From: Bacillota bacterium | GTDB lineage: Bacteria; Bacillota; Desulfotomaculia; Desulfotomaculales; Pelotomaculaceae | Direction: 5' to 3' | Assembly: GCA_029555205.1 (NCBI GenBank) | Contig: JAKPTB010000143.1 | Coordinates: 1-64,000, forward strand | DNA length: 64,000 nt | In this document: positions 1-64,000 of the stretch, one piece after another | How the letters are laid out: the number at the start of each line of letters is the position of its first letter | Numbering within the stretch: the first letter of the stretch is position 1 | Translations under genes and position numbers: made by a program | The notes under the pieces: generated by a model | What the model saw: only the letters and a program-made list of their open reading frames with translations | Told to the model about the DNA's origin: nothing | The model's database searches: none

Positions 1-24
1 CCTGGGAGAGTAGGTCGCCGCCAG
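1..24 (+). rRNA. rrf: 5S rRNA, 3' end only
   Basis: The first 24 bases match the conserved 3' end of bacterial 5S rRNA (GGGAGAGTAGGTCGCCGCC). The rest of the rRNA operon lies upstream of the window. A terminator hairpin follows directly, as expected for the end of an rrn operon. Confidence 0.85.
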
Positions 25-35
25 AATAATTTTAA

Positions 36-66
36 AAGCTTCACGGTTAACCCGTGGGGCTTTTTC
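36..66 (+). terminator. rRNA operon terminator, copy 1
   Basis: Eleven paired bases including two G-T wobbles (36-46 with 52-62, loop TTAAC), followed by a T run. It sits just after the 5S tail. Confidence 0.85.
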
Positions 67-160
67 TATTTAACAATACAGAGAGTGCCGGAACGGGTTA
101 AGATTTTCTGACTTCCGACTTCTGATTTCTGACTTCTGAAACAGCCGCCAGAATAATTTT

Positions 161-190
161 AAGGACACATCAGTTTATGGTGTGTCCTTT
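161..190 (+). terminator. hairpin terminator after repeat copy 2
   Basis: AAGGACACA at 161-169 pairs with TGTGTCCTT at 181-189 (9 bp, 11-base loop), then T residues. Its sequence is unrelated to the copy 1 and 3 hairpins although it follows the same repeated flank. Confidence 0.7.
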
Positions 191-285
191 GTTATTATTT
201 GAGCAAGGATGCCGGAGGTTTTTGATTTCTTCTCACCTCTAACCTCTAACCTCTCACATCTCAAACAGCCGCAGAATAATTTTAA

Positions 286-316
286 AAGCTTCACGGTTAA
301 CCCGTGGGGCTTTCTC
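286..316 (+). terminator. rRNA terminator, copy 3
   Basis: Same stem and loop as the hairpin at 36-66 (286-296 with 302-312, loop TTAAC). Confidence 0.75.
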
Positions 317-464
317 TATTTTATTGAAAAAACACAGCGCTTTTCCGGCTACAGGCTTTACCTGCCGAAACCGGGATAAGGTTTTCCGACTTTCTGACTT
401 TGTTTAAAGGTCGGATAATGTAGGTCGGCGGAATAAAACAGTTTCCCGGGATTTAATAAATACT

Positions 465-493
465 TAGACAAAAAAAAGATGTTATGCTATAAT
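465..493 (+). promoter_or_regulatory. sigma-A-type promoter for the opu genes
   Basis: TAGACA at 465-470, a 17-base spacer and TATAAT at 488-493. Transcription would start near 500, ahead of the leader ORF and the binding-protein gene. Confidence 0.65.
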
Positions 494-527
494 TATACAG
501 ACAACTTATCAATTAATAAGGAGTTGT

Positions 528-566
528 ATGTCATTAAATGGTTATGTTTGTAGTTTTGAATTATGA
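528..566 (+). CDS. possible 12-residue leader peptide
   Basis: AAGGAG at 518-523 precedes ATG at 528. The frame reads MSLNGYVCSFEL and stops with TGA at 564-566, touching the AAAGGAG of the next gene (566-572). Placement and a good ribosome site suggest a translated leader coupled to the binding-protein gene. Nothing recognisable is encoded, and the ORF may be incidental. Confidence 0.35.
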   Translation: MSLNGYVCSFEL

Positions 567-581
567 AAGGAGATGTTAGAA

Positions 582-1610
582 TTGCAAAAAGTTTTGTCTA
601 AGAATATCATTGTCAGAGTTACATTTATGTTGCTCATCGTAGCTGTATTGGCATCTTCAGTTATAGGTTGCAATGCGAAGGTTGAACAGAAAGCACAAGA
701 CAAAACAATCATGTTTGGTGATTTTAATTGGGACAGCGCTCTTATCAATAACAGGATAGCACAGTTTATTATCGAGAACGGTTATGGTTATGAAACAGAC
801 AGTATGCCGGGGGAAACAATACCTTTGATGCAGGGTTTATCCAGGGGTGACATTGACGTTGCAATGGAAATATGGGTTCAAAACGCTCAGGAAGCTTATG
901 ATAAGGGTATCGCTGATGGCAGTTTTGTTGATTTGGGAACTAACTTTAATGACAACGTGCAGGGAATGTTCGTGCCTGCCTATGTAGTTAAAGGGGACCC
1001 CGATAGAGGAATTGAGCCAATGGCGCCGGATCTCAAATCTTATAAGGATCTACCTGATTATAAGGATTTGTTCCAGGATCCCGAGGAGCCGAATATGGGA
1101 AGATTTTATGGAGCTGTTCCCGGGTGGGAGGCCGATCATATTATAACTGAAAAATTTGATACATACGGTCTTTCAAAATACTATAGTATTTTCCGGCCCG
1201 GTTCTGGCGCTTCTCTGGCATCTTCACTGGTTTCCGCCTATGAAAAAGGTCAGCCGTGGTTTGGGTATTACTGGGGGCCCACCTGGATTTTTGGTAAGCT
1301 GGACCTGTTTCAAATAGAGGAACCTCCGTACAGTGAAGGGCTGTGGAACAACGGATATGGTTGCCAATTCCCGGCTGTTGATGTAAATATTGTGGTCCAT
1401 AAGGATTTGCCCGAACAGGCTCCGGAAATTGTAGAGTTCTTAAAGAGATACGAAATGAAAAGCGATATTATCAGTGAAGCTCTGGCTTACATGAATGATA
1501 AAGGTGTAGAAGCTGAGCAGGCTGCCATCTGGTTTCTAAGGGAAAAACGAGATATTTGGACAACGTGGGTTTCTGATGAAATTGCTGAAAAGGTAAAACA
1601 AAAGCTCTAA
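582..1610 (+). CDS. opuAC: glycine betaine/proline-type ABC transporter substrate-binding lipoprotein
   Basis: Binding component of an osmoprotectant importer of the OpuAC/ProX type. A hydrophobic N-terminus ends in a lipobox-like VIGC, so the mature protein is probably lipid-anchored. The rest (GDFNWDSA near the start, a central Trp/Tyr-rich YYWGPTWIF) fits the family, and length is normal. The AAAGGAG at 566-572 touches ATG 573 but lies 9 bases before TTG 582, so TTG 582 is the better start. The permease gene follows. No ATPase gene is nearby. Betaine, choline or proline specificity cannot be told from sequence alone. Confidence 0.82.
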   Translation: MQKVLSKNIIVRVTFMLLIVAVLASSVIGCNAKVEQKAQDKTIMFGDFNWDSALINNRIAQFIIENGYGYETDSMPGETIPLMQGLSRGDIDVAMEIWVQNAQEAYDKGIADGSFVDLGTNFNDNVQGMFVPAYVVKGDPDRGIEPMAPDLKSYKDLPDYKDLFQDPEEPNMGRFYGAVPGWEADHIITEKFDTYGLSKYYSIFRPGSGASLASSLVSAYEKGQPWFGYYWGPTWIFGKLDLFQIEEPPYSEGLWNNGYGCQFPAVDVNIVVHKDLPEQAPEIVEFLKRYEMKSDIISEALAYMNDKGVEAEQAAIWFLREKRDIWTTWVSDEIAEKVKQKL

Positions 1611-1689
1611 ATAGTCTAATAGCATTCGCTCAGACCGACAACGAATAGGACAAGCAATAAGAGCAGCAATAAGAAATTGTGAGGTGAAT

Positions 1690-1713
1690 CAGGCTATCAA
1701 GTTTGATAGCCTG
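1690..1713 (+). promoter_or_regulatory. intercistronic stem-loop before the permease gene
   Basis: CAGGCTATCA at 1690-1699 pairs perfectly with TGATAGCCTG at 1704-1713 around a four-base loop. No ribosome site is visible within 12 bases of the permease ATG (1724). The nearest candidate, GAGGTG at 1681-1686, would be brought to about 13 bases from the ATG if the hairpin folds. There is no T run, so it is not a terminator. A translation or mRNA-stability element is inferred. Confidence 0.5.
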
Positions 1714-1723
1714 AAATAATATA

Positions 1724-2566
1724 ATGAATGAATTTCCTGAGTTTTTATATTTTCCCATTGCTTCATATGTAAATGATTTTATGGCCCTTCTACTGCAAAA
1801 GTTTGGTACGTTTTTTGATCGGATCACACTAGTTATATTAAACATGTTGATGTTAATAGAAAAATTCTTACTCTGGCTTCCCTGGTGGAGTATAATAATC
1901 GCGGTGCTCTACCTGGGCTGGAAATCGACTAAATCGTGGATTACCGCTGCAGTTATGGCTTTGCTACTGGTTATGGTGGGTAGCTTCGGCATGTGGGAAT
2001 TAATGATGCAAACTCTCGCAATAGTAGGCGGGGCAGTCGTTTTTTCAATATTAATGGGGATTCCCACAGGAATACTTATGGCTTCCAGTAAAAAGCTAGA
2101 TGCCATTATAAGGCCGGTTCTTGACGCCATGCAGACAATGCCCAGCTTCGTCTACCTAATTCCCGCAATGATGTTTTTCGGATTGGGCAAAGTTCCCGGT
2201 TTGTTTGCAACAATTATTTATGCTATGCCACCAGTAATTCGCCTCACCAGCTTGGGAATAACCCATGTTTCCAGTGATGTGGTTGAAGCAGGCAGGGCAT
2301 TCGGTTCAACCAAAATGCAATTGTTGCTCAAAGTTCAGTTGCCCCTTGCCATGCCCAGTATAATGACCGGGATTAACCAGACAACCATGATGGCTCTGGC
2401 TATGGTAGTGATTGCTTCCATGATTGGGGCACGGGGCCTCGGCGAACAGGTACTGATATCCATAGGCAGGATTGATGTGGGACGCGGTTTAGAAGCCGGG
2501 TTGAGTATTGTTGCGCTTGCGATTGTTATCGACCGTTTACTACAAGGCATAGGGACGCGTAGTTAA
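1724..2566 (+). CDS. opuAB: glycine betaine/proline-type ABC transporter permease
   Basis: Membrane channel subunit of the ProW/OpuAB family, 280 residues with several hydrophobic segments. The cytoplasmic EAA-type loop, which contacts the ATPase, is visible as VVEAGRAFGSTKMQLLLKVQLP. The C-terminal GARGLGEQV segment is also typical. It lies 113 bases after the binding-protein gene and should form one importer with it. The ProV/OpuAA-like ATPase usually encoded first is absent on both sides, so it must come from elsewhere. A strong bidirectional terminator follows. Confidence 0.85.
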   Translation: MNEFPEFLYFPIASYVNDFMALLLQKFGTFFDRITLVILNMLMLIEKFLLWLPWWSIIIAVLYLGWKSTKSWITAAVMALLLVMVGSFGMWELMMQTLAIVGGAVVFSILMGIPTGILMASSKKLDAIIRPVLDAMQTMPSFVYLIPAMMFFGLGKVPGLFATIIYAMPPVIRLTSLGITHVSSDVVEAGRAFGSTKMQLLLKVQLPLAMPSIMTGINQTTMMALAMVVIASMIGARGLGEQVLISIGRIDVGRGLEAGLSIVALAIVIDRLLQGIGTRS

Positions 2567-2671
2567 AAGGATGTTGTTTGAGATGGAGATCCAGTTTTTA
2601 TTGCGCCTGCAGTAAAAACCTCAACCGGGCCGTTTATACTATTGTCAGGGGTTCAGCTCCCTGTAAGGTAG

Positions 2672-2716
2672 ATCATATAAACCCTTCGGTTTTATAAAGT
2701 GAAGGGTTTATATGAT
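2672..2716. terminator. bidirectional terminator between opu genes and LysM gene
   Basis: Perfect 16-bp inverted repeat (2672-2687 with 2701-2716, 13-base loop) between convergent genes. AT-rich flanks on both sides would serve either strand. Confidence 0.75.
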
Positions 2717-2772
2717 TATATTTGTGTTGTGAATGTCGTTGCTTTGAGTATTGCAGGGTAATAAGTAAAAGA

Positions 2773-3660
2773 TCAAGAAGCTGCTGCTTCCTGAACGGCA
2801 GCCTGGTGGCCTGGGTCCACTTTATTGGTACCATGCGTGCGGCTGTTTAAAAAGTGCAGGTCGAAGTGACCGTCAAAGTCGTTACCGTAAATATTCTGGC
2901 TTGTTCCGTGGGGCATTCCGGCCATAGAACAGGCTATCGCTCGCCCGTTTATCAGGAGTAATGCTGGTCGCCGGTCCCAGCTCCACTGACCCCCGAAGCA
3001 CTCCTTCATGATCTTGGAATCGCTCGCTGTAAGGGGTTCACAATCGGCATGATTGGTTCCAAAAAGACGGTAAATCTGGAACTCTCGGCCTGTACGGACA
3101 TCTCTCAGGGTAGCCGTAGACCCATTTGGAAATATGTCGTTAATTAATCCCCAACTAACCAGTTCTCTTCCTTGAGAAGATGCCGGCTGAGGCGCAGGTC
3201 TGGAAACAGCTCCCCTGCTGACCGGTTGATAATTTGCACCGGGAATCTTAAGTTTCTGTCCGGCAAATAGCGTATCAGAGCTAAGGCCGTTTAGTGATTT
3301 TATTGCGTTGATACTGGTTCCAAACTTTTCGGCAATGGTCCAGAGGCAATCACCATGTACAACTGTGTATACAGAAGAAGCTGCCGGGGCTGCAGGAGCA
3401 GGCGACGGGCTTGATTTACCAGGTATAATCAGGCTTTGACCAATTTGCAGAAAATCGGAACTTAAGTTGTTGGCTGATTTAATTGCATCCACACTAACAC
3501 CAAATTTGTTTGCAATTAACCACAGGCAATCTCCATCAGACACGGTATATTTAAAAGAATCACTTGCAAAGGCTGTATCTGACTGAACAAATCCGTAAGA
3601 GGCGGTTAACATCATCATGAGAATCAAGATAAACAGAAAAGGGCTCTTTTTATTTTTCAT
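2773..3660 (-). CDS. secreted protein with two LysM domains and a conserved C-terminal domain
   Basis: An N-terminal signal peptide (about residues 1-33, ending near AFAS) is followed by two LysM domains (about 38-82 and 98-142), which bind peptidoglycan N-acetylglucosamine. A Pro/Ala/Ser linker leads to a C-terminal domain of about 125 residues rich in conserved-looking His and aromatic positions (TNHADCEPLT, MAGMPHG, HFDLHFLNSRTHG). I recognise that domain as recurring after LysM in Firmicutes but know no proven activity. Two ATGs are adjacent; AAGGAGGT at 3665-3672 favours the one at 3660. A cell-wall or spore-coat role is inferred. Confidence 0.8.
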   Translation of the reverse strand: MKNKKSPFLFILILMMMLTASYGFVQSDTAFASDSFKYTVSDGDCLWLIANKFGVSVDAIKSANNLSSDFLQIGQSLIIPGKSSPSPAPAAPAASSVYTVVHGDCLWTIAEKFGTSINAIKSLNGLSSDTLFAGQKLKIPGANYQPVSRGAVSRPAPQPASSQGRELVSWGLINDIFPNGSTATLRDVRTGREFQIYRLFGTNHADCEPLTASDSKIMKECFGGQWSWDRRPALLLINGRAIACSMAGMPHGTSQNIYGNDFDGHFDLHFLNSRTHGTNKVDPGHQAAVQEAAAS

Positions 3661-3918
3661 CATTACCTCCTTTTAGATTGACATCAGCTACATAATGGAC
3701 TTTACTATCACAAGTTACCTGATTCTACACAATGTTGCATAATCCTCCTGATTAATAGATTAATTTAGCTATAGTTACCAAAAAAATAATTAAGCAGGTA
3801 ATAATAAAGCTAAAGAATGCTGGAATTTTGAAGAATATTGTGACAATTTGCATCTAGCAAGACAATCTGGTAGCATTAAATGAGAATTTTGAGATATGTA
3901 CAGAACGGAGGAGATAAA

Positions 3919-4029
3919 GTGGATGCATCTGCCGCTTACGCGGTTTTAAAAAGAAACCAGTGTAAGCTCCCTGGCGGGATTAACAAACATGCGGCTAAAG
4001 CGCCGCTATTAATCACGGCACTGATTTAA
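3919..4029 (+). CDS. possible 36-residue small protein
   Basis: GGAGG at 3907-3911 lies 7 bases before GTG 3919. The frame runs 36 codons (starts MDASAAYAVLKRNQ, ends LLITALI) to TAA at 4027. It sits alone in about 690 bases between the LysM gene and yebC. No family is recognised. The ribosome site is the main evidence. The remainder of 3664-4352 holds a small hairpin (GTTCAG/CTGAAC at 4098-4112) and nothing else identified. Confidence 0.35.
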   Translation: MDASAAYAVLKRNQCKLPGGINKHAAKAPLLITALI

Positions 4030-4352
4030 GCGTACACAGGTTCCATTAGCATTTATTTTGTGATTACAGCAAAGGGGTACACCTGCTTGAGTGTCTTGTT
4101 CAGTTGCTGAACTGTTCATCCGGGTTGGTATAAAAATAACCTGTTGGCAACCGCTTAAAAAACGTTTAAACTTTAGATAGATTTAACCAGGCAAAGCGGC
4201 CTTTGGGATTATAAGGATAATTGCCCGCTTAATTATTACCATAATATACCATTTCATTCAATATTGTGAATGTATCTGAATCCGTAATTGCTGATAATGT
4301 CCTTATTTTTTTCAATGACATTTGGATTACGATGGGAAGGAGAGAACTAAAT

Positions 4353-5087
4353 TTGTCCGGTCATTCAAAATGGGCTACAATCAAGCGTAAAAAAGCCAAA
4401 GTGGATGCCCAGCGCGGCAAGCTTTTCACGCGTTTGGCAAGGGAGATTATTGTTGCTGCCCGCCAGGGCGGTGGTGATCCTGATGGTAACATCCGCTTGA
4501 AAACTGCTATACAAAAGGCAAAGGAAGCCAACATCCCCAATGAAAATATCACACGGGCCATTCAAAGGGGATGCGGGGAGCAGGGTGGTTCGAACCTTGA
4601 GGAAATAACTTATGAAGGATATGGCCCGGGTGGTGTGGCAGTCCTGTTGCAAATCATGACAGATAACCGCAATCGTACAGCGGGTGAGATTCGCCATATT
4701 TTTTCCAGGAACGGTGGAAATCTTGGTGAAAGCGGATGTGTGGCCTGGATGTTTCAGGAAACCGGATTAATTGTCATCGATAAAGCTGAAAATCAAATTG
4801 ATGAAGATGATCTGATGCTGCTGGCATTGGAATGCGGGGCGGACGATTTTAAAGTTGAGGAAGAATCATATGAAATCATCTGCAAGCCGGGTGAAGTTCA
4901 AAAAGTAAAAGAATCTCTGGAAGAACAGGGTATAGTCGTGGCCCTGTCCGAGGTAACTATGATTCCCCAGAGTACGGTGAGTCTTGAAGGCAAGGAAGCA
5001 GAACAGATGCTAAAATTGATGGACGCTCTGGAGGAGCATGATGACGTTCAAAACGTATATGCAAATTTCGAAGTTGAAGAAGAATGA
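4353..5087 (+). CDS. yebC: YebC/PmpR family transcription/translation regulator
   Basis: Conserved DNA-binding regulator family, some members of which relieve ribosome stalling. The family hallmark SGHSKWATIKRKKAKVDAQR follows the start directly. The open frame extends 29 codons further upstream, but homologues begin at this Ser-Gly-His, and AAGGAG at 4337-4342 is correctly spaced for TTG 4353, so that start is chosen. Product 244 residues, full length. The position just before the bofC-like and ruvCAB genes is common in Firmicutes. A terminator follows immediately. Confidence 0.92.
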   Translation: MSGHSKWATIKRKKAKVDAQRGKLFTRLAREIIVAARQGGGDPDGNIRLKTAIQKAKEANIPNENITRAIQRGCGEQGGSNLEEITYEGYGPGGVAVLLQIMTDNRNRTAGEIRHIFSRNGGNLGESGCVAWMFQETGLIVIDKAENQIDEDDLMLLALECGADDFKVEEESYEIICKPGEVQKVKESLEEQGIVVALSEVTMIPQSTVSLEGKEAEQMLKLMDALEEHDDVQNVYANFEVEEE

Positions 5088-5092
5088 CTCTT

Positions 5093-5116
5093 GCCACCAA
5101 AAAGGGTGGCTTTTTT
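5093..5116 (+). terminator. terminator after yebC
   Basis: GCCACC at 5093-5098 pairs with GGTGGC at 5105-5110, followed by TTTTTT. Confidence 0.85.
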
Positions 5117-5229
5117 AATTACTATGAAAAACAACGGGTTTATCCTTGAATCAAAGCACCATTATATGGTAATAATACAGGAAGGCACCGGCTTATGGCG
5201 ATGTTTTTTGGCCTGGATCTGGAGGTATA

Positions 5230-5862
5230 ATGGTGTTCTTAACAAAGGATCAAAAAGTAACAGTAATATTTATTATTTTATTTATATTTTCTGCTGTTGC
5301 AGGCTTTGTCTGGGGCAGTTATTTGACAAATCCGCCTGAGCGCAAGCCCCTTGCTGTTTTTGGTTCTCCTGCAAGTACTGCTAACCCAGTAGTTTCCAGG
5401 GATACAGTTTTGTTCCGGGAAAAACTCTACCTCTGCGGTGATACTGAATTGTTATCCAGGGAAACGGTCCCCGGGAATATGGTTGGCCTGGACAGGAATG
5501 CCGTAATTGAAAGGTTTCCAGCTTCGGAGGGGTGGATTGTAAGTTTTAACGATCCCAGGTTTTTGACCCTGACAGTAAAATGCGGTGAATTATGTCAGGT
5601 TCACAGGAACTACCGTCATCTTGGTCTCTACCAGGGGAAAGTCGCTGTTTATGAGGGGCCCATTGAATATCAGGAAAAAATAATCCGGGTAGAGAATATT
5701 AACCTGGAGTCACTTGAACCCGGTCTCCAGGCAAAGCTGGAACAAGTGATGTCCCTGGATCAACAAACTCCATTGACCATGGAAGAGCTCAGGGGAGAGA
5801 TTGAGTTTGCCTCCGATGAGCTCTTAAACGCCTTCCTGGAAAACCTGGATGAAAGCAGTTGA
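5230..5862 (+). CDS. membrane-anchored protein, probable BofC C-terminal domain family
   Basis: 210 residues with one N-terminal membrane segment (about 9-29) and an extracytoplasmic remainder. The segment [16 protein letters not shown] resembles the BofC C-terminal domain. In Bacillus, BofC is a forespore-secreted inhibitor of sigma-K checkpoint signalling and is also encoded next to ruvA, which supports the assignment. The similarity is partial, so an equivalent sporulation role is inference. ATG 5230 follows a GGAGG stretch at 5220-5224. A terminator at 6038 ends the unit before ruvC. Confidence 0.6.
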
Positions 5863-6037
5863 CGGTTTCACCGTTAATGATATATTTATGGGGTATTTAC
5901 GCCATTTTAGTAATTGGACCTTTCTTTTCCCAATTACCTGTGCTTTACAAAAGATATTATCCGCTCTTCTACGCCGTTTCAAGGCATCCGCTACGGGCTG
6001 TTAAACTGGTAAACCACATTATACAGACTATAAACTT

Positions 6038-6067
6038 ACCCAATATTAAAAGGATTGGGTTTTTTTT
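6038..6067 (+). terminator. terminator before ruvC
   Basis: ACCCAAT at 6038-6044 pairs with ATTGGGT at 6054-6060, then seven T residues. The 175 bases between the bofC-like gene and this hairpin hold no gene I can support. Confidence 0.8.
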
Positions 6068-6098
6068 CGTAGAAATAAGCCTTGTTGGAGGAGGGAGT

Positions 6099-6596
6099 GT
6101 GCTGGGATTGTTAATTATGGGTGTGGATCCAGGCATAGCCATAACCGGGTATGGTCTGGTTAATTATTCAGATAATCGTTATACAATTATTGATTACGGT
6201 TGCATTCGCACAGCGTCCGGTATACCGGTTCCCGAGAGGCTTAATCAGCTTTATCAAGAACTTGTCAGGATTGTTGTTAAGTATGGTCCGGAGCACTATG
6301 CCGTTGAAGAGCTGTTTTTCAATAAAAACACCAGAACTGCACTGGTGGTGGCCCAGGCCAGGGGTGTGGCGATCCTGGCTGCCGCATGTTCCGGTGTGCC
6401 TGTCTATGAATATACCCCCCTCCAGATCAAGCAGGCCGTGGCAGGCTCGGGAAGAGCCGGGAAAAGTCAGGTCCAGTTCATGGTTAAAACTATTCTCGCG
6501 CTGCCTGAGACACCTGCCCCGGACGATGTTGCCGATGCCCTGGCGGTGGCTATATGTCATGCTCATATACATTCTTGGGAAAGGAAATTTAAATGA
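6099..6596 (+). CDS. ruvC: crossover junction endodeoxyribonuclease RuvC
   Basis: Resolves Holliday junctions made by RuvAB branch migration, cutting symmetrically as a dimer. Visible acidic catalytic residues are the Asp of [13 protein letters not shown], the Glu of VEELFF, and Asp residues of [11 protein letters not shown] near the C-terminus. The open frame begins at 5859, but GGAGGAGGG at 6087-6095 points to GTG 6099, giving 165 residues, normal for the family. It overlaps ruvA by four bases (ATGA), so translation is probably coupled. Confidence 0.95.
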
Positions 6597-7183
6597 TTGC
6601 CTTTGTTAGAGGAAAACTGGCGGGTGTCCTGAATGGTTCCGTTCTGTTGGATGTGGGGGGCATAGGCTATCAAGTACATGTTCCCTTAAGTCTCCTCAAC
6701 AGCTTGAATGACCTGGGGAGTGAGCTCACGCTGCATACCCACCTGGTTGTCCGCGAAGATAACTTAAGCCTTTACGGCTTCAGGGAAAGGGATGAACTGG
6801 ATTGTTTTTTAAAACTCATAAATGTATCGGGTATCGGTCCCAGGGGCGCCCTGGCCATCTTGACTATTTTTTCACCAGGGGAGTTGACCAGGGTAATTAA
6901 AAATGAGGATATCTCCTCTTTAACCAGGGTACCGGGTATTGGCAAAAAAACAGCGGGCAGATTAATTCTTGAATTGAAAGACAAGATTTCCTGGATTGAG
7001 CCGGAACAGGCCAAGAAAGACGAAGGCAGGTGGGATTTGGATGCCGTCGAAGCGCTGGGAGCGCTGGGTTATCCGGCGGCAGAAGCCCGCCGGGCAGTTC
7101 AAAATGCCTTGCGTAGTTTTGAGCAAAAACCCCCTGAAGCTGAGCTGGTAAAAGCCGCCCTGCGTCTTTTGGTCAAACTGTAA
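6593..7183 (+). CDS. ruvA: Holliday junction branch migration protein RuvA
   Basis: Tetrameric Holliday-junction-binding subunit that loads the RuvB motor. The 196 residues show the N-terminal OB fold (about 1-62), two helix-hairpin-helix motifs ([13 protein letters not shown] near 80 and [16 protein letters not shown] near 115), and the C-terminal RuvB-binding domain with [13 protein letters not shown]. The start overlaps the ruvC stop and ruvB follows after 29 bases, so the three genes form one unit. Confidence 0.97.
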
Positions 7184-7212
7184 GGTAAATATAAGGAACG
7201 GGGAGTATATTA

Positions 7213-8241
7213 ATGGTAACTAAAGACAGACTTATCTCACCCTCATACCGCCAGGAAGATGCTGAAGCAGACCAAAACCTTCGTCCTCGCCGGTTAGAAG
7301 AGTATATCGGCCAGGAAAAAGTAAAGGAAAACATCTCGGTTTTTATCCAGGCGGCCCTGGAACGCGGGGAGGTCCTGGATCATGTGCTGTTGTTTGGTCC
7401 TCCGGGACTTGGGAAAACCACCCTGGCCAGCATTGTTGCCAATGAAATGGGTGTGAACATCAGGACTACATCCGGGCCGGCCATCGAAAGGCCGGGTGAC
7501 CTGGCTGCCCTATTAACCAATTTGTCTGCAGGGGATGTTTTATTCATCGATGAAGTCCACCGGCTGAGCAGGGCAGTAGAGGAAATCCTGTACCCGGCCA
7601 TGGAAGATTTCGCTCTGGATATCATCATCGGTAAAGGGCCGGGCGCAAGATCCCTGCGCCTGGATCTACCCCGCTTTACCCTGGTTGGTGCTACGACCCG
7701 GGCGGGCATGCTGACGTCCCCCTTAAGGGACCGCTTCGGGATCATCTGCAGGCTTGACTATTATCAACCGGAAGAACTGGTCTTAATCCTAACCAGGGCA
7801 GCAAAAATTCTTGGAATTGAGTTGACCCGGGAGGGCTCCCTGGAGATTGCCGGGCGCTCCCGGGGTACTCCCAGGGTGGCCAACCGGTTATTGAAGAGGG
7901 TGCGGGATTACGCTCAGGTTCGTGCGGACGGGATTATCTCCCTGGATGTTGCAATTGAAGCGCTAAAGTTTTTGGAAGTAGATCCCCTGGGGCTTGACCA
8001 TACCGACCGGAGGATCCTGGAGACTATTATTAAAAAGTTCAGCGGCGGGCCTGTAGGACTGGATACCCTTGCCGCAGCCACCAGCGAAGAGCCTGAGACA
8101 CTGGAAGACGTTTACGAGCCCTACCTGATCCAGCTCGGCATGCTGGCCCGGACCCCCCGGGGACGGGTGGCCACGCCCCTGGCCCTGCGCCACCTGGGAC
8201 TGGAAAGGGACATTAATCCCGGGCAGGAAAAACTCTGGTAA
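7213..8241 (+). CDS. ruvB: Holliday junction branch migration ATPase RuvB
   Basis: Hexameric AAA+ motor of the RuvAB complex. Walker A is GPPGLGKTT, Walker B is FIDEVHR, sensor 1 is GATTRAG, and the arginine-finger region [10 protein letters not shown] is intact. A winged-helix C-terminus follows ([18 protein letters not shown]). At 342 residues it is full length. About 165 bases separate it from queH; no clear terminator is visible there. Confidence 0.97.
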
Positions 8242-8407
8242 AGATTAATTCCTGATCCCTTTGGGGTATGATTATTAATAGTATCTTTTTGTAGATTGTC
8301 ACCGGCCATTTATCCATAAGCCGTTGCCAAAAGATAGATAATTGTTTTCTCCAGTTTCTTTTTCAAGCATACAGTTTTAAAAGTAACCCATGATTGGAGT
8401 TAAGTCG

Positions 8408-8962
8408 ATGAAAAAGATCCTTTTGCACAGCTGCTGCGGCTCATGCTCGATTTATCCGGTAGATTATCTGAGGGAACAGGGAATGGAAGTCCACAGCTAT
8501 TTCTTCAACCCGAATATACATCCGTACACTGAATTTACAAAGCGCAAGGAAACTATGGAGAAGTATGCTGCTGATACCGGCCTCAAGCTGATTGTTGATG
8601 ATGACTATCGCCTGGAGGAGTTCCTGCGGGGGGTGGCCTACCGGGAGTCCAACCGCTGTATGATTTGCTACTCGATGCGTCTGGAGCGGGCCGCCCAGAT
8701 TGCAAAACGGGGAAAGTTTGACGCTTTTACCACGACCCTACTGGTCAGCCCCTACCAGAAACATGAACTAATCCGGGATGCCGGACAATCTGCCGGGGAC
8801 AAATACGGGGTCCCATTTTACTATGTGGATTTCAGACCGGGCTACAGGGATGCAGCTGCGCGTTCAAGGGAACTGGGTATGTACAGGCAGGCTTACTGCG
8901 GATGCATTTACAGTGAAAAGGAGCGTTACTGCAGGAAGCCAAAAAAGGAGGCTAAAGGTTAA
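8408..8962 (+). CDS. queH: epoxyqueuosine reductase QueH
   Basis: Non-cobalamin enzyme for the last step of queuosine synthesis, reducing epoxyqueuosine to queuosine in tRNA; formerly DUF208. The cysteines expected for Fe-S and active-site ligands are present: LLHSCCGSCS at the N-terminus, NRCMICY in the middle and AYCGCIYSE at the C-terminus. The first ATG (8390) lacks a ribosome site, while GGAG at 8396-8399 suits ATG 8408. queA and tgt of the same pathway lie 1.8 kb downstream, which supports the function. Confidence 0.92.
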   Translation: MKKILLHSCCGSCSIYPVDYLREQGMEVHSYFFNPNIHPYTEFTKRKETMEKYAADTGLKLIVDDDYRLEEFLRGVAYRESNRCMICYSMRLERAAQIAKRGKFDAFTTTLLVSPYQKHELIRDAGQSAGDKYGVPFYYVDFRPGYRDAAARSRELGMYRQAYCGCIYSEKERYCRKPKKEAKG

Positions 8963-9178
8963 ATGTGGGAGTCACTTGGGAAAATGTTCCTTTTTTTCGG
9001 TATATTTATGGTCTTGGTTGGCGGCTTGCTGTTGCTGGGGGGCAGATTGTTCGGACTGGGCCGCCTGCCCGGTGATATTTTTCTGCAAAGGGGCAACTTC
9101 AGTTTTTACTTTCCTGTTGTCACCTGTATTGTTCTCAGCATCCTGCTGACTATTATTCTTAACCTGATTCGACGGTAA
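8963..9178 (+). CDS. DUF2905 small membrane protein
   Basis: 71 residues with two hydrophobic segments flanking the signature GRLPGDI (about residues 33-39), which defines the DUF2905 family. Function unknown. It starts on the base after the queH stop, with AAAAAAGGAGG upstream. The stop codon lies inside the stem of the following terminator. The family often lies close to ruvB and queA in Clostridia, as here. Confidence 0.85.
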   Translation: MWESLGKMFLFFGIFMVLVGGLLLLGGRLFGLGRLPGDIFLQRGNFSFYFPVVTCIVLSILLTIILNLIRR

Positions 9179-9204
9179 GCCGGGGCTTACCATTTTTTAT
9201 TTTT
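9174..9204 (+). terminator. terminator overlapping the DUF2905 stop codon
   Basis: GGTAAGC at 9174-9180 pairs with GCTTACC at 9185-9191 (loop CGGG), followed by two T runs. The TAA stop codon (9176-9178) is part of the stem. Confidence 0.88.
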
Positions 9205-9257
9205 TACAGGAGGATTTTGGAATTATTTGTCGAACACCTAGCTTTTAGTGATAAAAA

Positions 9258-9283
9258 GAATATTATAATAAACTTCATAATTT
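9258..9283 (+). promoter_or_regulatory. possible sporulation sigma-E promoter for the SpoIID-like gene
   Basis: GAATATT (9258-9264) fits the sigma-E -35 consensus, and CATAATTT (9276-9283) resembles the -10 element. The 11-base spacer is slightly short. The downstream gene belongs to a sporulation family, which makes the match worth noting. Confidence 0.3.
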
Positions 9284-9302
9284 TTGCCGGGGGTTCGATA
9301 AA

Positions 9303-10691
9303 ATGTCCACTTATTTCTCCAGAATGATTCTCTGCTTTGCCTCACTTTTTATGCTCTGGCTGACAGCGGCAGGCGCTGCTTATGCAGCTGTTGGGCCCGG
9401 AAATGTCAAAGTAGGCCTGGATGTTCAGTCCGATACACTGGGGTTTAAAACCAGCGGGGCTTACCGCCTGGTTGAGCAATCAACGGGGGAAGAAATAACC
9501 AGGCTGGAGCAGGGTGAGCAGTGGCAGGTCCGGGTAGAGAACGGCCGGATCATGCTTGAGGGACGCAAGGGGCGCCTGGGTCCCTATGCCGGGCCTGTCA
9601 CTGTAAGTGAACTGGATTTGAGCTTCAATGTCCTGAGCGGGTCAGGCCAAGCGGTGGAAAGCAGTTCCAGCGGCCAGTTTTTTGTGCTTAACGGGGAAGG
9701 AGAACTCACCCCCTTTAATTCTGTTGAAAATCCCCATGCCGTAAGTCCCCAAAAGAAAACTGCCCTTGCTGCAGGCGACGGCTTAAACCTTGTATCCCTG
9801 ATTAATGGGGCAGCCTCTGCAAAATACAGGGGAAGTTTGGAGTTCAGGGTGGAAAACGGGAAGCTTGCTGTAGTAAACGAGTTAAATATTGAAGATTACC
9901 TGCGCGGCGTGGTGCCCGCGGAGATCCCACCCGCCTGGCCGAAGGAGGCCCTGAAAGCACAGGCCGTTGCAGCGCGCAACTACGCTCTGCAGCGGGTTGA
10001 GGTCACCAGGGGCAGCAACTATAACGTGGTGAATGATCAATTAAGCCAGGTTTACCGCGGCTACGATGCTGAGACACAAGCTACCAATGAGGCCGTTGAA
10101 GTAACCCGGGGAATGGTCATGACCAGCCGGGGCAGCCTGATTACTGCTTTTTTTCATGCCTGCAGCGGGGGTTATACCGAAAACAGTGAAGACGTCTGGC
10201 TGGAACAACTCCCTTATATTAAAGGAAAAGCCGACCCCTACGACAAAAATGATAAGCACTATAACTGGCAGGTTGACTATACTGTTGAGCAGCTGGTTGC
10301 AAAGCTCCGGGGCTCGGGTTATAACCTTGCCGCTCTGGAAGATATTGAAGAACTGGCCAGAACTTCCTCAGGCGCCAGAATTAAAAGCATTGCTGTATCC
10401 GGTCAGGGGTCTTTGGGGGAACCTGTCCGCATTGTCATATCGAATGCGGACAAGGTGAGACATGCCCTGGGTTTAAAAAGTTCCCTCTTCAACCTGGAAA
10501 AGGTCTACGATCAGGAGGGAATTCTCCAGGGGATAAAAATCCGCGGGTCCGGAAACGGGCACGGCCTCGGGATGTCCCAGTGGGGAGCCCGCGGCATGGC
10601 CGCGCAAGGTTATAATTTCCAGGACATTTTGAAATACTACTATACAGGAGTCGATATTACAGGTGATTATGGCAGGTCAGCGATAAGGTAG
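9303..10691 (+). CDS. SpoIID/LytB domain protein
   Basis: Exported protein of the SpoIID/LytB family. Its members cut denuded glycan strands as lytic transglycosylases during engulfment, or stimulate amidase. A signal peptide covers residues 1-28 (ending AAYA). The SpoIID domain spans about 185-455, with YLRGVVPAEIPPAWP, LKAQAVAARNYAL, FFHACSGGYT and the C-terminal GNGHGLGMSQWGA. The first 180 residues form a less conserved domain. It is in the queuosine region rather than a spoIID operon, so it is probably a paralogue. Confidence 0.88.
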   Translation: MSTYFSRMILCFASLFMLWLTAAGAAYAAVGPGNVKVGLDVQSDTLGFKTSGAYRLVEQSTGEEITRLEQGEQWQVRVENGRIMLEGRKGRLGPYAGPVTVSELDLSFNVLSGSGQAVESSSSGQFFVLNGEGELTPFNSVENPHAVSPQKKTALAAGDGLNLVSLINGAASAKYRGSLEFRVENGKLAVVNELNIEDYLRGVVPAEIPPAWPKEALKAQAVAARNYALQRVEVTRGSNYNVVNDQLSQVYRGYDAETQATNEAVEVTRGMVMTSRGSLITAFFHACSGGYTENSEDVWLEQLPYIKGKADPYDKNDKHYNWQVDYTVEQLVAKLRGSGYNLAALEDIEELARTSSGARIKSIAVSGQGSLGEPVRIVISNADKVRHALGLKSSLFNLEKVYDQEGILQGIKIRGSGNGHGLGMSQWGARGMAAQGYNFQDILKYYYTGVDITGDYGRSAIR

Positions 10692-10743
10692 AGTTAGATG
10701 ATGCGTCCGGCAGAGTGGCTCTCAGTAAGATTAATGGTATATT

Positions 10744-11805
10744 ATGATAAAAATCAACAAGGAGTTGACAAAAACCCCGGTGCATCTTTCTGAATTTGAC
10801 TATTACCTTCCGGAATCGCTGATCGCCCAGGAACCTCCGGGGCAAAGGGGTGACTCAAGGTTGCTGGTTGTCCGGCTTGACTCTGATAAACTGGAACACC
10901 GTCGTTTCAGTGACCTTTTAGAATATTTAAACCCGGGCGATATCCTGGTTATTAACGATACAAAAGTACTGCCCGCCCGTCTGCTGGGAAAAAAGAAAGA
11001 CACCGGAGCCCAGGCCGAAGTGCTGCTTTTGAAAAGGCTTTCCGGCTCCAAATGGGAGGCTCTGGTACGCCCCGGGAAAAGATTGAAAGCCAGCTCAATG
11101 GTGAGTTTCAACAACGGCCTGTTGGAATGCCGTATTTTAGAAAACACGGATTACGGCGGCAGGATTGTGGAATTCTTCTATGAGGGCTCCTTTGAAGAAA
11201 TTCTGGACAGGATTGGGGTCATGCCTCTCCCTCCCTACATAAAAAAACCGCTCTTGGAACAGGAGCGTTACCAGACTGTTTACGCAAGGCAGGCCGGATC
11301 CGCCGCCGCCCCGACCGCCGGGCTTCATTTTTCACAAGAAATGCTGGAACGAATTAAAGAAATGGGTGTGGACATCGCACCCGTGCTCCTGCATGTGGGC
11401 CTGGGAACATTCCGTCCGGTGGAAGTGGATGATATTACCCTCCACCACATGCATGCCGAGTATTACGAAATACCTGAAGCTACCTCCCAGGCCATAGCAA
11501 AAGCCAGATCCGGGGGCGGCAGAGTGATTGCTGTGGGCACCACCACCACCCGCTGTTTGGAAAGCGCAGCGGGTGCAGACGGAAGCGTCAGCCCAGGAGC
11601 AGGTTGGACAGATATCTTTATCTACCCGGGCTACAGGTTTAAGGTCATCGACGGCTTAATCACCAATTTTCATCTTCCGAAATCTACTTTACTGATGATG
11701 GTTTCCGCCCTGGCCGGAAGGGAAAAAATCCTGAGAGCATACGCAGAGGCCGTTCGTGAAAAATACAGGTTTTACAGTTTCGGAGACGCGATGCTGCTCA
11801 TCTAA
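10744..11805 (+). CDS. queA: S-adenosylmethionine:tRNA ribosyltransferase-isomerase QueA
   Basis: Transfers the ribosyl group of S-adenosylmethionine to preQ1-modified tRNA, forming epoxyqueuosine, the substrate of QueH encoded upstream. Family motifs are FDYYLPESLIAQEP near the start, GRIVEF, APTAGLHF and the C-terminal TNFHLPKSTLLMMVSA. ATG 10744 has no ribosome site. AAGGAG at 10759-10764 lies inside the frame, and GTG 10780 would match homologue N-termini but with long spacing, so the start is uncertain. tgt follows at once. Confidence 0.95.
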   Translation: MIKINKELTKTPVHLSEFDYYLPESLIAQEPPGQRGDSRLLVVRLDSDKLEHRRFSDLLEYLNPGDILVINDTKVLPARLLGKKKDTGAQAEVLLLKRLSGSKWEALVRPGKRLKASSMVSFNNGLLECRILENTDYGGRIVEFFYEGSFEEILDRIGVMPLPPYIKKPLLEQERYQTVYARQAGSAAAPTAGLHFSQEMLERIKEMGVDIAPVLLHVGLGTFRPVEVDDITLHHMHAEYYEIPEATSQAIAKARSGGGRVIAVGTTTTRCLESAAGADGSVSPGAGWTDIFIYPGYRFKVIDGLITNFHLPKSTLLMMVSALAGREKILRAYAEAVREKYRFYSFGDAMLLI

Positions 11806-12975
<1,170 letters not shown>

Positions 12976-13062
12976 AGCATATTTTTTAAATATCTTCTTC
13001 AAGAAAGGAATTTTAACCTGGAGGAAGAAAATAAAAAAATAACGGGAAAGGAGGCTTTAAGA

Positions 13063-13362
13063 GTGAACTCACAAACAGTATCCATACTATATATCGTCGC
13101 ACTGTTTGCAATTCTTTATTTTTTAATGATCCGTCCCCAGCAGCAGCGCCAGAAAAAACACCAGGAGATGATTAAAAGTCTTAGACCGGATGACAGAGTT
13201 ACAACGATCGGCGGAATCTTCGGTACAATTGTGAAGTTGAAAGAGGATTCAATTATTTTAAGGATAGCCGATAATGTCCGGATTGAGGTCTTGAAAAACT
13301 CCATCTCCCAGGTTATCAGCAAGGACGAAGAAGAAGAAGGTAAGGTACAGACAAAGGAGTAG
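13063..13362 (+). CDS. yajC: preprotein translocase subunit YajC
   Basis: Small partner of SecDF in the Sec holotranslocon. The 99 residues have one N-terminal membrane segment (about 6-22), the signature YFLMIRPQQQRQKKHQ, and the VTTIGGIFGTIV domain. The C-terminal tail is acidic. GTG 13063 is preceded by AAAGGAGG. A terminator overlaps the stop codon, and an HD-domain gene separates yajC from secD. Confidence 0.94.
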   Translation: MNSQTVSILYIVALFAILYFLMIRPQQQRQKKHQEMIKSLRPDDRVTTIGGIFGTIVKLKEDSIILRIADNVRIEVLKNSISQVISKDEEEEGKVQTKE

Positions 13363-13383
13363 ACCGGCCGTCTACTCTTTTTC
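13357..13383 (+). terminator. terminator at the yajC stop
   Basis: GAGTAGAC at 13357-13364 pairs with GTCTACTC at 13370-13377 (loop CGGCC), followed by T residues. The stop codon is inside the stem. Confidence 0.82.
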
Positions 13384-13521
13384 TAAGTTAAGGTAAATGA
13401 TCTGGGGCGGGTTAAATTTAAATTCCTTCCCGTTTTGATATTTTAATTTTTATTGTCTGCACCCATAGCTGTTCCCGGTACTAACTACCTTTCCTTATTG
13501 GTCCGAGGGGGTTACCCGTTT

Positions 13522-14181
13522 ATGATCACGCTGGAAGATATCAAAAAAGACCCTGTGATCGATGCTTTTATCCGGAAAGGAAACAAGTATTTGGGTGTTT
13601 TAGGTTTTACCGAGCACAGTTACCGCCACGTTAACCTGGTCTCCAGTATAGCCAGGAACATCCTGGAAAGGTTGGGCTATCCCCGGAGGCAGGTTGAACT
13701 GGCCGCCATTGCCGGATACATGCATGATATCGGAAACGTAGTCAGTCGCAACGAGCACGGAATTTCGGGAGCGGTGATAGCCTATCCGATCCTGATGCAG
13801 ATGGGGATGCACCCGGAGGAAATTGCCACTGTTATCTCGGCTATCGCCAACCACGAAGAGCAGTACGGTCACGCTATCAACAGCGTAGCAGCAGCCCTGA
13901 TCGTAGCTGACAAGTCCGACGTGCACCGCTCCAGGGTGCGGAACGCGGACTTTGCTACCTTTGACATTCATGACCGGGTCAACTATGCCGTTGAGCACTC
14001 CTTTCTCTGGGTGGCCGATGATAAGCAAACCATCACCATGGAGTTGACTATCGATATCGATATCTGTCCTGTCATGGAATACTTTGAAATTTTCCTGAGC
14101 AGGATGATTATGTGCAGGAGAGCCGCAAACTTCCTGAAGTGTAAATTCGAACTGGTGGTTAACGGGGCCAAGCTGTTGTAG
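13522..14181 (+). CDS. HD-domain phosphohydrolase
   Basis: 219 residues with the metal-binding HD signature: His in TEHSYRHV, the HD pair in GYMHDIGNVV, His in ANHEEQYGHA and Asp in IVADKSDVHRSR. HD hydrolases of this size act on nucleotides or other phosphate compounds; the substrate is unknown. The open frame starts at 13453, but GAGGGGG at 13505-13511 fits ATG 13522. The gene is inserted between yajC and secD, as in many Clostridia, and has no known secretion role. Confidence 0.85.
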   Translation: MITLEDIKKDPVIDAFIRKGNKYLGVLGFTEHSYRHVNLVSSIARNILERLGYPRRQVELAAIAGYMHDIGNVVSRNEHGISGAVIAYPILMQMGMHPEEIATVISAIANHEEQYGHAINSVAAALIVADKSDVHRSRVRNADFATFDIHDRVNYAVEHSFLWVADDKQTITMELTIDIDICPVMEYFEIFLSRMIMCRRAANFLKCKFELVVNGAKLL

Positions 14182-14219
14182 AATGTTTTTAAATGACGCA
14201 CAAGGGGGAGTAGAACCAA

Positions 14220-15455
14220 ATGAAGTGGGACAAGATCCTGAAATTGCTTGGTATCATTCTGGTCACTGCGGTTGTTGCCGTAGCGGCTGTAAAACCGCTG
14301 ATTCCAGGTGTACAATGGCTTCCATTTACAAATTTAATTAAACAGGGGCTTGATTTAAAGGGAGGCGTCCACGTGGTCCTGGAGGCCATGGATACGCCGG
14401 ATGCGCCGGTAACAGCGGACCGGGTCAAGCAGGCCATGGCCATTATTGAAAACAGGGTTAATGCCTTCGGCGTGGCGGAGCCCGTTGTGCAAATGGAAGG
14501 CTCCCGCCGGATTATTGTGGAACTGGCCGGCATCGATAACCCCGATGAAGCTGTAAGCAACCTGATTAAAACGGCTTACCTGGAGTTTAAAACAGAAGAC
14601 GGAAAAACCGTCCTAACCGGCCGCCAGTTGAAAGACGCCGTGGCAGGGATAAATCCCCAAACCAACCAGGCCGAAGTCAACCTGGAGTTTGAGCCGGACG
14701 GGGCGAAAATTTTCGCGGATGTAACGGCTCAAAACGTGGGCAGGCAGTTAGCCATTGTTCTGGACGGAAATGTGATCCAGGCCCCGGCCATAAGAGAACC
14801 CATTCCCAACGGCAGGGCCCAGATATCCCCCTATGAATCCCTGGATGAGGCACAAAATATCGCCATCCTGCTCCGTTCCGGCTCACTGCCGGTCAAGCTG
14901 GAAGTGATGGAGAAAAGGACCGTGGGGCCCACTCTGGGCTCCGATTCCCTGGATAAATCCATAAAAGCCGGAATTGCCGGCCTCATCGCCATTCTTGCCT
15001 TCATGATCATTTACTACAGGGTACCGGGGCTGGTGGCCAACCTGGCTCTGGTGATTTATACCCTGCTCGTATTGTTGATTTTTGCCGCGCTGCACGTAAC
15101 CATGACCCTGCCGGGCATTGCAGGATTCCTGCTCTCCCTGGGGATGGCGGTGGACGCAAACATTATCATTTACGAGCGCCTGAAAGAAGAAATAAAGAGC
15201 GGTAAGACCCTGCGCTCGGCTATTGACGCAGGATTTAAACGGGCCTTTGTGGCGATTCTGGATTCAAATGTAACCACCCTGATTGCTGCAGCCGTTCTCT
15301 ACTACTTCGGGACGGGACCCATTAAGGGCTTTGCCTTGACTCTCTCAATCGGAATTCTGGCCAGCATGTTTACGGCCATAACCATGACCAGATGGAGCCT
15401 GCACCTGGTAGCTGCAAGTAACCTGGCGCGCAATCCTAAATTGTACGGGGCATAG
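14220..15455 (+). CDS. secD: protein translocase subunit SecD
   Basis: RND-type membrane protein that uses the proton gradient to pull proteins out of SecYEG. Typical features are a first membrane segment (about 7-27), the D1 motif LDLKGGVHVVLEA, and C-terminal membrane segments including MAVDANIIIYERLKEE. The 411 residues suit Firmicutes. GGGGGAG at 14205-14211 lies 8 bases before ATG 14220, and secF follows 11 bases after the stop. Confidence 0.96.
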   Translation: MKWDKILKLLGIILVTAVVAVAAVKPLIPGVQWLPFTNLIKQGLDLKGGVHVVLEAMDTPDAPVTADRVKQAMAIIENRVNAFGVAEPVVQMEGSRRIIVELAGIDNPDEAVSNLIKTAYLEFKTEDGKTVLTGRQLKDAVAGINPQTNQAEVNLEFEPDGAKIFADVTAQNVGRQLAIVLDGNVIQAPAIREPIPNGRAQISPYESLDEAQNIAILLRSGSLPVKLEVMEKRTVGPTLGSDSLDKSIKAGIAGLIAILAFMIIYYRVPGLVANLALVIYTLLVLLIFAALHVTMTLPGIAGFLLSLGMAVDANIIIYERLKEEIKSGKTLRSAIDAGFKRAFVAILDSNVTTLIAAAVLYYFGTGPIKGFALTLSIGILASMFTAITMTRWSLHLVAASNLARNPKLYGA

Positions 15456-15466
15456 GGGGGATTAAT

Positions 15467-16369
15467 TTGTTAAGCTTGCGTGAAAGGATGCCTTTTCACT
15501 ATGTTAAACTCAGGAAATTCTGGTACCTCATCTCTTTGTTATTGATTATACCAGGGCTTATTTCTCTCTGTAGCCAGGGACTTAATCTGGGTATTGACTT
15601 CACCGGTGGGAACCTCCTAGAGCTCCGGTTCAACCAGGCTATTTCCGTGGAGCAGGTCAGGGAGGTGCTGGGCAACTTCGGCCTGGAGGGCGCCTCTATC
15701 CAGCGGAGTGAGGAGACCGATTTTCTAATCCGGACCAGGGAACTAAATGAAGAGGAAAACTCAAGGATCGTCCAGGCGCTTGAGGACAAATACGGTGAGG
15801 TAACTGTGCTGCGTTCCGAGCGGGTAGGACCGGTTATGGGCCGGGAACTGATATTCAAAGCGCTGGGGGCGCTGGCTGCAGCCTCAGTTTTAATGATTAT
15901 CTACATCGCCTGGCGTTTTGAGTTCAAACAGGGGCTTGCTGCCGTAATCGCACTGTTGCACGATGTCTTTATCGTCCTGGGCGCATTCTCCGTTTTCCGC
16001 TTCGAAGTGGACAGCGCCTTTGTTGCCGCCATCCTGACCATTATCGGCTACTCCATTAATGACACCATTGTAATTTTTGACAGGATCCGGGAGAACTTAC
16101 TCAATAAAAAGAAAGGGGAAATTCTGGAGGATACCATCAACGTAAGCCTCTGGCAGACCCTGGCCCGTTCCATCAATACTGTATTGACCGTGGTCATGAT
16201 CCTGGTTGCCCTGCTGCTGCTCGGTGGAGCAACTATTCAAAACATGGTTCTGGCTCTTCTAATCGGCGTTGTCAGTGGCGCTTACTCTTCAATCTTTATA
16301 GCAAGCCCGCTGTGGTTTGATATGAAAAGGCTGGAGAAACAGCCCAAGGCCAGGGCGGCCCGGGCTTAA
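15467..16369 (+). CDS. secF: protein translocase subunit SecF
   Basis: Partner of SecD. Six membrane segments are expected; visible signatures are LNLGIDFTGGNLLELRF in the first periplasmic loop and GYSINDTIVIFDRIREN in the fourth membrane region. 300 residues, full length. TTG 15467 is preceded by GGGGGG at 15455-15460. The gene ends at a strong terminator, closing the secretion unit. Confidence 0.96.
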   Translation: MLSLRERMPFHYVKLRKFWYLISLLLIIPGLISLCSQGLNLGIDFTGGNLLELRFNQAISVEQVREVLGNFGLEGASIQRSEETDFLIRTRELNEEENSRIVQALEDKYGEVTVLRSERVGPVMGRELIFKALGALAAASVLMIIYIAWRFEFKQGLAAVIALLHDVFIVLGAFSVFRFEVDSAFVAAILTIIGYSINDTIVIFDRIRENLLNKKKGEILEDTINVSLWQTLARSINTVLTVVMILVALLLLGGATIQNMVLALLIGVVSGAYSSIFIASPLWFDMKRLEKQPKARAARA

Positions 16370-16383
16370 GACAGAATTAAGTC

Positions 16384-16416
16384 AAAAAGGCGTGTGGAAA
16401 ACCACCGCCTTTTTTG
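16384..16416 (+). terminator. terminator after secF
   Basis: AAGGCG (16387-16392) with CGCCTT (16406-16411), extended by GTGG/CCAC with one bulged T, loop AAAA, then T residues. Confidence 0.9.
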
Positions 16417-16502
16417 TTTATTTGGGGGTATTCGGGACACATTAATGAATAGCCGCCTACCAACTGCATTGGCAGGTAAGAACTGGATGAGGAAGGTTAT
16501 CA

Positions 16503-16799
16503 GTGGAAAGTCAAAATCAACTGCTCAGAATACTGCAGGATAAAATAGAGGAACTGGCCCTGGCGATGGAAAAAATGAAGCTGGCCGAATACGTGCGCCT
16601 CCTTGAAAACCCCTGGCGCCTGATGCATATAAACTTTATCGCCGGTGTGGCCAGGGGGGTGGGCATTGCCGTCGGTTTTACCATTCTTGGAGCTATTGTC
16701 CTCTACTTTTCAAGAAAACTGGTCATGTTGAACCTTCCCCTGATTGGAGACTTTATTGCTGAAATTGTCAGGATGGTCCAGTCGAATATTGGGCCCTAA
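16503..16799 (+). CDS. DUF5665 family membrane protein
   Basis: 98 residues: an amphipathic helix (about 1-35) containing EYVRLLENPWRLMHINFIAG, then one or two membrane segments (about 45-70 and 75-92). The central sequence matches the DUF5665 family of Firmicutes, function unknown. GTG 16503 is preceded by AGGAAGG. The next gene starts 26 bases downstream. Confidence 0.75.
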   Translation: MESQNQLLRILQDKIEELALAMEKMKLAEYVRLLENPWRLMHINFIAGVARGVGIAVGFTILGAIVLYFSRKLVMLNLPLIGDFIAEIVRMVQSNIGP

Positions 16800-16824
16800 T
16801 CTACAAGCATGGAGGTGCAGGCTG

Positions 16825-17508
16825 GTGAAGAAAGAGCTGCTTGCAAGACAGAAGGAGCGTCTTTTGTCAGAGAAGGCTGATTTACTGAAACAGATTGGTT
16901 TCGTAAACGAACAGGGACAGGGGGGACTGGGAGTTCCCCTGGGAGATTCTATTGGAGAACTCTCAACCTACGACAACCATCCTGCAGATGTCGGCTCGGA
17001 AGTGTTTGAACGGAGCAAGGATTTTGCCCTGCGGGAAAGCGCCATGATCAGTGTAGCCGCAATTGATCAGGCCCTGGAAAGGATTAATAACGGGACCTAC
17101 GGTTTTTGTGAAGTGTGCGGCCAGGAAATCCCTCTGGAAAGGCTCCAGGCAATGCCGTCCACAACCCTGTGCCGTGAGTGCAAGGAAGGGGAAGAAAAGA
17201 TACCCCGGGGGGATGAGCGGCCGGTTGAGGAGGATGTCATTGCCAAGACCTTGACTAGAGCTTTCAGCGATGGTCCCGGAGCGGGCTATGACGGGGAAGA
17301 CGCCTGGCAGGAAGTTGCCCGCTACAGTGAAACCACTGAGGAATGGTCAAGGGGAGGCTCCTATTATGGTGATTCCAGGTTAGACAGGGTGGAAGACAGG
17401 GGCGCAGTGGAAGAAGTAGACAATATACCCTACGAAGTGGGCGAAGACGGGGTAATCTATAAAAATTTCCGTGGGTTGGATGATGAGAGCCCTCCCCATG
17501 GAAAATGA
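16825..17508 (+). CDS. TraR/DksA-type zinc-finger protein, YteA-like
   Basis: 227 residues. An N-terminal coiled region (about 1-85) leads to a four-Cys zinc finger (C95, C98, C116, C119) with the family hallmark NNGTYGFCEVCGQEIPLERL. The C-terminus is long and acidic. DksA-fold proteins act in the RNA polymerase secondary channel; this Firmicutes branch (YteA, a sporulation-associated name) has no settled role. The open frame begins at 16744, but GGAGG at 16811-16815 selects GTG 16825. Confidence 0.82.
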   Translation: MKKELLARQKERLLSEKADLLKQIGFVNEQGQGGLGVPLGDSIGELSTYDNHPADVGSEVFERSKDFALRESAMISVAAIDQALERINNGTYGFCEVCGQEIPLERLQAMPSTTLCRECKEGEEKIPRGDERPVEEDVIAKTLTRAFSDGPGAGYDGEDAWQEVARYSETTEEWSRGGSYYGDSRLDRVEDRGAVEEVDNIPYEVGEDGVIYKNFRGLDDESPPHGK

Positions 17509-17646
17509 TGGACAGCTTATTGACATATAAAAGAAAAGCCTGGTAACTGCAGGATATAAAAGAAAAAAGCAGCTTAAGGTAGATGGCTTTCAGGAATAAG
17601 TCCTGTTGCCCTGCTGTATACGTTTCTCTGTTCAGGACGTCCTTAA

Positions 17647-17686
17647 TTAAACCGGTGCATTTGAAGCACACCACTGTCCGGTTTAA
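17647..17686 (+). other. stem-loop in the convergent spacer
   Basis: TTAAACCGG (17647-17655) pairs perfectly with CCGGTTTAA (17678-17686); an inner GTGC/GCAC can also pair. It lies in the 368-base gap between the YteA-like gene and the minus-strand nuclease gene. No gene is supported in that gap. A termination or processing role is possible. Confidence 0.45.
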
Positions 17687-17717
17687 TAAATATACATGAT
17701 GGAAATTCCCCCTGGAG

Positions 17718-17743
17718 CCGGTTAAGACCGGGGAAATAATTTT
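17718..17743 (+). terminator. possible weak terminator
   Basis: CCGGT (17718-17722) pairs with ACCGG (17727-17731), loop TAAG, followed after GGAAATAA by five T residues. It is the second hairpin in the same gap. Confidence 0.4.
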
Positions 17744-17850
17744 TAGTTCAAAATGTCATCCTGTCAGCAGGCAAAGGGAAAGTTTTGAAAAGGTAATGCG
17801 GGTTGGCTGCCTGCCCGTCAGGTTGTCCCCGGGTTAAGTTAACTTCCATT

Positions 17851-17897
17851 ATTGGTGAAGTGATTTTTTAATTCTATTAGTGAAGTGATTTTTTAAT
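17851..17897. repeat. 22-bp tandem duplication at the end of the nuclease gene
   Basis: ATTGGTGAAGTGATTTTTTAAT at 17851-17872 recurs at 17876-17897 with one mismatch, 25 bases apart. The second copy encodes the C-terminal residues and stop of the minus-strand gene, so the duplication rewrote or extended its 3' end. Confidence 0.75.
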
Positions 17898-18356
17898 ATC
17901 GTTGGAACGGGTTGACTCCAGCAATTCTCTCAATTCCTGCTGTTGTTCTTCACTTAAGAGGTCCTTTATAGCCAGGGAATCCTGTGCAACTTTTTCCGAA
18001 ATGTAAATAGGAGTTTCCGTGCGAAGAGCCAGCGCAATGGCATCACTGGGGCGGGAATCCAGTACCAGTTCCTGACCGTTGTGCCACATGTGGATTTCAG
18101 CGAAATAAGTTCCTTCCCTCACATCATTGATAATAATCATGCTGAGTTTGGCCTCCAGACGGTCACAGATGTTTTTTAAAAGGTCATGGGTCAGAGGCCG
18201 GTCCAGTCGGATACCCTGCAGGGCAAAAGCAATGGCGTGCGCTTCGAAGGGTCCCACCCAAATGGGAAGCGCCTTTACCTCTGCTTCATCAACCAGCAGG
18301 ACTACCGGGTTCATCATAACATCGTAGGCGATTTCCTTCACCTTTACCGGGATCAT
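17877..18356 (-). CDS. bifunctional nuclease family protein (DUF151)
   Basis: 159 residues of the BFN/DUF151 family; plant and some bacterial members show DNase/RNase activity. The core is visible as LPIWVGPFEAHAIAFALQG (about 30-49), RPLTHDLL and the acidic-Ser motif LDSRPSDAIALALR. The last residues are encoded within a short tandem duplication. The ATG is preceded by AAGAAGGTGAG on the minus strand. The gene stands alone. Confidence 0.87.
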   Translation of the reverse strand: MIPVKVKEIAYDVMMNPVVLLVDEAEVKALPIWVGPFEAHAIAFALQGIRLDRPLTHDLLKNICDRLEAKLSMIIINDVREGTYFAEIHMWHNGQELVLDSRPSDAIALALRTETPIYISEKVAQDSLAIKDLLSEEQQQELRELLESTRSNDIKKSLH

Positions 18357-18443
18357 TTTCTCACCTTCTTTTCAATGCTGTAATTAGAAAAAGAAAGCGT
18401 TAGAGGGTTTCCCTACCTGTATTCTAAGAGCAAATGCTGTGGA

Positions 18444-18521
18444 ATGTCAAACTGGTTCTACCCAGAAAATAGACATTTTCAACTTCTGCCGGTACCGCGT
18501 CAGCGGCATGGATGTCAAACT
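18444..18521. repeat. insertion-sequence-end-like remnant
   Basis: ATGTCAAACT occurs at 18444-18453 and 18512-18521. Between them, 18464-18503 is about 85% identical to 50374-50412 (GAAAA.AGACATTT.CAAC then TTCTGCCGGT.CCGC). Short direct repeats beside a dispersed sequence suggest a decayed mobile-element end. No transposase gene is present. The gap 18357-18837 contains nothing else I can support. Confidence 0.4.
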
Positions 18522-18837
18522 ACTTATCTACTTAATAATATATTTTGACAGTTTGGGTGGTTACAAGGCCTGCTTTTATACCAGCCTTAAAACCAGGCTA
18601 TCTCTTGTTACGTCTGTGAAGGATCCAGGTAATTCCAAGTATTGGAAAGAAAACAGATAATTATTACTCCGCTGGTCAAATCAATGTCTCATTAGGTTAG
18701 TTTAAACTGCAGGATGGATTAAGGCTTTTCTTTAATATTTTATAGATTATATCATAATCTGGGTTTTTTAGAAGCTGATTGAAAGTAGCTTAAAACGCGG
18801 TCAGAAAAATTATGATTATAATTGAGCATGGCCACCG

Positions 18838-18866
18838 TTGTCGCCCTGTTAAACCTGTGCTATACT
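18838..18866 (+). promoter_or_regulatory. promoter of the CDF exporter gene
   Basis: TTGTCG at 18838-18843, a 17-base spacer and TATACT at 18861-18866. Transcription would start near 18873 and give a leader of about 115 bases. Confidence 0.6.
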
Positions 18867-18872
18867 TTTTTT

Positions 18873-18989
18873 AACCAGGCTGGACATAAAACCGGCGTGC
18901 CGGTGGGAGCGGTATCGCCCGTAGGAATTCATCTGCTTCAAAGCAGTGAATTTCACGGGCTATTTACATTTAGAACAAGGATGATCGTG
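18873..18989 (+). promoter_or_regulatory. structured 5' leader of the CDF exporter
   Basis: The leader contains a small hairpin (ACCGG 18891-18895 with CCGGT 18900-18904) and a long one of about 19 bp: GCCCGT 18917-18922 with ACGGGC 18955-18960, AATTCA with TGAATT, CTGCT with AGCAG, loop TCAA. A competing short hairpin (18905-18920) uses the same GCCC bases. Two mutually exclusive folds just before a metal exporter suggest a regulatory RNA. It matches no riboswitch class I know. Confidence 0.45.
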
Positions 18990-19952
18990 ATGAATGAAAA
19001 AATCAGGGCGGCGCGTCTCTCCATTGCCTCAAATACGGTTCTGACCCTGGCAAAACTGGCAGCAGGACTTTTTATGAACTCCATAAGCGTATTGTCCGAA
19101 GCAATTCACTCCGGCCTGGATTTGGTTGCTGCTTTGATCGCATTTGTTTCAGTCAGGGAATCTGCTAAACCGGCCGATGATCGTCATCCCTTCGGTCATG
19201 GCAAATTCGAAAATGTTGCAGGCATTCTCGAAGCTGTTTTAATCCTGGCAGCTGCAGCTATGATCATTGCCAGCGCCTATCCCAAGCTACGTGGTGAGGT
19301 GGAAATCCACTCCCTTGGTTTGGGAGCTGCAATCATGGGTATTTCAGCCCTGGTTAACTTTTTTGTATCCCGGGAACTCATGCGTGTAGCCCGAAAAACG
19401 GAATCCCCCGCACTGGCTGCGGATGCCTGGCATTTGCGAACAGATGTTTATACCTCGGTGGGCGTTTTTGCGGGGATTCTTGCTATTAAAATAACCGGCC
19501 TGACAATTCTGGATCCGCTCATTGCTATAGGTGTGACTATGTTAATTGTGCGGGCGGCTGTACGGCTCATTATAGATTCCATGCGCAGCATCCTGGACGT
19601 TCAGCTTCCGGAAACAGAACAGCAGATTATCAGGGAAATTCTTGAAAAATATTCGTCCCACTATCTGGAATACCACGATTTGAAAACCAGGAAGGCGGGT
19701 TCCCAGCGTTTTATTGTACTTCATCTGGTGGTCCCGGGGGGCAGGGCTGTTAATAAAGTCCATGAACTTTGCGACCGGATCGAAGAGGAAATCTGCAGCT
19801 GTTTTAAGGATGCAAATGTCTTGATTCACACAGAACCCTGTTACCAGCAGTGCGCCAACTGCAATCAGGCTGTAAGACAACTCCCGGACTCAACTGCAGA
19901 TAAAACGGATTGTGGGCAGCAAGCATGGAACAGTCATTTGCCGGAAAAATAA
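18990..19952 (+). CDS. cation diffusion facilitator family metal exporter
   Basis: Proton-coupled divalent metal exporter in the cytoplasmic membrane. Family features are HSGLDLVAALIAF in the second membrane segment, HPFGHGKFENV after it, and DAWHLRTDVYTS in the fifth. A cytoplasmic dimerisation domain follows, then a C-terminal tail with Cys residues (CYQQCANC) not usual in the family core, possibly an extra metal site. Zn, Fe, Mn or Co specificity cannot be assigned. The frame is open from 18822, but homologues begin at MNEKIRAARLS, AAGG at 18976 suits ATG 18990, and the promoter lies inside the extension. Confidence 0.9.
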   Translation: MNEKIRAARLSIASNTVLTLAKLAAGLFMNSISVLSEAIHSGLDLVAALIAFVSVRESAKPADDRHPFGHGKFENVAGILEAVLILAAAAMIIASAYPKLRGEVEIHSLGLGAAIMGISALVNFFVSRELMRVARKTESPALAADAWHLRTDVYTSVGVFAGILAIKITGLTILDPLIAIGVTMLIVRAAVRLIIDSMRSILDVQLPETEQQIIREILEKYSSHYLEYHDLKTRKAGSQRFIVLHLVVPGGRAVNKVHELCDRIEEEICSCFKDANVLIHTEPCYQQCANCNQAVRQLPDSTADKTDCGQQAWNSHLPEK

Positions 19953-19967
19953 TTCCGGCTTTTTTTC
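19940..19967 (+). terminator. terminator spanning the CDF stop codon
   Basis: GCCGGAA at 19940-19946 pairs with TTCCGGC at 19953-19959, followed by a T run. The stop codon (19950-19952) lies in the loop. Confidence 0.88.
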
Positions 19968-20031
19968 TTTTTAACTTATATTTAACTAGATGAGTGACCA
20001 TACTATTTAAAAAAGGAGGTAAGAAGCTTTT

Positions 20032-20301
20032 ATGACTTCAACTCTGGCGGAATACTTTGTTGGTGTTCAGCACCGCCTGCCCGAAGAGGCCGAAAGGGTG
20101 ATGAAAGCGCTTGCAGCCCACGGTCCCATGAACAAAGAAGAACTATCCCTGACTGCAAAAGTGAAAAGAGCTGTACTCGATCATGTCATCATGCAGCTAT
20201 ATGCCCTCGGGCTGGTTGATGTTACAACAGAGGGTAAAAGTAAAATGTGCAGTCTTACGACACTGGGGTGGGATTTTATCAGCCTGAGCAATGCCGGTTA
20301 A
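20032..20301 (+). CDS. small winged-helix-type protein
   Basis: 89 residues. The middle reads like a winged helix-turn-helix (MKALAAHGPMNKEELS, then KRAVLDHVIMQLYALGLVDV), suggesting a small DNA-binding protein, though no named family is recognised. AAAAAGGAGGT at 20012-20022 gives a strong start at ATG 20032. It is a single-gene unit between two terminators. Its target is unknown; the palindromes starting 25 bases after its stop are a candidate. Confidence 0.65.
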   Translation: MTSTLAEYFVGVQHRLPEEAERVMKALAAHGPMNKEELSLTAKVKRAVLDHVIMQLYALGLVDVTTEGKSKMCSLTTLGWDFISLSNAG

Positions 20302-20321
20302 TTATTAACCGGCTCTTTTCT
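20293..20321 (+). terminator. terminator at the small winged-helix gene stop
   Basis: GCCGGTTAA at 20293-20301 pairs perfectly with TTAACCGGC at 20305-20313, followed by TCTTTTCTT. The stop codon forms part of the stem. Confidence 0.85.
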
Positions 20322-20325
20322 TGTA

Positions 20326-20361
20326 GCAATATAACAATATTGCAATATTGCAATATATTGC
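20326..20361. promoter_or_regulatory. three abutting GCAAT/ATTGC palindromes
   Basis: GCAATAT-AACA-ATATTGC (20326-20343), GCAATATTGC (20342-20351) and GCAATATATTGC (20350-20361) follow one another, sharing GC pairs. Repeated inverted half-sites upstream of recJ look like an operator or a cruciform-forming sequence. Confidence 0.45.
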
Positions 20362-20481
20362 CTGGTGTGTTCCGGATTGTTAATGTCCGGATTTGGGTTA
20401 TGATTAATTAGATCCGGGACAGGTTTAGAGCAGGTCTCCTCGTTGCCAAACAGACCTGTGTAGATTATAATTTTATTATCT

Positions 20482-23169
20482 ATGAAAAATATTCCCAAAC
20501 GCAAAGTAAAAATATGGCAAGTAAAAGCATCTGAACCGGTACTAAGCCAAATCTTTGCGCATAAGCTGAAAATCTCGCCTATAACAGCACAATTATTGAT
20601 TAACCGCGGCATCTATACAGTGGAACAGGGTCTGGCCTTTCTAGGCAGCGAACTGGAAAGGCTGCACAATCCCTACCTCATGAAAGATCTTAAAAAAGCT
20701 GTTGACCGGATCTTGAAAGCAGCCGGGTCGGGGGAAAGGATCCTTCTTTATGGGGATTATGACGTTGACGGTATTACTTCAACGGCTCTCCTGACAAGGG
20801 TTCTTCAAGGTATAGGCGCAGATGTCCATAACTATCTGCCGCACAGGCTTACAGAGGGCTACGGTCTTCATCTGGCTCCCCTGCAACGGGCCGCAGAGGA
20901 AGGGACCAGCCTGGTGGTTACCCTGGACTGCGGTATTAACGCTCTGGAAGAAGCCCTGTGGGCTAAAAATAACGGCCTCGATTTGATCATAACCGACCAC
21001 CACGAACCGCCGCTGGAACTGCCCCAGGCTGTTGCCGTTGTTAATCCCAAAAGGCAGGACTGTCTGTACCCATTTAAAGAATTGGCCGGTGCCGGTGTCG
21101 CCCTGAAAGTCGCCCAGGCCATCATCAAGGAGTCCGGAAAAAATAACCTGGCCTGGCAGGACTATTTAGACCTGGTTTGTCTGGGGACCATAGCTGATGT
21201 TGTCCCTCTGCACGGAGAGAACCGGATTTTGGTCAAACACGGCCTTTCCAGGCTGGCCCACACTGATAAATGCGGTCTGCAGGCTTTAATGAAAGTCAGC
21301 GGTGTTGAGAAAAATACCTTTGGCGCCAGGGATGTGGGTTTCGGCCTTGCCCCCAGGCTGAATGCAGCCGGCAGACTGGGTAATCCCGGGGAAGCGCTAA
21401 GACTCTTGCTGACGGATAACCCTGCCGAGGCCTGGGAAATAGCAAATGAACTGAACCGGAGCAACCAGGAGCGTCAAAAAATTGAGACTGACGTACTGAC
21501 TGAAGCGCTTCATCTCCTGCAGGCAAAACCTCATCTCCAGGAAGCACAGGTGCTGGTTCTGGCTTCGGAGGGATGGCATCCAGGTGTTATTGGTATCGTC
21601 GCCTCCCGTTTAACAGAAATGTTCAACCGTCCGGTGCTGTTAGTGACCCTTGAGGGAGGAGAAGGGAAAGGTTCAGCCAGAAGCATACCGTGTTTCAACA
21701 TGTATCAAGCCCTGGAACACTGCCGTGAGCATCTCCAGAATTACGGGGGGCATGCCCTGGCAGCCGGCTTTACCATCGACAGTGGTAAAATCGAAGGCCT
21801 GGCAAAGGAGATTAACCATTACGCTGCGCAAGCACTTGCCCAGGCTGAAACGGTTCCCCTCCTGGAGTTAGACGCAATAATTGAGGCTGCTCAAATTGAT
21901 GAAGCACTGGTTGAAGAAATTGAAAGTTTAAGCCCCTTTGGCCATACTAACCCTCAGCCCCTGCTTTGCTTCCGAAAAGCAAAAATCCTGGAAAGCCGTG
22001 TTGTGGGCAGGAACGCCAACCACTTAAAATTTAAACTTAAAGCGGAGAATAAAGCCCTGGACGGCATTGGTTTTAATCTAGGGGCCTATGCCGAAACCGT
22101 GGCTGCAGCCGGCGAGGTAGATCTTGCTTTTGTTCCGGCGCTGAACTGTTTTAACGGGAGACGCTCAATTCAATTGGAAGTTAAAGAATTGGGTATTCCG
22201 GCTTCCCTGGATGTTTCAGACCAGGACGAAAGTATTAGTTTTGATTTCAGTTTTACAGATATCCTGAAAGAAAATTCAGCCCAACAGATGGATCTGTTTG
22301 TACCGGAATTCGTCCTGGAAACCCTGGCAAATAAAATTACATTCCCTGACCATGGCACTGATCATGATACTGATATAGTAAAGGAATTGTTTCAAAGTGT
22401 GGTCATAACAGATTGGCGCGGGATCTTGAACCGGCCGGCGCAACTGGCAAAACTGGCTGACTGCGGCGGGCCTACCCTGGTAATCACCTCCTGCGCTTAT
22501 CAAACCATTGAACTTGCCCGTTTTCTTCAATTAGCAAACCCGGCCCTGCGCGGTCAGACAGGTTGCCTGAATCAAGCTGTCCCTGCGGAGCAAAGGGACC
22601 GGACTGTATATATGTTTCAGACAGGACAAATCAAGATCGTCATTGCAACTCCAAATACAGCCGCCCCTGTAATAGGGTATGCCCGGGAAGTTTTGCTCTA
22701 CCATCTTCCCTATTCTGATCTGACCTGTTCAGCTCTAATTCGGGCAATGCAGCCGGACGGGCGTCTCTATCTTCTTTTTGGACCTGAAGACTTTGAAGAG
22801 AATAAGACCTGGCTGGAAGTAATGGCGCCTGACAGGAACTGCCTGGTAAAAATTTATAGCTATTTTCGACAGGCAAACAACAATGGTTTTCACGAGCACA
22901 CAGCCGGGGCAGATCTTGCAAGGGCCATGTCCCTGGCTGGTTTCCCCAAATTCCATGCCTTTACAACAAAGACAGCCCTTAAGATATTTCAGGAACTGAG
23001 CCTTATAATCAAGCAGGATTTGGCTCAAGCCCCAGGGTTCAAACTGTTGCCGGCTCCTTCAAAAAAGAAGGATCTGGATGAATCTATTACCTTTCGAAGT
23101 CTTCAATCAATTAAAAATAAATCTATCAGCTGGATGAAGTTTATTCTAAACGATCCTCTCCATACTTAA
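20482..23169 (+). CDS. recJ: single-stranded-DNA-specific exonuclease RecJ
   Basis: 5'-3' single-strand exonuclease of recombination and repair. DHH-superfamily motifs are complete: LLYGDYDVDGITST (I), LVVTLDCGI (II), IITDHHEPP (III) and LCLGTIADVVPL (IV), then the DHHA1 region with GGHALAAGFT and an OB-fold segment. The 895-residue protein has a C-terminal extension of about 330 residues, as in other Firmicutes RecJ proteins, beginning after about residue 570. No good ribosome site precedes ATG 20482, so the start is less certain. apt follows after 53 bases. Confidence 0.95.
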   Translation: MKNIPKRKVKIWQVKASEPVLSQIFAHKLKISPITAQLLINRGIYTVEQGLAFLGSELERLHNPYLMKDLKKAVDRILKAAGSGERILLYGDYDVDGITSTALLTRVLQGIGADVHNYLPHRLTEGYGLHLAPLQRAAEEGTSLVVTLDCGINALEEALWAKNNGLDLIITDHHEPPLELPQAVAVVNPKRQDCLYPFKELAGAGVALKVAQAIIKESGKNNLAWQDYLDLVCLGTIADVVPLHGENRILVKHGLSRLAHTDKCGLQALMKVSGVEKNTFGARDVGFGLAPRLNAAGRLGNPGEALRLLLTDNPAEAWEIANELNRSNQERQKIETDVLTEALHLLQAKPHLQEAQVLVLASEGWHPGVIGIVASRLTEMFNRPVLLVTLEGGEGKGSARSIPCFNMYQALEHCREHLQNYGGHALAAGFTIDSGKIEGLAKEINHYAAQALAQAETVPLLELDAIIEAAQIDEALVEEIESLSPFGHTNPQPLLCFRKAKILESRVVGRNANHLKFKLKAENKALDGIGFNLGAYAETVAAAGEVDLAFVPALNCFNGRRSIQLEVKELGIPASLDVSDQDESISFDFSFTDILKENSAQQMDLFVPEFVLETLANKITFPDHGTDHDTDIVKELFQSVVITDWRGILNRPAQLAKLADCGGPTLVITSCAYQTIELARFLQLANPALRGQTGCLNQAVPAEQRDRTVYMFQTGQIKIVIATPNTAAPVIGYAREVLLYHLPYSDLTCSALIRAMQPDGRLYLLFGPEDFEENKTWLEVMAPDRNCLVKIYSYFRQANNNGFHEHTAGADLARAMSLAGFPKFHAFTTKTALKIFQELSLIIKQDLAQAPGFKLLPAPSKKKDLDESITFRSLQSIKNKSISWMKFILNDPLHT

Positions 23170-23222
23170 AACAAAAATTACTGCATAAGGAATAGGATAA
23201 TCACACAGAGGAGGGTAAAATC

Positions 23223-23744
23223 ATGGATTTTAAGGGTAAAATCAGGGAAATAAGGGATTTTCCCCGGGAAGGGATTAATTATAAAGACATATCTACCCTC
23301 CTTCTCGACAGTGAGGCCTACCACGAGGCAATAAATGAGCTGGCCAAACAGTGTAAGCACAAGCAGGCGGACTTGATTGCCTGTCCCAAAGCCAGGGGTT
23401 TGACAATCGGTGCCCCTCTGGCTTATGTCCTTGGGGCAGGATTGATTGTTTTAGGGAACGCGGGCAGGATGCCGGAAGACGATGTCCCGGCCTGGTATAA
23501 TAGTCAGGATTTCGCAGGCGAATCAATGGAGATCAACCGGGAGGCCATTAAACCAAATTCGAAAGTCCTTGTTGTTGATGAACTGCTTGCCACGGGAAGA
23601 ACTGCTGCCGGTACAATAAAACTTATTGAGAAGTTGGGCGGCAATGTGGTGGGGACAGTATTTCTGATTGAACTGACCGGATTAGGTGGTAGAGTAAAAC
23701 TAACGGATTATGATACAATATCATTGATTCAGTATAACTATTAG
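23223..23744 (+). CDS. apt: adenine phosphoribosyltransferase
   Basis: Salvages adenine to AMP using PRPP. 173 residues, normal length. The N-terminal IREIRDFPREGINYKDIS and ARGLTIGAPLAY are typical. The PRPP-binding loop reads VVDELLATGRTAAG where most homologues have VDDLLATGGT, a conservative Asp-Glu and a Gly-Arg change. GAGGAGGG precedes ATG 23223. The recJ-apt-rel order is standard in Firmicutes. Confidence 0.94.
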   Translation: MDFKGKIREIRDFPREGINYKDISTLLLDSEAYHEAINELAKQCKHKQADLIACPKARGLTIGAPLAYVLGAGLIVLGNAGRMPEDDVPAWYNSQDFAGESMEINREAIKPNSKVLVVDELLATGRTAAGTIKLIEKLGGNVVGTVFLIELTGLGGRVKLTDYDTISLIQYNY

Positions 23745-23759
23745 AGGGAAATGATTGAT

Positions 23760-26066
23760 ATGGAAAACCTCGCCTGTCTCTCTACCGGGGAATATCTTGA
23801 TTCCCCGGAGGAAAACATTAAACAGGGAGCTAAAGGCGTGCCTGCAAAACCACAAGACCCGGATCACAGGGCAGCCCTGGAAGAACTTTACCGGCTGATC
23901 AAAGCTTATAATTCCAAAGTGGATGTAAGTGCTATTCAGGCTGCCTATGAATATGCAGAAAGAGCACACCGGGAACAAAAACGGTTTTCGGGCGAGCCTT
24001 TTATTGTTCATCCCCTGGAAGTGGCAAAAATACTGGCAGAATTAGAACTTGACCCGGAGACAATCATGGCGGGTTTGCTTCATGATGTGGTTGAGGATAC
24101 TGGCATAACCCTGGGTGATCTTGCGGAAAAATTTGGCAACGAAGTGACACTCCTGGTGGACGGGGTGACCAAGCTCAGCCGGATCGAGTTTAAATCAAAA
24201 GAAGAACAACAGGCGGAAAATTTGCGCAAGATGTTTCTGGCCATGGCCAAGGACATCCGGGTTATTCTGATTAAGCTGGCTGACCGCCTGCACAACCTGC
24301 GCACCCTTAAATACCACCCCGAGCCCAAGCAACTGGAGATTGCCAAGGAAACACTTGAAATATTTGCCCCACTGGCACACCGCCTGGGAATCTATAGAAT
24401 CAAATGGGAACTGGAAGATTTATCGTTCCGCTTCAAGGAACCGGAACGGTATTTCGAATTGGTCAAAAATATAGCTGAGACCCGCAAGAAGCGGGAAGAA
24501 AAGATCAATTACGTAATCGCAATCCTGCAGGATAAACTTAAAGCCATGGGTGTCTCGGCTGAAATCGAGGGCCGGCCCAAACACCTTTACAGCATTAATG
24601 AAAAAATGATCGAGCAAAATGTTGACCTGAACGAAATTTATGATGTTATGGCCGTGCGTTGCCTGGTGGATACCGTGAAGGACTGCTACGCCACCCTGGG
24701 CATTGTTCATACGATGTGGACCCCTATACCCGGGCGGTTCAAAGACTTCATTGCCATGCCCAAGTCAAACATGTACCAATCCCTGCACACAACTGTGGTG
24801 GGTCCCCTGGGAGAGCCCCTGGAGATTCAAATCCGTACCATGGAAATGCACAGAACCGCCGAATACGGAATTGCCGCCCACTGGCGTTATAAGGAAGGCA
24901 CCAGGGGGGACCGCGAGTTTGATAAAAAATTAGCCTGGCTGCGCCAGCTTTTAGAATGGCAGCATGATTTACGGGATGCCAGGGAGTTCATGGAAAACCT
25001 CAAAATCGACTTGTTTGCCGATGCCGTATTTGTTTTTTCACCCAAGGGAGATGTTCTGGAACTGCCGGCAGGTTCAGTGCCCCTTGACTTTGCTTACCGG
25101 ATTCATACGGATGTGGGTCACCGCTGTATAGGGGCCAAAGTAAACGGCAGGATCGTGCCCCTGGATTATGTCTTAAAGAACGGCGACATTGTTGAAATTC
25201 TGACTTCGAAGAACAGTGCGCCAAAACGGGATTGGCTTAATATCGTCAAGACTTCCCAATCCAGGACCAAAATAAAACAGTGGTTCAAGAAAGAAAGCCG
25301 TGAAGAAAATATTCTCAAGGGAAGAGAATTGCTCGAGCGGGAAGCCAGGAAACAGGGACTCGAAGCGGAATTTTTAAAACCGGAGAAGCTATTGGAAATA
25401 GGTAAAAAGTTGACCTTTTTCAGTCTTGATGAACTCTTCGCCGCAATTGGAGACGGCGTTATTACCGCAAACAGCATCCTTAGCAAAATAAAGCTGGAGG
25501 AAGCAAAAACAGAGAAAAGGGGATTGCTGGCAGAAGAAGTCCAGACTCTAAAAAACGAAATCAAGCCATCGGCCGGATGGGGTAAACCTACCCAGGGAAT
25601 CCGGGTTAAAGGAGTTGACAATCTTCTGGTTAGACTCTCTCACTGTTGCAACCCTGTACCCGGCGATCCAATCCTGGGTTATGTCACCCGGGGCCGGGGC
25701 ATATCCATTCATCGCAGCGATTGCAGAAACATCATCGCTTATATGCAGTGCGAAAGGGAACGTCTGGTGGATGTGGCCTGGGACGAGGAATTCACGGACC
25801 CCTTCCAGGTTAAGCTGGAAGTAAACGGGTTGGACAGGTCGGGTTTTCTGAGCGATGTCATGGCTGTCCTCGTCGATATGAAAATAAGCGCCAACTGGGT
25901 AACAGCCAGGGGTAAAAAAGACGGCGGGGCTGTGATTGATCTGGTGCTGGAAATGAAAGGCCTGGAACAACTTGAACATATTATGAACAGAATCAAAAGG
26001 ATTAAGGATGTCTATGACGTGAAGCGGGTCAGCTTCAACGGGCAGCCCCAGAATCCGCTCAATTAA
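23760..26066 (+). CDS. rel: bifunctional (p)ppGpp synthetase/hydrolase, Rel family
   Basis: Long Rel protein making and degrading the stringent-response alarmone. Order of domains: HD hydrolase (HPLEVAKIL, LLHDVVEDT, KLADRLHNLRTL; about 70-200), synthetase (GRPKHLYSI, HTTVVGP, EIQIRTMEMH; about 255-390), TGS (about 410-470), a Cys-containing conserved segment (SHCCNPVPGDPILGY), and a C-terminal ACT/RRM domain. An extra 40 residues precede the first domain. GAGGG at 23744-23748 is only 2 bases from ATG 23751 but 11 from ATG 23760, so the latter is preferred. Confidence 0.96.
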   Translation: MENLACLSTGEYLDSPEENIKQGAKGVPAKPQDPDHRAALEELYRLIKAYNSKVDVSAIQAAYEYAERAHREQKRFSGEPFIVHPLEVAKILAELELDPETIMAGLLHDVVEDTGITLGDLAEKFGNEVTLLVDGVTKLSRIEFKSKEEQQAENLRKMFLAMAKDIRVILIKLADRLHNLRTLKYHPEPKQLEIAKETLEIFAPLAHRLGIYRIKWELEDLSFRFKEPERYFELVKNIAETRKKREEKINYVIAILQDKLKAMGVSAEIEGRPKHLYSINEKMIEQNVDLNEIYDVMAVRCLVDTVKDCYATLGIVHTMWTPIPGRFKDFIAMPKSNMYQSLHTTVVGPLGEPLEIQIRTMEMHRTAEYGIAAHWRYKEGTRGDREFDKKLAWLRQLLEWQHDLRDAREFMENLKIDLFADAVFVFSPKGDVLELPAGSVPLDFAYRIHTDVGHRCIGAKVNGRIVPLDYVLKNGDIVEILTSKNSAPKRDWLNIVKTSQSRTKIKQWFKKESREENILKGRELLEREARKQGLEAEFLKPEKLLEIGKKLTFFSLDELFAAIGDGVITANSILSKIKLEEAKTEKRGLLAEEVQTLKNEIKPSAGWGKPTQGIRVKGVDNLLVRLSHCCNPVPGDPILGYVTRGRGISIHRSDCRNIIAYMQCERERLVDVAWDEEFTDPFQVKLEVNGLDRSGFLSDVMAVLVDMKISANWVTARGKKDGGAVIDLVLEMKGLEQLEHIMNRIKRIKDVYDVKRVSFNGQPQNPLN

Positions 26067-26083
26067 TGTAAGGGGGAAATTGT

Positions 26084-26533
26084 TTGCGTGCAGTTGTCCA
26101 GAGGGTTGCCCGGGGTTCAGTAACAGTGGAAGGCAGCAAGGTCTGTGAAATTGGACCTGGTCTGGTGGTGCTCCTGGCCGTGGGGCGCGGCGACACAGCG
26201 GAAGACGCCGGGTACCTTGCCGAGAAGATCGCTAATTTGCGAATTTTTGAAGATAATCAGGGAAAAATGAACCTTTCGGTTCTTGATACAGGTGGGTCGC
26301 TGCTAATAGTATCTCAGTTTACCCTTTACGGGGACTGCCGGAAGGGAAGAAGGCCAAGCTTTACCGAAGCGGCCTTGCCGGAGGACGCGCTGAACCTGTA
26401 CAATAAATTTGTGCAGGACCTGAAGACTATGGGGCTGAGGGTGGCAACCGGACACTTTAGAGAGCAGATGCTGGTGGAAATTCTAAACGACGGTCCTGTC
26501 ACAATGCTCCTGGACAGTAAAAAAGGCTTTTAA
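26084..26533 (+). CDS. dtd: D-aminoacyl-tRNA deacylase
   Basis: Removes D-amino acids mischarged on tRNA. 149 residues with the two catalytic motifs VSQFTLYGD and [11 protein letters not shown] intact and the usual MRAVVQRV start. TTG 26084 is preceded by AAGGGGG. It lies 17 bases after rel and 21 before the metallo-hydrolase gene, an order repeated in many Firmicutes. Confidence 0.96.
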
Positions 26534-26554
26534 AAACCGGAGGTGTCATTATTC

Positions 26555-27178
26555 ATGATCTTTAGTGGATTTCCTGTTGGTGCTTTTGAAACAAACTGCT
26601 ACATTATCGGCTGCGAGGAAACAAAGGAAGGGGCAGTTGTGGACCCCGGTTTTGAGGCCGAAAAAATTTTAAAAAGGGTCGAAAAATTAGGATTAAATAT
26701 CCGCTATATTATCCTCACCCATGGTCACGTCGATCACATCGGAGCTCTGGCAGAGGTACAGCAGGCTACCGGGGCAAAAGTATTGATTCATGCGGAAGAC
26801 GCCGGAATGCTCACAGACTCAAGAAAGAATCTTTCTACCTTTGCCGGCCGTGGCTTAAACTTCAAGGAAGCTGACCGCCTTTTGCAGGAAGGAGACAAAA
26901 TTAAGGTAGGGAATGTGGAAATTGATGTTATTCACACACCGGGCCATACTAAAGGTGGCATCAGTCTCAAATGCGCTCCGGATATCCTGCTCACGGGGGA
27001 TGCCCTTTTTGCCGGTTCCGTTGGCCGCTCGGATTTTCCGGGAGGAAGCCACACTCAGTTGATCAACTCTATAAAAAACAAACTACTTGTTTTTCCTCCC
27101 GAAACCAGGGTTTTCCCCGGTCATGGCCCGGCTTCCACCATTGGCAACGAAAAACTCTACAATCCCTTTCTCAGATAA
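26555..27178 (+). CDS. MBL-fold metallo-hydrolase (glyoxalase II-like)
   Basis: 207 residues with the metal-binding motif THGHVDHIGAL, a third ligand in HTPGHTKGGIS, an Asp in LTGDALFAGSVGRSDF, and a C-terminal His in FPGHGPAST. This matches the small hydroxyacylglutathione-hydrolase-like branch found after dtd in Clostridia, whose substrate is undefined. The frame opens at GTG 26543, but GGAGG at 26539-26543 makes ATG 26555 the better start. A terminator follows. Confidence 0.9.
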   Translation: MIFSGFPVGAFETNCYIIGCEETKEGAVVDPGFEAEKILKRVEKLGLNIRYIILTHGHVDHIGALAEVQQATGAKVLIHAEDAGMLTDSRKNLSTFAGRGLNFKEADRLLQEGDKIKVGNVEIDVIHTPGHTKGGISLKCAPDILLTGDALFAGSVGRSDFPGGSHTQLINSIKNKLLVFPPETRVFPGHGPASTIGNEKLYNPFLR

Positions 27179-27213
27179 GCAAATCTAGGCCTGAATAAAG
27201 AGCCATTGAACAT

Positions 27214-27252
27214 AAGCTTCCTAAAAAAACCTTAAATTTTAGGAAGCTTTTT
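27214..27252. terminator. terminator after the MBL hydrolase
   Basis: Perfect 13-bp inverted repeat (27214-27226 with 27237-27249) followed by TTTTT. Its A-rich 5' side could also serve the minus-strand gene that ends at 27308. Confidence 0.85.
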
Positions 27253-27307
27253 ATTTGCTCCTTTCTAAATAGACCTGCGGGAATTACCTGTCTCACTGGT
27301 TGGAGGT

Positions 27308-27586
27308 TTAATGAATTTTACCCGGACAGCCCCGGTGGATATCCTCAGCGGGGCAGGCTCCTTCCCGCTTTTCAGCCCGGGGAGCGCAATGCCCGCAGCT
27401 GCAGGTCTGCTCCTTTTTTTCCTTTGGCTTAAACCCCGCCGACTCCAGGGCGTCAGCTATCTGGTTACGGATGTATTTCAGGTACATAGCCCGGAGTTCC
27501 CTTTGCTCCTTTTCTTCCTGCGGGGTAAGTCCCTGTTCCCGTTTTTTACGGGAAAGCCTGTTGATTCGCGCAATTACATCATTCAT
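27308..27586 (-). CDS. UPF0291 (DUF896) family protein with a Cys-rich tail
   Basis: 92 residues. The first 50 match the YnzC/UPF0291 family (IARINRLSRKKREQGLTPQEE, then QRELRAMYLKYIRNQI), helical and of unknown function. A 40-residue tail adds a lysine-rich stretch and cysteines (CSCGHCAP), not typical of the short family members and possibly a metal site. GAGGTGAT lies upstream on the minus strand. It is divergent from hisS. Confidence 0.78.
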   Translation of the reverse strand: MNDVIARINRLSRKKREQGLTPQEEKEQRELRAMYLKYIRNQIADALESAGFKPKEKKEQTCSCGHCAPRAEKREGACPAEDIHRGCPGKIH

Positions 27587-27667
27587 GCCTGGAATATCAC
27601 CTCATTATTATTATAATCCTATCAAAGTAATATTTCCAGGAATTCAGGACTGCCGGAAATGCCTTCA

Positions 27668-27696
27668 TTGACAAATTGAGTTCTTTTGCATAAAAT
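27668..27696 (+). promoter_or_regulatory. promoter of the hisS T-box transcript
   Basis: TTGACA at 27668-27673, a 17-base spacer and TAAAAT at 27691-27696. Expected start near 27703, just before the T-box. Confidence 0.75.
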
Positions 27697-27719
27697 GTTT
27701 TTCAGGTAACAATGGATCC

Positions 27720-28006
27720 AAACAGACTTTAGATTTACACAGGTCTAAAGCAATGACCGGGAAAAGTAGGCGCATTGATTTATGGCAGGGAGGGAGAGCC
27801 ATCGACTGAAAGCTTTCCTCAATAAACAGGCGTTGAAGAACACCCGGGAGCGGTTCCCGAACGCGCCCTGTGCGCCAGTAGGCGGGCCCGGTAACCCCCG
27901 TTAAAGGGTTGAAAGGGAATACCAGAGGTTTTCCGAGCAAGGGTGGCACCACGGATAAAACATCCGTCCCTGGCCATGCTGTCACATGGTCCGGGTCGGA
28001 TTTTTG
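27720..28006 (+). ncRNA. T-box riboswitch controlling hisS
   Basis: tRNA-sensing leader. Stem I has the AGTA loop-E motif (27765-27768) and, on its 3' side, GAAGAA followed by CAC at 27841-27843, the histidine specifier. The flanking CCGG bases (27757-27760 and 27844-27847) pair to close the loop. The T-box sequence AAGGGTGGCACCACGG is at 27939-27954; its ACGG can pair with CCGT (27964-27967) as antiterminator. The competing terminator is 27962-27978 with 27985-28001, then TTTTT. Uncharged tRNA-His should allow read-through. Confidence 0.93.
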
Positions 28007-28041
28007 TTGTTAACTGTTTATTTTAAAGGAGGCTTAGATCG

Positions 28042-29310
28042 ATGCTGACAACCCGTCCGCGCGGTACCAATGACATTCTGCCCGGAGAAGTGGAAAAATG
28101 GCATTTTCTCGAGCACCAAATCCGCGGCATCTGCCGCGAATACGGGTACTCAGAAATCAGGACACCCATTTTCGAGCATACCGAGCTATTTCTGCGTGGT
28201 GTAGGTGATACAACTGACATCGTTGAAAAAGAGATGTACACATTTATGGACAGGGGTAACCGGAGCATAACCCTGAGGCCTGAAAATACTGCGTCTGTTG
28301 TCAGGGCTTATTTGGAGGAAAATCTTTACGCCGGCCCCCAGCCGGTTAAGCTTTTTTACTGCGGTCCCATGTTCCGTTATGACCGCCCCCAGGCCGGACG
28401 CTTCAGGCAGTTTCACCAGTTTGGGGTTGAAGCTTTCGGTTCACATGATCCGGCGCTTGACGCCGAGGTTATGGCTATGGCTATGGATTTTTACGGCAGG
28501 CTTGGTTTGCGGAACCTGAAGCTGCTCGTTAACAGTGTCGGTTGCCCTGAATGCCGTCCTGGCCTGCGTCAAAAGCTGCAGGATTTTTTCCGGTCCAAAT
28601 TGGAAAAACTCTGCCATAACTGCCGGGAACGTTTTAATAAGAACCCCTTGAGAATTCTGGACTGTAAAGAGAACAAATGTGCAGAAGCAGGAGAAGGCGC
28701 TCCCGTGATCCTGGACTGCCTTTGTCAGGACTGCCGGGAACATTTCGAGGAGGTCAAGCGCCACCTGAACTTGTTGGATATTCCCTTTATCGTAGACCGG
28801 TGCCTGGTCCGCGGGCTGGACTACTATACCCACACAGCTTTCGAAATCACCGCAGAGGATATCGGAGCCCAGAGCTCCATCGGCGGTGGGGGCCGCTATA
28901 ACGGCCTGGTGGAAATCTGCGGTGGTCCCCCTGTCCCCGGGATCGGCTTCGCCCTGGGCATCGAGCGAATTCTTTTAGCCATGGAACGCCAGGGAATTAA
29001 GCTACCGGGTTTGGCGCGGCCCGAAGTCTTTGTGGTTACAGCTGGTGACCAGGCTGCCGACGCTGCATTCCGCATGCTCTTCCAACTCCGCTCCGGCGGT
29101 ATCTCCGCCGACAAGGACTATTTGGGCAGAAGTTTGAAAGCCCAAATGAAGTATGCCGGAAAAACCGGTGTCAGGTATGCCGTCATTATCGGCGAGGAGG
29201 AAATGAAGAAAGGTTTAGTGGTGGTCCGGGATATGAGAACAGGAGCACAGGAGGCCGTAGCAGCAGGGCAAGCGGTACAATACATTCAAGACCATAAACA
29301 GCAGGTATAA
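28042..29310 (+). CDS. hisS: histidyl-tRNA synthetase
   Basis: Class II synthetase, 422 residues. Motif 1 region is GYSEIRTPIFE, motif 2 region is FYCGPMFRYDRPQAGRFRQFHQFG, and the HisRS-specific LVRGLDYYTHTAFE and motif 3 GIGFALGIERIL are present. The C-terminal anticodon-binding domain starts at about residue 325. AAAGGAGG precedes ATG 28042. Expression should depend on charged tRNA-His through the T-box upstream. aspS follows after 75 bases. Confidence 0.97.
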   Translation: MLTTRPRGTNDILPGEVEKWHFLEHQIRGICREYGYSEIRTPIFEHTELFLRGVGDTTDIVEKEMYTFMDRGNRSITLRPENTASVVRAYLEENLYAGPQPVKLFYCGPMFRYDRPQAGRFRQFHQFGVEAFGSHDPALDAEVMAMAMDFYGRLGLRNLKLLVNSVGCPECRPGLRQKLQDFFRSKLEKLCHNCRERFNKNPLRILDCKENKCAEAGEGAPVILDCLCQDCREHFEEVKRHLNLLDIPFIVDRCLVRGLDYYTHTAFEITAEDIGAQSSIGGGGRYNGLVEICGGPPVPGIGFALGIERILLAMERQGIKLPGLARPEVFVVTAGDQAADAAFRMLFQLRSGGISADKDYLGRSLKAQMKYAGKTGVRYAVIIGEEEMKKGLVVVRDMRTGAQEAVAAGQAVQYIQDHKQQV

Positions 29311-29385
29311 TAATTAAAATTGTAAGCGAAGGCAAGCCTGTTTTCAGTTATAACATAGCTAATTTGTGCGGGAGGGCTCTTAAAG

Positions 29386-31209
29386 ATGATCGAAGAACAA
29401 CAAATTGAATGGTTTAAACAAAGCCAAATCGATTCTATGGAGGGATTAAAACGCAGCCACTACTGCGGTGATTTAAATACCAGCCACAACGGGGAAATAG
29501 TGGTTTTAATGGGCTGGGTCCAGCGCCGGCGCGACCACGGGGGCTTGATCTTTGTCGACCTCAGGGACATCAAGGGTTTAGTCCAGGTAGTCTTCAGTCC
29601 TGATTTACACCGTGAGGCCTTTCATAAAGCCGAGGGGGTACGCAGTGAGTACGTCCTGGCAGTGCGGGGAACTGTCAGGATGCGGCCGGAAGGAACGGCG
29701 AACCCGAACCTGGCCACAGGTGAGGTCGAAGTACTGGCCCATGAACTCCGGGTTTTGAACAGGGCCAAGACGCCGCCCTTTTATATTGAGGACGGGGTGG
29801 ATGTTGATGAAAACCTGCGGCTCCGCTACCGCTACCTGGACCTGCGCCGTCCGGAGATGCAGGAAGCTCTTATTCTGCGCCACCGGGCAGCCAGGTCGGT
29901 CCGTGATTTTCTTAACGGGCAAGGGTTTTTAGAGATCGAGACACCGATGCTGACCAAAAGTACACCGGAAGGAGCCCGGGATTACCTTGTTCCCAGCCGT
30001 GTTAATCCAGGTAGGTTTTACGCTCTTCCTCAATCTCCTCAGCTCCTCAAGCAAATATTAATGGTAGCGGGGATGGACCGGTACTATCAAATTGTGCGCT
30101 GCTTCCGTGACGAAGACCTGCGGGCTGATCGCCAGCCTGAATTCACCCAAATTGATATCGAAATGTCATTTGTCAGTGAGGATGAGGTCAGGAGCTGCAT
30201 GGAGGAACTTGTAGTCAGGCTTTGCCGTGACACCATCGGATTAGATATCCCCCGCCCGTTTTTGAAGCTTTCTTACCAGGAAGCTATGGACCGTTTTGGT
30301 TCGGACAAGCCGGATACCCGCTTCGGCCTGGAGCTAAAAGATATCTCCAGCATTGCTGCGGGTTGCGGTTTCAAGGTTTTTGCCTCAGCTGTCGCCGGAG
30401 GGGGCCAGGTCAAGGGGATTAACGCCAAGGGTTGCGCTTCCTTCAGCCGCAAAGAGATTGATGATCTCACAGCCTACGCTGCAATCTACAAAGCCAGGGG
30501 ACTGGCTTACTTTACAGTCACAGAAGACGGAATAAAGTCTGCTATCGCCAAGTTTTTTACAGAAGGTGAGCTTCAGGCCATCCTGGCTAAAATGGAGGCC
30601 TGCCCCGGCGATCTTCTGCTGTTCGTTGCCGACAAGCCTCAGGTGGTGGCCGACTCTTTAGGAGCCTTGCGCCTGCACCTGGCAGAACGCCTGGAGCTGA
30701 TTCCACGAAATACCTTCAATTTTTTATGGGTGGTGGACTTCCCCCTGTTGGAGTACGATCCCGGGGAGAACCGTTATGTTGCCATGCACCATCCCTTTAC
30801 TTCTCCAAAGGACAGCGACTTGCCGCTGCTTGAAAAAGAGCCCGGCAGGGTCAAGGCCAAGGCCTACGATATGGTTCTGAACGGGGTGGAAGTAGGCGGT
30901 GGCAGCATCAGGATTCACCGCAGGGATGTCCAGGAAAAACTATTTTCCCTCATCGGGATCAGCCCCGAGGAAGCAACGGAAAAGTTCGGATATATGCTGG
31001 AAGCTTTTGAATACGGCACCCCGCCCCACGGAGGATTCGCCTTCGGATTCGACCGTCTTGTCATGCTGCTGGCCGGAAAGAAAACAATACGCGATGTAAT
31101 CGCCTTTCCCAAAACCCAGAGCGCAAGCGACCTGATGACCCAGGCGCCAGGCCCGGTAACGGCGGCGCAGCTCAAGGAATTACATTTAAAGCCGGTCTCC
31201 AGGAAATAG
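29386..31209 (+). CDS. aspS: aspartyl-tRNA synthetase
   Basis: Class II synthetase of the bacterial type, 607 residues. The N-terminal OB anticodon-binding domain ([19 protein letters not shown]), motif 2 ([22 protein letters not shown]), the bacterial GAD insertion (about 320-430) and motif 3 ([13 protein letters not shown]) are present. The first 17 residues are an extension; homologues start near [13 protein letters not shown] (ATG 29437), but GGGAGGG at 29369-29375 supports ATG 29386. Whether it also charges tRNA-Asn cannot be decided here. Confidence 0.96.
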
Positions 31210-31312
31210 CCTTGAAAATGTATAAAGATGAAATTTTTGCAAACACTAACAGCAAAGTTAAAGCTATTGCTACTTGAAAAGGGCTATATGTTATGTTAAC
31301 ATTAAAGTGTCA

Positions 31313-31510
31313 ATGAAAAGCCCTGCTATGTACGTGATAAACCTTGAAGTTTTTGCCAACACAATTAAAATGGAGCCTGAGCTCTGAATGTGGCTTGCAT
31401 GCCTCCATGATGTTGAGGAAACAAAAAGCATTCAGGAGGGCATCCACCTGGTAAAGCAGGTTCAAACTTTTGGGATTCACGGCATCAGTGGGGTTTTAGT
31501 TGGGTTATAA
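31313..31510 (+). pseudogene. possible gene remnant with an internal TGA
   Basis: An ATG frame from 31313 runs 24 codons to TGA 31385, then continues without a gap from ATG 31388 for 40 codons to TAA 31508 (includes DVEETKSIQEGIHLVKQVQ). There is no good ribosome site and no recognised family. A decayed gene or chance frame is more likely than a real product. The remainder of 31210-31608 holds only the terminator at 31517. Confidence 0.2.
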
Positions 31511-31516
31511 GCTGAT

Positions 31517-31566
31517 GGGTTTTCAGTTGCGGCTTGATCAGGCCGCCGGCTGAAAACCCTTTGTTT
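31517..31566 (+). terminator. terminator upstream of tcdA
   Basis: GGGTTTTCAG at 31517-31526 pairs with CTGAAAACCC at 31550-31559; inner GCGGC/GCCGC also pair. Followed by TTTGTTT. Confidence 0.8.
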
Positions 31567-31608
31567 ATGATTGATAAAGATTTGATTTATGATTGAGGTG
31601 AAACTAAA

Positions 31609-32367
31609 ATGCCTGTCCGTTTTTCCCGCACCTCTATGCTTATCGGCAAAGAAGGTCTTGCCCGGTTGATGAGCTCCAAAGTAGCAATATTCGGACTGGG
31701 CGGTGTAGGGTCTTATGTTGTTGAAGGACTTGCCAGGGCCGGTATCGGTCATTTCCACCTGGTGGACTTTGACCTTGTGGAGGAATCAAATATCAACCGT
31801 CAAATCCACGCCTTAACGAATACCCTGGGCAGGTTCAAGACAGAATTAATGGCAGAACGGATTCTGCAAATAAATCCTGAAGCCTTTGTCAGCACCCATT
31901 CTGCCAGATATCTGCCCGGCAGGGGTGAAAGCCTGATTCCTACGGGTTTAAACTACCTTGTGGATGCCGTTGATGATGTAGCCGCAAAAGTAGACCTGAT
32001 TGCCTACTCAGTGAATAAAGGCATACCAGTTATTTCCGCCATGGGTGCAGGCAATAAACTGGATCCAAAATTATTTGAAGTTGCGGACATAGCTCAAACA
32101 TCCGTCTGTCCCCTGGCCAGAAATGTCCGCAGAAGGCTGCGGGAGGCGGGTATTAGCCGGGGTGTGAAAGTTGTATATTCAAAAGAGCTGCCCTTAAGAC
32201 CCTTTTTACATAACAGTACTGAAGCGGGTAAGTCTAACCCGGGCGGGATTGGCAAACGCATTTGCGGAAGTATTTCCTTTGTTCCATCTGTTGCAGGTTT
32301 AATCATTGCCGCCGAAGTGGTTAGGGATATATTGGAAATACATGCCAGCAAAGCGGGTTCAAAGTAG
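31609..32367 (+). CDS. tcdA: tRNA threonylcarbamoyladenosine dehydratase, ThiF/E1 family
   Basis: E1-like enzyme that cyclises t6A37 in tRNA to ct6A using ATP. The nucleotide-binding motif FGLGGVGSYVVEGLARAGIG is at about residues 25-44, followed by the E1 motif DLVEESNINRQ, a VDAVDD switch and a Cys in TSVCPLARNVRRRLREAG. 252 residues, normal. GAGGTG precedes ATG 31609. Placement after hisS-aspS recurs in Clostridia. Confidence 0.9.
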   Translation: MPVRFSRTSMLIGKEGLARLMSSKVAIFGLGGVGSYVVEGLARAGIGHFHLVDFDLVEESNINRQIHALTNTLGRFKTELMAERILQINPEAFVSTHSARYLPGRGESLIPTGLNYLVDAVDDVAAKVDLIAYSVNKGIPVISAMGAGNKLDPKLFEVADIAQTSVCPLARNVRRRLREAGISRGVKVVYSKELPLRPFLHNSTEAGKSNPGGIGKRICGSISFVPSVAGLIIAAEVVRDILEIHASKAGSK

Positions 32368-32517
32368 AAAGTGAAAAGTGGTACATTTCCCTGAAGAATG
32401 AAATAAAAAACAAAAAACATCATAATTCTCTGCCTAAATTCCATAATAAAAGTATCCTTCTAATTAAATTTGATAAATTATGCAAAGTGATGTAATGCAA
32501 GTCAAATTTATGTGTAA

Positions 32518-32547
32518 TTGACAAAGAGTTTTCAGAGGTATTATAAT
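32518..32547 (+). promoter_or_regulatory. strong sigma-A promoter for trxA
   Basis: TTGACA at 32518-32523, an 18-base spacer and TATAAT at 32542-32547, both perfect consensus. The leader runs about 115 bases to the thioredoxin gene; no structure is recognised in it. Confidence 0.8.
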
Positions 32548-32671
32548 AATATGGGTAGATCCTAAACGGGTATCTATTGCTTGATTATTCAAACTATTTA
32601 ACATGATTGTATTGTTGTGTGTGTGTTTGGGAGAGTAGTATTACAGTATTAAAGAGAGGGGAGAGGAAACT

Positions 32672-33001
32672 TTGGCTAGCGAAAAAATAATGATATTAAA
32701 TGAAACTAACTTTAGCCAAGTGATCAGTGAAACCACAATACCAATTCTGGTGGATTTCTGGGCGGAATGGTGCGGTCCGTGTAAAATGATTGGCCCGGTT
32801 GTTGAAGAAATTGCATCCGAATTTGAGGGGAAAGTTCAGGTAGCCAAACTGGATGTTGACGAAAACCAGAACACTGCTTCGAATTATAAGGTTGTAAGTA
32901 TACCGACTCTTATTCTCTTTAAAGAAGGCAAAGAAATGGAGCGCTCTATCGGTTACAAAAACAAGGACGAATTACGGCGTTTACTGAACAAGTACGTATA
33001 A
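32672..33001 (+). CDS. trxA: thioredoxin
   Basis: Cytoplasmic disulfide reductase, 109 residues. Active site FWAEWCGPCKM and the cis-Pro loop VSIPTLILFK are canonical. TTG 32672 follows GAGAGGGGAGAGG. A near-perfect promoter and its own terminator make it a strongly expressed single gene. Confidence 0.97.
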   Translation: MASEKIMILNETNFSQVISETTIPILVDFWAEWCGPCKMIGPVVEEIASEFEGKVQVAKLDVDENQNTASNYKVVSIPTLILFKEGKEMERSIGYKNKDELRRLLNKYV

Positions 33002-33083
33002 ACTGCATTTCAAGCAGCAGGTAAATTTTGTCTGATAATCAACCGTTAAGGATTTTGACTCATATAAATAGTTTTTTAGAATT

Positions 33084-33107
33084 AAGCACGTTTAACGTGC
33101 TTTTTTT
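33084..33107 (+). terminator. terminator after trxA
   Basis: AAGCACG at 33084-33090 pairs with CGTGCTT at 33096-33102, followed by T residues. Confidence 0.9.
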
Positions 33108-33190
33108 ATTTGGTGAATGACGGTATGATTTAATCATAACTCCAGATTAATAATAGTGATTTTAGAAAAAAGCAACGGGAGTGATCGAGG

Positions 33191-34501
33191 GTGAACCTGT
33201 TTGAACAGGCCATGGAAAAGAATATTTCCAGTACAGCTCCTTTAGCTGAAAGGATGAGGCCCAGAACCCTGGAGGAGTTTGAAGAGCAGACAGAAATTGT
33301 TGGCAAAGGTACTCTTTTGAGACGTTCCATTGAAGCTGACAACCTGATGTCCGTCATTTTTTACGGCCCGCCGGGAACCGGAAAAACGACTTTGGCCAGG
33401 ATAATTGCCGGTATGACCAGAGCTCATTTTGAAACCATCAACGCCGTAATAGCAGGGGTGGCAGACATCAGGCGAGTTGTGGAAGAAACGAAGGAGCGGC
33501 GCTCGCTTTACAATAAAAAGACCATCCTGTTCATTGATGAAATTCACCGTTTTAATAAATTGCAGCAGGATGCGCTGCTTCCCTTCGTAGAAAACGGCCT
33601 GATTACCTTGATAGGTTCCACCACCGAAAACCCCATGTTTGCTGTTAACCGGCCGCTCCTCTCACGTTCCCAGTTGTACCGCTTCAGCCTTCTCTCCAGG
33701 GAGGCTGTGTTGCGGCTCTTAATCAGGGCGCTTGCTGACGAGGAAAGGGGTCTGGGCCGCTACCGCACGGAAGTCCATCCAAAGGCTCTGGAACATCTGG
33801 CCGGGATAGCCAACGGAGATGCCAGGGTTGCTTTAAATGCCCTGGAACTGGCGGTTATGACCACACTGCCTGATTCCGGGGGAATCCGCAGGATTACCCT
33901 GGCTGAAGCAGAGGAGGCCATTCAAAAACGTGTCCTGAGGTACGACCGGGAAGATGAGCATTATGATGTGATCTCTGCTTTTATCAAAAGCATGAGGGGC
34001 TCCGATCCCCAGGCCACTCTGTACTGGCTGGCCAGAATGCTCTATGCCGGAGAAGATCCGTCCTTCATTTGCCGCCGGATTATGATCCACGCCGCTGAAG
34101 ACGTGGGGCTGGCCGATCCCCGGGCACTTGTTGTCGCCTCTGCTGCAGCGCAGGCTGTGGAGAGGATAGGGATGCCTGAGGCCCGGATTGTGCTGGCCGA
34201 GGCAGCGCTTTACATTGCCACCGCTCCCAAAAGCAATTCAGTAGTTCAGGGAATTGACAGAGCCTTTTCAGCTGTAGAGAAAGAACGTGCCGAACCGGTG
34301 CCGCCCCACTTAAGGGGTACGGGATATCAAGGAGCGGCGGCCCTGGGACACGGGGAAGGTTATAAGTACCCCCATGATTATCCCGGCGGATATGTAAAAC
34401 AGGATTATCTGCCTGATAATATGGCAGGGCGGGTTTTTTACGAACCGTCGGAATATGGATTTGAACTCATAATAAAGGAAAAAATGAACAAACTGAAATA
34501 A
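33191..34501 (+). CDS. rarA: replication-associated recombination protein A (RarA/MgsA)
   Basis: AAA+ ATPase acting at stalled replication forks. Walker A is YGPPGTGKTT and Walker B FIDEIHRFNK; sensor 1 is GSTTENP. The C-terminal tetramerisation domain has VISAFIKSMRGSDPQATLYWLARML and a conserved GYKYPHDY. 436 residues. The GTG 33191 start is preceded by GGGAG about 10 bases upstream. The gene is transcribed separately from the Rrf2 gene that follows. Confidence 0.95.
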   Translation: MNLFEQAMEKNISSTAPLAERMRPRTLEEFEEQTEIVGKGTLLRRSIEADNLMSVIFYGPPGTGKTTLARIIAGMTRAHFETINAVIAGVADIRRVVEETKERRSLYNKKTILFIDEIHRFNKLQQDALLPFVENGLITLIGSTTENPMFAVNRPLLSRSQLYRFSLLSREAVLRLLIRALADEERGLGRYRTEVHPKALEHLAGIANGDARVALNALELAVMTTLPDSGGIRRITLAEAEEAIQKRVLRYDREDEHYDVISAFIKSMRGSDPQATLYWLARMLYAGEDPSFICRRIMIHAAEDVGLADPRALVVASAAAQAVERIGMPEARIVLAEAALYIATAPKSNSVVQGIDRAFSAVEKERAEPVPPHLRGTGYQGAAALGHGEGYKYPHDYPGGYVKQDYLPDNMAGRVFYEPSEYGFELIIKEKMNKLK

Positions 34502-34539
34502 ACAATTATTCTCCTGGATTTCTTTTCATCATAATTAAA

Positions 34540-34568
34540 TTGACAATATCCTAGTAACATGCTATGAT
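34540..34568 (+). promoter_or_regulatory. promoter of the Rrf2-iscU-mnmA unit
   Basis: TTGACA at 34540-34545, a 17-base spacer and TATGAT at 34563-34568. Transcription would start near 34575. Confidence 0.75.
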
Positions 34569-34574
34569 ATCCCT

Positions 34575-34706
34575 TGAAAATATGTAAGGGGAACTACCCT
34601 GCCAGCAACCCTGACGTAACTGTCCCGGGGGGATACTCCACAGAGTTCAATTACATAAATGGGACCATCTTAAAATTGGTTTGCTGGTTATTAAGGGGGT
34701 ATATTT
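34575..34706 (+). promoter_or_regulatory. folded leader of the Rrf2 regulator gene
   Basis: A 130-base leader. CCAGCAA (34602-34608) can pair with TTGCTGG (34681-34687), closing a domain that contains a second nested helix, GTCCC (34622-34626) with GGGAC (34661-34665). The closing helix ends 5 bases before the AAGGGGG ribosome site (34693-34699). The nested pairing and position suggest translation control. I cannot match it to a known riboswitch class. Confidence 0.4.
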
Positions 34707-35126
34707 TTGCGGCTTTCAAGCAGGGGACACTATGGCCTGAAAGCAATGCTTGACCTGGCGCAAAACTTCGGAGAAAAACCCGTACCTTTAAAAAGTGTTG
34801 CTCTGAGACAGAATCTATCCGAGCACTATTTGGAACAACTAATTGCCAAGCTGAAAAAAGCAGCCCTCGTGAAAAGCGTACGTGGCTCACAGGGGGGCTA
34901 CATCCTGGCCAGAGAACCTTCCCAGCTTACGGTGGGAGATGTTTTTCGCGCTATGGAAGGTCCTGTTGCACCCCTGCTCTGCGTTAGCGAGGAGAATCCG
35001 GTTGGCTGTGATGAAGCGGATTATTGTATTACCCGTTCCGTTTGGGCAAGGGTTCGTGATGGAATAGTCGCTGTTATAGATTCCATTACGCTGGAAGATT
35101 TGTGCCGGGAGACAAAAAAACTTTAA
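34707..35126 (+). CDS. Rrf2 family transcription regulator, IscR-like
   Basis: 139 residues. The N-terminal winged helix starts RLSSRGHYGLKAMLDLA. The recognition region LVKSVRGSQGGYILAR is typical. Three cysteines, C92, C101 and C107, match the Fe-S ligand arrangement of IscR-type regulators; CymR lacks them. This indicates an Fe-S- or redox-sensing repressor rather than a cysteine-metabolism regulator. TTG 34707 has AAGGGGG 7 bases upstream. Target genes probably include the following iscU and mnmA. Confidence 0.87.
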   Translation: MRLSSRGHYGLKAMLDLAQNFGEKPVPLKSVALRQNLSEHYLEQLIAKLKKAALVKSVRGSQGGYILAREPSQLTVGDVFRAMEGPVAPLLCVSEENPVGCDEADYCITRSVWARVRDGIVAVIDSITLEDLCRETKKL

Positions 35127-35279
35127 AGCAGGGAAAAAGAGCTTGCAAAGAGCTTGCTCAAAATTATTAAGCATTTGTGAGCCCGGGAAAAAGCAATATT
35201 TATAGTTGTGATTTTCCTAATTATTTCCTGTATTTCTCCTTTCCCCTTAATTCAAATGTAAAAGAGGAGGCCTGTATTA

Positions 35280-35657
35280 ATGTATAGTGAGAAAGTAATG
35301 GATCATTTTAAGAACCCCAGAAATGTCGGTGAGATTCCTGACGCTGACGGTGTTGCCGAAGTGGGAAACCCTGTTTGTGGTGATACTACAAAGATTTATC
35401 TTAAAATTAAGGGGAATATTATAGATGATATTAAATTTCAAACATTCGGCTGCGGCGCAGCCATTGCTTCCAGTAGTATGTTGACAGAAATGGCCAAGGG
35501 CAAGACGATTGAAGAAGCTCTTCAAATTACGGATCAAGCGGTTGCGGATATGCTGGACGGGCTTCCTCCTCAAAAGATGCACTGTTCCAACATGGCGGCA
35601 GATGCTATGCATAAAGCCATTGAAAATTACAGAATGAAAAAAGAAAAAGGCGCCTAA
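35280..35657 (+). CDS. iscU: Fe-S cluster assembly scaffold IscU/NifU-like
   Basis: Scaffold on which [2Fe-2S] and [4Fe-4S] clusters are built. The 125 residues include the three ligand cysteines C33 (NPVCGD), C58 (FGCGAA) and C102 (MHCSN), plus D35. AGAGGAGG precedes ATG 35280. In most Clostridia a cysteine desulfurase gene lies between the Rrf2 gene and this one; here only about 150 non-coding bases remain. Confidence 0.93.
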   Translation: MYSEKVMDHFKNPRNVGEIPDADGVAEVGNPVCGDTTKIYLKIKGNIIDDIKFQTFGCGAAIASSSMLTEMAKGKTIEEALQITDQAVADMLDGLPPQKMHCSNMAADAMHKAIENYRMKKEKGA

Positions 35658-35711
35658 ACTAAAATATTTAATTAATAAATATTTACTAATAACTAGTAAA
35701 AGGTGAGTCCG

Positions 35712-36815
35712 GTGGGAGCCAAGAAAAGGGTAGTTGTGGCTATGAGCGGCGGGGTGGATAGTTCTGTTACCGCCGCTATTTTATTAGAACAGGGTTATGA
35801 AGTGATGGGGGTCACGATGCAATTCCGGAAGCCGGAAACGGCCCTGACAAAAGGGGAAAACGGCGGATGTCCTGCCCCGGATCCGGTTGAAGATGCCCGG
35901 CGGGTTGCCGGGCAACTGGGTATTCTCCATTATGTACTGGACTTCCAGGATATCTTCGAGGAAAAGGTAGTCCGCTATTTTACTTCGGAATACCTTGGCG
36001 GGCGTACACCCAACCCCTGTATTGCCTGTAACCGGTATGTAAAGTTCGGAGCACTTTTGACAAAAACCCTTGAACTGGGAGCTGATTACCTGGCTACCGG
36101 TCATTATGCCCGGGTGGGTTTCAGCGACCGCTACGGCCGTTACGCAATCCGGCGCCCGGTTGACCGCAAAAAAGACCAGACCTATGTCCTGTACCGCCTG
36201 ACCCAGGATCAGATTGCCCATACTTTGATGCCTCTGGGTGAATACACTAAAGAACAGGTACGGAAAATGGCGGCCGACTTCGGTCTGCAGGTTGCAGGTA
36301 AAGCTGAAAGCCAGGACCTGTGTTTTATTACGCAGGGCAGCTACCAGGATTACCTGCGGGAAAAGGCAATCAATTACCAGCCCGGGCCGTTTTTAGATAT
36401 GCAAGGTGAAATTATTGGAACCCACAGAGGAATACCATTTTACACAATAGGCCAGCGCAGGGGTTTAAATCTGGCGGCAGGGGAGCGTCTTTACGTGGTC
36501 CGGATCGATGCTGAAAACAACACCATTACCCTGGGCCCGGAAAAAGCTATTTGGGGAAAATGTTTAAGAGCAGAAGAACCCAATCTGATCCTCTTTGAAA
36601 AACTGCCGGGACCAATTGAGGTAGAAGCACAGGTACGCTACAACGGCCGCCCGTCCAAAGCTATTTTGAAAGCTATGGACGGGAATACTTTGCAAGTCTG
36701 TTTTTTAAGGCCTCAGCGCTCCATTACCCCGGGGCAGTCTGTTGTATTTTACCTGGGAGATTACCTGGCCGGCGGTGCAACCATTGAGGAAACCCTAAAC
36801 AACATGGATCTCTAA
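35712..36815 (+). CDS. mnmA: tRNA-specific 2-thiouridylase MnmA
   Basis: Makes 2-thiouridine at wobble position 34 of Lys, Glu and Gln tRNAs. The PP-loop VAMSGGVDSSV and GQRRGLNLA are present. The first catalytic Cys region reads NPCIACNRYVKF (C103 and C106), with CxxC instead of the NPDxxCN of E. coli; the second is C204 (ESQDLCFI). CxxC-type thiouridylases may be Fe-S dependent. AAAGGTGAG at 35698-35706 overlaps GTG 35703, so GTG 35712 is preferred. Confidence 0.94.
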   Translation: MGAKKRVVVAMSGGVDSSVTAAILLEQGYEVMGVTMQFRKPETALTKGENGGCPAPDPVEDARRVAGQLGILHYVLDFQDIFEEKVVRYFTSEYLGGRTPNPCIACNRYVKFGALLTKTLELGADYLATGHYARVGFSDRYGRYAIRRPVDRKKDQTYVLYRLTQDQIAHTLMPLGEYTKEQVRKMAADFGLQVAGKAESQDLCFITQGSYQDYLREKAINYQPGPFLDMQGEIIGTHRGIPFYTIGQRRGLNLAAGERLYVVRIDAENNTITLGPEKAIWGKCLRAEEPNLILFEKLPGPIEVEAQVRYNGRPSKAILKAMDGNTLQVCFLRPQRSITPGQSVVFYLGDYLAGGATIEETLNNMDL

Positions 36816-36834
36816 GCTGGCAAAACTGCCCCGC

Positions 36835-36852
36835 CGGGCTGTAAACAGCCCG
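36835..36852 (+). other. stem-loop after mnmA
   Basis: CGGGCTG at 36835-36841 pairs with CAGCCCG at 36846-36852, loop TAAA. A T run occurs only 24 bases later (36877-36884), so a terminator is possible but not typical. The gap to 37132 contains no supported gene. Confidence 0.4.
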
Positions 36853-37132
36853 CATTAAACAGTAATAATAGCAGCGTTTTTTTTAGAAAGCTCATTAGTT
36901 TTATTCAGGTGCTCAGGTAAAAACTGAAATGGTTTTCCTTAACGTTTCCTTCTTAGTTTTATGTTCTACGTAGATCTTATTTTTGTGTTTTCTATCTTAA
37001 ATGACTACCCTTTAAAAATTGGTTTTATTTCTGATTGAATTTTTTTTTTGAGAGTGGGCATAATAGCTCTTAAAGGCCGAATAATCAGCCAGTTATTGGG
37101 ATTTATCATTGATTCACTGGGGGGCGGAATAT

Positions 37133-37306
37133 TTGAGATGCCCGATCTGTGGCGGTAAAGCTACCGGGAAGGTAGGTATTGACCAGTTTTACTGCTGGGA
37201 CTGCTGCGTTGAATACAGGATTAACAAAGAAGGGGTTCAGATTTACGAGGTTGCCGAGGATGGAAGTCTTGTGGCTTTTGACCCGCAAAACGAGTTCTTA
37301 CTTTGA
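37133..37306 (+). CDS. small zinc-ribbon protein
   Basis: 57 residues beginning MRCPICGGKATG. Two CxxC knuckles (C3/C6 and C21/C24, with an extra C25) form a rubredoxin- or zinc-ribbon-like site. The open frame starts at 37109, but GGGGGGCGGA at 37119-37128 favours TTG 37133. Function unknown. It overlaps closely with the next small gene (stop 37306, next ATG 37308), so the two are probably co-translated. Confidence 0.6.
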   Translation: MRCPICGGKATGKVGIDQFYCWDCCVEYRINKEGVQIYEVAEDGSLVAFDPQNEFLL

Positions 37307-37328
37307 GATGGACGGGGGTGACCTTAGC

Positions 37329-37517
37329 GTGCGCAGGACATTTTGGAGAGGCGTGATCGCCGGTAGTATTCTAGGGGCTGCTGTGAGCATGATGGCAGCG
37401 GGTGGAATACAAAGGCAGGGAAAAAAAAGCATCCTGGGATCCACAGCCAGGGGTAGAAACCGGGCCGACAGGATGATGCGGAGAGTCTCGAAAACAGTTA
37501 ACAACCTGATTAAATAG
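37329..37517 (+). CDS. small membrane-anchored protein, YtxH-like in layout
   Basis: 62 residues: one membrane segment near the N-terminus (GVIAGSILGAAVSMMAAGG) followed by a basic tail (RGRNRADRMMRRVSK). No family is certain. ATG 37308 lacks a ribosome site, whereas GGGGGTGA at 37314-37321 lies 7 bases before GTG 37329. A terminator follows directly. Confidence 0.6.
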   Translation: MRRTFWRGVIAGSILGAAVSMMAAGGIQRQGKKSILGSTARGRNRADRMMRRVSKTVNNLIK

Positions 37518-37525
37518 GACACATT

Positions 37526-37555
37526 AAAGTGGGGAGAACAATCTCCTCACTTTTT
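37526..37555 (+). terminator. terminator before the AI-2E family gene
   Basis: 12-bp stem with one G-T pair (37526-37537 with 37542-37553, loop ACAA), ending in five T residues. Confidence 0.88.
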
Positions 37556-37557
37556 CC

Positions 37558-38628
37558 TTGGTGGTGTGCAGGATAGCCTGGTGGACTGAGCAGAAAAAAG
37601 GGCGGCTGTTATTTTCGCTGTTATTCTCATTAATCCTTTTGACAATTAGCCTGTATGTTCTATACCTGCTGCGGGGGTTGTTTATTTCCTTTATTCTGGC
37701 GGTTTTGATTATCTACCTGATCTACCCCCTGGTATTTGCCATTGAAAAAAGAGGCACTCCAAGGGTATTGGCCATCCTGATTGCCTACCTCGCACTTTTT
37801 TTTGTAGTTGCCGGTATCTTTATGTATGGAGTGCCGCGGATAGTCAATCAGCTGCACGGCCTGGAGGAAACGATTCCCCTCTATACTGAACAATTCTATG
37901 AAATGCTCCACTTTATCCAGGTGCGCTTAAATAATCTCGGAGTTGGCGAAAGCGTCAGGCAGGTGATTGATGAAAGGGTCTCCTGGTTTGAAGATAACAT
38001 GCTCCAATTAGTCAGGGGTGCCGTTGCCACTTTGATTGGGATGGTTGGTTATATCTTTAAAATTATTCTGGCCCCGGTCCTGGCTTTTTACTTTCTTAAA
38101 GATATCGAAAACATCCATCGCAAAGCTGTCTTAATCATACCGGCAGAAAGAAGGGAGGATATTGTTCAACTATTTCAGGAGATAAACCAGATCTTAACCA
38201 GTTACACCAGGGGCTACCTTCTGGTAGCTGCAATTGTTGGGGGCTTGACTACTCTGGCCATGGCCTTGCTGGGTGTAGATTTTGCGCTTATGCTCGGTAT
38301 TTTTGCAGGTCTGACCGAATTAATCCCCTATTTCGGTCCTGTCATCGGGGCAATTCCCGCAGTTAGCCTGGCCGTACTGGGGTCAAAATGGCTGGCCTTA
38401 AAAGTAGTCCTTGCCTTTATTATCATCCACCAGTTGGAAGGGAGCATTATTTCCCCCAAGATCCTGGGAGATAAAGTTGGCCTGCATCCATTAGTTGTTA
38501 TTGTCAGCCTTTTAATCGGAGGAGAGTTGTATGGACTGGTGGGAATGCTCCTGGCAGTTCCGGTTTCAGCTATACTAAAAGTTATAATTAAGTATTTCAT
38601 CTATAGAATTAAGGCTGCTGATAATTAA
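37558..38628 (+). CDS. AI-2E family membrane transporter (YrrI-like)
   Basis: About 356 residues with seven to eight membrane segments; PF01594-type features are the LAPVLAFYFLKD motif, GLTELIPYFGPVIGAIPA and IIHQLEGSIISPKILGDKVGLHP. Members export small molecules or ions in exchange for protons or sodium; AI-2 export applies to a few only. The start is uncertain: TTG 37558, GTG 37561 and GTG 37564 all lack a clear ribosome site because the terminator T run is just upstream. Location before alaS matches Bacillus yrrI. Confidence 0.87.
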   Translation: MVVCRIAWWTEQKKGRLLFSLLFSLILLTISLYVLYLLRGLFISFILAVLIIYLIYPLVFAIEKRGTPRVLAILIAYLALFFVVAGIFMYGVPRIVNQLHGLEETIPLYTEQFYEMLHFIQVRLNNLGVGESVRQVIDERVSWFEDNMLQLVRGAVATLIGMVGYIFKIILAPVLAFYFLKDIENIHRKAVLIIPAERREDIVQLFQEINQILTSYTRGYLLVAAIVGGLTTLAMALLGVDFALMLGIFAGLTELIPYFGPVIGAIPAVSLAVLGSKWLALKVVLAFIIIHQLEGSIISPKILGDKVGLHPLVVIVSLLIGGELYGLVGMLLAVPVSAILKVIIKYFIYRIKAADN

Positions 38629-38640
38629 AAGAGGGTATTC

Positions 38641-38670
38641 TTGACACAGAAGAGGGATATTTTGTATAAT
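38641..38670 (+). promoter_or_regulatory. promoter of alaS
   Basis: TTGACA at 38641-38646, an 18-base spacer and TATAAT at 38665-38670. It starts 12 bases after the AI-2E family stop codon. Confidence 0.8.
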
Positions 38671-38770
38671 TATAGCGCAAAAATAACAACAATTTGTAAA
38701 CAAGGGTTACTTAAAACGCATATTAGACGAATAATGCAGTAAAATGATGATACTTATTTGCTTTGACCTT

Positions 38771-38840
38771 TACCGGGGTGGCGCCTTGGAGGAGCCTTTC
38801 CGTCCCGTAAAGAATTTCTTTAAGGAGGAAAGGTTTTTTG
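38771..38840 (+). ncRNA. T-box-type antiterminator and terminator upstream of alaS
   Basis: CGGGG (38774-38778) can pair with TCCCG (38803-38807), leaving a bulge TGGCGCC like the T-box TGGNACC, and GGAGG (38788-38792) can pair with TTTCC. The competing terminator is 38795-38801 with 38827-38833, extended by TCC/GGA and TAAAGA/TCTTTA, then six T residues. Its 3' arm hides AAGGAGG (38822-38828). Only about 95 bases separate the promoter start from this domain, and no Stem I with loop-E or specifier is recognisable. Confidence 0.6.
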
Positions 38841-38987
38841 ATTGCAGTTCAAAAGGACAAAACAGCGTTGCAGTTCTGCTGCCAGGAAGCGCAAGTTAGT
38901 TTGGCAGAGCTGGGTTTAACCGGTGTTGATGAATTGCGCTTTTCCCAGTTATTTCTACAGGAGGTTATTAATCTTGATGACCGGTAA
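38838..38987 (+). CDS. possible 49-residue upstream ORF overlapping alaS
   Basis: AAGGAGG at 38822-38828 lies 9 bases before TTG 38838. The frame runs 49 codons (start MIAVQKDKTALQFCC, end EVINLDDR) and stops at TAA 38985, 11 bases past the alaS ATG in another frame. No family is recognised. Its ribosome site lies within the terminator hairpin, so it is exposed only when that hairpin is open. Overlap with the alaS start suggests coupling. Confidence 0.4.
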   Translation: MIAVQKDKTALQFCCQEAQVSLAELGLTGVDELRFSQLFLQEVINLDDR

Positions 38988-41616
38988 TGAAATTAGAGAG
39001 AGTTTTTTAAAGTTTTTCGAAAGCAAGGGACACAAAAGACTGCCAAGCGCTTCCCTGATTCCCTTAAACGACCCCAGTATTCTTTGGACAGCAGCGGGTA
39101 TGGTACCCTTCAAACCATTTTTTACCGGAGCGGCCAAGCCTGAGTTCAACAGGGTTACAACCTGTCAGAAATGCATCCGCACACCGGATATCGAATCTGT
39201 GGGCAGAACTGCCAGACACCATACTTTTTTCGAAATGCTCGGCAATTTTTCCTTCGGCGATTATTTTAAAGAATCCGCCATACCCTGGGCCTGGGAGTAC
39301 GTCACGGAACACCTTAAACTTCCGGCGGACAAGCTCTGGGTTACAATCTATCTGGATGACGACGAAGCTTACGAAATCTGGCACAATGTCGTCAAGGTTC
39401 CGGCTGAGCGCATTGTCAGGATGGGTAAGGATACAAACTTCTGGGAGATTGGTGTGGGTCCTTGCGGCCCCTGTTCGGAAATATACGTGGATCTTGGTGC
39501 GGAAAGAGGCTGCGGCTCGCCCGATTGCAAGGTTGGTTGCGATTGTGACCGCTATCTTGAAATCTGGAACCTTGTCTTTATCCAGTTTTTTAAAGATGAA
39601 CAGGGCAACTACACGCCCCTGGAGCAAAAGGGTATTGATACGGGGTTTGGCCTGGAACGGGTGGCGTCAGTAATGCAGGGCGTCTCCTCCAACTTCGACA
39701 CCGACCTCTTAAGGGAAATAATGGATTTTACAGCTGGTCTTTTCGGTCTGGTCTACGGAAGGGAGGAAAAGGTTGATGTCGCTTTAAAGGTGATTGCCGA
39801 CCACTCCCGGGCAATTACCTTTGCTATTACAGACGGAGCCCTTCCCTCCAACGAAGGCAGGGGTTACGTTATCCGGCGCCTGCTCAGGCGGGCAGTTCGT
39901 TTCGGCAGGCTCCTGGGCATTCAGGAACTCTTTTTAGACAAAGTTGCCGGAGCTGTAATCCGGCAGATGGGCCATACCTACCCTGAACTTGTTGAACGCC
40001 GGGATCACGTACTCAGGGTGATCAGGAGCGAGGAAGAGCGCTTTGGAGAAACCTTAAGCCAGGGTACGGAAATGTTAAACCGGATCATAATGGATACAAA
40101 AAAAGCCGGCAGTTTAACTATCCCGGGAGTTGATGCTTTCAGACTCTACGATACCTATGGTTTTCCACTGGAACTGACCCAGGAAATGGCATCTGAGCAA
40201 GGGCTGTCCGTTGATGTGGACGCTTTTAAAGAGGCCATGGAAGATCAAAGGAAAAGGGCCAGGAGCGCCCGGCAGGAGGTTGAATATATCTCTGAGCGGG
40301 ATGCCCTTTTCAGGGAAATCCGTGAAGCAAAGGGAGAAACCACCTTTGTAGGCTACGATTCCCTGGAAGCAAATGCTATTGTCCTTGGTTTATTTCAGAA
40401 CGGCAAGAAAGTAGAATCTGCTGCTGCAGGGGCAGAAGTGGAACTGGTTCTGGACGTTACCCCATTTTACGCTGAATCGGGAGGTCAGGTAAGCGACCGC
40501 GGTCAAATTACGGGGCCCGGGTTAAGTATAGAAATCGAGGAAGTTTTCAAACCTGTAGAGAACCTATTCGTTCACCGGGGCAAAGTGGTAAAAGGTGTAG
40601 TAAAAGAGTATGAGCCGGTACTGGCGCAGGTTGACCGCCGCAGAAGGCTGGCGACCTGCCGGAACCACTCGGCCACTCACCTGCTGCACAGGGCTCTGAA
40701 GGAAGTTTTGGGCGATCATGTTAACCAGGCCGGTTCCCTGGTTGAACCTGAACGGCTGCGCTTTGACTTCACCCATTATGCCGCAGTTACCCAGGATGAA
40801 TTAAAGAAAATTGAAAACACTGTCAACCGCGCCGTGATGGCCAACCTGACGGTGGACGTTCTCGAAACCTCCCTGGCAGAAGCCCGTTCCATGGGCGCCG
40901 CAGCCCTTTTCGGTGAAAAGTACGGAGAGCGGGTCAGGGTTGTGAAAATGGGAGATTTCAGCCTGGAGTTATGCGGGGGAACGCATTTGCGTTCCACTTC
41001 AGAGATTGGTTTGTTAAAGTTGACCGGAGAGAGCAGTGTAGGGGCCGGACTTCGCCGGGTTGAGGCAGTCACCGGAGAGGGCGCCCTGAGCTATATCGAG
41101 GCCAGGGAAGAGCAACTGGCCGGAATTGCCCGTCTGGTAAAAGCGGCGCCACACGAAATTATGCAACGCGTGGAAAGCCTGTTGAAGAGCATTAAAGACC
41201 TGGAGGCCGAGAGCGAAGCCCTTCAAGCCCGGCTGGCCAGGTACCAGGTCAACGACCTGCTTGACCGTGTAAAAACTGTAAGGGGAGTTAAAGTTCTTGC
41301 GGGACGGACTGTGGCGCCCGACATGGACAGCCTGCGGGGGATGGTCGATCTCTTAAGAGACAAAATCGGATCAGGGGTAATCGTGCTTGGCAGCGGCAAC
41401 GCAGCAGGTGAAAAAGTCAATCTGGTTGCGGCTGTAACCAGGGACTTATTGAATAAGGGGCTTCATGCCGGTAAACTGGTCAAGGAACTGGCCGCTGTAG
41501 TAGGTGGTGGCGGTGGAGGCCGGCCTGATCTGGCGCAAGCAGGGGGTAAAGACCTGTCCCGTCTGGATGAGGCCCTCGAGCAGGCCCTCGGGGTTGTTGA
41601 AAGTCAGCTGAAATAG
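38977..41616 (+). CDS. alaS: alanyl-tRNA synthetase
   Basis: Class II synthetase with editing. The 879 residues contain the N-terminal catalytic domain (FFESKGHKRLPSASLIP, TTCQKCIRTPDIESVGRTARHHTFFEM), the editing-domain zinc motif HSATHLLH with CGGTH, and a C-terminal DHHA1 domain with GGGGGGRPDLAQAGG. The frame is open from 38923, but homologues begin MTGNEIRESFL. AGGAGG (38959-38964) suits TTG 38974 slightly better than ATG 38977; either start is possible. Confidence 0.96.
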   Translation: MTGNEIRESFLKFFESKGHKRLPSASLIPLNDPSILWTAAGMVPFKPFFTGAAKPEFNRVTTCQKCIRTPDIESVGRTARHHTFFEMLGNFSFGDYFKESAIPWAWEYVTEHLKLPADKLWVTIYLDDDEAYEIWHNVVKVPAERIVRMGKDTNFWEIGVGPCGPCSEIYVDLGAERGCGSPDCKVGCDCDRYLEIWNLVFIQFFKDEQGNYTPLEQKGIDTGFGLERVASVMQGVSSNFDTDLLREIMDFTAGLFGLVYGREEKVDVALKVIADHSRAITFAITDGALPSNEGRGYVIRRLLRRAVRFGRLLGIQELFLDKVAGAVIRQMGHTYPELVERRDHVLRVIRSEEERFGETLSQGTEMLNRIIMDTKKAGSLTIPGVDAFRLYDTYGFPLELTQEMASEQGLSVDVDAFKEAMEDQRKRARSARQEVEYISERDALFREIREAKGETTFVGYDSLEANAIVLGLFQNGKKVESAAAGAEVELVLDVTPFYAESGGQVSDRGQITGPGLSIEIEEVFKPVENLFVHRGKVVKGVVKEYEPVLAQVDRRRRLATCRNHSATHLLHRALKEVLGDHVNQAGSLVEPERLRFDFTHYAAVTQDELKKIENTVNRAVMANLTVDVLETSLAEARSMGAAALFGEKYGERVRVVKMGDFSLELCGGTHLRSTSEIGLLKLTGESSVGAGLRRVEAVTGEGALSYIEAREEQLAGIARLVKAAPHEIMQRVESLLKSIKDLEAESEALQARLARYQVNDLLDRVKTVRGVKVLAGRTVAPDMDSLRGMVDLLRDKIGSGVIVLGSGNAAGEKVNLVAAVTRDLLNKGLHAGKLVKELAAVVGGGGGGRPDLAQAGGKDLSRLDEALEQALGVVESQLK

Positions 41617-41619
41617 CTA

Positions 41620-41645
41620 AAAAAACCCGGATAACCGGGTTTTTT
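41620..41645 (+). terminator. terminator after alaS
   Basis: AAAAAACCCGG (41620-41630) pairs with CCGGGTTTTTT (41635-41645), loop ATAA. Confidence 0.93.
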
Positions 41646-41760
41646 ACTTGTTTGATTAACTTTCGGGTTAGAGGAGTCTGTTTTAAGGAAATACTAAGCA
41701 AAAGTACCTAAAATACCATTATCATGTCACCGGAAACATACACAAAAAATCATCCCGGGT

Positions 41761-42228
41761 TTATCCCGTAGTCGCCGGGGGAGCATAGATCATGGCAATT
41801 TCTTCACAATTGGGGAATTTGGGGCAATTGACGCATTCCTTCCATACTTTTTGAGGCAGTGATTCCTTGCTTATAACTTTAAAGCCGCACTTTTCGAAAA
41901 ACTTTTGCTGGTAGGTAAGCACGAAGACCTGGGGTATGGCCAGTTCCCGCGCTTCTTCCAGAAACATGTTGACCAGCTGCCGGCCCACACCCTGTCTGGC
42001 ATACTCCGGCGCTACAGCCAGCGCCCTGATTTCGGCAAGGTCTTCCCAGATAATGTGCAGCGAACCGGCTGCGATAACCCTTTCCCCGTCACAGGCAATG
42101 GTAAACTCCCGCAGGCTTTCATAAAGCAAGGTCCGGGGACGGGCCAGCATTAGACCCTTTTCCGCATAGTAAGTAATCAGAGCGTGAATTGCTTCTACAT
42201 CGGTAATTTTAGCTTTCCTGAAGTTCAT
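41761..42228 (-). CDS. GNAT-family N-acetyltransferase, short ArgA-like
   Basis: 155 residues. The acetyl-CoA loop is ARQGVG (77-82), followed by FLEEARE and the YQQKFFEKCGFK region. It resembles the short single-domain N-acetylglutamate synthases of Clostridia, which catalyse the first step of arginine synthesis; this is from similarity only. Three cysteines near the C-terminus (C132, C135, C141) are a further feature. It stands alone on the minus strand between alaS and ireB. Confidence 0.75.
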   Translation of the reverse strand: MNFRKAKITDVEAIHALITYYAEKGLMLARPRTLLYESLREFTIACDGERVIAAGSLHIIWEDLAEIRALAVAPEYARQGVGRQLVNMFLEEARELAIPQVFVLTYQQKFFEKCGFKVISKESLPQKVWKECVNCPKFPNCEEIAMIYAPPATTG

Positions 42229-42282
42229 TTATAGTTCACCTTTCCCTGGAATTAGTAATTATTATATATTACTTAAAGGAAT

Positions 42283-42321
42283 CACTCAATATCTTTTAAT
42301 TATCGCTCAATATCTTTTAAT
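42283..42321. repeat. 18-bp direct repeat upstream of ireB
   Basis: CTCAATATCTTTTAAT occurs at 42285-42300 and 42306-42321, 21 bases apart (two helical turns). It lies in the divergent spacer between the GNAT gene and ireB and could be a pair of same-face binding sites or a slippage duplication. Confidence 0.55.
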
Positions 42322-42513
42322 CAGGTTTGTGACAGTAGCCGGGCAGGAAAAGAAATTCCACTGAAGAATATATAAAGATTTAGCAAAAACTATAAACTAA
42401 TGATAGAATGAAATTATAACAGGGAAGATCTTCAAGCCAGGTTTTCTTTGAGCTTTAAAAAGTTGTTAATAATACACTTTTCATTGTAATTTGACAGGAA
42501 GGAGGTTACCAAA

Positions 42514-42774
42514 ATGTCCTGGGAAGATTCGGAAAAAACCATGATGTTTAGCGTTCAGGCCGAAGAAGTAAACCAGGCCCGCGACATTTTACATCAGGTA
42601 TATGCAGCCTTAAAGGAAAAAGGTTACAATCCGATTAATCAGCTTGTAGGGTACCTTTTATCGGGTGACCCTGCTTATATAACCAGTCACGGAAATGCCC
42701 GCAGCCTGATTCGCCGCCTGGAAAGGGACGATTTACTGGAGGAACTGGTCAAAAACTATTTAAATAAAAAATAA
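42514..42774 (+). CDS. ireB: IreB family regulatory phosphoprotein (UPF0297/YrzL)
   Basis: 86 residues matching IreB, a substrate of the Ser/Thr kinase IreK in Enterococcus that affects envelope stress. The Thr-rich start [10 protein letters not shown] contains the phosphorylated region, and [21 protein letters not shown] is diagnostic. GGAAGGAGG precedes ATG 42514. The usual partners ruvX and a DUF1292 gene follow, but an aldo/keto reductase gene is interposed. Confidence 0.93.
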
Positions 42775-42811
42775 TAATTAAACGGATGTAACGGGCAAGG
42801 AGATGGATTCT

Positions 42812-43759
42812 TTGCTTTACCGGCTTCTTGGAGAAACCAAAATGGAGGTATCACGCCTTTGTTTCGGGGCGCTGACCATTGGTTCACTCCAGGCTAATTT
42901 GCCCCTGGCTGAAGGAGCAGGGGTTATCCGGAGTGCCCTGGAGTCAGGGGTTAATTTTATTGATACAGCAGAGCTTTACGACACTTACAAATATATCAGA
43001 CAGGCCATCCAGGGCTTTGAACGGGATGTTATAATCGCTTCAAAATGCTATGCCTATACCTATGAAGGTATGCGCGAGAGCGTGGAAAAGGCGCTAAAAG
43101 AACTGGGCAGGGATTATATAGATATCTTTATGCTTCACGAACAGGAATCGATCTTAACCATCAAGGGACACTGGGAAGCCATCGAATACCTGATCAAGGC
43201 TAAAGAGCAAGGCACTGTCCGGGCTATCGGTATTTCAACCCACCATGTAGAAGGTGTCCTGGGCGCCGCCTCAATTCCTGAAATCGATGTGATCCACCCC
43301 CTGATCAATATCGCCGGGATCGGCATTAGAGGGGGAACGCTGGAGGATATGTTAAAGGCAATCAAAACAGCTGCAAAGGCCGGCAAGGGACTTTACGCCA
43401 TGAAGGCCCTGGGTGGCGGGAACCTCCTTGAACGGACGGAGGAAGCTTTTGATTTTATTCTTGGCATTCCCGAATTCGCCTCGGTAGCTGTGGGGATGAG
43501 GACCCAGGAAGAAGTGGCATACAATACACGCCTTTTCAGTGGCCAGCGGGTACCGGAGCAAATTAAGTCTGCCGTAAGGCGCCTTCCAAGGCGTCTGCAT
43601 CTGGAAAACTGGTGCACCGGCTGCGGGAAATGCATCCTGCGCTGCCGCTCCGCCGCCTTAAGCCTGTCCGGAGGCAGGGCCGTGGTGGACAGTCAGCATT
43701 GCACCCTCTGCGGCTATTGCGGTTCTGTTTGCCCAAATTTCTGCATAAAGGTGATTTAA
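42812..43759 (+). CDS. aldo/keto reductase with C-terminal ferredoxin domain
   Basis: About 315 residues. The AKR barrel shows the catalytic set: Asp and Tyr in FIDTAELYDTY, Lys in IASKCYAY, His in FMLHEQE. The last 60 residues carry two 4Fe-4S motifs, CTGCGKCILRC and CTLCGYCGSVC. The substrate is unknown; fused forms are common in anaerobes. ATG 42803 touches the AAGGAG, so TTG 42812 is preferred (start LYRLLGETKMEVSRL). It interrupts the ireB-ruvX pair. Confidence 0.88.
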   Translation: MLYRLLGETKMEVSRLCFGALTIGSLQANLPLAEGAGVIRSALESGVNFIDTAELYDTYKYIRQAIQGFERDVIIASKCYAYTYEGMRESVEKALKELGRDYIDIFMLHEQESILTIKGHWEAIEYLIKAKEQGTVRAIGISTHHVEGVLGAASIPEIDVIHPLINIAGIGIRGGTLEDMLKAIKTAAKAGKGLYAMKALGGGNLLERTEEAFDFILGIPEFASVAVGMRTQEEVAYNTRLFSGQRVPEQIKSAVRRLPRRLHLENWCTGCGKCILRCRSAALSLSGGRAVVDSQHCTLCGYCGSVCPNFCIKVI

Positions 43760-43760
43760 A

Positions 43761-44204
43761 TTGCGCTTCATGGGTCTGGATCTGGGAGAAAAAAGAATCG
43801 GGGTAGCCCTGAGCGACCCCCTGGGCTGGACCGCCCAGGGACTGCAGGTGATTCCAGTCAGTGGTTCCCTGGAAAACAGCATTGCCAGCATTCAAACCAT
43901 TGTGCGCCAGTATGAAGTGGAGAGAATAATTGTAGGTATGCCCAGAAACATGGACGGAAGTTTAAGTCCATTAGCCAAAAAAGCAAAACAGTTCGCCGGC
44001 TTGCTGTCAAAAAGACTGGGCCTGCCTGTGGAAATGTATGATGAACGGCTGACTACCCTGGCTGCGGAGAGAGTATTGCTTGAGGCCGATCTAAGCAGAA
44101 GCAGGCGTCGCAAAGTCGTTGATAAAGTGGCTGCGGTTTTGATCCTGCAGGGTTATCTCGATGCCCTGGCCTCTAAGGATAAAAAAGAAGAGCGCTTTGA
44201 ATAG
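43761..44204 (+). CDS. ruvX: RuvX/YqgF-family nuclease, Holliday junction resolvase-like
   Basis: 147 residues with the RNase H-like fold: MGLDLGEKRIGVALSD at the start, the VGMPRNMDGS loop, and YDERLTTLAAERVL. Members process the 5' end of 16S rRNA in E. coli and can cleave junctions in vitro. TTG 43761 lies one base after the previous stop and is probably coupled to it. Confidence 0.92.
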   Translation: MRFMGLDLGEKRIGVALSDPLGWTAQGLQVIPVSGSLENSIASIQTIVRQYEVERIIVGMPRNMDGSLSPLAKKAKQFAGLLSKRLGLPVEMYDERLTTLAAERVLLEADLSRSRRRKVVDKVAAVLILQGYLDALASKDKKEERFE

Positions 44205-44224
44205 CAGTAATAGCCACAGTTTCC

Positions 44225-44253
44225 TTGACATGTGGAAAAATTTAATATAAAAT
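44225..44253 (+). promoter_or_regulatory. promoter of the DUF1292 gene
   Basis: TTGACA at 44225-44230, a 17-base spacer and TAAAAT at 44248-44253. Confidence 0.65.
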
Positions 44254-44283
44254 GAGCTATAAACTCTGGAAGAGGTGAAAGTA

Positions 44284-44547
44284 TTGACCGAACAGGATGA
44301 AATTATCACTCTGGTAGATGAGGATGGAGTAGAACATGACTTTACGGTCGTTGATATAATAAGTGTCGATCAATCCGAATATGCTATCCTGCTGCCGGTG
44401 GAGGAAGAAAGCGACGAGGCTATTATTCTCAAATTCAGCCAGGACGAAGACGGAAATGAGCTTCTTATTGACATTGAGGACGATGATGAGTGGGAAAAGG
44501 TTGCCGACGCCTGGGAAGAAATGCTTGCCGAGGAAGAACTAGAGTGA
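44284..44547 (+). CDS. DUF1292 (YrzB-like) acidic protein
   Basis: 87 residues, strongly acidic, with the family core IITLVDEDGVEHDFTVVD and YAILLPVEE. Function unknown. The frame opens at GTG 44275, which is part of the GAGGTG ribosome site (44272-44277), so TTG 44284 is the likely start. The ireB-ruvX-DUF1292 order is conserved in Firmicutes. Confidence 0.9.
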   Translation: MTEQDEIITLVDEDGVEHDFTVVDIISVDQSEYAILLPVEEESDEAIILKFSQDEDGNELLIDIEDDDEWEKVADAWEEMLAEEELE

Positions 44548-44562
44548 CTTTAGAAAAAAAAT

Positions 44563-44599
44563 AAGCTGGTTGCGGGGTTGCCCCAATCCGGCTTTTTTT
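44563..44599 (+). terminator. terminator after the DUF1292 gene
   Basis: AAGCTGG...GGGG pairs with CCCC...CCGGCTT around TTG, with small internal mismatches, followed by seven T residues. Confidence 0.82.
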
Positions 44600-44619
44600 A
44601 TGATTGAGGTGTGTCGGGC

Positions 44620-46110
44620 ATGTCTGTGAAAGCCGCACGGATAACAATCAGCATCATCTTAGCTGCAGCTGTTATTGTGCTTATGTTCTTTTTTACTTCC
44701 GGCTTCTTTTCTTCAGCATCGGAAAAGGTCCTGCCCGGAGTTGAAGTACTGGGTGTCAAACTGGGCGGGCTGAACAGGACGGAAGGTACTGAAAGGCTCC
44801 TGGAACTGGAAAAGAATCTCCGGGGAACAAGGGTCACTCTGCGTTATGAAGACAAAAGCTGGCAACTCCTTTTAAATGAAACTGGTTTTGATCTGAAAGA
44901 AGATGCTGTTATGGATGCCGCCTTGATTGCAGGCAGGCATGGTTCCCTGTATCAGCGCTGGCAGGAAAGGAGAAAGTTTAATAAGACCGGGCTCTCCTTG
45001 CTGCCCGTAATAGAATTTGACAGGGACAAACTGGCGCAGCGGGTAAGAGAGCTGTGCGCAGATATTCTCGTTGAGCCCAGGGACGCTGCCTTTTCCATCA
45101 ACCGGAACGATACCGTTTCGATCATATCCGGTAAAGATGGAGTGGATGTGGATTTTGACCTGCTGGAGAAAGATCTGGCCGCAGTTCTGAGCAGCGGCAA
45201 AAACCCGGAGGTGACTCTGGTTACAGTAACCCGGGCACCTGCCAGAACCACTGCTTTCCTGGAATCTATGAACGTTAAAGGATTACTTGGCAGTTATACA
45301 ACAAGATTTGATTCCAGCAAGACCAGCCGGACATACAACGTCAGCGTAGCAGCAAAGGCCTTCGATGAAATGCTGGTTTTGCCCGGGCACGAGGTTTCTT
45401 TCAATAAAGTAGTGGGTCCCCGCAGTTCCGAGGCCGGCTATAAAAACGCGCCCGTGATTGTAAACAACGAGTTTGTTGACGGCCTGGGGGGAGGGGTCTG
45501 CCAGGTCTCCACAACCCTTTATAATGCAGTTCTTCTGGCAAACCTGGATATTGTGAAAAGAACATGTCACTCCCTGCCCGTCAGCTATGTTCCCATTGGA
45601 CGTGACGCCACAGTGGTTTACGATACAGTTGACCTGATCTTCCGCAACAATACGGACAGTTACCTGTACTTTAAAACCTACGTAAGCGGCAGTCAGTTGA
45701 CGGTGAAAATTTACGGCAACACAGATTATAAAAGGGATGTCACCATCAATACCCGGGTCACGGAAGAGATAGAACCTCAGATTGTTTATGAAACTGACCC
45801 GAACCTTCCCCTCGGTGAAGAGGTGGTTAAACAAGAGGGTTCCAAGGGATTTAAGATAGCAGCAGAGAGGATTGTCAAGAAGAACGGAGTGGTGGAAAAG
45901 AAGGAAGCTCTTCCATCCAGTTATTACAATCCGGTGAATAAAGTAATTGCCGTAGGTTCCATGGAACAGGACCTGCCCCAAATTGCTCCTTCCACGCCTG
46001 CTCCGGGAACACTTGAGACGGTTATTCCTGCCCCGGACAACCTGGGCGGGTCTTCCGCTCCGGAACAGGACGGACAGCCTGCCGGCGCCGTTACGGACAA
46101 TGATAGCTAA
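44620..46110 (+). CDS. VanW family protein with peptidoglycan-binding-like domain
   Basis: Membrane-anchored extracellular protein of 496 residues. One membrane segment (about 5-27), a PG_binding_4-like domain (about 80-210), then the VanW domain with NFNKVVGPRSSEAGYKNAP-type start, GLGGGVCQVSTTLYNAVL and a G5-like segment near 400. VanW is named from vancomycin clusters, but its reaction is unknown and the domain is common in Clostridia without resistance. The tail is Pro/Ala-rich. GAGGTG suits ATG 44620. Confidence 0.87.
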   Translation: MSVKAARITISIILAAAVIVLMFFFTSGFFSSASEKVLPGVEVLGVKLGGLNRTEGTERLLELEKNLRGTRVTLRYEDKSWQLLLNETGFDLKEDAVMDAALIAGRHGSLYQRWQERRKFNKTGLSLLPVIEFDRDKLAQRVRELCADILVEPRDAAFSINRNDTVSIISGKDGVDVDFDLLEKDLAAVLSSGKNPEVTLVTVTRAPARTTAFLESMNVKGLLGSYTTRFDSSKTSRTYNVSVAAKAFDEMLVLPGHEVSFNKVVGPRSSEAGYKNAPVIVNNEFVDGLGGGVCQVSTTLYNAVLLANLDIVKRTCHSLPVSYVPIGRDATVVYDTVDLIFRNNTDSYLYFKTYVSGSQLTVKIYGNTDYKRDVTINTRVTEEIEPQIVYETDPNLPLGEEVVKQEGSKGFKIAAERIVKKNGVVEKKEALPSSYYNPVNKVIAVGSMEQDLPQIAPSTPAPGTLETVIPAPDNLGGSSAPEQDGQPAGAVTDNDS

Positions 46111-46319
46111 TTTTCAACGGGCAGCAATACAGGCAACAGCGCAGATTAACACAGGTTTACCCCTTCCCGGCAGCAATTATTATGCGCCGACGGCAACTGA
46201 GCCGGCGGAAGAGGCAGGCCTGGATTGGAGGGAACTGCAGGGCAGGGGAAGGGGCTGCGGTCCCGGGAATTCCGGCAAATGCGCCGCAAACCCTTCCGGG
46301 CGCCTGATTCAAATGTGCT

Positions 46320-47375
46320 ATGAGCTTCTCTTTTAATCAAAAAAAGTGGAGGTGGCGGGGTGAAAAACAACCTGCCCGGCACTTAAATGTTTTATTAATA
46401 ATATTGGGGCTGGCCTGTCTGGGGGCGCTCTATGTTCTTCTAGCTCTTTCCCCGGTTACATCAAAAAACAAGGCCAGAGACATCGTGGTGGTTGTTCCCC
46501 AGCAGTCCACAGCCACTCAGGTAGGCCAACTCTTAAAGGACCATGAATTAATCCACAGTCCCTTTGTATTTGTCCTTTATGCCAGATGGAAAAACCTTGA
46601 CGGCAGCCTTAAGGCGGGTGAATACCTGCTCAACAACGGACTGTCCACCCCTGAAATACTGAATGAACTGGTGGACGGTCGGCTTGCTGCTGAAACTATC
46701 ACCATTCCGGAAGGCTATACCCTGACCCAGGTTGCAGAGTTGCTGGAAGCAAAGGGTCTGGCGGACAGGGAAGAATTCTTCGCTGTGGCCGCCCGGGAAG
46801 ATTTTCCCTACAAGTTTATAGAGGAACGGCCCAAGGGAGAGAAACGCCTGGAAGGGTATCTCTTCCCGGACACCTACCGGGTTACCAGGGGTAACAGTGT
46901 TCGCTTTCTTATTGATGATATGCTGAAGCGCTTTGACCGGGAGATGGAAGAGCTCGATTACCCCGCCAGGGCGGAAAAAGCCGGACTCACCCTGCACGAA
47001 GCCGTTACCCTGGCCTCCCTGGTGGAACGGGAAGCCAGGATTGATGAAGAGAGGCCGCTCATCTCGGGAGTTATCCATAACCGCATGGAAAAATCCATGC
47101 TGCTGCAGATTGACGCCACCGTCCAGTACGCCCTGGGCACCAATAAGCCGCAAATATATTATAAAGATCTGGAAGTGGATTCTCCCTATAACACATACAA
47201 AAACAACGGGTTGCCGCCGGGGCCCATTGCCATGCCGGGGCGTGCTTCCCTCCTGGCTGCTGTGGAACCGGCCGAAACAGCTTACCTTTATTACGTGGCC
47301 AAGCACGACGGTTCCCACGCTTTTGCCACGAACTATGCCGAGCATGAGGCCAACAAGGAGAGGTATCAGCAGTGA
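46320..47375 (+). CDS. mltG: endolytic murein transglycosylase MltG
   Basis: Cuts nascent glycan strands and limits their length. 351 residues with a membrane segment (about 22-42), a LysM-like region (QQSTATQVGQLLKDHELI), and the YceG core: GYLFPDTYR, the catalytic Glu in LASLVEREA, and TVQYALGT, DSPYNTYKNNGLPPGPI. No ribosome site is evident before ATG 46320, but the next in-frame starts would cut the membrane anchor. The 209 bases after the VanW gene hold no supported gene. Confidence 0.94.
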   Translation: MSFSFNQKKWRWRGEKQPARHLNVLLIILGLACLGALYVLLALSPVTSKNKARDIVVVVPQQSTATQVGQLLKDHELIHSPFVFVLYARWKNLDGSLKAGEYLLNNGLSTPEILNELVDGRLAAETITIPEGYTLTQVAELLEAKGLADREEFFAVAAREDFPYKFIEERPKGEKRLEGYLFPDTYRVTRGNSVRFLIDDMLKRFDREMEELDYPARAEKAGLTLHEAVTLASLVEREARIDEERPLISGVIHNRMEKSMLLQIDATVQYALGTNKPQIYYKDLEVDSPYNTYKNNGLPPGPIAMPGRASLLAAVEPAETAYLYYVAKHDGSHAFATNYAEHEANKERYQQ

Positions 47376-48586
47376 TTCCTGAACTACTGGCACCGGCCGG
47401 AAATCTGGAAAAATTGAAGGTTGCCGTAACCTACGGCGCCGATGCCGTCTACCTCGGTGGGCGGCATTTCAGCCTGCGGGCCGGGGCCGGTAACTTTGAT
47501 GTTAATGAAATGGCCGAAGGGATCCGGTTTGCTCATCAAAGGGGCGCCAGGGTCTATGTGACAGTCAATATATTTGCCCATAACAGGGACCTTGTGACTC
47601 TCCCGGAATACCTGCAGTCGATTTATTCTGCAGGGGTGGACGGGGTTATCCTTTCCGACCCGGGGATTATAGACCTGGTCAGGCAAATGTATCCGGAACT
47701 GGCCATCCACCTCAGCACCCAGGCCAATACCACAAACTGGGCCGCGGCGCGCTTCTGGAAGAAGCTTGGTGTCTCCAGGATTGTGCTGGCCCGGGAGCTC
47801 TCCCTGGAAGAAATCAGGGAAATAAAAGAGCGGGTGGAGCTGGATTTGGAAGTTTTCGTTCACGGCGCCATGTGTATTGCTTATTCCGGGCGCTGCCTCC
47901 TGAGCTCCTATCTTGCCGGCCGGGACGCCAACCAGGGTGACTGCGCCCAATCCTGCCGCTGGCGCTACAGGCTGGTTGAAGAAAAAAGACCCGGCCAGTA
48001 CCTGCCCCTCGAGGAAGATGACCGGGGTTCGTATATTCTGGGCTCCCGGGATCTCTGCCTGATTGAACACATTCCGGAACTGGTCCGGGCGGGTGTCAAC
48101 AGCTTTAAGATCGAGGGAAGGATGAAAAGCGCCCATTATGTGGCTACAGTGGTTAAAAGCTACAGGGAAGCCCTGAACGCCTACCGGAAGGACCCGGACA
48201 ATTACCGCCTCGACCCTGCCTGGCTTGAGGAGATCAGTAAGGTGAGCCACCGTGAATACACCAAAGGATTTCTTTTCGGCAACCCTGGTCCTTCAGGGCA
48301 GCACTACGCCGGTGAGATCTACAGGCGAAGTCACAGCTTTGCAGCAATCATCAGGAATTATGATCAGGCCTCCGGGATGGCTCTGGTGGAACAGCGCAAC
48401 AATTTTGCCCTGGGCGATGAGATGGAAATACTGGTCCCAGCCGGCAAAAATTTCAGGCAAAGGATTGAGCATCTCTATGATCAGGAGGGCTGCCCCGTGG
48501 AGTCCGCGCCGCATCCCCGGCAAATGCTCCGGCTGCCCCTGGCAAAGCCCGCTCCCCCCTATTCCATCCTCCGCAAAAGAGTATAA
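47372..48586 (+). CDS. U32 family peptidase, probable tRNA hydroxylation protein TrhP
   Basis: 404 residues. The barrel start ELLAPAGNLEKLKVAVTYGADAVYLG and the four-Cys-type core HGAMCIAYSGRCLLSSYLAGRDANQGDCAQSCRW are diagnostic; FKIEGRMKS is typical. Members close to this form take part in 5-hydroxyuridine synthesis in tRNA (TrhP/RlhA group); older annotation is collagenase-like protease. GTG 47372 overlaps the mltG stop by four bases, with AAGGAGAGG upstream, so the two are coupled. Confidence 0.88.
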   Translation: MIPELLAPAGNLEKLKVAVTYGADAVYLGGRHFSLRAGAGNFDVNEMAEGIRFAHQRGARVYVTVNIFAHNRDLVTLPEYLQSIYSAGVDGVILSDPGIIDLVRQMYPELAIHLSTQANTTNWAAARFWKKLGVSRIVLARELSLEEIREIKERVELDLEVFVHGAMCIAYSGRCLLSSYLAGRDANQGDCAQSCRWRYRLVEEKRPGQYLPLEEDDRGSYILGSRDLCLIEHIPELVRAGVNSFKIEGRMKSAHYVATVVKSYREALNAYRKDPDNYRLDPAWLEEISKVSHREYTKGFLFGNPGPSGQHYAGEIYRRSHSFAAIIRNYDQASGMALVEQRNNFALGDEMEILVPAGKNFRQRIEHLYDQEGCPVESAPHPRQMLRLPLAKPAPPYSILRKRV

Positions 48587-48642
48587 AACTTGAGCTTAAA
48601 GGCCATCCTAAAAATATATGTCTTAATACCGGGTTGATCTTC

Positions 48643-50346
48643 ATGGACTATTTAAGACAAAAAAGGCTGGTCTATCTTTTTTTAATTTTTTTTGCCTGCT
48701 TTCTGGGACTGGTATCCCAGCTTTTTCTCATTCAGTACAGGGACGGGGATCTTTACGCCTGCCTGGCCCTGGAGCAGGGCAGCCGCTGGGTTTCCCTGGA
48801 GAATACACCCAGAGGCCGGATCCTGGACCGCAACAGGGTCCCCCTTACCGGTGAACGGACGGAGGAGAGGGTCGTATTGTTTCCGGCGGCTGTCGGGAAC
48901 AGGGACGAGGTCAGCCGGCAACTGGCCGGGATCCTGGGGGTGGAACAGGACAAGCTGAACACCTTTTTTAACGGAGAACCCTGCCTGCTGCCCTATAAAC
49001 TCACGCCCGGACAAGCCGCAGCCATTCAGAACAGAGGCTGGACCGGTGTAATGGCGCTCCCGGTGCAGTTTCGCTACGGCGAACAGCAACTGGCAGCACA
49101 GGTCATCGGACACCTGGGAAAAATCTCTTCCCCTGAGGAGTTCACGGATTTGTCCGGAAGGAATAATAAGGTTTACCATTATGATGATCTGGTGGGCAAA
49201 ACAGGGCTGGAAAAGTACTATGAAGATGTCCTAAAAGGATCCCTGCCCCGAAGGGCAGTCCGGGTGTACACCGATGCGGCAGGCAGGCTGCTGGGGGGGC
49301 CGGGGTTTATTGTCGAAGAGCAGACAGAGGATCACGCCAGGCGTGATCTGGTCCTTACCATCGACGCCCGGATCCAGAAGATTGTCGAAGAAATAATGGA
49401 CCAGAGCGTAGACAGAGGGGCTGTGGTGATCATGGAGGCCGGCTCGGGAGATATCCTGGCCATGGCCAGCCGGCCCGCATACCATCCAGCCCGTCCGGAA
49501 GACTACCTGGACGCCGCAGGTGAGGAAAACTGTTTTCTTGACCACTGTACAGCCCTCTACCAGCCCGGCTCGGTATTTAAAGTTGTCATTACCGCCGCAG
49601 CCCTGGAAGAGGGTGTAGCAGACTTTGACAGCCAGTTTACCTGCCGTGGCGCAGGAGAAACGCTGCTGCGGTGCTGGAAGCCGGAAGGACACGGCGCAAT
49701 AAGTTTTGCTCAGGCTTTTGCGGAATCCTGTAACCCCGTTTTCGCCAGAATAGGATTGCAACTGGGGGCACAGAAGGTAATTGACTACGCCGGGTTGTTT
49801 GGCCTGGACAACCAGTCCGTTCTGGGCTACCCGGCGCCGCGGGATTCCCGGCAAGACTTGAAACAAATTGAGGCGCCCTACAACCTTGTAAACAGCTGCA
49901 TCGGCCAGGGGCCTGTGCTGGTTACACCAGTACAGGTTGCTTCGCTGATCAATACGGTTGTTTCAGGCGGGTTCTACCGGCAGCCCCGTCTGGTGCAGGA
50001 AATATGTAAGAGCAGCGGGGATACCGTGCAGATGCTGCCTGACGACCCGGGTCAAAGGGTTATTTCTTCAGAAACTGCGGAAAAGCTGGGCAAGCTGCTG
50101 GAAATGGCTGTGGAGGAGGGCACCGGGCAGGAGGCCCTGGTGCCTGTTTTCGGCAGTGCGGGAAAGACCGGGACTGCCCAGGTAGGCGACAACAGTCTTT
50201 CGGTAAACGCCTGGTTCGCCGGGTACGCCCCCCGGGCTAATCCCCGCTATGTGGCGGCCGTCTTAAGCGAAGGGGAAGCCGGCGGCAGTGCGGCAGCAGC
50301 GCCTGTTTTCAGGGAAATCATGGAGGCTATCCTGGAGCTGGACTAA
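48643..50346 (+). CDS. class B penicillin-binding protein
   Basis: Peptidoglycan transpeptidase, 567 residues, anchored by one membrane segment (about 8-30). The pedestal domain begins with NTPRGRILDRNRVPLTG. The active-site set is S310-V-F-K, S362-C-N and K508-T-G. The SpoVD/PBP2 branch is likely in a spore former, but sporulation or elongation role is undetermined. ATG 48643 is preferred over ATT-ATG variants; no strong ribosome site is seen. Its last 40 bases are copied 240 bases downstream. Confidence 0.92.
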   Translation: MDYLRQKRLVYLFLIFFACFLGLVSQLFLIQYRDGDLYACLALEQGSRWVSLENTPRGRILDRNRVPLTGERTEERVVLFPAAVGNRDEVSRQLAGILGVEQDKLNTFFNGEPCLLPYKLTPGQAAAIQNRGWTGVMALPVQFRYGEQQLAAQVIGHLGKISSPEEFTDLSGRNNKVYHYDDLVGKTGLEKYYEDVLKGSLPRRAVRVYTDAAGRLLGGPGFIVEEQTEDHARRDLVLTIDARIQKIVEEIMDQSVDRGAVVIMEAGSGDILAMASRPAYHPARPEDYLDAAGEENCFLDHCTALYQPGSVFKVVITAAALEEGVADFDSQFTCRGAGETLLRCWKPEGHGAISFAQAFAESCNPVFARIGLQLGAQKVIDYAGLFGLDNQSVLGYPAPRDSRQDLKQIEAPYNLVNSCIGQGPVLVTPVQVASLINTVVSGGFYRQPRLVQEICKSSGDTVQMLPDDPGQRVISSETAEKLGKLLEMAVEEGTGQEALVPVFGSAGKTGTAQVGDNSLSVNAWFAGYAPRANPRYVAAVLSEGEAGGSAAAAPVFREIMEAILELD

Positions 50347-50594
50347 GCAAACATAACTCTGGAAGTTTATCCTGAAAAGAGACATTTACAACCTTCTGCC
50401 GGTGCCGCCTCAGAGACCCTGGGCCAGGCTACCAGGCCACCATACCATAAGTTGATAAGTTGGTGTCAGGCACCTGTGCTGATAAGGCACCTGTGCTGTG
50501 AGTTGATAAGTTGGTGTCAGGCACCCGAAATCACAAGGCACCCGAAATCACACGAAATCATGGAGGATATCCTGGAGCTGGACTAAACAAATAT
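50314..50594. repeat. duplicated PBP 3' end flanking REP-like tandem repeats
   Basis: 50314-50354 (PBP 3' end and stop) recurs at 50554-50594, exactly 240 bases on, with a few changes. Between them: 50374-50412 resembles 18464-18503; a 24-bp unit ending in the palindromic GGTGTCAGGCACC occurs at 50451-50474 and 50502-50525; and 17-base tandem units occur (AGGCACCTGTGCTG at 50468 and 50485, CCCGAAATCACA at 50524 and 50541). No ORF is supported in 50347-50710. Confidence 0.85.
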
Positions 50595-50664
50595 ATCGGA
50601 CGTTGAGCCTTTAACTTCTTCATTCCGGCGCTTAAATCCAATAAAACCCGGCAGGCCAGCCGTT

Positions 50665-50698
50665 TAAAAAAAAGATCCACCTGGTTTCAGGTGGATCT
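50665..50698 (-). terminator. terminator of the TRAP operon
   Basis: AGATCCACCTG and CAGGTGGATCT (50673-50683 with 50688-50698) form an 11-bp stem. On the minus strand it is followed by a run of seven T. Confidence 0.92.
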
Positions 50699-50710
50699 GC
50701 CGTTCTTTGC

Positions 50711-51991
50711 TTAATCCATGAGAACCCTCGGAATGTAGAGGGAAAGATCCGGAACGTAGACCAGTAACAATAAAACTAGAATCATAATCAGGATAAAAGG
50801 GAGAACCCCCTTGATTACTTCCTCCAGCCTGGACTTGGCCATGGCGGTCACCACAAAGAGGTTCAAGCCCACGGGCGGCGTAATCATGGCCAGTTCCATG
50901 TTTACCGTCATAACAACGGCGAAGTGGATCAGGTCGATGCCGAGGACATTAAGCATGGGCAACAGAATAGGCATGGTGATCAGGGTAATGGCAACAGCTT
51001 CCAGGAATGTGCCCATGATGAAGAACATCAGGTTTGTGGCCAGGAAAAACATGTACTTGTTCAGGTTGTTTTCCGCGATCCAGCGGGCGGCCTCCATGGG
51101 CACCTGGTTCACCGTAAGGTACATGGCAAAAACCATAGCTGCAGCAATGATCAGGAAGATCATGGAGGAGATGTTGATGGAATTGCGAAATACTTCTCTC
51201 ATGTCCCGCAGCTTCAATTCCCTGTAAACAAACATCGAAACGATAATGGTATAAAAGACGGAGAGTACTGCGGCCTCGGTGGGTGTGACGATACCCATGT
51301 AAATGCTGCCCAGGATGAAGACGGGCAGGAAGGCCCCCGGCAGGGCTTTCAAGGATTTGCGCCAGCGCTCATCCCAGGATGCCTTGGGCAGGCGGCCGTA
51401 ATTTTTCCTTTTGGCAATTAATACGGCGCTGATAATTAAAATACTCGCCAGTATGATACCGGGGATAACACCGCCCATGAACAGCTTGCCAATATTTTCC
51501 TCGGTTACGACACCGTAGATAACCATGGTCACACTGGGCGGGATGAGAATGCCCAGCGTGCCGGAAGCTGCTACAAGTCCCATGGCGTAGCGCTTGGGGT
51601 AGCCTCCCTCGATCATGGCAGGCAGCATAATAGCGCCGATGGCGGCGGCTGTAGCCGGGCTGGAGCCGGAAATGGCCGCAAAAATCGCACAGGCCATAAT
51701 GGTCACAACGGCCAGGCCGCCGGGCAGGTGCCCGAACCAGGAACGCAGGGCTTCAATCAGGTATTTGGCAATGCCGCCCCGGGACATGGCCACACCTGCA
51801 AAGACAAAGGCGGGAATGGCTAGAAGGGGAGGCGACAACAGGGAGGCGAACATTCTCTGGACAATCATATAGAGGCTGAAATCGCTGGTCAAGGCCAGAA
51901 TAGTAATGGCAGCTATAGCCAGAGAGATGGCGATGGGGACATTTAAGAGAAATAGAACGATGAAAATACTAAAAAGCAGTACTGTCTCCAC
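50711..51991 (-). CDS. dctM: TRAP transporter large permease DctM
   Basis: Twelve-helix-type membrane subunit of a tripartite secondary transporter for organic acids, driven by a sodium or proton gradient. 426 residues from the preferred start. Family motifs include NVPIAISLAIAA, AAISGSSPATAAAIG, ASGTLGILIPPSV and ITPPVGLNLFV. The frame opens at 52042, but AAGGAGG lies about 11 bases before GTG 51991, which also matches homologue N-termini. It overlaps the end of dctQ by 23 bases. Confidence 0.92.
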   Translation of the reverse strand: METVLLFSIFIVLFLLNVPIAISLAIAAITILALTSDFSLYMIVQRMFASLLSPPLLAIPAFVFAGVAMSRGGIAKYLIEALRSWFGHLPGGLAVVTIMACAIFAAISGSSPATAAAIGAIMLPAMIEGGYPKRYAMGLVAASGTLGILIPPSVTMVIYGVVTEENIGKLFMGGVIPGIILASILIISAVLIAKRKNYGRLPKASWDERWRKSLKALPGAFLPVFILGSIYMGIVTPTEAAVLSVFYTIIVSMFVYRELKLRDMREVFRNSINISSMIFLIIAAAMVFAMYLTVNQVPMEAARWIAENNLNKYMFFLATNLMFFIMGTFLEAVAITLITMPILLPMLNVLGIDLIHFAVVMTVNMELAMITPPVGLNLFVVTAMAKSRLEEVIKGVLPFILIMILVLLLLVYVPDLSLYIPRVLMD

Positions 51992-52505
51992 CGGTATGGC
52001 CACCTCCTTTTTCCATTTCTTCCATCCATTGGCGGCCGCCATTTCTCAGAATTTGATAGAGTTTATCAATAAACCTGATGGAGAACAGCAATCCGCTGAC
52101 AGGTAAGATCAGGTTCACGATCCAGAGGGGAAACTGGCTGTCTGAGGAGCGCTGACCCGAGTTTATATAGGATTCAACCAGTTTATAGCCGTAGTAAGTA
52201 TAAAAAATGCAGAAGGCAAGCCCCAGGGTGTTGGAGAAGATACTGACCACCCATTTGACCCGCAGGGGCAGGATGTTATAAAGCATATCCACCTTGATGT
52301 GGTGATTGTCCCGCAGGGCCACGCAAAAGCCCACGAGAAGCCCCCAGATGATAAAATAAAGTGAAAACTCATCAAGCAAAGACTGGGGGCGGCCCCAGAA
52401 ATAGCGCATTACAACATTCAACATGATCATACAAAGTCCGATAAAGAGCAAACTACCCGACAAGTAATCTTCAAACGCCGCGTAGGCCCGTTTCAAACGT
52501 TCCAT
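51969..52505 (-). CDS. dctQ: TRAP transporter small permease DctQ
   Basis: 178 residues with four membrane segments. Typical core: VVMRYFWGRPQSLLDEFSLYFIIWGLLVG, then the hydrophilic RDNHHIKVDMLYNILP loop and a third helix. It bridges the binding protein and DctM. AAGGTGG precedes ATG 52505 on the minus strand. A stem-loop separates it from dctP. Confidence 0.9.
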   Translation of the reverse strand: MERLKRAYAAFEDYLSGSLLFIGLCMIMLNVVMRYFWGRPQSLLDEFSLYFIIWGLLVGFCVALRDNHHIKVDMLYNILPLRVKWVVSIFSNTLGLAFCIFYTYYGYKLVESYINSGQRSSDSQFPLWIVNLILPVSGLLFSIRFIDKLYQILRNGGRQWMEEMEKGGGHTGGDSTAF

Positions 52506-52557
52506 TTGTTTTCCACCTTCCTAATCCTTTGACAAATCAGGGCCTAATAAAGAGAAA

Positions 52558-52592
52558 GGGGACGTTCCGGCACACCCGGGAAAGACGTCCCC
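52558..52592 (-). terminator. stem-loop between dctP and dctQ, probable attenuator
   Basis: GGGGACGT (52558-52565) pairs with ACGTCCCC (52585-52592), extended by TCC/GGA-type pairs. On the minus strand it is followed by TTTCTCTTT. A partial terminator here would keep the binding protein in excess over the membrane subunits. Confidence 0.6.
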
Positions 52593-52603
52593 TGAAATGT
52601 GCG

Positions 52604-53626
52604 CTACTTATTGCAACTCTTAGCTGCTTCGATATATTCTGCGCCAATCTTGTCGGTGTACTCATCATAGACCGGCTTCATGGCTGCTACAAATTTCTCC
52701 CTGTCCTCTTCCGTCAGAGTATAAATTTCCATTTTGCCGCTGGCTTTTAATTCTTCAAAGCTTTTCTGGTTTTCTTCTTCCGCCAGCTGGCGTTCATAGA
52801 GAGTGGCTTCCTTCATGGCTTCCTCGATAATCTTTTTATTTTCCGGAGTAAGGGAATTCCAGAAGGTGGTATTGGTGAGAACTACGTAATCCAGGCGTCC
52901 GTGGTTGGAAACCGTCATATATTTCTGAACATCCTGGTAGTTCTGGGTGTCGATATTATTAAAGGTATTCTCCTGTCCGTCTACGGTTTTGTTATTGAGA
53001 CCGGTAAAAACTTCCGCAAAGGCCAGGGTCTGGGAACCGGCTCCCAGAGCCCTGAACTGGGCGTCCAGAACGCCGCCGCTCTGGGTCCGGAATTTTAAGC
53101 CTCGAAAATCTTCCGGAGTTTTCAGGGGCCGCTTGGAATTAGTGAAGTGTTTGGCGCCGTTGGGCCACCATGCCAGGCCGAGCATGCCCTGGGACTCAAG
53201 GGAATGCATCAGTTTCTGCCCCGCGGGACCATCGTAAAAATCATAGGCGGCCTGGTCGTCTTTAAACAGGAAGGGCATGTCCACAATTTGGAAAGCCGGT
53301 TCAAAACCCACCAGTTTGGTGACGGAAGGAGCGATAAACTGAACATTGTTGGCCTTTAACTGCTCCAGTTCCTCTTTATCGCCGTACAGCTGGGATGCCG
53401 GGAAAACAAGAACTTCAATTTTTCCGTTGGAATTCTGTTCAACAAGTTCCTTAAACTTTGTGACAGCTTTCCCCTTTGGGGTGGCTTCGGCCACAACATG
53501 CGTAAACTTAATTTTCAACACATCTCCCCCGCCTGCTGACGAGTCTTTTCCGCAGCCTGTCAGGGACATGATCATTAATCCTGCTAAAACAACGCACAAA
53601 AACATTATCCAGTTTTTCTTTTTCAT
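52604..53626 (-). CDS. dctP: TRAP transporter substrate-binding lipoprotein DctP
   Basis: Extracytoplasmic binding protein, 340 residues. The signal peptide ends in a lipobox (LTGC), so it is a lipoprotein. The carboxylate-binding Arg is in GLKFRTQSGGVLDAQF, with VFTGLNNKTVDGQEN following. DctP members bind C4-dicarboxylates or related acids; specificity cannot be told. ATG 53626 has AGGAGG upstream and is preferred to 53644. First gene of the operon dctP-dctQ-dctM. Confidence 0.92.
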   Translation of the reverse strand: MKKKNWIMFLCVVLAGLMIMSLTGCGKDSSAGGGDVLKIKFTHVVAEATPKGKAVTKFKELVEQNSNGKIEVLVFPASQLYGDKEELEQLKANNVQFIAPSVTKLVGFEPAFQIVDMPFLFKDDQAAYDFYDGPAGQKLMHSLESQGMLGLAWWPNGAKHFTNSKRPLKTPEDFRGLKFRTQSGGVLDAQFRALGAGSQTLAFAEVFTGLNNKTVDGQENTFNNIDTQNYQDVQKYMTVSNHGRLDYVVLTNTTFWNSLTPENKKIIEEAMKEATLYERQLAEEENQKSFEELKASGKMEIYTLTEEDREKFVAAMKPVYDEYTDKIGAEYIEAAKSCNK

Positions 53627-53685
53627 TTCCTGCCTCCTAATCATGTACTGTTTGGGGAAATAGGGGAATAAAAAACGATGCAGTA

Positions 53686-53713
53686 TTTATATAAATTAAA
53701 ACAAGCTTTTCAA
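53686..53713 (-). promoter_or_regulatory. possible promoter of the TRAP operon
   Basis: On the minus strand TTGAAA (53713-53708), a 16-base spacer and TATAAA (53691-53686) lie about 60 bases before dctP. Confidence 0.45.
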
Positions 53714-54213
53714 CTCACCTCCCGGTCAACTCTTAATTTTCAGTAGCAACGATAATATTTAATCATTACTGACCTTGCCTTAAAATTACAAGAAATTACA
53801 ACTATCATCGAAAATTCTGCGGGATGCAATTATTGATCATATATATCATCGATCTTACAAAGAGTAAATTAATAAGTATCTAAACTATCTAAATTTTCAT
53901 AATTTTTAACAGATCTTAATGAGCCATTAGACATATTATTTTTTGTAAATATTGTCTAATCTAACTAAATAATACTAATATTCCATCGTAGATTAGCAGT
54001 TATTTTAGAGATACACACTAATTATAATAATATTACTAACATAAAAAAACATTTTGTTCATAAAAATACAAAGATTTTATAATTTTGTGTTAATTCTATT
54101 AATTATTTAAGAATTAATAGATTTAATAAAATAGCAACCCTAAGTAAGGGTTGCTTTAAGAGTTAGCATTTATCAATCAAATTTTCAAATAATTTTGTGC
54201 TTTTAGTGCTTTA
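53714..54213. other. AT-rich intergenic region
   Basis: About 500 bases of unusually AT-rich DNA with no supported gene. The only clear structure is AGCAACCCT/AGGGTTGCT at 54133-54141 and 54147-54155, which on the minus strand is followed by a T-rich stretch and may terminate the small ORF upstream of it. Confidence 0.6.
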
Positions 54214-54402
54214 TTATAGTCTTGAAGTTTTGACAGGAGGTAGTAAGAATGTGGGCGAGCAGTATGTTGTATAATAATGTATTGGGCGGGAGTTGTTGCC
54301 GGCGCTCTCATTCTTGGGTTTAATATAAATATGGTAACATGCAATAACGTACACACAAAGGTAGGCAAGCATTGTCCCTAAAAAAATATCAAACCACACC
54401 AT
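54214..54402 (-). CDS. small single-span membrane protein
   Basis: 62 residues. One hydrophobic segment (about 5-27, GTMLAYLCVYVIACYHIYI) followed by a polar tail. AAGGAGGGG lies about 9 bases before ATG 54402 on the minus strand. The layout resembles small accessory proteins of symporters, but no match is certain and the tail is unusual. A palindrome of GntR type (54442-54457) lies just upstream. Coding is likely but function unknown. Confidence 0.5.
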   Translation of the reverse strand: MVWFDIFLGTMLAYLCVYVIACYHIYIKPKNESAGNNSRPIHYYTTYCSPTFLLPPVKTSRL

Positions 54403-54441
54403 TCATTTTCCCCTCCTTATAATTATTTGGATCCCCTGATT

Positions 54442-54457
54442 ATATTGTATACAATAT
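54442..54457. promoter_or_regulatory. GntR-type operator palindrome
   Basis: ATATTGTATACAATAT is a perfect 16-base palindrome fitting the FadR-subfamily consensus (TTGT..ACAA core). It overlaps a TATAAT-like element on the minus strand (54444-54439) upstream of the small membrane ORF. A FadR-type regulator is inferred; none is encoded in the window. Confidence 0.5.
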
Positions 54458-54645
54458 CCTAATTTGCGCAACCCATCACAAGATATTCGCAATTGTAAGT
54501 TTATTTAGAATAGATGAATAATAGAGATTTAACAATTCTAGCAAGAACGGGAAGCTTAAAACTCCCTTTCCCTTTAAATTTAAGATAAGCCGGCCGGGCA
54601 ATCAAGCCACAAGCTTTAACTCAATCAGAGAGGTCAACAATTCAG

Positions 54646-54672
54646 AGAGGTCCACAACTCCGGTGGACCTCT
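54646..54672. other. hairpin after the glutaredoxin-like gene
   Basis: AGAGGTCCAC (54646-54655) pairs with GTGGACCTCT (54663-54672), 2 bases past the stop on the minus strand. No T run follows. TCAGAGAGGTC is also directly repeated (54625 and 54642). Confidence 0.5.
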
Positions 54673-54673
54673 T

Positions 54674-54907
54674 TCAGGTAAGCAGTCTTTCCAGTTGGTT
54701 CCGATCAAATCCTACGACGACCTGTTCACCCACCGTTATTGTGGGTACAGCCATTCGGCCGGTTTTTCTGATCATTTCGCTGCGCGCGTCATTATTTTCA
54801 GCAACATTAAGTTCCCTGTATTTTACCCCCTTCTGTGAAAGAAACTCCTTCACGTGGGTACAATGGGGTCAGGTTGGTGTGGTATATACTGTTACATTTT
54901 CTGGCAT
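54674..54907 (-). CDS. selenocysteine-containing glutaredoxin-like protein (in-frame UGA)
   Basis: Read on the minus strand from ATG 54907 (GGAGG at 54919-54915, 7 bases upstream), the frame gives MPENVTVYTTPT, then TGA at 54871-54869, then PHCTHVKEFLSQKG onward through the cis-Pro loop MAVPTITV to a stop at 54676-54674. The 77 residues form a whole glutaredoxin/NrdH-like fold, and the TGA falls exactly where the first active-site Cys of a CPHC motif should be. That and the downstream hairpin indicate selenocysteine (U-P-H-C), probably a redox protein. It lies 83 bases after ugd. A nonsense mutation is the alternative. Confidence 0.82.
54835..54871 (-). promoter_or_regulatory. SECIS-like stem-loop for selenocysteine insertion
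   Basis: Starting 15 bases after the UGA on the minus strand, GTGAAG (54853-54848) pairs with TTTCAC (54840-54835), closing a short G-containing loop. CCCC just after the UGA can pair with GGGG beyond the hairpin. Size, G in the loop and distance of about 22 bases from the UGA fit bacterial SECIS elements bound by SelB. Confidence 0.65.
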
Positions 54908-54989
54908 AACTCATCCTCCAGGTTTTTTTATTATTGTTGGCTGTCCTTTCAATAAATATACAATAACAACGAAAACAACAGTTTATTGA

Positions 54990-56357
54990 CTATCTATCCG
55001 GTCTGCCGATGCCTTTATAAATAAAACCTTCTTTTCTTAGCATCCGGGGATCAAGGATATTTCTGCCGTCAACAATTACAGCTTGCTTCATGACGCCTTT
55101 AAGCTGATTATAATCGAGATTCCTGAATTCCTTCCATTCCGTGACAATAATTAGAGCGTCAGCATTATTTGCTGCTTTTAAGGCACTGTGCTCATATGTG
55201 ACACTCAGCTCAGGATGCTGCCTTTTGCATTCATCCATCGCTGCCGGATCATATACCTTAACCACGGCCCCTTTTTCAAGCAGGCCGGAGATAATTTCCA
55301 GACTCGGGGCATCCCTTAAATCATTTGTATTGGGTTTAAAAGAAAGGCCCAGGATCCCGATGGTCCGCCCTCCCAGATCCCCAAGCAATTCCTCCAGGTC
55401 CTGAACTATTTTTTGCCGCTGCCGGGTGTTCACCTGAACCGCTGCGTCAATTATTTGCGGGAAATAACCATAATTTCCTGCTGTATGAAGTATGGATGCA
55501 AGATCTTTACCGAAACAACTCCCGCCCCAACCGATGCCTGCATTTAAAAACTCCGGGCCAATCCTGGGGTCCAGGCCGATTCCCCTGGAAATAACGGTTA
55601 CATCCCCGCCTACCCGCTCGCAGATATTGGCAATTTCGTTGATAAAGCTGATTTTTGTGGCCAGGAAAGCATTGGCTGCATATTTGATCATTTCTGCGTT
55701 TACGGGTGTTGTGATGATTAATTCAACCTTTTTCAACTGACCGGGCCTGGGAGGGATACCGGGCAAGTTTCCGAAGGTTTGTTCAATGATAGGCCTGTAA
55801 AGATCCCTGATAATTTTAACAGAACGCTGACAGCGGGCCCCGAGGACAATCCTGCCGGGGTAGACAGTGTCCCAAAGGGCGTTTCCTTCCCGCAAAAATT
55901 CAGGGTTGCTGACTACACCAAAGTGGCTTTGCCCGCCCTTTTGGCTGCTGAGGATGGAGGTCAGCTTACTCCAGGTTCCGACAGGTACTGTGGACTTGGT
56001 GACAACAACCGTGAATCTTTCTGGATCAAGGGATTCTCCGATTTGCCTGGCCGCTGAAAAAAAACTGCTGAGATCCGGTTCCCCGGTTTTCAGGGCAGGG
56101 GTGCCGACAGCAATAATAATCACATCGGAAATTTGATAAGCCGGATGGGGAGAGCAGGTGAAGAGGAGTTGACCGCTGTCAACATTAACCTCAACGAGCT
56201 CTTTCAATCCTTTTTCATAAACCGGCACAATCTTTTTTTTAAGGCTTTCAATTTTTGCAGAATCCCGGTCATAACAAAAAACTTTGTGCCCAAAGGATGC
56301 CAGGCAGGCCCCTGTAACAAGTCCTACATAACCCATTCCGACAACTGAGATAATCAT
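54990..56357 (-). CDS. ugd: UDP-glucose 6-dehydrogenase
   Basis: Oxidises UDP-glucose to UDP-glucuronate with two NAD. 455 residues: Rossmann start VVGMGYVGLVTGACLA, NPEFLREGNA, the catalytic Cys in GWGGSCFGKD, and the C-terminal LGLSFKPNTNDLRDAPS. ATG 56378 is rejected in favour of ATG 56357, which follows GGAGG and begins MIISVVGMGYVG as homologues do. It is divergent from the polysaccharide genes and probably supplies them. Confidence 0.94.
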   Translation of the reverse strand: MIISVVGMGYVGLVTGACLASFGHKVFCYDRDSAKIESLKKKIVPVYEKGLKELVEVNVDSGQLLFTCSPHPAYQISDVIIIAVGTPALKTGEPDLSSFFSAARQIGESLDPERFTVVVTKSTVPVGTWSKLTSILSSQKGGQSHFGVVSNPEFLREGNALWDTVYPGRIVLGARCQRSVKIIRDLYRPIIEQTFGNLPGIPPRPGQLKKVELIITTPVNAEMIKYAANAFLATKISFINEIANICERVGGDVTVISRGIGLDPRIGPEFLNAGIGWGGSCFGKDLASILHTAGNYGYFPQIIDAAVQVNTRQRQKIVQDLEELLGDLGGRTIGILGLSFKPNTNDLRDAPSLEIISGLLEKGAVVKVYDPAAMDECKRQHPELSVTYEHSALKAANNADALIIVTEWKEFRNLDYNQLKGVMKQAVIVDGRNILDPRMLRKEGFIYKGIGRPDR

Positions 56358-56790
56358 ACCCACAACCTCCGTAGACAAACTAATTAATTGTCTTTACCAA
56401 TTATGATAGTTTATGTCAGGAATTGTATTTTTGCCATGCCTTGCTTCAAGGGTAATTAATGAAGTTTGCGGATAAATTATCCATTTCAGCCGTCACCGAA
56501 AGGGGCTGAGGTGAATAGTCTAACACGAGAGTTAATCATACTCTTTTTGGTTCTGCAAGAATTGTTTATATATAACCGAACCATTTTGGGCCGGCAGGGT
56601 AAATAACTGCTCCGGCAGATTAAGGATAAAAAAGATGAAAATGGCCGGCCGGGACGGTTTTGCGAAACCAGGAACTATTTGTGCTTTTCGGAGGAGATCG
56701 CTTAGTTTTATGACAAATGCCAGGCATCAAGGAAAAAATGGGATGTCTTTAAACTTTAAAAAAAAATTATCCTGAAAGTGACAGGTACAG
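56358..56790. other. divergent spacer between ugd and the polysaccharide locus
   Basis: About 430 bases. TTGGTT (56547-56552) with an 18-base spacer and TATAAC (56571-56576) is a possible plus-strand promoter for the CapD-like gene. A small stem AGAGT/ACTCT (56528-56544) lies just before it. A 46-codon ORF from ATG 56635 has a weak ribosome site and is not called. Confidence 0.4.
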
Positions 56791-58638
56791 ATGACCCGGA
56801 AGATTAGAATGCTGTTGCTGATGGCCCTGGACGTGCTGCTGGTCAATGCGGCAACAGTGTCCGCCGTCCTGCTCGTTTCCAAAGTCAGCCTCCTGAGCGG
56901 TCAGGCCAGGATTGGAGCTTTTGCCGTAGTTACAGCGGCAGGCTCCCTGTCTTCGTTTTATTTTTTCGGTCTCTATAACAGAATCTGGGAATATGCTGGA
57001 GCGAAGGAGCTTTATGCCATAATCAAGGCTGTAACTTTAACAGGTTTTCTCCAGTTCTGCTTTAACCTGATTTTTTTTAAAGCTTATTTACCCGGCGGTA
57101 TATTTTTAATTAGCTGGCTTTTGATGTTGTTTTTCGTGGGTGGTTCAAGATTCTGCTGGCGGCTTATGCGCGATCTGGACAATTTCAGGCTTCTCCGGCA
57201 GCGCAAAAAACCTGTTTTGATTGTGGGCGCCGGAGGGGCGGGAGCTCTGGTAGCCAGAGCCATTCAGGATAATGAAACAGATCTTGCCCCGGTGGGTTTT
57301 GTTGATGACAGCGAGTTCAAACAAAATATGAAAATGTACGGCCTGCCTGTTTTGGGAAAACGGGAGGATATACCAGCCCTTGTGGAAAGGCACGCTGTGG
57401 AAGAAATTATTATTGCCATCCCTTCGGCATCCAGCAGGGAGCTCCGGGAACTGGTAAACATCAGCAGCCATACGCCGGCCAGGCTCAAGATTACCCCCAG
57501 CGTGTTCAGTTATATCAGTGGGAACATAAATCTGGGGCAGATCCGGGATGTAGAGGTAGAAGACCTGCTGCAGCGTGAGCCGGTCAGGGTTAATTTACGG
57601 GATATAGCCGGCTATTTAAGCGGAAGGGTGGTTCTGGTAACCGGCGCCGGAGGCTCGGTGGGGTCTGAACTCTGTATCCAGGCAGCTTCTTTCGGACCGC
57701 GCCTGGTGGTACTTCTGGGCCGCGGCGAGAACAGCGTGTATGAGGCCAACCTGGCTCTGGAAAGCCGTTACCCCGGCGTCAGCCGGGAAATTGCCATAGC
57801 GGATGTCAGGGACCGGTACCGGATTGAGCATATTTTTTCCCACTATTGTCCGGACGTGGTATTCCATGCGGCTGCCCATAAACATGTGCCGCTCATGGAA
57901 AAAACCCCCTATGAAGCTTTCGTCAATAATGTTATCGGTACACTGAATGTGGCCCGGGCGGCTAAAACAGTTAAGACCGGCGTTTTCATCCTGATCTCCA
58001 CCGACAAGGCTGTTAAGCCGAAGAGTGTTATGGGCGCCACAAAGAGAGCGGCGGAAATGATCGTCCAGGAGTTTAACCGGAATTCTGACACTAGGTACTC
58101 CGCAGTACGCTTCGGCAACGTGCTCGGCAGCAGAGGCAGTGTCGTGCCCCTGTTTAAAAAACAGATAGCCCGCGGGGGGCCTGTCACCGTAACAGATCCG
58201 GAGATGGTAAGGTACTTCATGACCGTATCCGAGGCTGCCCAGCTGGTCATTCAGGCCGGCGCCCTGGCCAGAGGAGGGGAGATTTTCCTGTTGGATATGG
58301 GCGAGCCTGTAAGGATCGCCGACCTGGCCAGGGATCTGATTATGTTGTCGGGTTTTCGTCCGGACCTCGACATTCCCATTGTATATACCGGAGTCAGGCC
58401 CGGGGAGAAACTCTTCGAGGAACTTTTTACGGAAGACGAGCGGGTAGACAAAACCGTCCACGAGAGGATCCTGGTCAGCCGGCCGGAGGAGACCCCCTCG
58501 CCGGCAGTAAAAGAGCTCATTAATTACATGGATTTACCCGGTTATAGTTTGAACGAGTTGACAGCACTGGAACTGCTTCAAAAACTTATACCTGGTTTCG
58601 GCCATGCCGACAGCCTGACCTTAGTGGAGGGAAAATAA
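56791..58638 (+). CDS. CapD/PglF-family UDP-sugar dehydratase-epimerase
   Basis: 615 residues. Four N-terminal membrane helices (about 1-120), a first Rossmann fold (VLIVGAGGAGALVARAI), then a long-SDR domain: VLVTGAGGSVGSELC, catalytic region STDKAVKPKSVMGATKR with Met replacing the usual Tyr of SDRs, as in this family. Members convert UDP-GlcNAc to a 4-keto-6-deoxy sugar. Exact substrate is unproven. The wbpA-like gene starts 4 bases after the stop. Confidence 0.9.
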   Translation: MTRKIRMLLLMALDVLLVNAATVSAVLLVSKVSLLSGQARIGAFAVVTAAGSLSSFYFFGLYNRIWEYAGAKELYAIIKAVTLTGFLQFCFNLIFFKAYLPGGIFLISWLLMLFFVGGSRFCWRLMRDLDNFRLLRQRKKPVLIVGAGGAGALVARAIQDNETDLAPVGFVDDSEFKQNMKMYGLPVLGKREDIPALVERHAVEEIIIAIPSASSRELRELVNISSHTPARLKITPSVFSYISGNINLGQIRDVEVEDLLQREPVRVNLRDIAGYLSGRVVLVTGAGGSVGSELCIQAASFGPRLVVLLGRGENSVYEANLALESRYPGVSREIAIADVRDRYRIEHIFSHYCPDVVFHAAAHKHVPLMEKTPYEAFVNNVIGTLNVARAAKTVKTGVFILISTDKAVKPKSVMGATKRAAEMIVQEFNRNSDTRYSAVRFGNVLGSRGSVVPLFKKQIARGGPVTVTDPEMVRYFMTVSEAAQLVIQAGALARGGEIFLLDMGEPVRIADLARDLIMLSGFRPDLDIPIVYTGVRPGEKLFEELFTEDERVDKTVHERILVSRPEETPSPAVKELINYMDLPGYSLNELTALELLQKLIPGFGHADSLTLVEGK

Positions 58639-58642
58639 GAGT

Positions 58643-59968
58643 ATGCAAGCTGGCAGTCCTATGGAGGAATTGAAGAGAAAAATCGAAACCCGCCAGGCAA
58701 ATATTGTTGTTGTGGGTCTGGGTTATGTGGGCCTGCCCCTGGCCGTAGAAAAAGGAAATGTGGGTTTTCATGTTACAGGCATAGAAAAATGTGAGGAACG
58801 CGTCAAACTTGTCAATGCGGGTAAAAGCTACATCCCCGACGTTGAGGGGGAAGAATTGCGGAAACTGGTTGAGCAGGGCAGGCTTTCGGCTACTTCCAGT
58901 TTTGATTGCCTGGACAATGCCGACATCATGATCATTTGCGTACCCACTCCGCTTACCCCCACCCGCGACCCCGATATTTCCCAGATCGTTGCCGCTACAA
59001 CCCAGATTGCCGGCCACCTCCATAAAGGCCAGTTGTTAACCCTGGAAAGTACCACTTATCCCGGGACCACCCAGGAGGTTATCCTGCCTCTCCTGGAAGC
59101 AAAGGGGTTTAAGGTTGGAGAGGATTTTTTCCTGGCTTATTCACCGGAAAGAGTCGACCCGGGGAACAAGCGTTTCAAGACCAAAAATATTTCCAAAATC
59201 GTAGGCGGCGTAACACCCTCCTGCCTTGAGCTAGCCTGTCATTTTTACGCTCAGGCCATAAGCGAGGTAGTCCCGGTTTCCTCACCGGCAGCTGCGGAAA
59301 TGATCAAAGTTTTCGAGAATACTTACCGGGCTGTGAATATTGCTCTGGTTAACGAATTAATGTTCATCTGCGACCGCATGGGGCTGGATGTCTGGGAAAT
59401 CGTAGAGGCGGCAAGCACCAAGCCCTTCGGCTTTCAAACCTTTTATCCCGGTCCCGGGGTGGGAGGCCACTGTATCCCGGTGGATCCCTATTATTTATCG
59501 TGGAAGGCCAGGGAATATGATTTTTATTCCAATTTAATTGATATTGCCGTTCAGGTTAATATCAAAGCCTCCTACTTTGTCGCCGAAAAAGTGCGGCAGG
59601 CTTTAAACCAGAATAAGAAAAGCATACGTGACGCCCGGGTGCTTGTTTTGGGGGCTGCTTATAAAAAGGACATTAATGACAGCCGTGAATCACCTGCCGT
59701 CAAAATCATGTCGCTCCTGGCCGGTGAAGGAGTAGAAGTATCCTACCATGATCCCTATATCCCTACAGTTACCCTGTCTCCAACCCGGGTTTTAAAAAGT
59801 GTCCAGCTGACAGAAGAGGAAATTGCCCGGTCTGATTGTGTGGTGATTGCAACTGACCACAGTTGCTTTGATTATGAAATGATCCTTAATCATGCCCAGG
59901 TGCTGGTGGACGCGCGCAACGCCACCGGGAGGCTCCTGGAGGGGAAAGCAAAGGTTATTAAGATTTAG
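58643..59968 (+). CDS. nucleotide-sugar 6-dehydrogenase, WbpA/WecC family
   Basis: 441 residues. VVVGLGYVGLPLAVEKG, YSPERVDPGNKR and the catalytic GPGVGGHCIPVDPYYL define the UDP-N-acetylhexosamine 6-dehydrogenase branch, distinct from Ugd, though both are in this window. The product is probably a UDP-N-acetylhexosaminuronate, a substrate for amino-sugar synthesis by the next gene. ATG 58643; a GGAGG-like AGTGGAGGG is 18 bases upstream, so ATG 58661 (start MEELKRKIETR) is possible. Confidence 0.9.
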   Translation: MQAGSPMEELKRKIETRQANIVVVGLGYVGLPLAVEKGNVGFHVTGIEKCEERVKLVNAGKSYIPDVEGEELRKLVEQGRLSATSSFDCLDNADIMIICVPTPLTPTRDPDISQIVAATTQIAGHLHKGQLLTLESTTYPGTTQEVILPLLEAKGFKVGEDFFLAYSPERVDPGNKRFKTKNISKIVGGVTPSCLELACHFYAQAISEVVPVSSPAAAEMIKVFENTYRAVNIALVNELMFICDRMGLDVWEIVEAASTKPFGFQTFYPGPGVGGHCIPVDPYYLSWKAREYDFYSNLIDIAVQVNIKASYFVAEKVRQALNQNKKSIRDARVLVLGAAYKKDINDSRESPAVKIMSLLAGEGVEVSYHDPYIPTVTLSPTRVLKSVQLTEEEIARSDCVVIATDHSCFDYEMILNHAQVLVDARNATGRLLEGKAKVIKI

Positions 59969-59983
59969 GCAGGGGGTAGTGGG

Positions 59984-61078
59984 TTGTCTATACCGTTAAT
60001 AGATCTGAAGACACAATATAAATCAATTAAAGATGAGGTTCTGGCAGCAATAAACTCTGTGCTGGAAAGCGGGGAATACATTTTAGGCCGGAACGTAGCA
60101 GCCCTGGAGTCTGCCGTGGCTGAATTATGCGGAGTCAAACACGGAATCGGGGTGGCCAGCGGGACGGACGCGCTTTTGCTGTCATTAAGTGCCCTGGGCA
60201 TCGGGCCCGGTGACGAGGTCATTACAACTCCCTACACCTTTTTTTCTACAGCCGAGGTTATTTCAAAAGTTGGGGCTACCCCGGTCTTTGCAGATATTGA
60301 TCCGTTGACCTATAATCTGGACCCAGACCAGGCTGCCAAAAGGATTACACCCCGCACCAGGGCTATTATCCCGGTGCACCTTTTCGGCCAGATGGCGGAC
60401 CTGGACCCCCTTCTGGAGCTCGCCCGGGAGTACCGGCTGGCAATAATCGAGGATGCCTGCCAGGCCATCGGAGCCCGTTACAAAGGCCACAGGGCCGGCT
60501 CCCTGGGACATACCGCCTGCTTCAGCTTCTATCCCACCAAAAATCTGGGCGGTTATGGCGACGGGGGAATGGTGGTTACAAATGACATTGAAATCGCAGC
60601 CAGGCTCAGGCTGTTAAGGGTGCACGGAAGCCGTACCCGGTATCATCATTCTATCCACGGTTACAACAGCAGGCTGGACGAAATCCAGGCCGCCGTCCTG
60701 AGGGTTAAACTAAAGCACCTGGACCGCTGGAACAGGCAGCGGCAAGCCCGGGCGGCACTTTACGACCGCCTTCTGAGCGGCAGCGGCATTGTCACACCCC
60801 ATGTAGAACCATGGAATGAAAGTGTTTACCACCTTTACGTGGTGCGCTCCCCGCAAAGGGATCAATTAAAAGCGCGCCTTTCCGGGGCGGGCATCGGCAG
60901 CGGCGTTTACTATCCTCTGCCCCTTCACCTGCAAGAGGTCTACAAAGGGCTTGGCTACCGGACCGGCGACCTGCCGGAGGCGGAAAGAGCTTCCCGGGAA
61001 ACCCTGGCCCTTCCCCTGGGTCCGGATCTTTCCGAAGAGACTGTCCGGCTGATTGTGAAAACACTTCTGGGCAATTGA
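59984..61078 (+). CDS. DegT/DnrJ/EryC1/StrS sugar aminotransferase
   Basis: PLP enzyme that aminates a nucleotide-linked keto sugar. 364 residues: IPLIDLKTQYKSI start, ASGTDALLLSL, EDACQAIGARYKG, and the PLP lysine in FYPTKNLGGYGDGG. With the preceding dehydrogenase it resembles the WbpA-WbpE part of a diamino-uronate pathway, but an oxidoreductase (WbpB) and acetyltransferase (WbpD) are not in the window. TTG 59984 follows GGCAGGGGGT. Confidence 0.92.
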   Translation: MSIPLIDLKTQYKSIKDEVLAAINSVLESGEYILGRNVAALESAVAELCGVKHGIGVASGTDALLLSLSALGIGPGDEVITTPYTFFSTAEVISKVGATPVFADIDPLTYNLDPDQAAKRITPRTRAIIPVHLFGQMADLDPLLELAREYRLAIIEDACQAIGARYKGHRAGSLGHTACFSFYPTKNLGGYGDGGMVVTNDIEIAARLRLLRVHGSRTRYHHSIHGYNSRLDEIQAAVLRVKLKHLDRWNRQRQARAALYDRLLSGSGIVTPHVEPWNESVYHLYVVRSPQRDQLKARLSGAGIGSGVYYPLPLHLQEVYKGLGYRTGDLPEAERASRETLALPLGPDLSEETVRLIVKTLLGN

Positions 61079-61084
61079 GTTGCT

Positions 61085-62575
61085 ATGAAGAACAGTCTCA
61101 GCTACCAGGCCTTTTTATTAACGGCTGCCAAGGCAGCGGACGCCTTTACCCTCCTGGTCCTGGGGATGATCCTGGCCCGTCTGCTCACAATGGAGGATTA
61201 CGGGACCTACAGGCAGGTATGGCTTTTATATTACACCTTGATCCCTTTGTTCACCCTCGGGATAGCCACCAGCGTCAACTATTTTGTACCAAGATTTGAG
61301 CCCGGACAACAAAAAACTTTTATTTTTCAAACCTATTCCGGGCTCTTCATCCTTGGTTTTCTGTTCGCGGTATTTTTGTATGCGGGAGCTGATTTTTTCG
61401 GCTCCAGGTTCAATAACCCGGCCCTTGGTCAGGTAATTAAAATATTTTCCCTGGTCCCGCTTTTAACCATGCCGACGTCTTACTACCACAACCTGTACAT
61501 TTGCCTGAAAAAAGCCGTCGTCGCGGCAGGCATCCTGACTTCGGCAACCCTGGTCAGGTTCGGCGTAATCGCTATTTCCGTAGCTATCCAGCCTTCCTTG
61601 AAAAATATTTTTACAGCCCTGTTGCTCTATTATGTTCTGGAATTCAGCGTCCTTTCGCTATTGATTTACCGTCCCTTTAGAGCTGTGCCGCTGGATTTGA
61701 AAAAGCAGAATATCCTGGAACAGCTCAAGTTCACCGTACCCATCGGCCTGTCTTCAGTGGTGGGAGCTTTCAGCCGCCAAATCGACAAGCTGATCATCTC
61801 CGGGTATTTCACTTCCCGGGAATATGCAATCTACGCCAACGGAGCGATGGAACTGCCCCTGGCCAGAATCCTGAACGCGGCCGTAATGTCGGTCCTGATG
61901 CCGGAACTGGTTGTGCTGTACAACCGGGGAGAATATCAGCAAATGCTGGCGCTCTGGCACCGCTCCATTCGCAAAGTCTCCCTGATTATTTTGCCGGTGA
62001 TGGTTTTCCTTTTTATCTTCGCCAGGGAGTTCCTGGTCCTTTTGTATTCCGAAAAATACCTGGAAAGCGCGGGTATTTTTCAAATCTACCTGCTGACCCT
62101 GCCGATCCGGGTTACCACTTTCGGCTCCATATTGCTGGCGGCGGGGCTTTCCAGGGTAATTATGTACTACTCTGTTTATACCGTAATCATCTCCGTAGTC
62201 TTAAACATAGCCATGATCCGGCTGTGGGGTGTCTGGGGAGCAGCCCTGGCCACAGTCACCGCCATTTATTTCATGACCTTTCTCCAGCTTGGCAAAATTT
62301 GCTCTGTTATAAACTGTTCCTTTAAAGATGTGTATCCATGGAAAGTTACAATGCACATCCTGGCGGTATCCCTGGCGGCCGGGCTCGTACCCCTGGTGGG
62401 CAGGGCCATAATTGACAACTGGTTTATTTCCCTGGTAGTAAACAGTTTCCTCTACCTTTTGATTTTCGCGGGGCTTGCTGCCGGGACAAAACTGCTTTCA
62501 GCCGGTGAAATTGAACAGATTAAAAAGAAGGTGAGGTCGAGGCTGGGTTGTTTGCGAAAGCCAGGACGAAAATAG
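61085..62575 (+). CDS. Wzx-type oligosaccharide flippase
   Basis: 496 residues with about twelve to fourteen membrane segments of the MOP/PST family. It would flip lipid-linked repeat units across the membrane. Features: GMILARLLTMEDYGTYRQVW near the start and VGAFSRQIDKLIISGYFTSREYAIYANGA in the middle. It begins 6 bases after the aminotransferase stop. Confidence 0.88.
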   Translation: MKNSLSYQAFLLTAAKAADAFTLLVLGMILARLLTMEDYGTYRQVWLLYYTLIPLFTLGIATSVNYFVPRFEPGQQKTFIFQTYSGLFILGFLFAVFLYAGADFFGSRFNNPALGQVIKIFSLVPLLTMPTSYYHNLYICLKKAVVAAGILTSATLVRFGVIAISVAIQPSLKNIFTALLLYYVLEFSVLSLLIYRPFRAVPLDLKKQNILEQLKFTVPIGLSSVVGAFSRQIDKLIISGYFTSREYAIYANGAMELPLARILNAAVMSVLMPELVVLYNRGEYQQMLALWHRSIRKVSLIILPVMVFLFIFAREFLVLLYSEKYLESAGIFQIYLLTLPIRVTTFGSILLAAGLSRVIMYYSVYTVIISVVLNIAMIRLWGVWGAALATVTAIYFMTFLQLGKICSVINCSFKDVYPWKVTMHILAVSLAAGLVPLVGRAIIDNWFISLVVNSFLYLLIFAGLAAGTKLLSAGEIEQIKKKVRSRLGCLRKPGRK

Positions 62576-62598
62576 ATGAAATGAGCCGGGAGAAAATT

Positions 62599-63945
62599 AT
62601 GATCTTCATGAAGCGGCTCTGGCTGGCCACTCTGGTGACAGCCTTTTTCGGCCCGCTGCTGGCCCTGGATGCTTACCCGGGAATATTTGCTTTTAAAATA
62701 CTCTTTTGTCTGCACCTGGCGCTGTTTTGCTTTTTTCTCGCTTTCCGGAAAATGACCCTTGAAATAAACCGTGAAATAAAGCCATTTTACGTATTTTTCC
62801 TGGTCTGGCTGGCCTGGGCCGTGTTCTCCCTGCTCTGGGCCGGTAACTTCCCGGACGGGCTCAGGAACCTCTGGTACCTTTTTTCCGGGCTGAGCTTGAT
62901 TGGCTTTACTGTTTTTTACATGCACAAGGAAGAGGACCTGAAAGCACCCCTTTACATCCTGGTGGCAATTCTTTTAATCATTATGGGTGTGGGAATCTGG
63001 GAATACAAAACAGGCCTGCACCTGAAAACAGCTGGACTAATCCCGGATGCAGGCTCGATCTCGAAAGCGCCCCGGGGTGTCTTTAAAAATCAAAATGACA
63101 TGGCCACCTACCTGGCTTTATATCTGCCTTTCCTGTTCATTTCAGCTAAGTATCTTTTGATCAGGCTGAAGACCCTGCTGCCCGGGCTTGGCTTACTGGC
63201 CTGTGCCGGCACGGGGATATTTCTGATTATTAATTCGGGGTCCAGGGCTAATTTAGTCGCTGTGGCCTTGAGCCTGGTTGCTGCCGTAATTATTTACCTG
63301 ATTCAGGGGAAGTGGAAGGCCTTCCGGAACGTCCTGGTAATGGCAGCAGCTCTGGCTGTCCTTTATCCTGTGCTGGCAAGTACACATCCCGCCCTTGCCT
63401 ACCAGCTTAAGCGGCAATTCAGGATTGCCCGGCACCATCTGGTATCCCTTGAACATGTTGCCGGGGAGAACTCGGCCAGGATGATCCTGTCCCGTAACGC
63501 CTTTCAGGAACTGCATAAGCATTCTTTGCTGGGGGTAGGCGCCGGGAACGCTGAAGAACATATGAAGGTGTACAGAACGGAAACGTTCCAGATTCTGGCC
63601 ATGCACAACTGGTGGCTGGAAATCCTGGTTAACTACGGTATCTTTATTTTTGTCCTGTATGTCGTTTTTACCGGCAGGCTTCTGGTTCAATTGTACCCTG
63701 TAGCTGTACGGGCGGGACCGGGTGTATTGAAAGTAGTGGCCGAAAGCGCCCTGGTGGGCCTGGCGGGCTTTCCAATTGCAGCGGTCAGTTCCAGCAGTCT
63801 GGCCTACAGCAGGGTAATGTGGATTTTTTTCGGCTTCGCCCTTTGCGCTATAAATCTGTACTGCAGCAGCAACAACGCCATTCAGACAACTGAAGAGGGA
63901 GAGAATCTTGAGAGTCCTGTGCCTGTCCAATCTTTATCCGAATAA
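62599..63945 (+). CDS. O-antigen ligase/polymerase family membrane protein
   Basis: About 448 residues with roughly ten membrane segments and the large extracytoplasmic loop of the Wzy/WaaL family (RGVFKNQNDMATYLALYLPF; SRNAFQELHKHSLLGVGAGNAEEHM; MHNWWLEILVNYG). In a Gram-positive host it would polymerise or ligate surface glycan units. TTG 62548 overlaps the flippase gene, but GGGAG (62588-62592) suits ATG 62599. Its end overlaps the next gene. Confidence 0.85.
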   Translation: MIFMKRLWLATLVTAFFGPLLALDAYPGIFAFKILFCLHLALFCFFLAFRKMTLEINREIKPFYVFFLVWLAWAVFSLLWAGNFPDGLRNLWYLFSGLSLIGFTVFYMHKEEDLKAPLYILVAILLIIMGVGIWEYKTGLHLKTAGLIPDAGSISKAPRGVFKNQNDMATYLALYLPFLFISAKYLLIRLKTLLPGLGLLACAGTGIFLIINSGSRANLVAVALSLVAAVIIYLIQGKWKAFRNVLVMAAALAVLYPVLASTHPALAYQLKRQFRIARHHLVSLEHVAGENSARMILSRNAFQELHKHSLLGVGAGNAEEHMKVYRTETFQILAMHNWWLEILVNYGIFIFVLYVVFTGRLLVQLYPVAVRAGPGVLKVVAESALVGLAGFPIAAVSSSSLAYSRVMWIFFGFALCAINLYCSSNNAIQTTEEGENLESPVPVQSLSE

Positions 63946-64000
63946 GCACAATCCCCTGCGGGGCGGTTTTGTAAAAGCCCAGGTTTCCAGCCTGACCCGG
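63908..64000 (+). CDS. glycosyltransferase N-terminus, cut by the window edge
   Basis: GAGGGAG at 63895-63901 precedes TTG 63908. The frame reads MRVLCLSNLYPN, then PLRGGFVKAQVSSLTR up to the last base. This is the standard N-terminus of family 4 glycosyltransferases. It overlaps the ligase gene by 38 bases in another frame, so the genes are probably coupled. The donor sugar is unknown. Confidence 0.75.
   Translation, partial: MRVLCLSNLYPNKHNPLRGGFVKAQVSSLTR

Follow-up and report, generated by a model that had tools for sequence, protein, structure and literature searches.

How should a glutaredoxin-like gene be read when its thirteenth codon is a stop? In the window, by which we mean the whole stretch of 64,000 nucleotides analysed here, such a gene occupies positions 54674-54907 on the minus strand. 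It runs from an ATG at 54907-54905 (coordinates worked out by hand from the sequence) to a terminal stop at 54676-54674 that is also a TGA, and would encode 77 residues with a U13-P-H-C16 active site, in which the in-frame UGA of codon 13 (54869-54871) is the putative selenocysteine (Sec) codon, and the TGT of codon 16 (54860-54862) encodes the resolving Cys of the UxxC motif. Translation of the minus strand places no internal stop in the 77-codon frame other than the TGA at codon 13, and a GGAGG ribosome-binding site is located at 54915-54919, with 7 bases between it and the ATG. Pro55, within the V-P-T of the thioredoxin-fold loop, is encoded at 54743-54745; we take it to be the cis-Pro of the glutaredoxin fold. 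The original prediction of a 77-residue, glutaredoxin-like read-through frame with its TGA at codon 13 was correct in coordinates, codon number and length, as it was for the lack of further stops, the good ribosome site and, with the assumption just made about Pro55, the intact cis-Pro loop. It also held that conventional callers would report just a plus-strand ORF here. That ORF is present (108 aa, plus strand, 54663-54989, at a 50-aa limit), but it is not alone, as the same limit also yields a 59-aa, GTG-started piece at 54674-54853 of the minus strand, which lacks the active site. Our answer is that the gene encodes a Sec-containing glutaredoxin of the YruB/Uxx-star type, with its UGA codon 13 decoded as Sec by means of a hairpin, a reading for which we estimate a probability of roughly 0.96. 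Its computed basis consists of a conserved reading frame, the exchange of UGA for Cys, constrained hairpin codons, a full Sec machinery and a glutaredoxin fold.

Family membership follows from three profiles. In the NCBI profile search, TIGR02196 (YruB family) is matched with 97.5 bits, its cut-off being 88.55 (E 4.6e-28), and this match is continuous across the TGA, with residues 5-76 aligning to positions 2-73 of the 74 in the profile. NF041212, the model for Uxx-star glutaredoxin-like (seleno)proteins, scores 67.6 bits against a curated cut-off of 66, and Pfam PF00462 (glutaredoxin) 72.6 bits against one of 22.9. As such, the protein is barely above the cut-off for NF041212 and scores higher against TIGR02196, while the name of the latter family is silent on Sec forms. 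NF041212 nevertheless matches all 18 aligned proteins, that of the window included, at E <= 1e-10, and residue 13 (entered as C for U), C16 and P55 are invariant in all 18. The UXX-star families are reportedly the subject of a paper by Haft and Tolstoy of 2025. An AlphaFold model from the 18-row alignment reaches a pLDDT of 90.4 and a pTM of 0.79, and its best PDB match in Foldseek is 7c10, a dithiol cGrx1, at 53% identity, with a TM-score of 0.90-0.91 by query (0.90/0.95 for the pair) and an rmsd of 0.8; 7c10 is the top sequence match as well (2.7e-20). The frame is more than would be expected by chance, given that a single HMM match spans the TGA and that exactly one in-frame TGA is present in 48 of the 50 best matches from the class.

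The class survey behind that last figure covered 113 genomes, the window's own included, 75 of which hold a match at E <= 1e-6. Among the best 50 rows (E <= 3.1e-22, again including the window), the two without any in-frame TGA have Cys instead. The 48 weaker rows (<=45% identity) comprise 38 that are stop-free, 9 with one TGA and 1 (G014) with a TAA; many of the weaker matches are presumably glutaredoxins of other kinds. Counting genomes with a match at E <= 3.1e-22 and one in-frame TGA, we find the Sec form in 47 of the 113, that of the window among them. We read 43 loci in full, counting that of the window and several genomes that occur twice. At codon 13, 41 of them have TGA, L046 has TGT, and L023, a Cys form from a Kazan-division genome, has TGC. 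Removal of identical 231-base rows reduces these 43 loci to 32 distinct ones, and dropping L023 as well leaves 31 rows, which we used for codon use, selection and the smaller of two covariation analyses; this set includes the Cys form L046, and has TGA in 30 of its 31 rows. Further Cys forms were found in L059 and L062-L066, so that the Cys homologues that the original prediction had suggested looking for at this codon do exist. A GGAGG or near form precedes the gene in 40 of the 43 loci as judged by eye, two of the others being cut by a contig end and L023 having none. Moreover, the TGA is present in two strain-named relatives whose titles do not contain 'MAG', Pelotomaculum propionicicum MGP (L015) and P. 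terephthalicicum JT (L017), and cannot therefore be put down to faulty assembly of a single bin.

These data bear directly on whether the TGA could be a true stop in a decaying glutaredoxin, from which either the 59-residue piece or nothing at all is made. In favour of such a pseudogene, the conventional ORF listing has nothing in this frame except the 59-aa remnant that starts at a GTG. A decaying gene is, however, difficult to reconcile with a TGA that recurs at codon 13 in 41 of 43 loci, or with the best 50 matches, which lack any stop other than one TGA; where scattered stops or frameshifts in relatives would have pointed to decay, there is one conserved TGA. The same is true for selection. 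Nei-Gojobori comparisons were made with 11 relatives, picked out of the other 30 distinct rows. The nonsynonymous rate per site is below the synonymous one in 11 of 11 comparisons for the part after the TGA, and in 10 of 11 for codons 2-12, which precede it; 10 of the 11 pairs show this on both sides. The exception is L018, where the rate before the TGA is slightly higher for nonsynonymous than for synonymous changes, on four changes in all. The lower nonsynonymous rate on both sides indicates that both parts evolve as one protein. Based on the class-wide TGA at codon 13 and selection on both sides of it, we reject the pseudogene, which we consider extremely improbable.

Several observations from the same survey concern the breadth of the family. 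Altered motifs occur in four Sec forms, with U-L-Y-C (L053), U-P-W-C (L058), U-P-Y-C (L060) and U-P-S-C (L061) at the place of U-P-H-C. L067, L069 and L070 make up a group of Sec glutaredoxins at greater distance, and genome G090 carries two of these (L069 and L070) besides the close relative L040. A collection of plasmids gave 194 matching records, in each of which the best place is below 60% identity; the annotated records among the ten plasmid matches listed are glutaredoxins.

Decoding of UGA as Sec requires dedicated machinery, and the original prediction named selA, selB, selC and selD as the genes to look for; absence of selB, selC or selD would have spoken against it. All were found in the window's genome, tRNA-Sec included: selA at 633.3 bits, selB at 392.1 bits together with a neighbouring piece and adjoining selA on the same contig, tRNA-Sec at 69.8 bits with an anticodon TCA according to ARAGORN, and selD at 393.4 bits, each over its cut-off. 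It should be noted that in 14 control genomes the models of selB, tRNA-Sec and selD match 14 out of 14 times at E <= 0.001, and that of selA 4 times, while over the cut-off these numbers are 2 for selB, 5 for tRNA-Sec, 2 for selD and 1 for selA; because selB, selD and tRNA-Sec have below-cut-off matches in all controls, only matches over the cut-off were counted. A second tRNA-Sec match over the cut-off, L006 at 48 bits, is more plausibly an ordinary tRNA. The selD gene (L009:1501-2427, minus strand) has an in-frame TGA of its own near the start of the match, in the context A-G-U-A-A-K, and the SelD of this genome is therefore likely a selenoprotein itself. Contamination of the assembly is 8.46%; three genomes of the same genus (G086-G088) contain both the gene and selA.

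Could the UGA instead be read as another amino acid, such as Trp under code 4, or be subject to general read-through? No particular observation speaks for this. TGA is also the terminal codon of the gene itself, which is one of 6 among the 43 loci to end in this way, and release factor 2 is present in the genome; together these imply that UGA has both meanings here. Furthermore, homologues exchange the UGA for Cys, and a tRNA-Sec with anticodon TCA and SelB are at hand. On these four grounds a reassigned UGA was rejected as well, and we attach hardly any probability to it.

The remaining element of Sec decoding is the signal that follows the UGA. A bSECIS-like hairpin is located at 54835-54853 of the minus strand, with an 8-bp stem, a GUU apical loop and 23 bases from UGA to loop; it starts, as originally predicted, 15 bases past the UGA. 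Folding of the region downstream of the UGA, proposed as a check, gave a divided result: the hairpin by itself (54853-54835) has an energy of -8.3 kcal/mol and a z-score of -3.94, with 0 of 200 shuffles as good, but a longer fold, taking in 62 bases counted from the UGA, does not stand out (z -1.36, equalled by 16 of 200 shuffles). According to a 2026 review (PMC13188914), a bSECIS has a loop of 3-9 bases, a stem of 4-16 bp, an energy of <= -7.5 kcal/mol, a G among the first two loop bases and a UGA-to-loop distance of 16-37 bases, and the window hairpin falls within all of these limits.

Since the stem lies within coding sequence, one must consider whether the hairpin merely results from conservation of the peptide VKEFLS, with Sec being inserted via other signals. 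This would agree with the weak covariation in the stem. In the 31 sequences, two-sided changes occur in 0 of 8 pairs, and in an alignment of 39 distinct rows in 1 of 8 pairs, comprising 2 cells; on both the two-sided and the covariation measures, slid controls are similar to the hairpin. The share of cells that can pair is 93.5% and 91.7%, respectively, versus at most 73.8% in the slid controls. (The 39-row alignment excludes L046, and as L022 and L054 have the same row, it holds 39 distinct rows out of 40.) The second stem pair is C-G rather than U-A in L069 and L070. Given the weak covariation, the case for the hairpin rests on codon constraint and on the contrast between Sec and Cys forms. 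Val19, Glu21 and Leu23, each the same residue in all 31 rows, have codons that are frozen or nearly so, unlike the other codons of the gene: Val19 is GTG in 31 of 31, where nine of the other ten Val columns use four codons and one uses three; Glu21 is GAG in 31 of 31, where eight of the nine other Glu columns prefer GAA and one is even; and Leu23 is CTT or CTC in 31 of 31. At Lys20, the alternation between AAG and AAA retains pairing to U. Two columns outside the stem are monomorphic too, Lys29 (AAA, 18 of 18) and Gln62 (CAG, 18 of 18), which suits an origin in the peptide; the constraint on the stem codons is strong, yet codons are frozen elsewhere in the gene too.

The Cys forms speak against such an origin: where their peptide is similar, it is encoded by different codons and the hairpin does not form. 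In L059 the peptide VKEFL is retained, written as GTA-AAA-GAA-TTT-TTA, and the hairpin site reaches 0.0 kcal/mol; other non-folding Cys homologues have much the same codons there. More generally, 7 of 8 Cys forms range from 0 to -1.1 kcal/mol, the hairpin being absent, whereas a 23-base hairpin slice has a mean of -7.6 kcal/mol in 40 Sec forms, although 18 of these 40 are weaker on this slice than the published limit of -7.5. In this comparison L022 and L054 were both counted, and L068, a Cys form whose register is shifted by one codon, was excluded. We thus find it very improbable that the hairpin merely accompanies the peptide, if slightly less so than for the two readings rejected above, and prefer to see it as the SECIS element of the gene. 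The one Cys form that does fold is L046 (L046:1498-1734, genome G093), which has TGT at codon 13, an intact hairpin of -9.2 kcal/mol, and a genome that retains selA and selB. Most simply, this would represent a recent change from Sec to Cys that left a relic SECIS behind. Six Cys-form genomes were checked for the machinery: selA is present in five, and selB over the cut-off in five. The sixth, G084, is 70% complete; it gave no selA match, and its selB matches are below the cut-off.

The surroundings of the gene were compared between the window and 12 other loci (L011-L022). A UDP-sugar dehydrogenase upstream is common to the window, L011 and L018, and a large ORF on the opposite strand, which by its look we take to be a penicillin-binding protein, follows downstream in 8 of the 12 loci, adjoining the gene in six and lying about 1.8-1.9 kb off in L020 and L022. 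In this comparison, neither of the shared neighbours points to a partner. Three minus-strand genes at 50711-53644 of the window presumably form a TRAP-type transporter, judging by their look. One base past the stop codon, at 54646-54672, we noticed by eye an inverted repeat whose arms form a perfect 10-bp stem closed by a 7-base loop, a possible terminator without a clear T-run. The repeat is too short for the settings of our inverted-repeat scan, which found none; promoter and terminator scans were uninformative, and an Rfam search of 54400-55100 returned three matches, all below their gathering scores.

The closest known counterpart is cGrx1 of Clostridium oremlandii (PDB 7c10, 7c12 and 7c13), a protein of another organism that the window protein resembles at the identity and TM-scores given above. 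Its C-P-H-C at 13-16 aligns with that of the window protein (C for U) under the same residue numbers, and the window protein is one residue longer near position 49. According to the cGrx1 study (PMC7642778), both cGrx1 and the MsrA of C. oremlandii occur natively as selenoproteins; the motif of cGrx1 is U(or C)PXC, the protein is the proposed reductant of MsrA, and its authors worked with forms in which Cys had been put in for the Sec residues. Sec glutaredoxins have also been listed, in the tables of PMC1794560, for Moorella thermoacetica, Alkaliphilus metalliredigenes and Geobacter sulfurreducens; Desulfotomaculum reducens has no glutaredoxin entry in that table. The first three, two of which belong to the Clostridia, are anaerobes or facultative anaerobes with the same Sec form, and the likeness to the window protein is one of listing rather than of sequence. 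A Sec-containing glutaredoxin furthermore appears in a table of experimentally verified prokaryotic selenoproteins in the review cited above (PMC13188914). Among the papers listed on both Pelotomaculum and selenoproteins, none concerned this gene by title or the beginning of the abstract. With the family already modelled (NF041212), and cGrx1, which has the same motif, described as a native selenoprotein, both the family and its Sec form are known, and the window gene adds a member but little that is conceptually new.

How would such a protein be made and used? We envisage that SelB carrying Sec-tRNA(UCA) binds the hairpin 3' of the UGA, and that Sec is delivered there in competition with release factor 2. 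In the presumably redox-active protein, the selenolate of Sec13 would then attack oxidised thiols or selenols of client proteins, after which Cys16 would resolve the mixed bond and an electron donor would re-reduce the glutaredoxin; we infer these steps from the family. By analogy with C. oremlandii, MsrA may be among the clients. The MsrA of that organism is a selenoprotein, in contrast to the single MsrA match in the genome of the window, which has no in-frame stop. Glutamate-cysteine ligase (PF04262) has no match in the genome, but the same model matches just 2 of the 14 control genomes, so that independence of the Sec-glutaredoxin from glutathione should be treated as a lead only. A tentative and rather doubtful extension would be a glutathione-free Sec-glutaredoxin that acts as a stand-alone selenol carrier, with a reductant resembling thioredoxin reductase and with clients of the Cys type such as MsrA, L046 then being a freshly lost Sec site.

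For the organism and its relatives, the finding means that the Sec form of this glutaredoxin is widespread in the class. The gene of the window is a clean case of one that is truncated by ordinary stop-codon rules, and the evidence is enough for it to be annotated with Sec.
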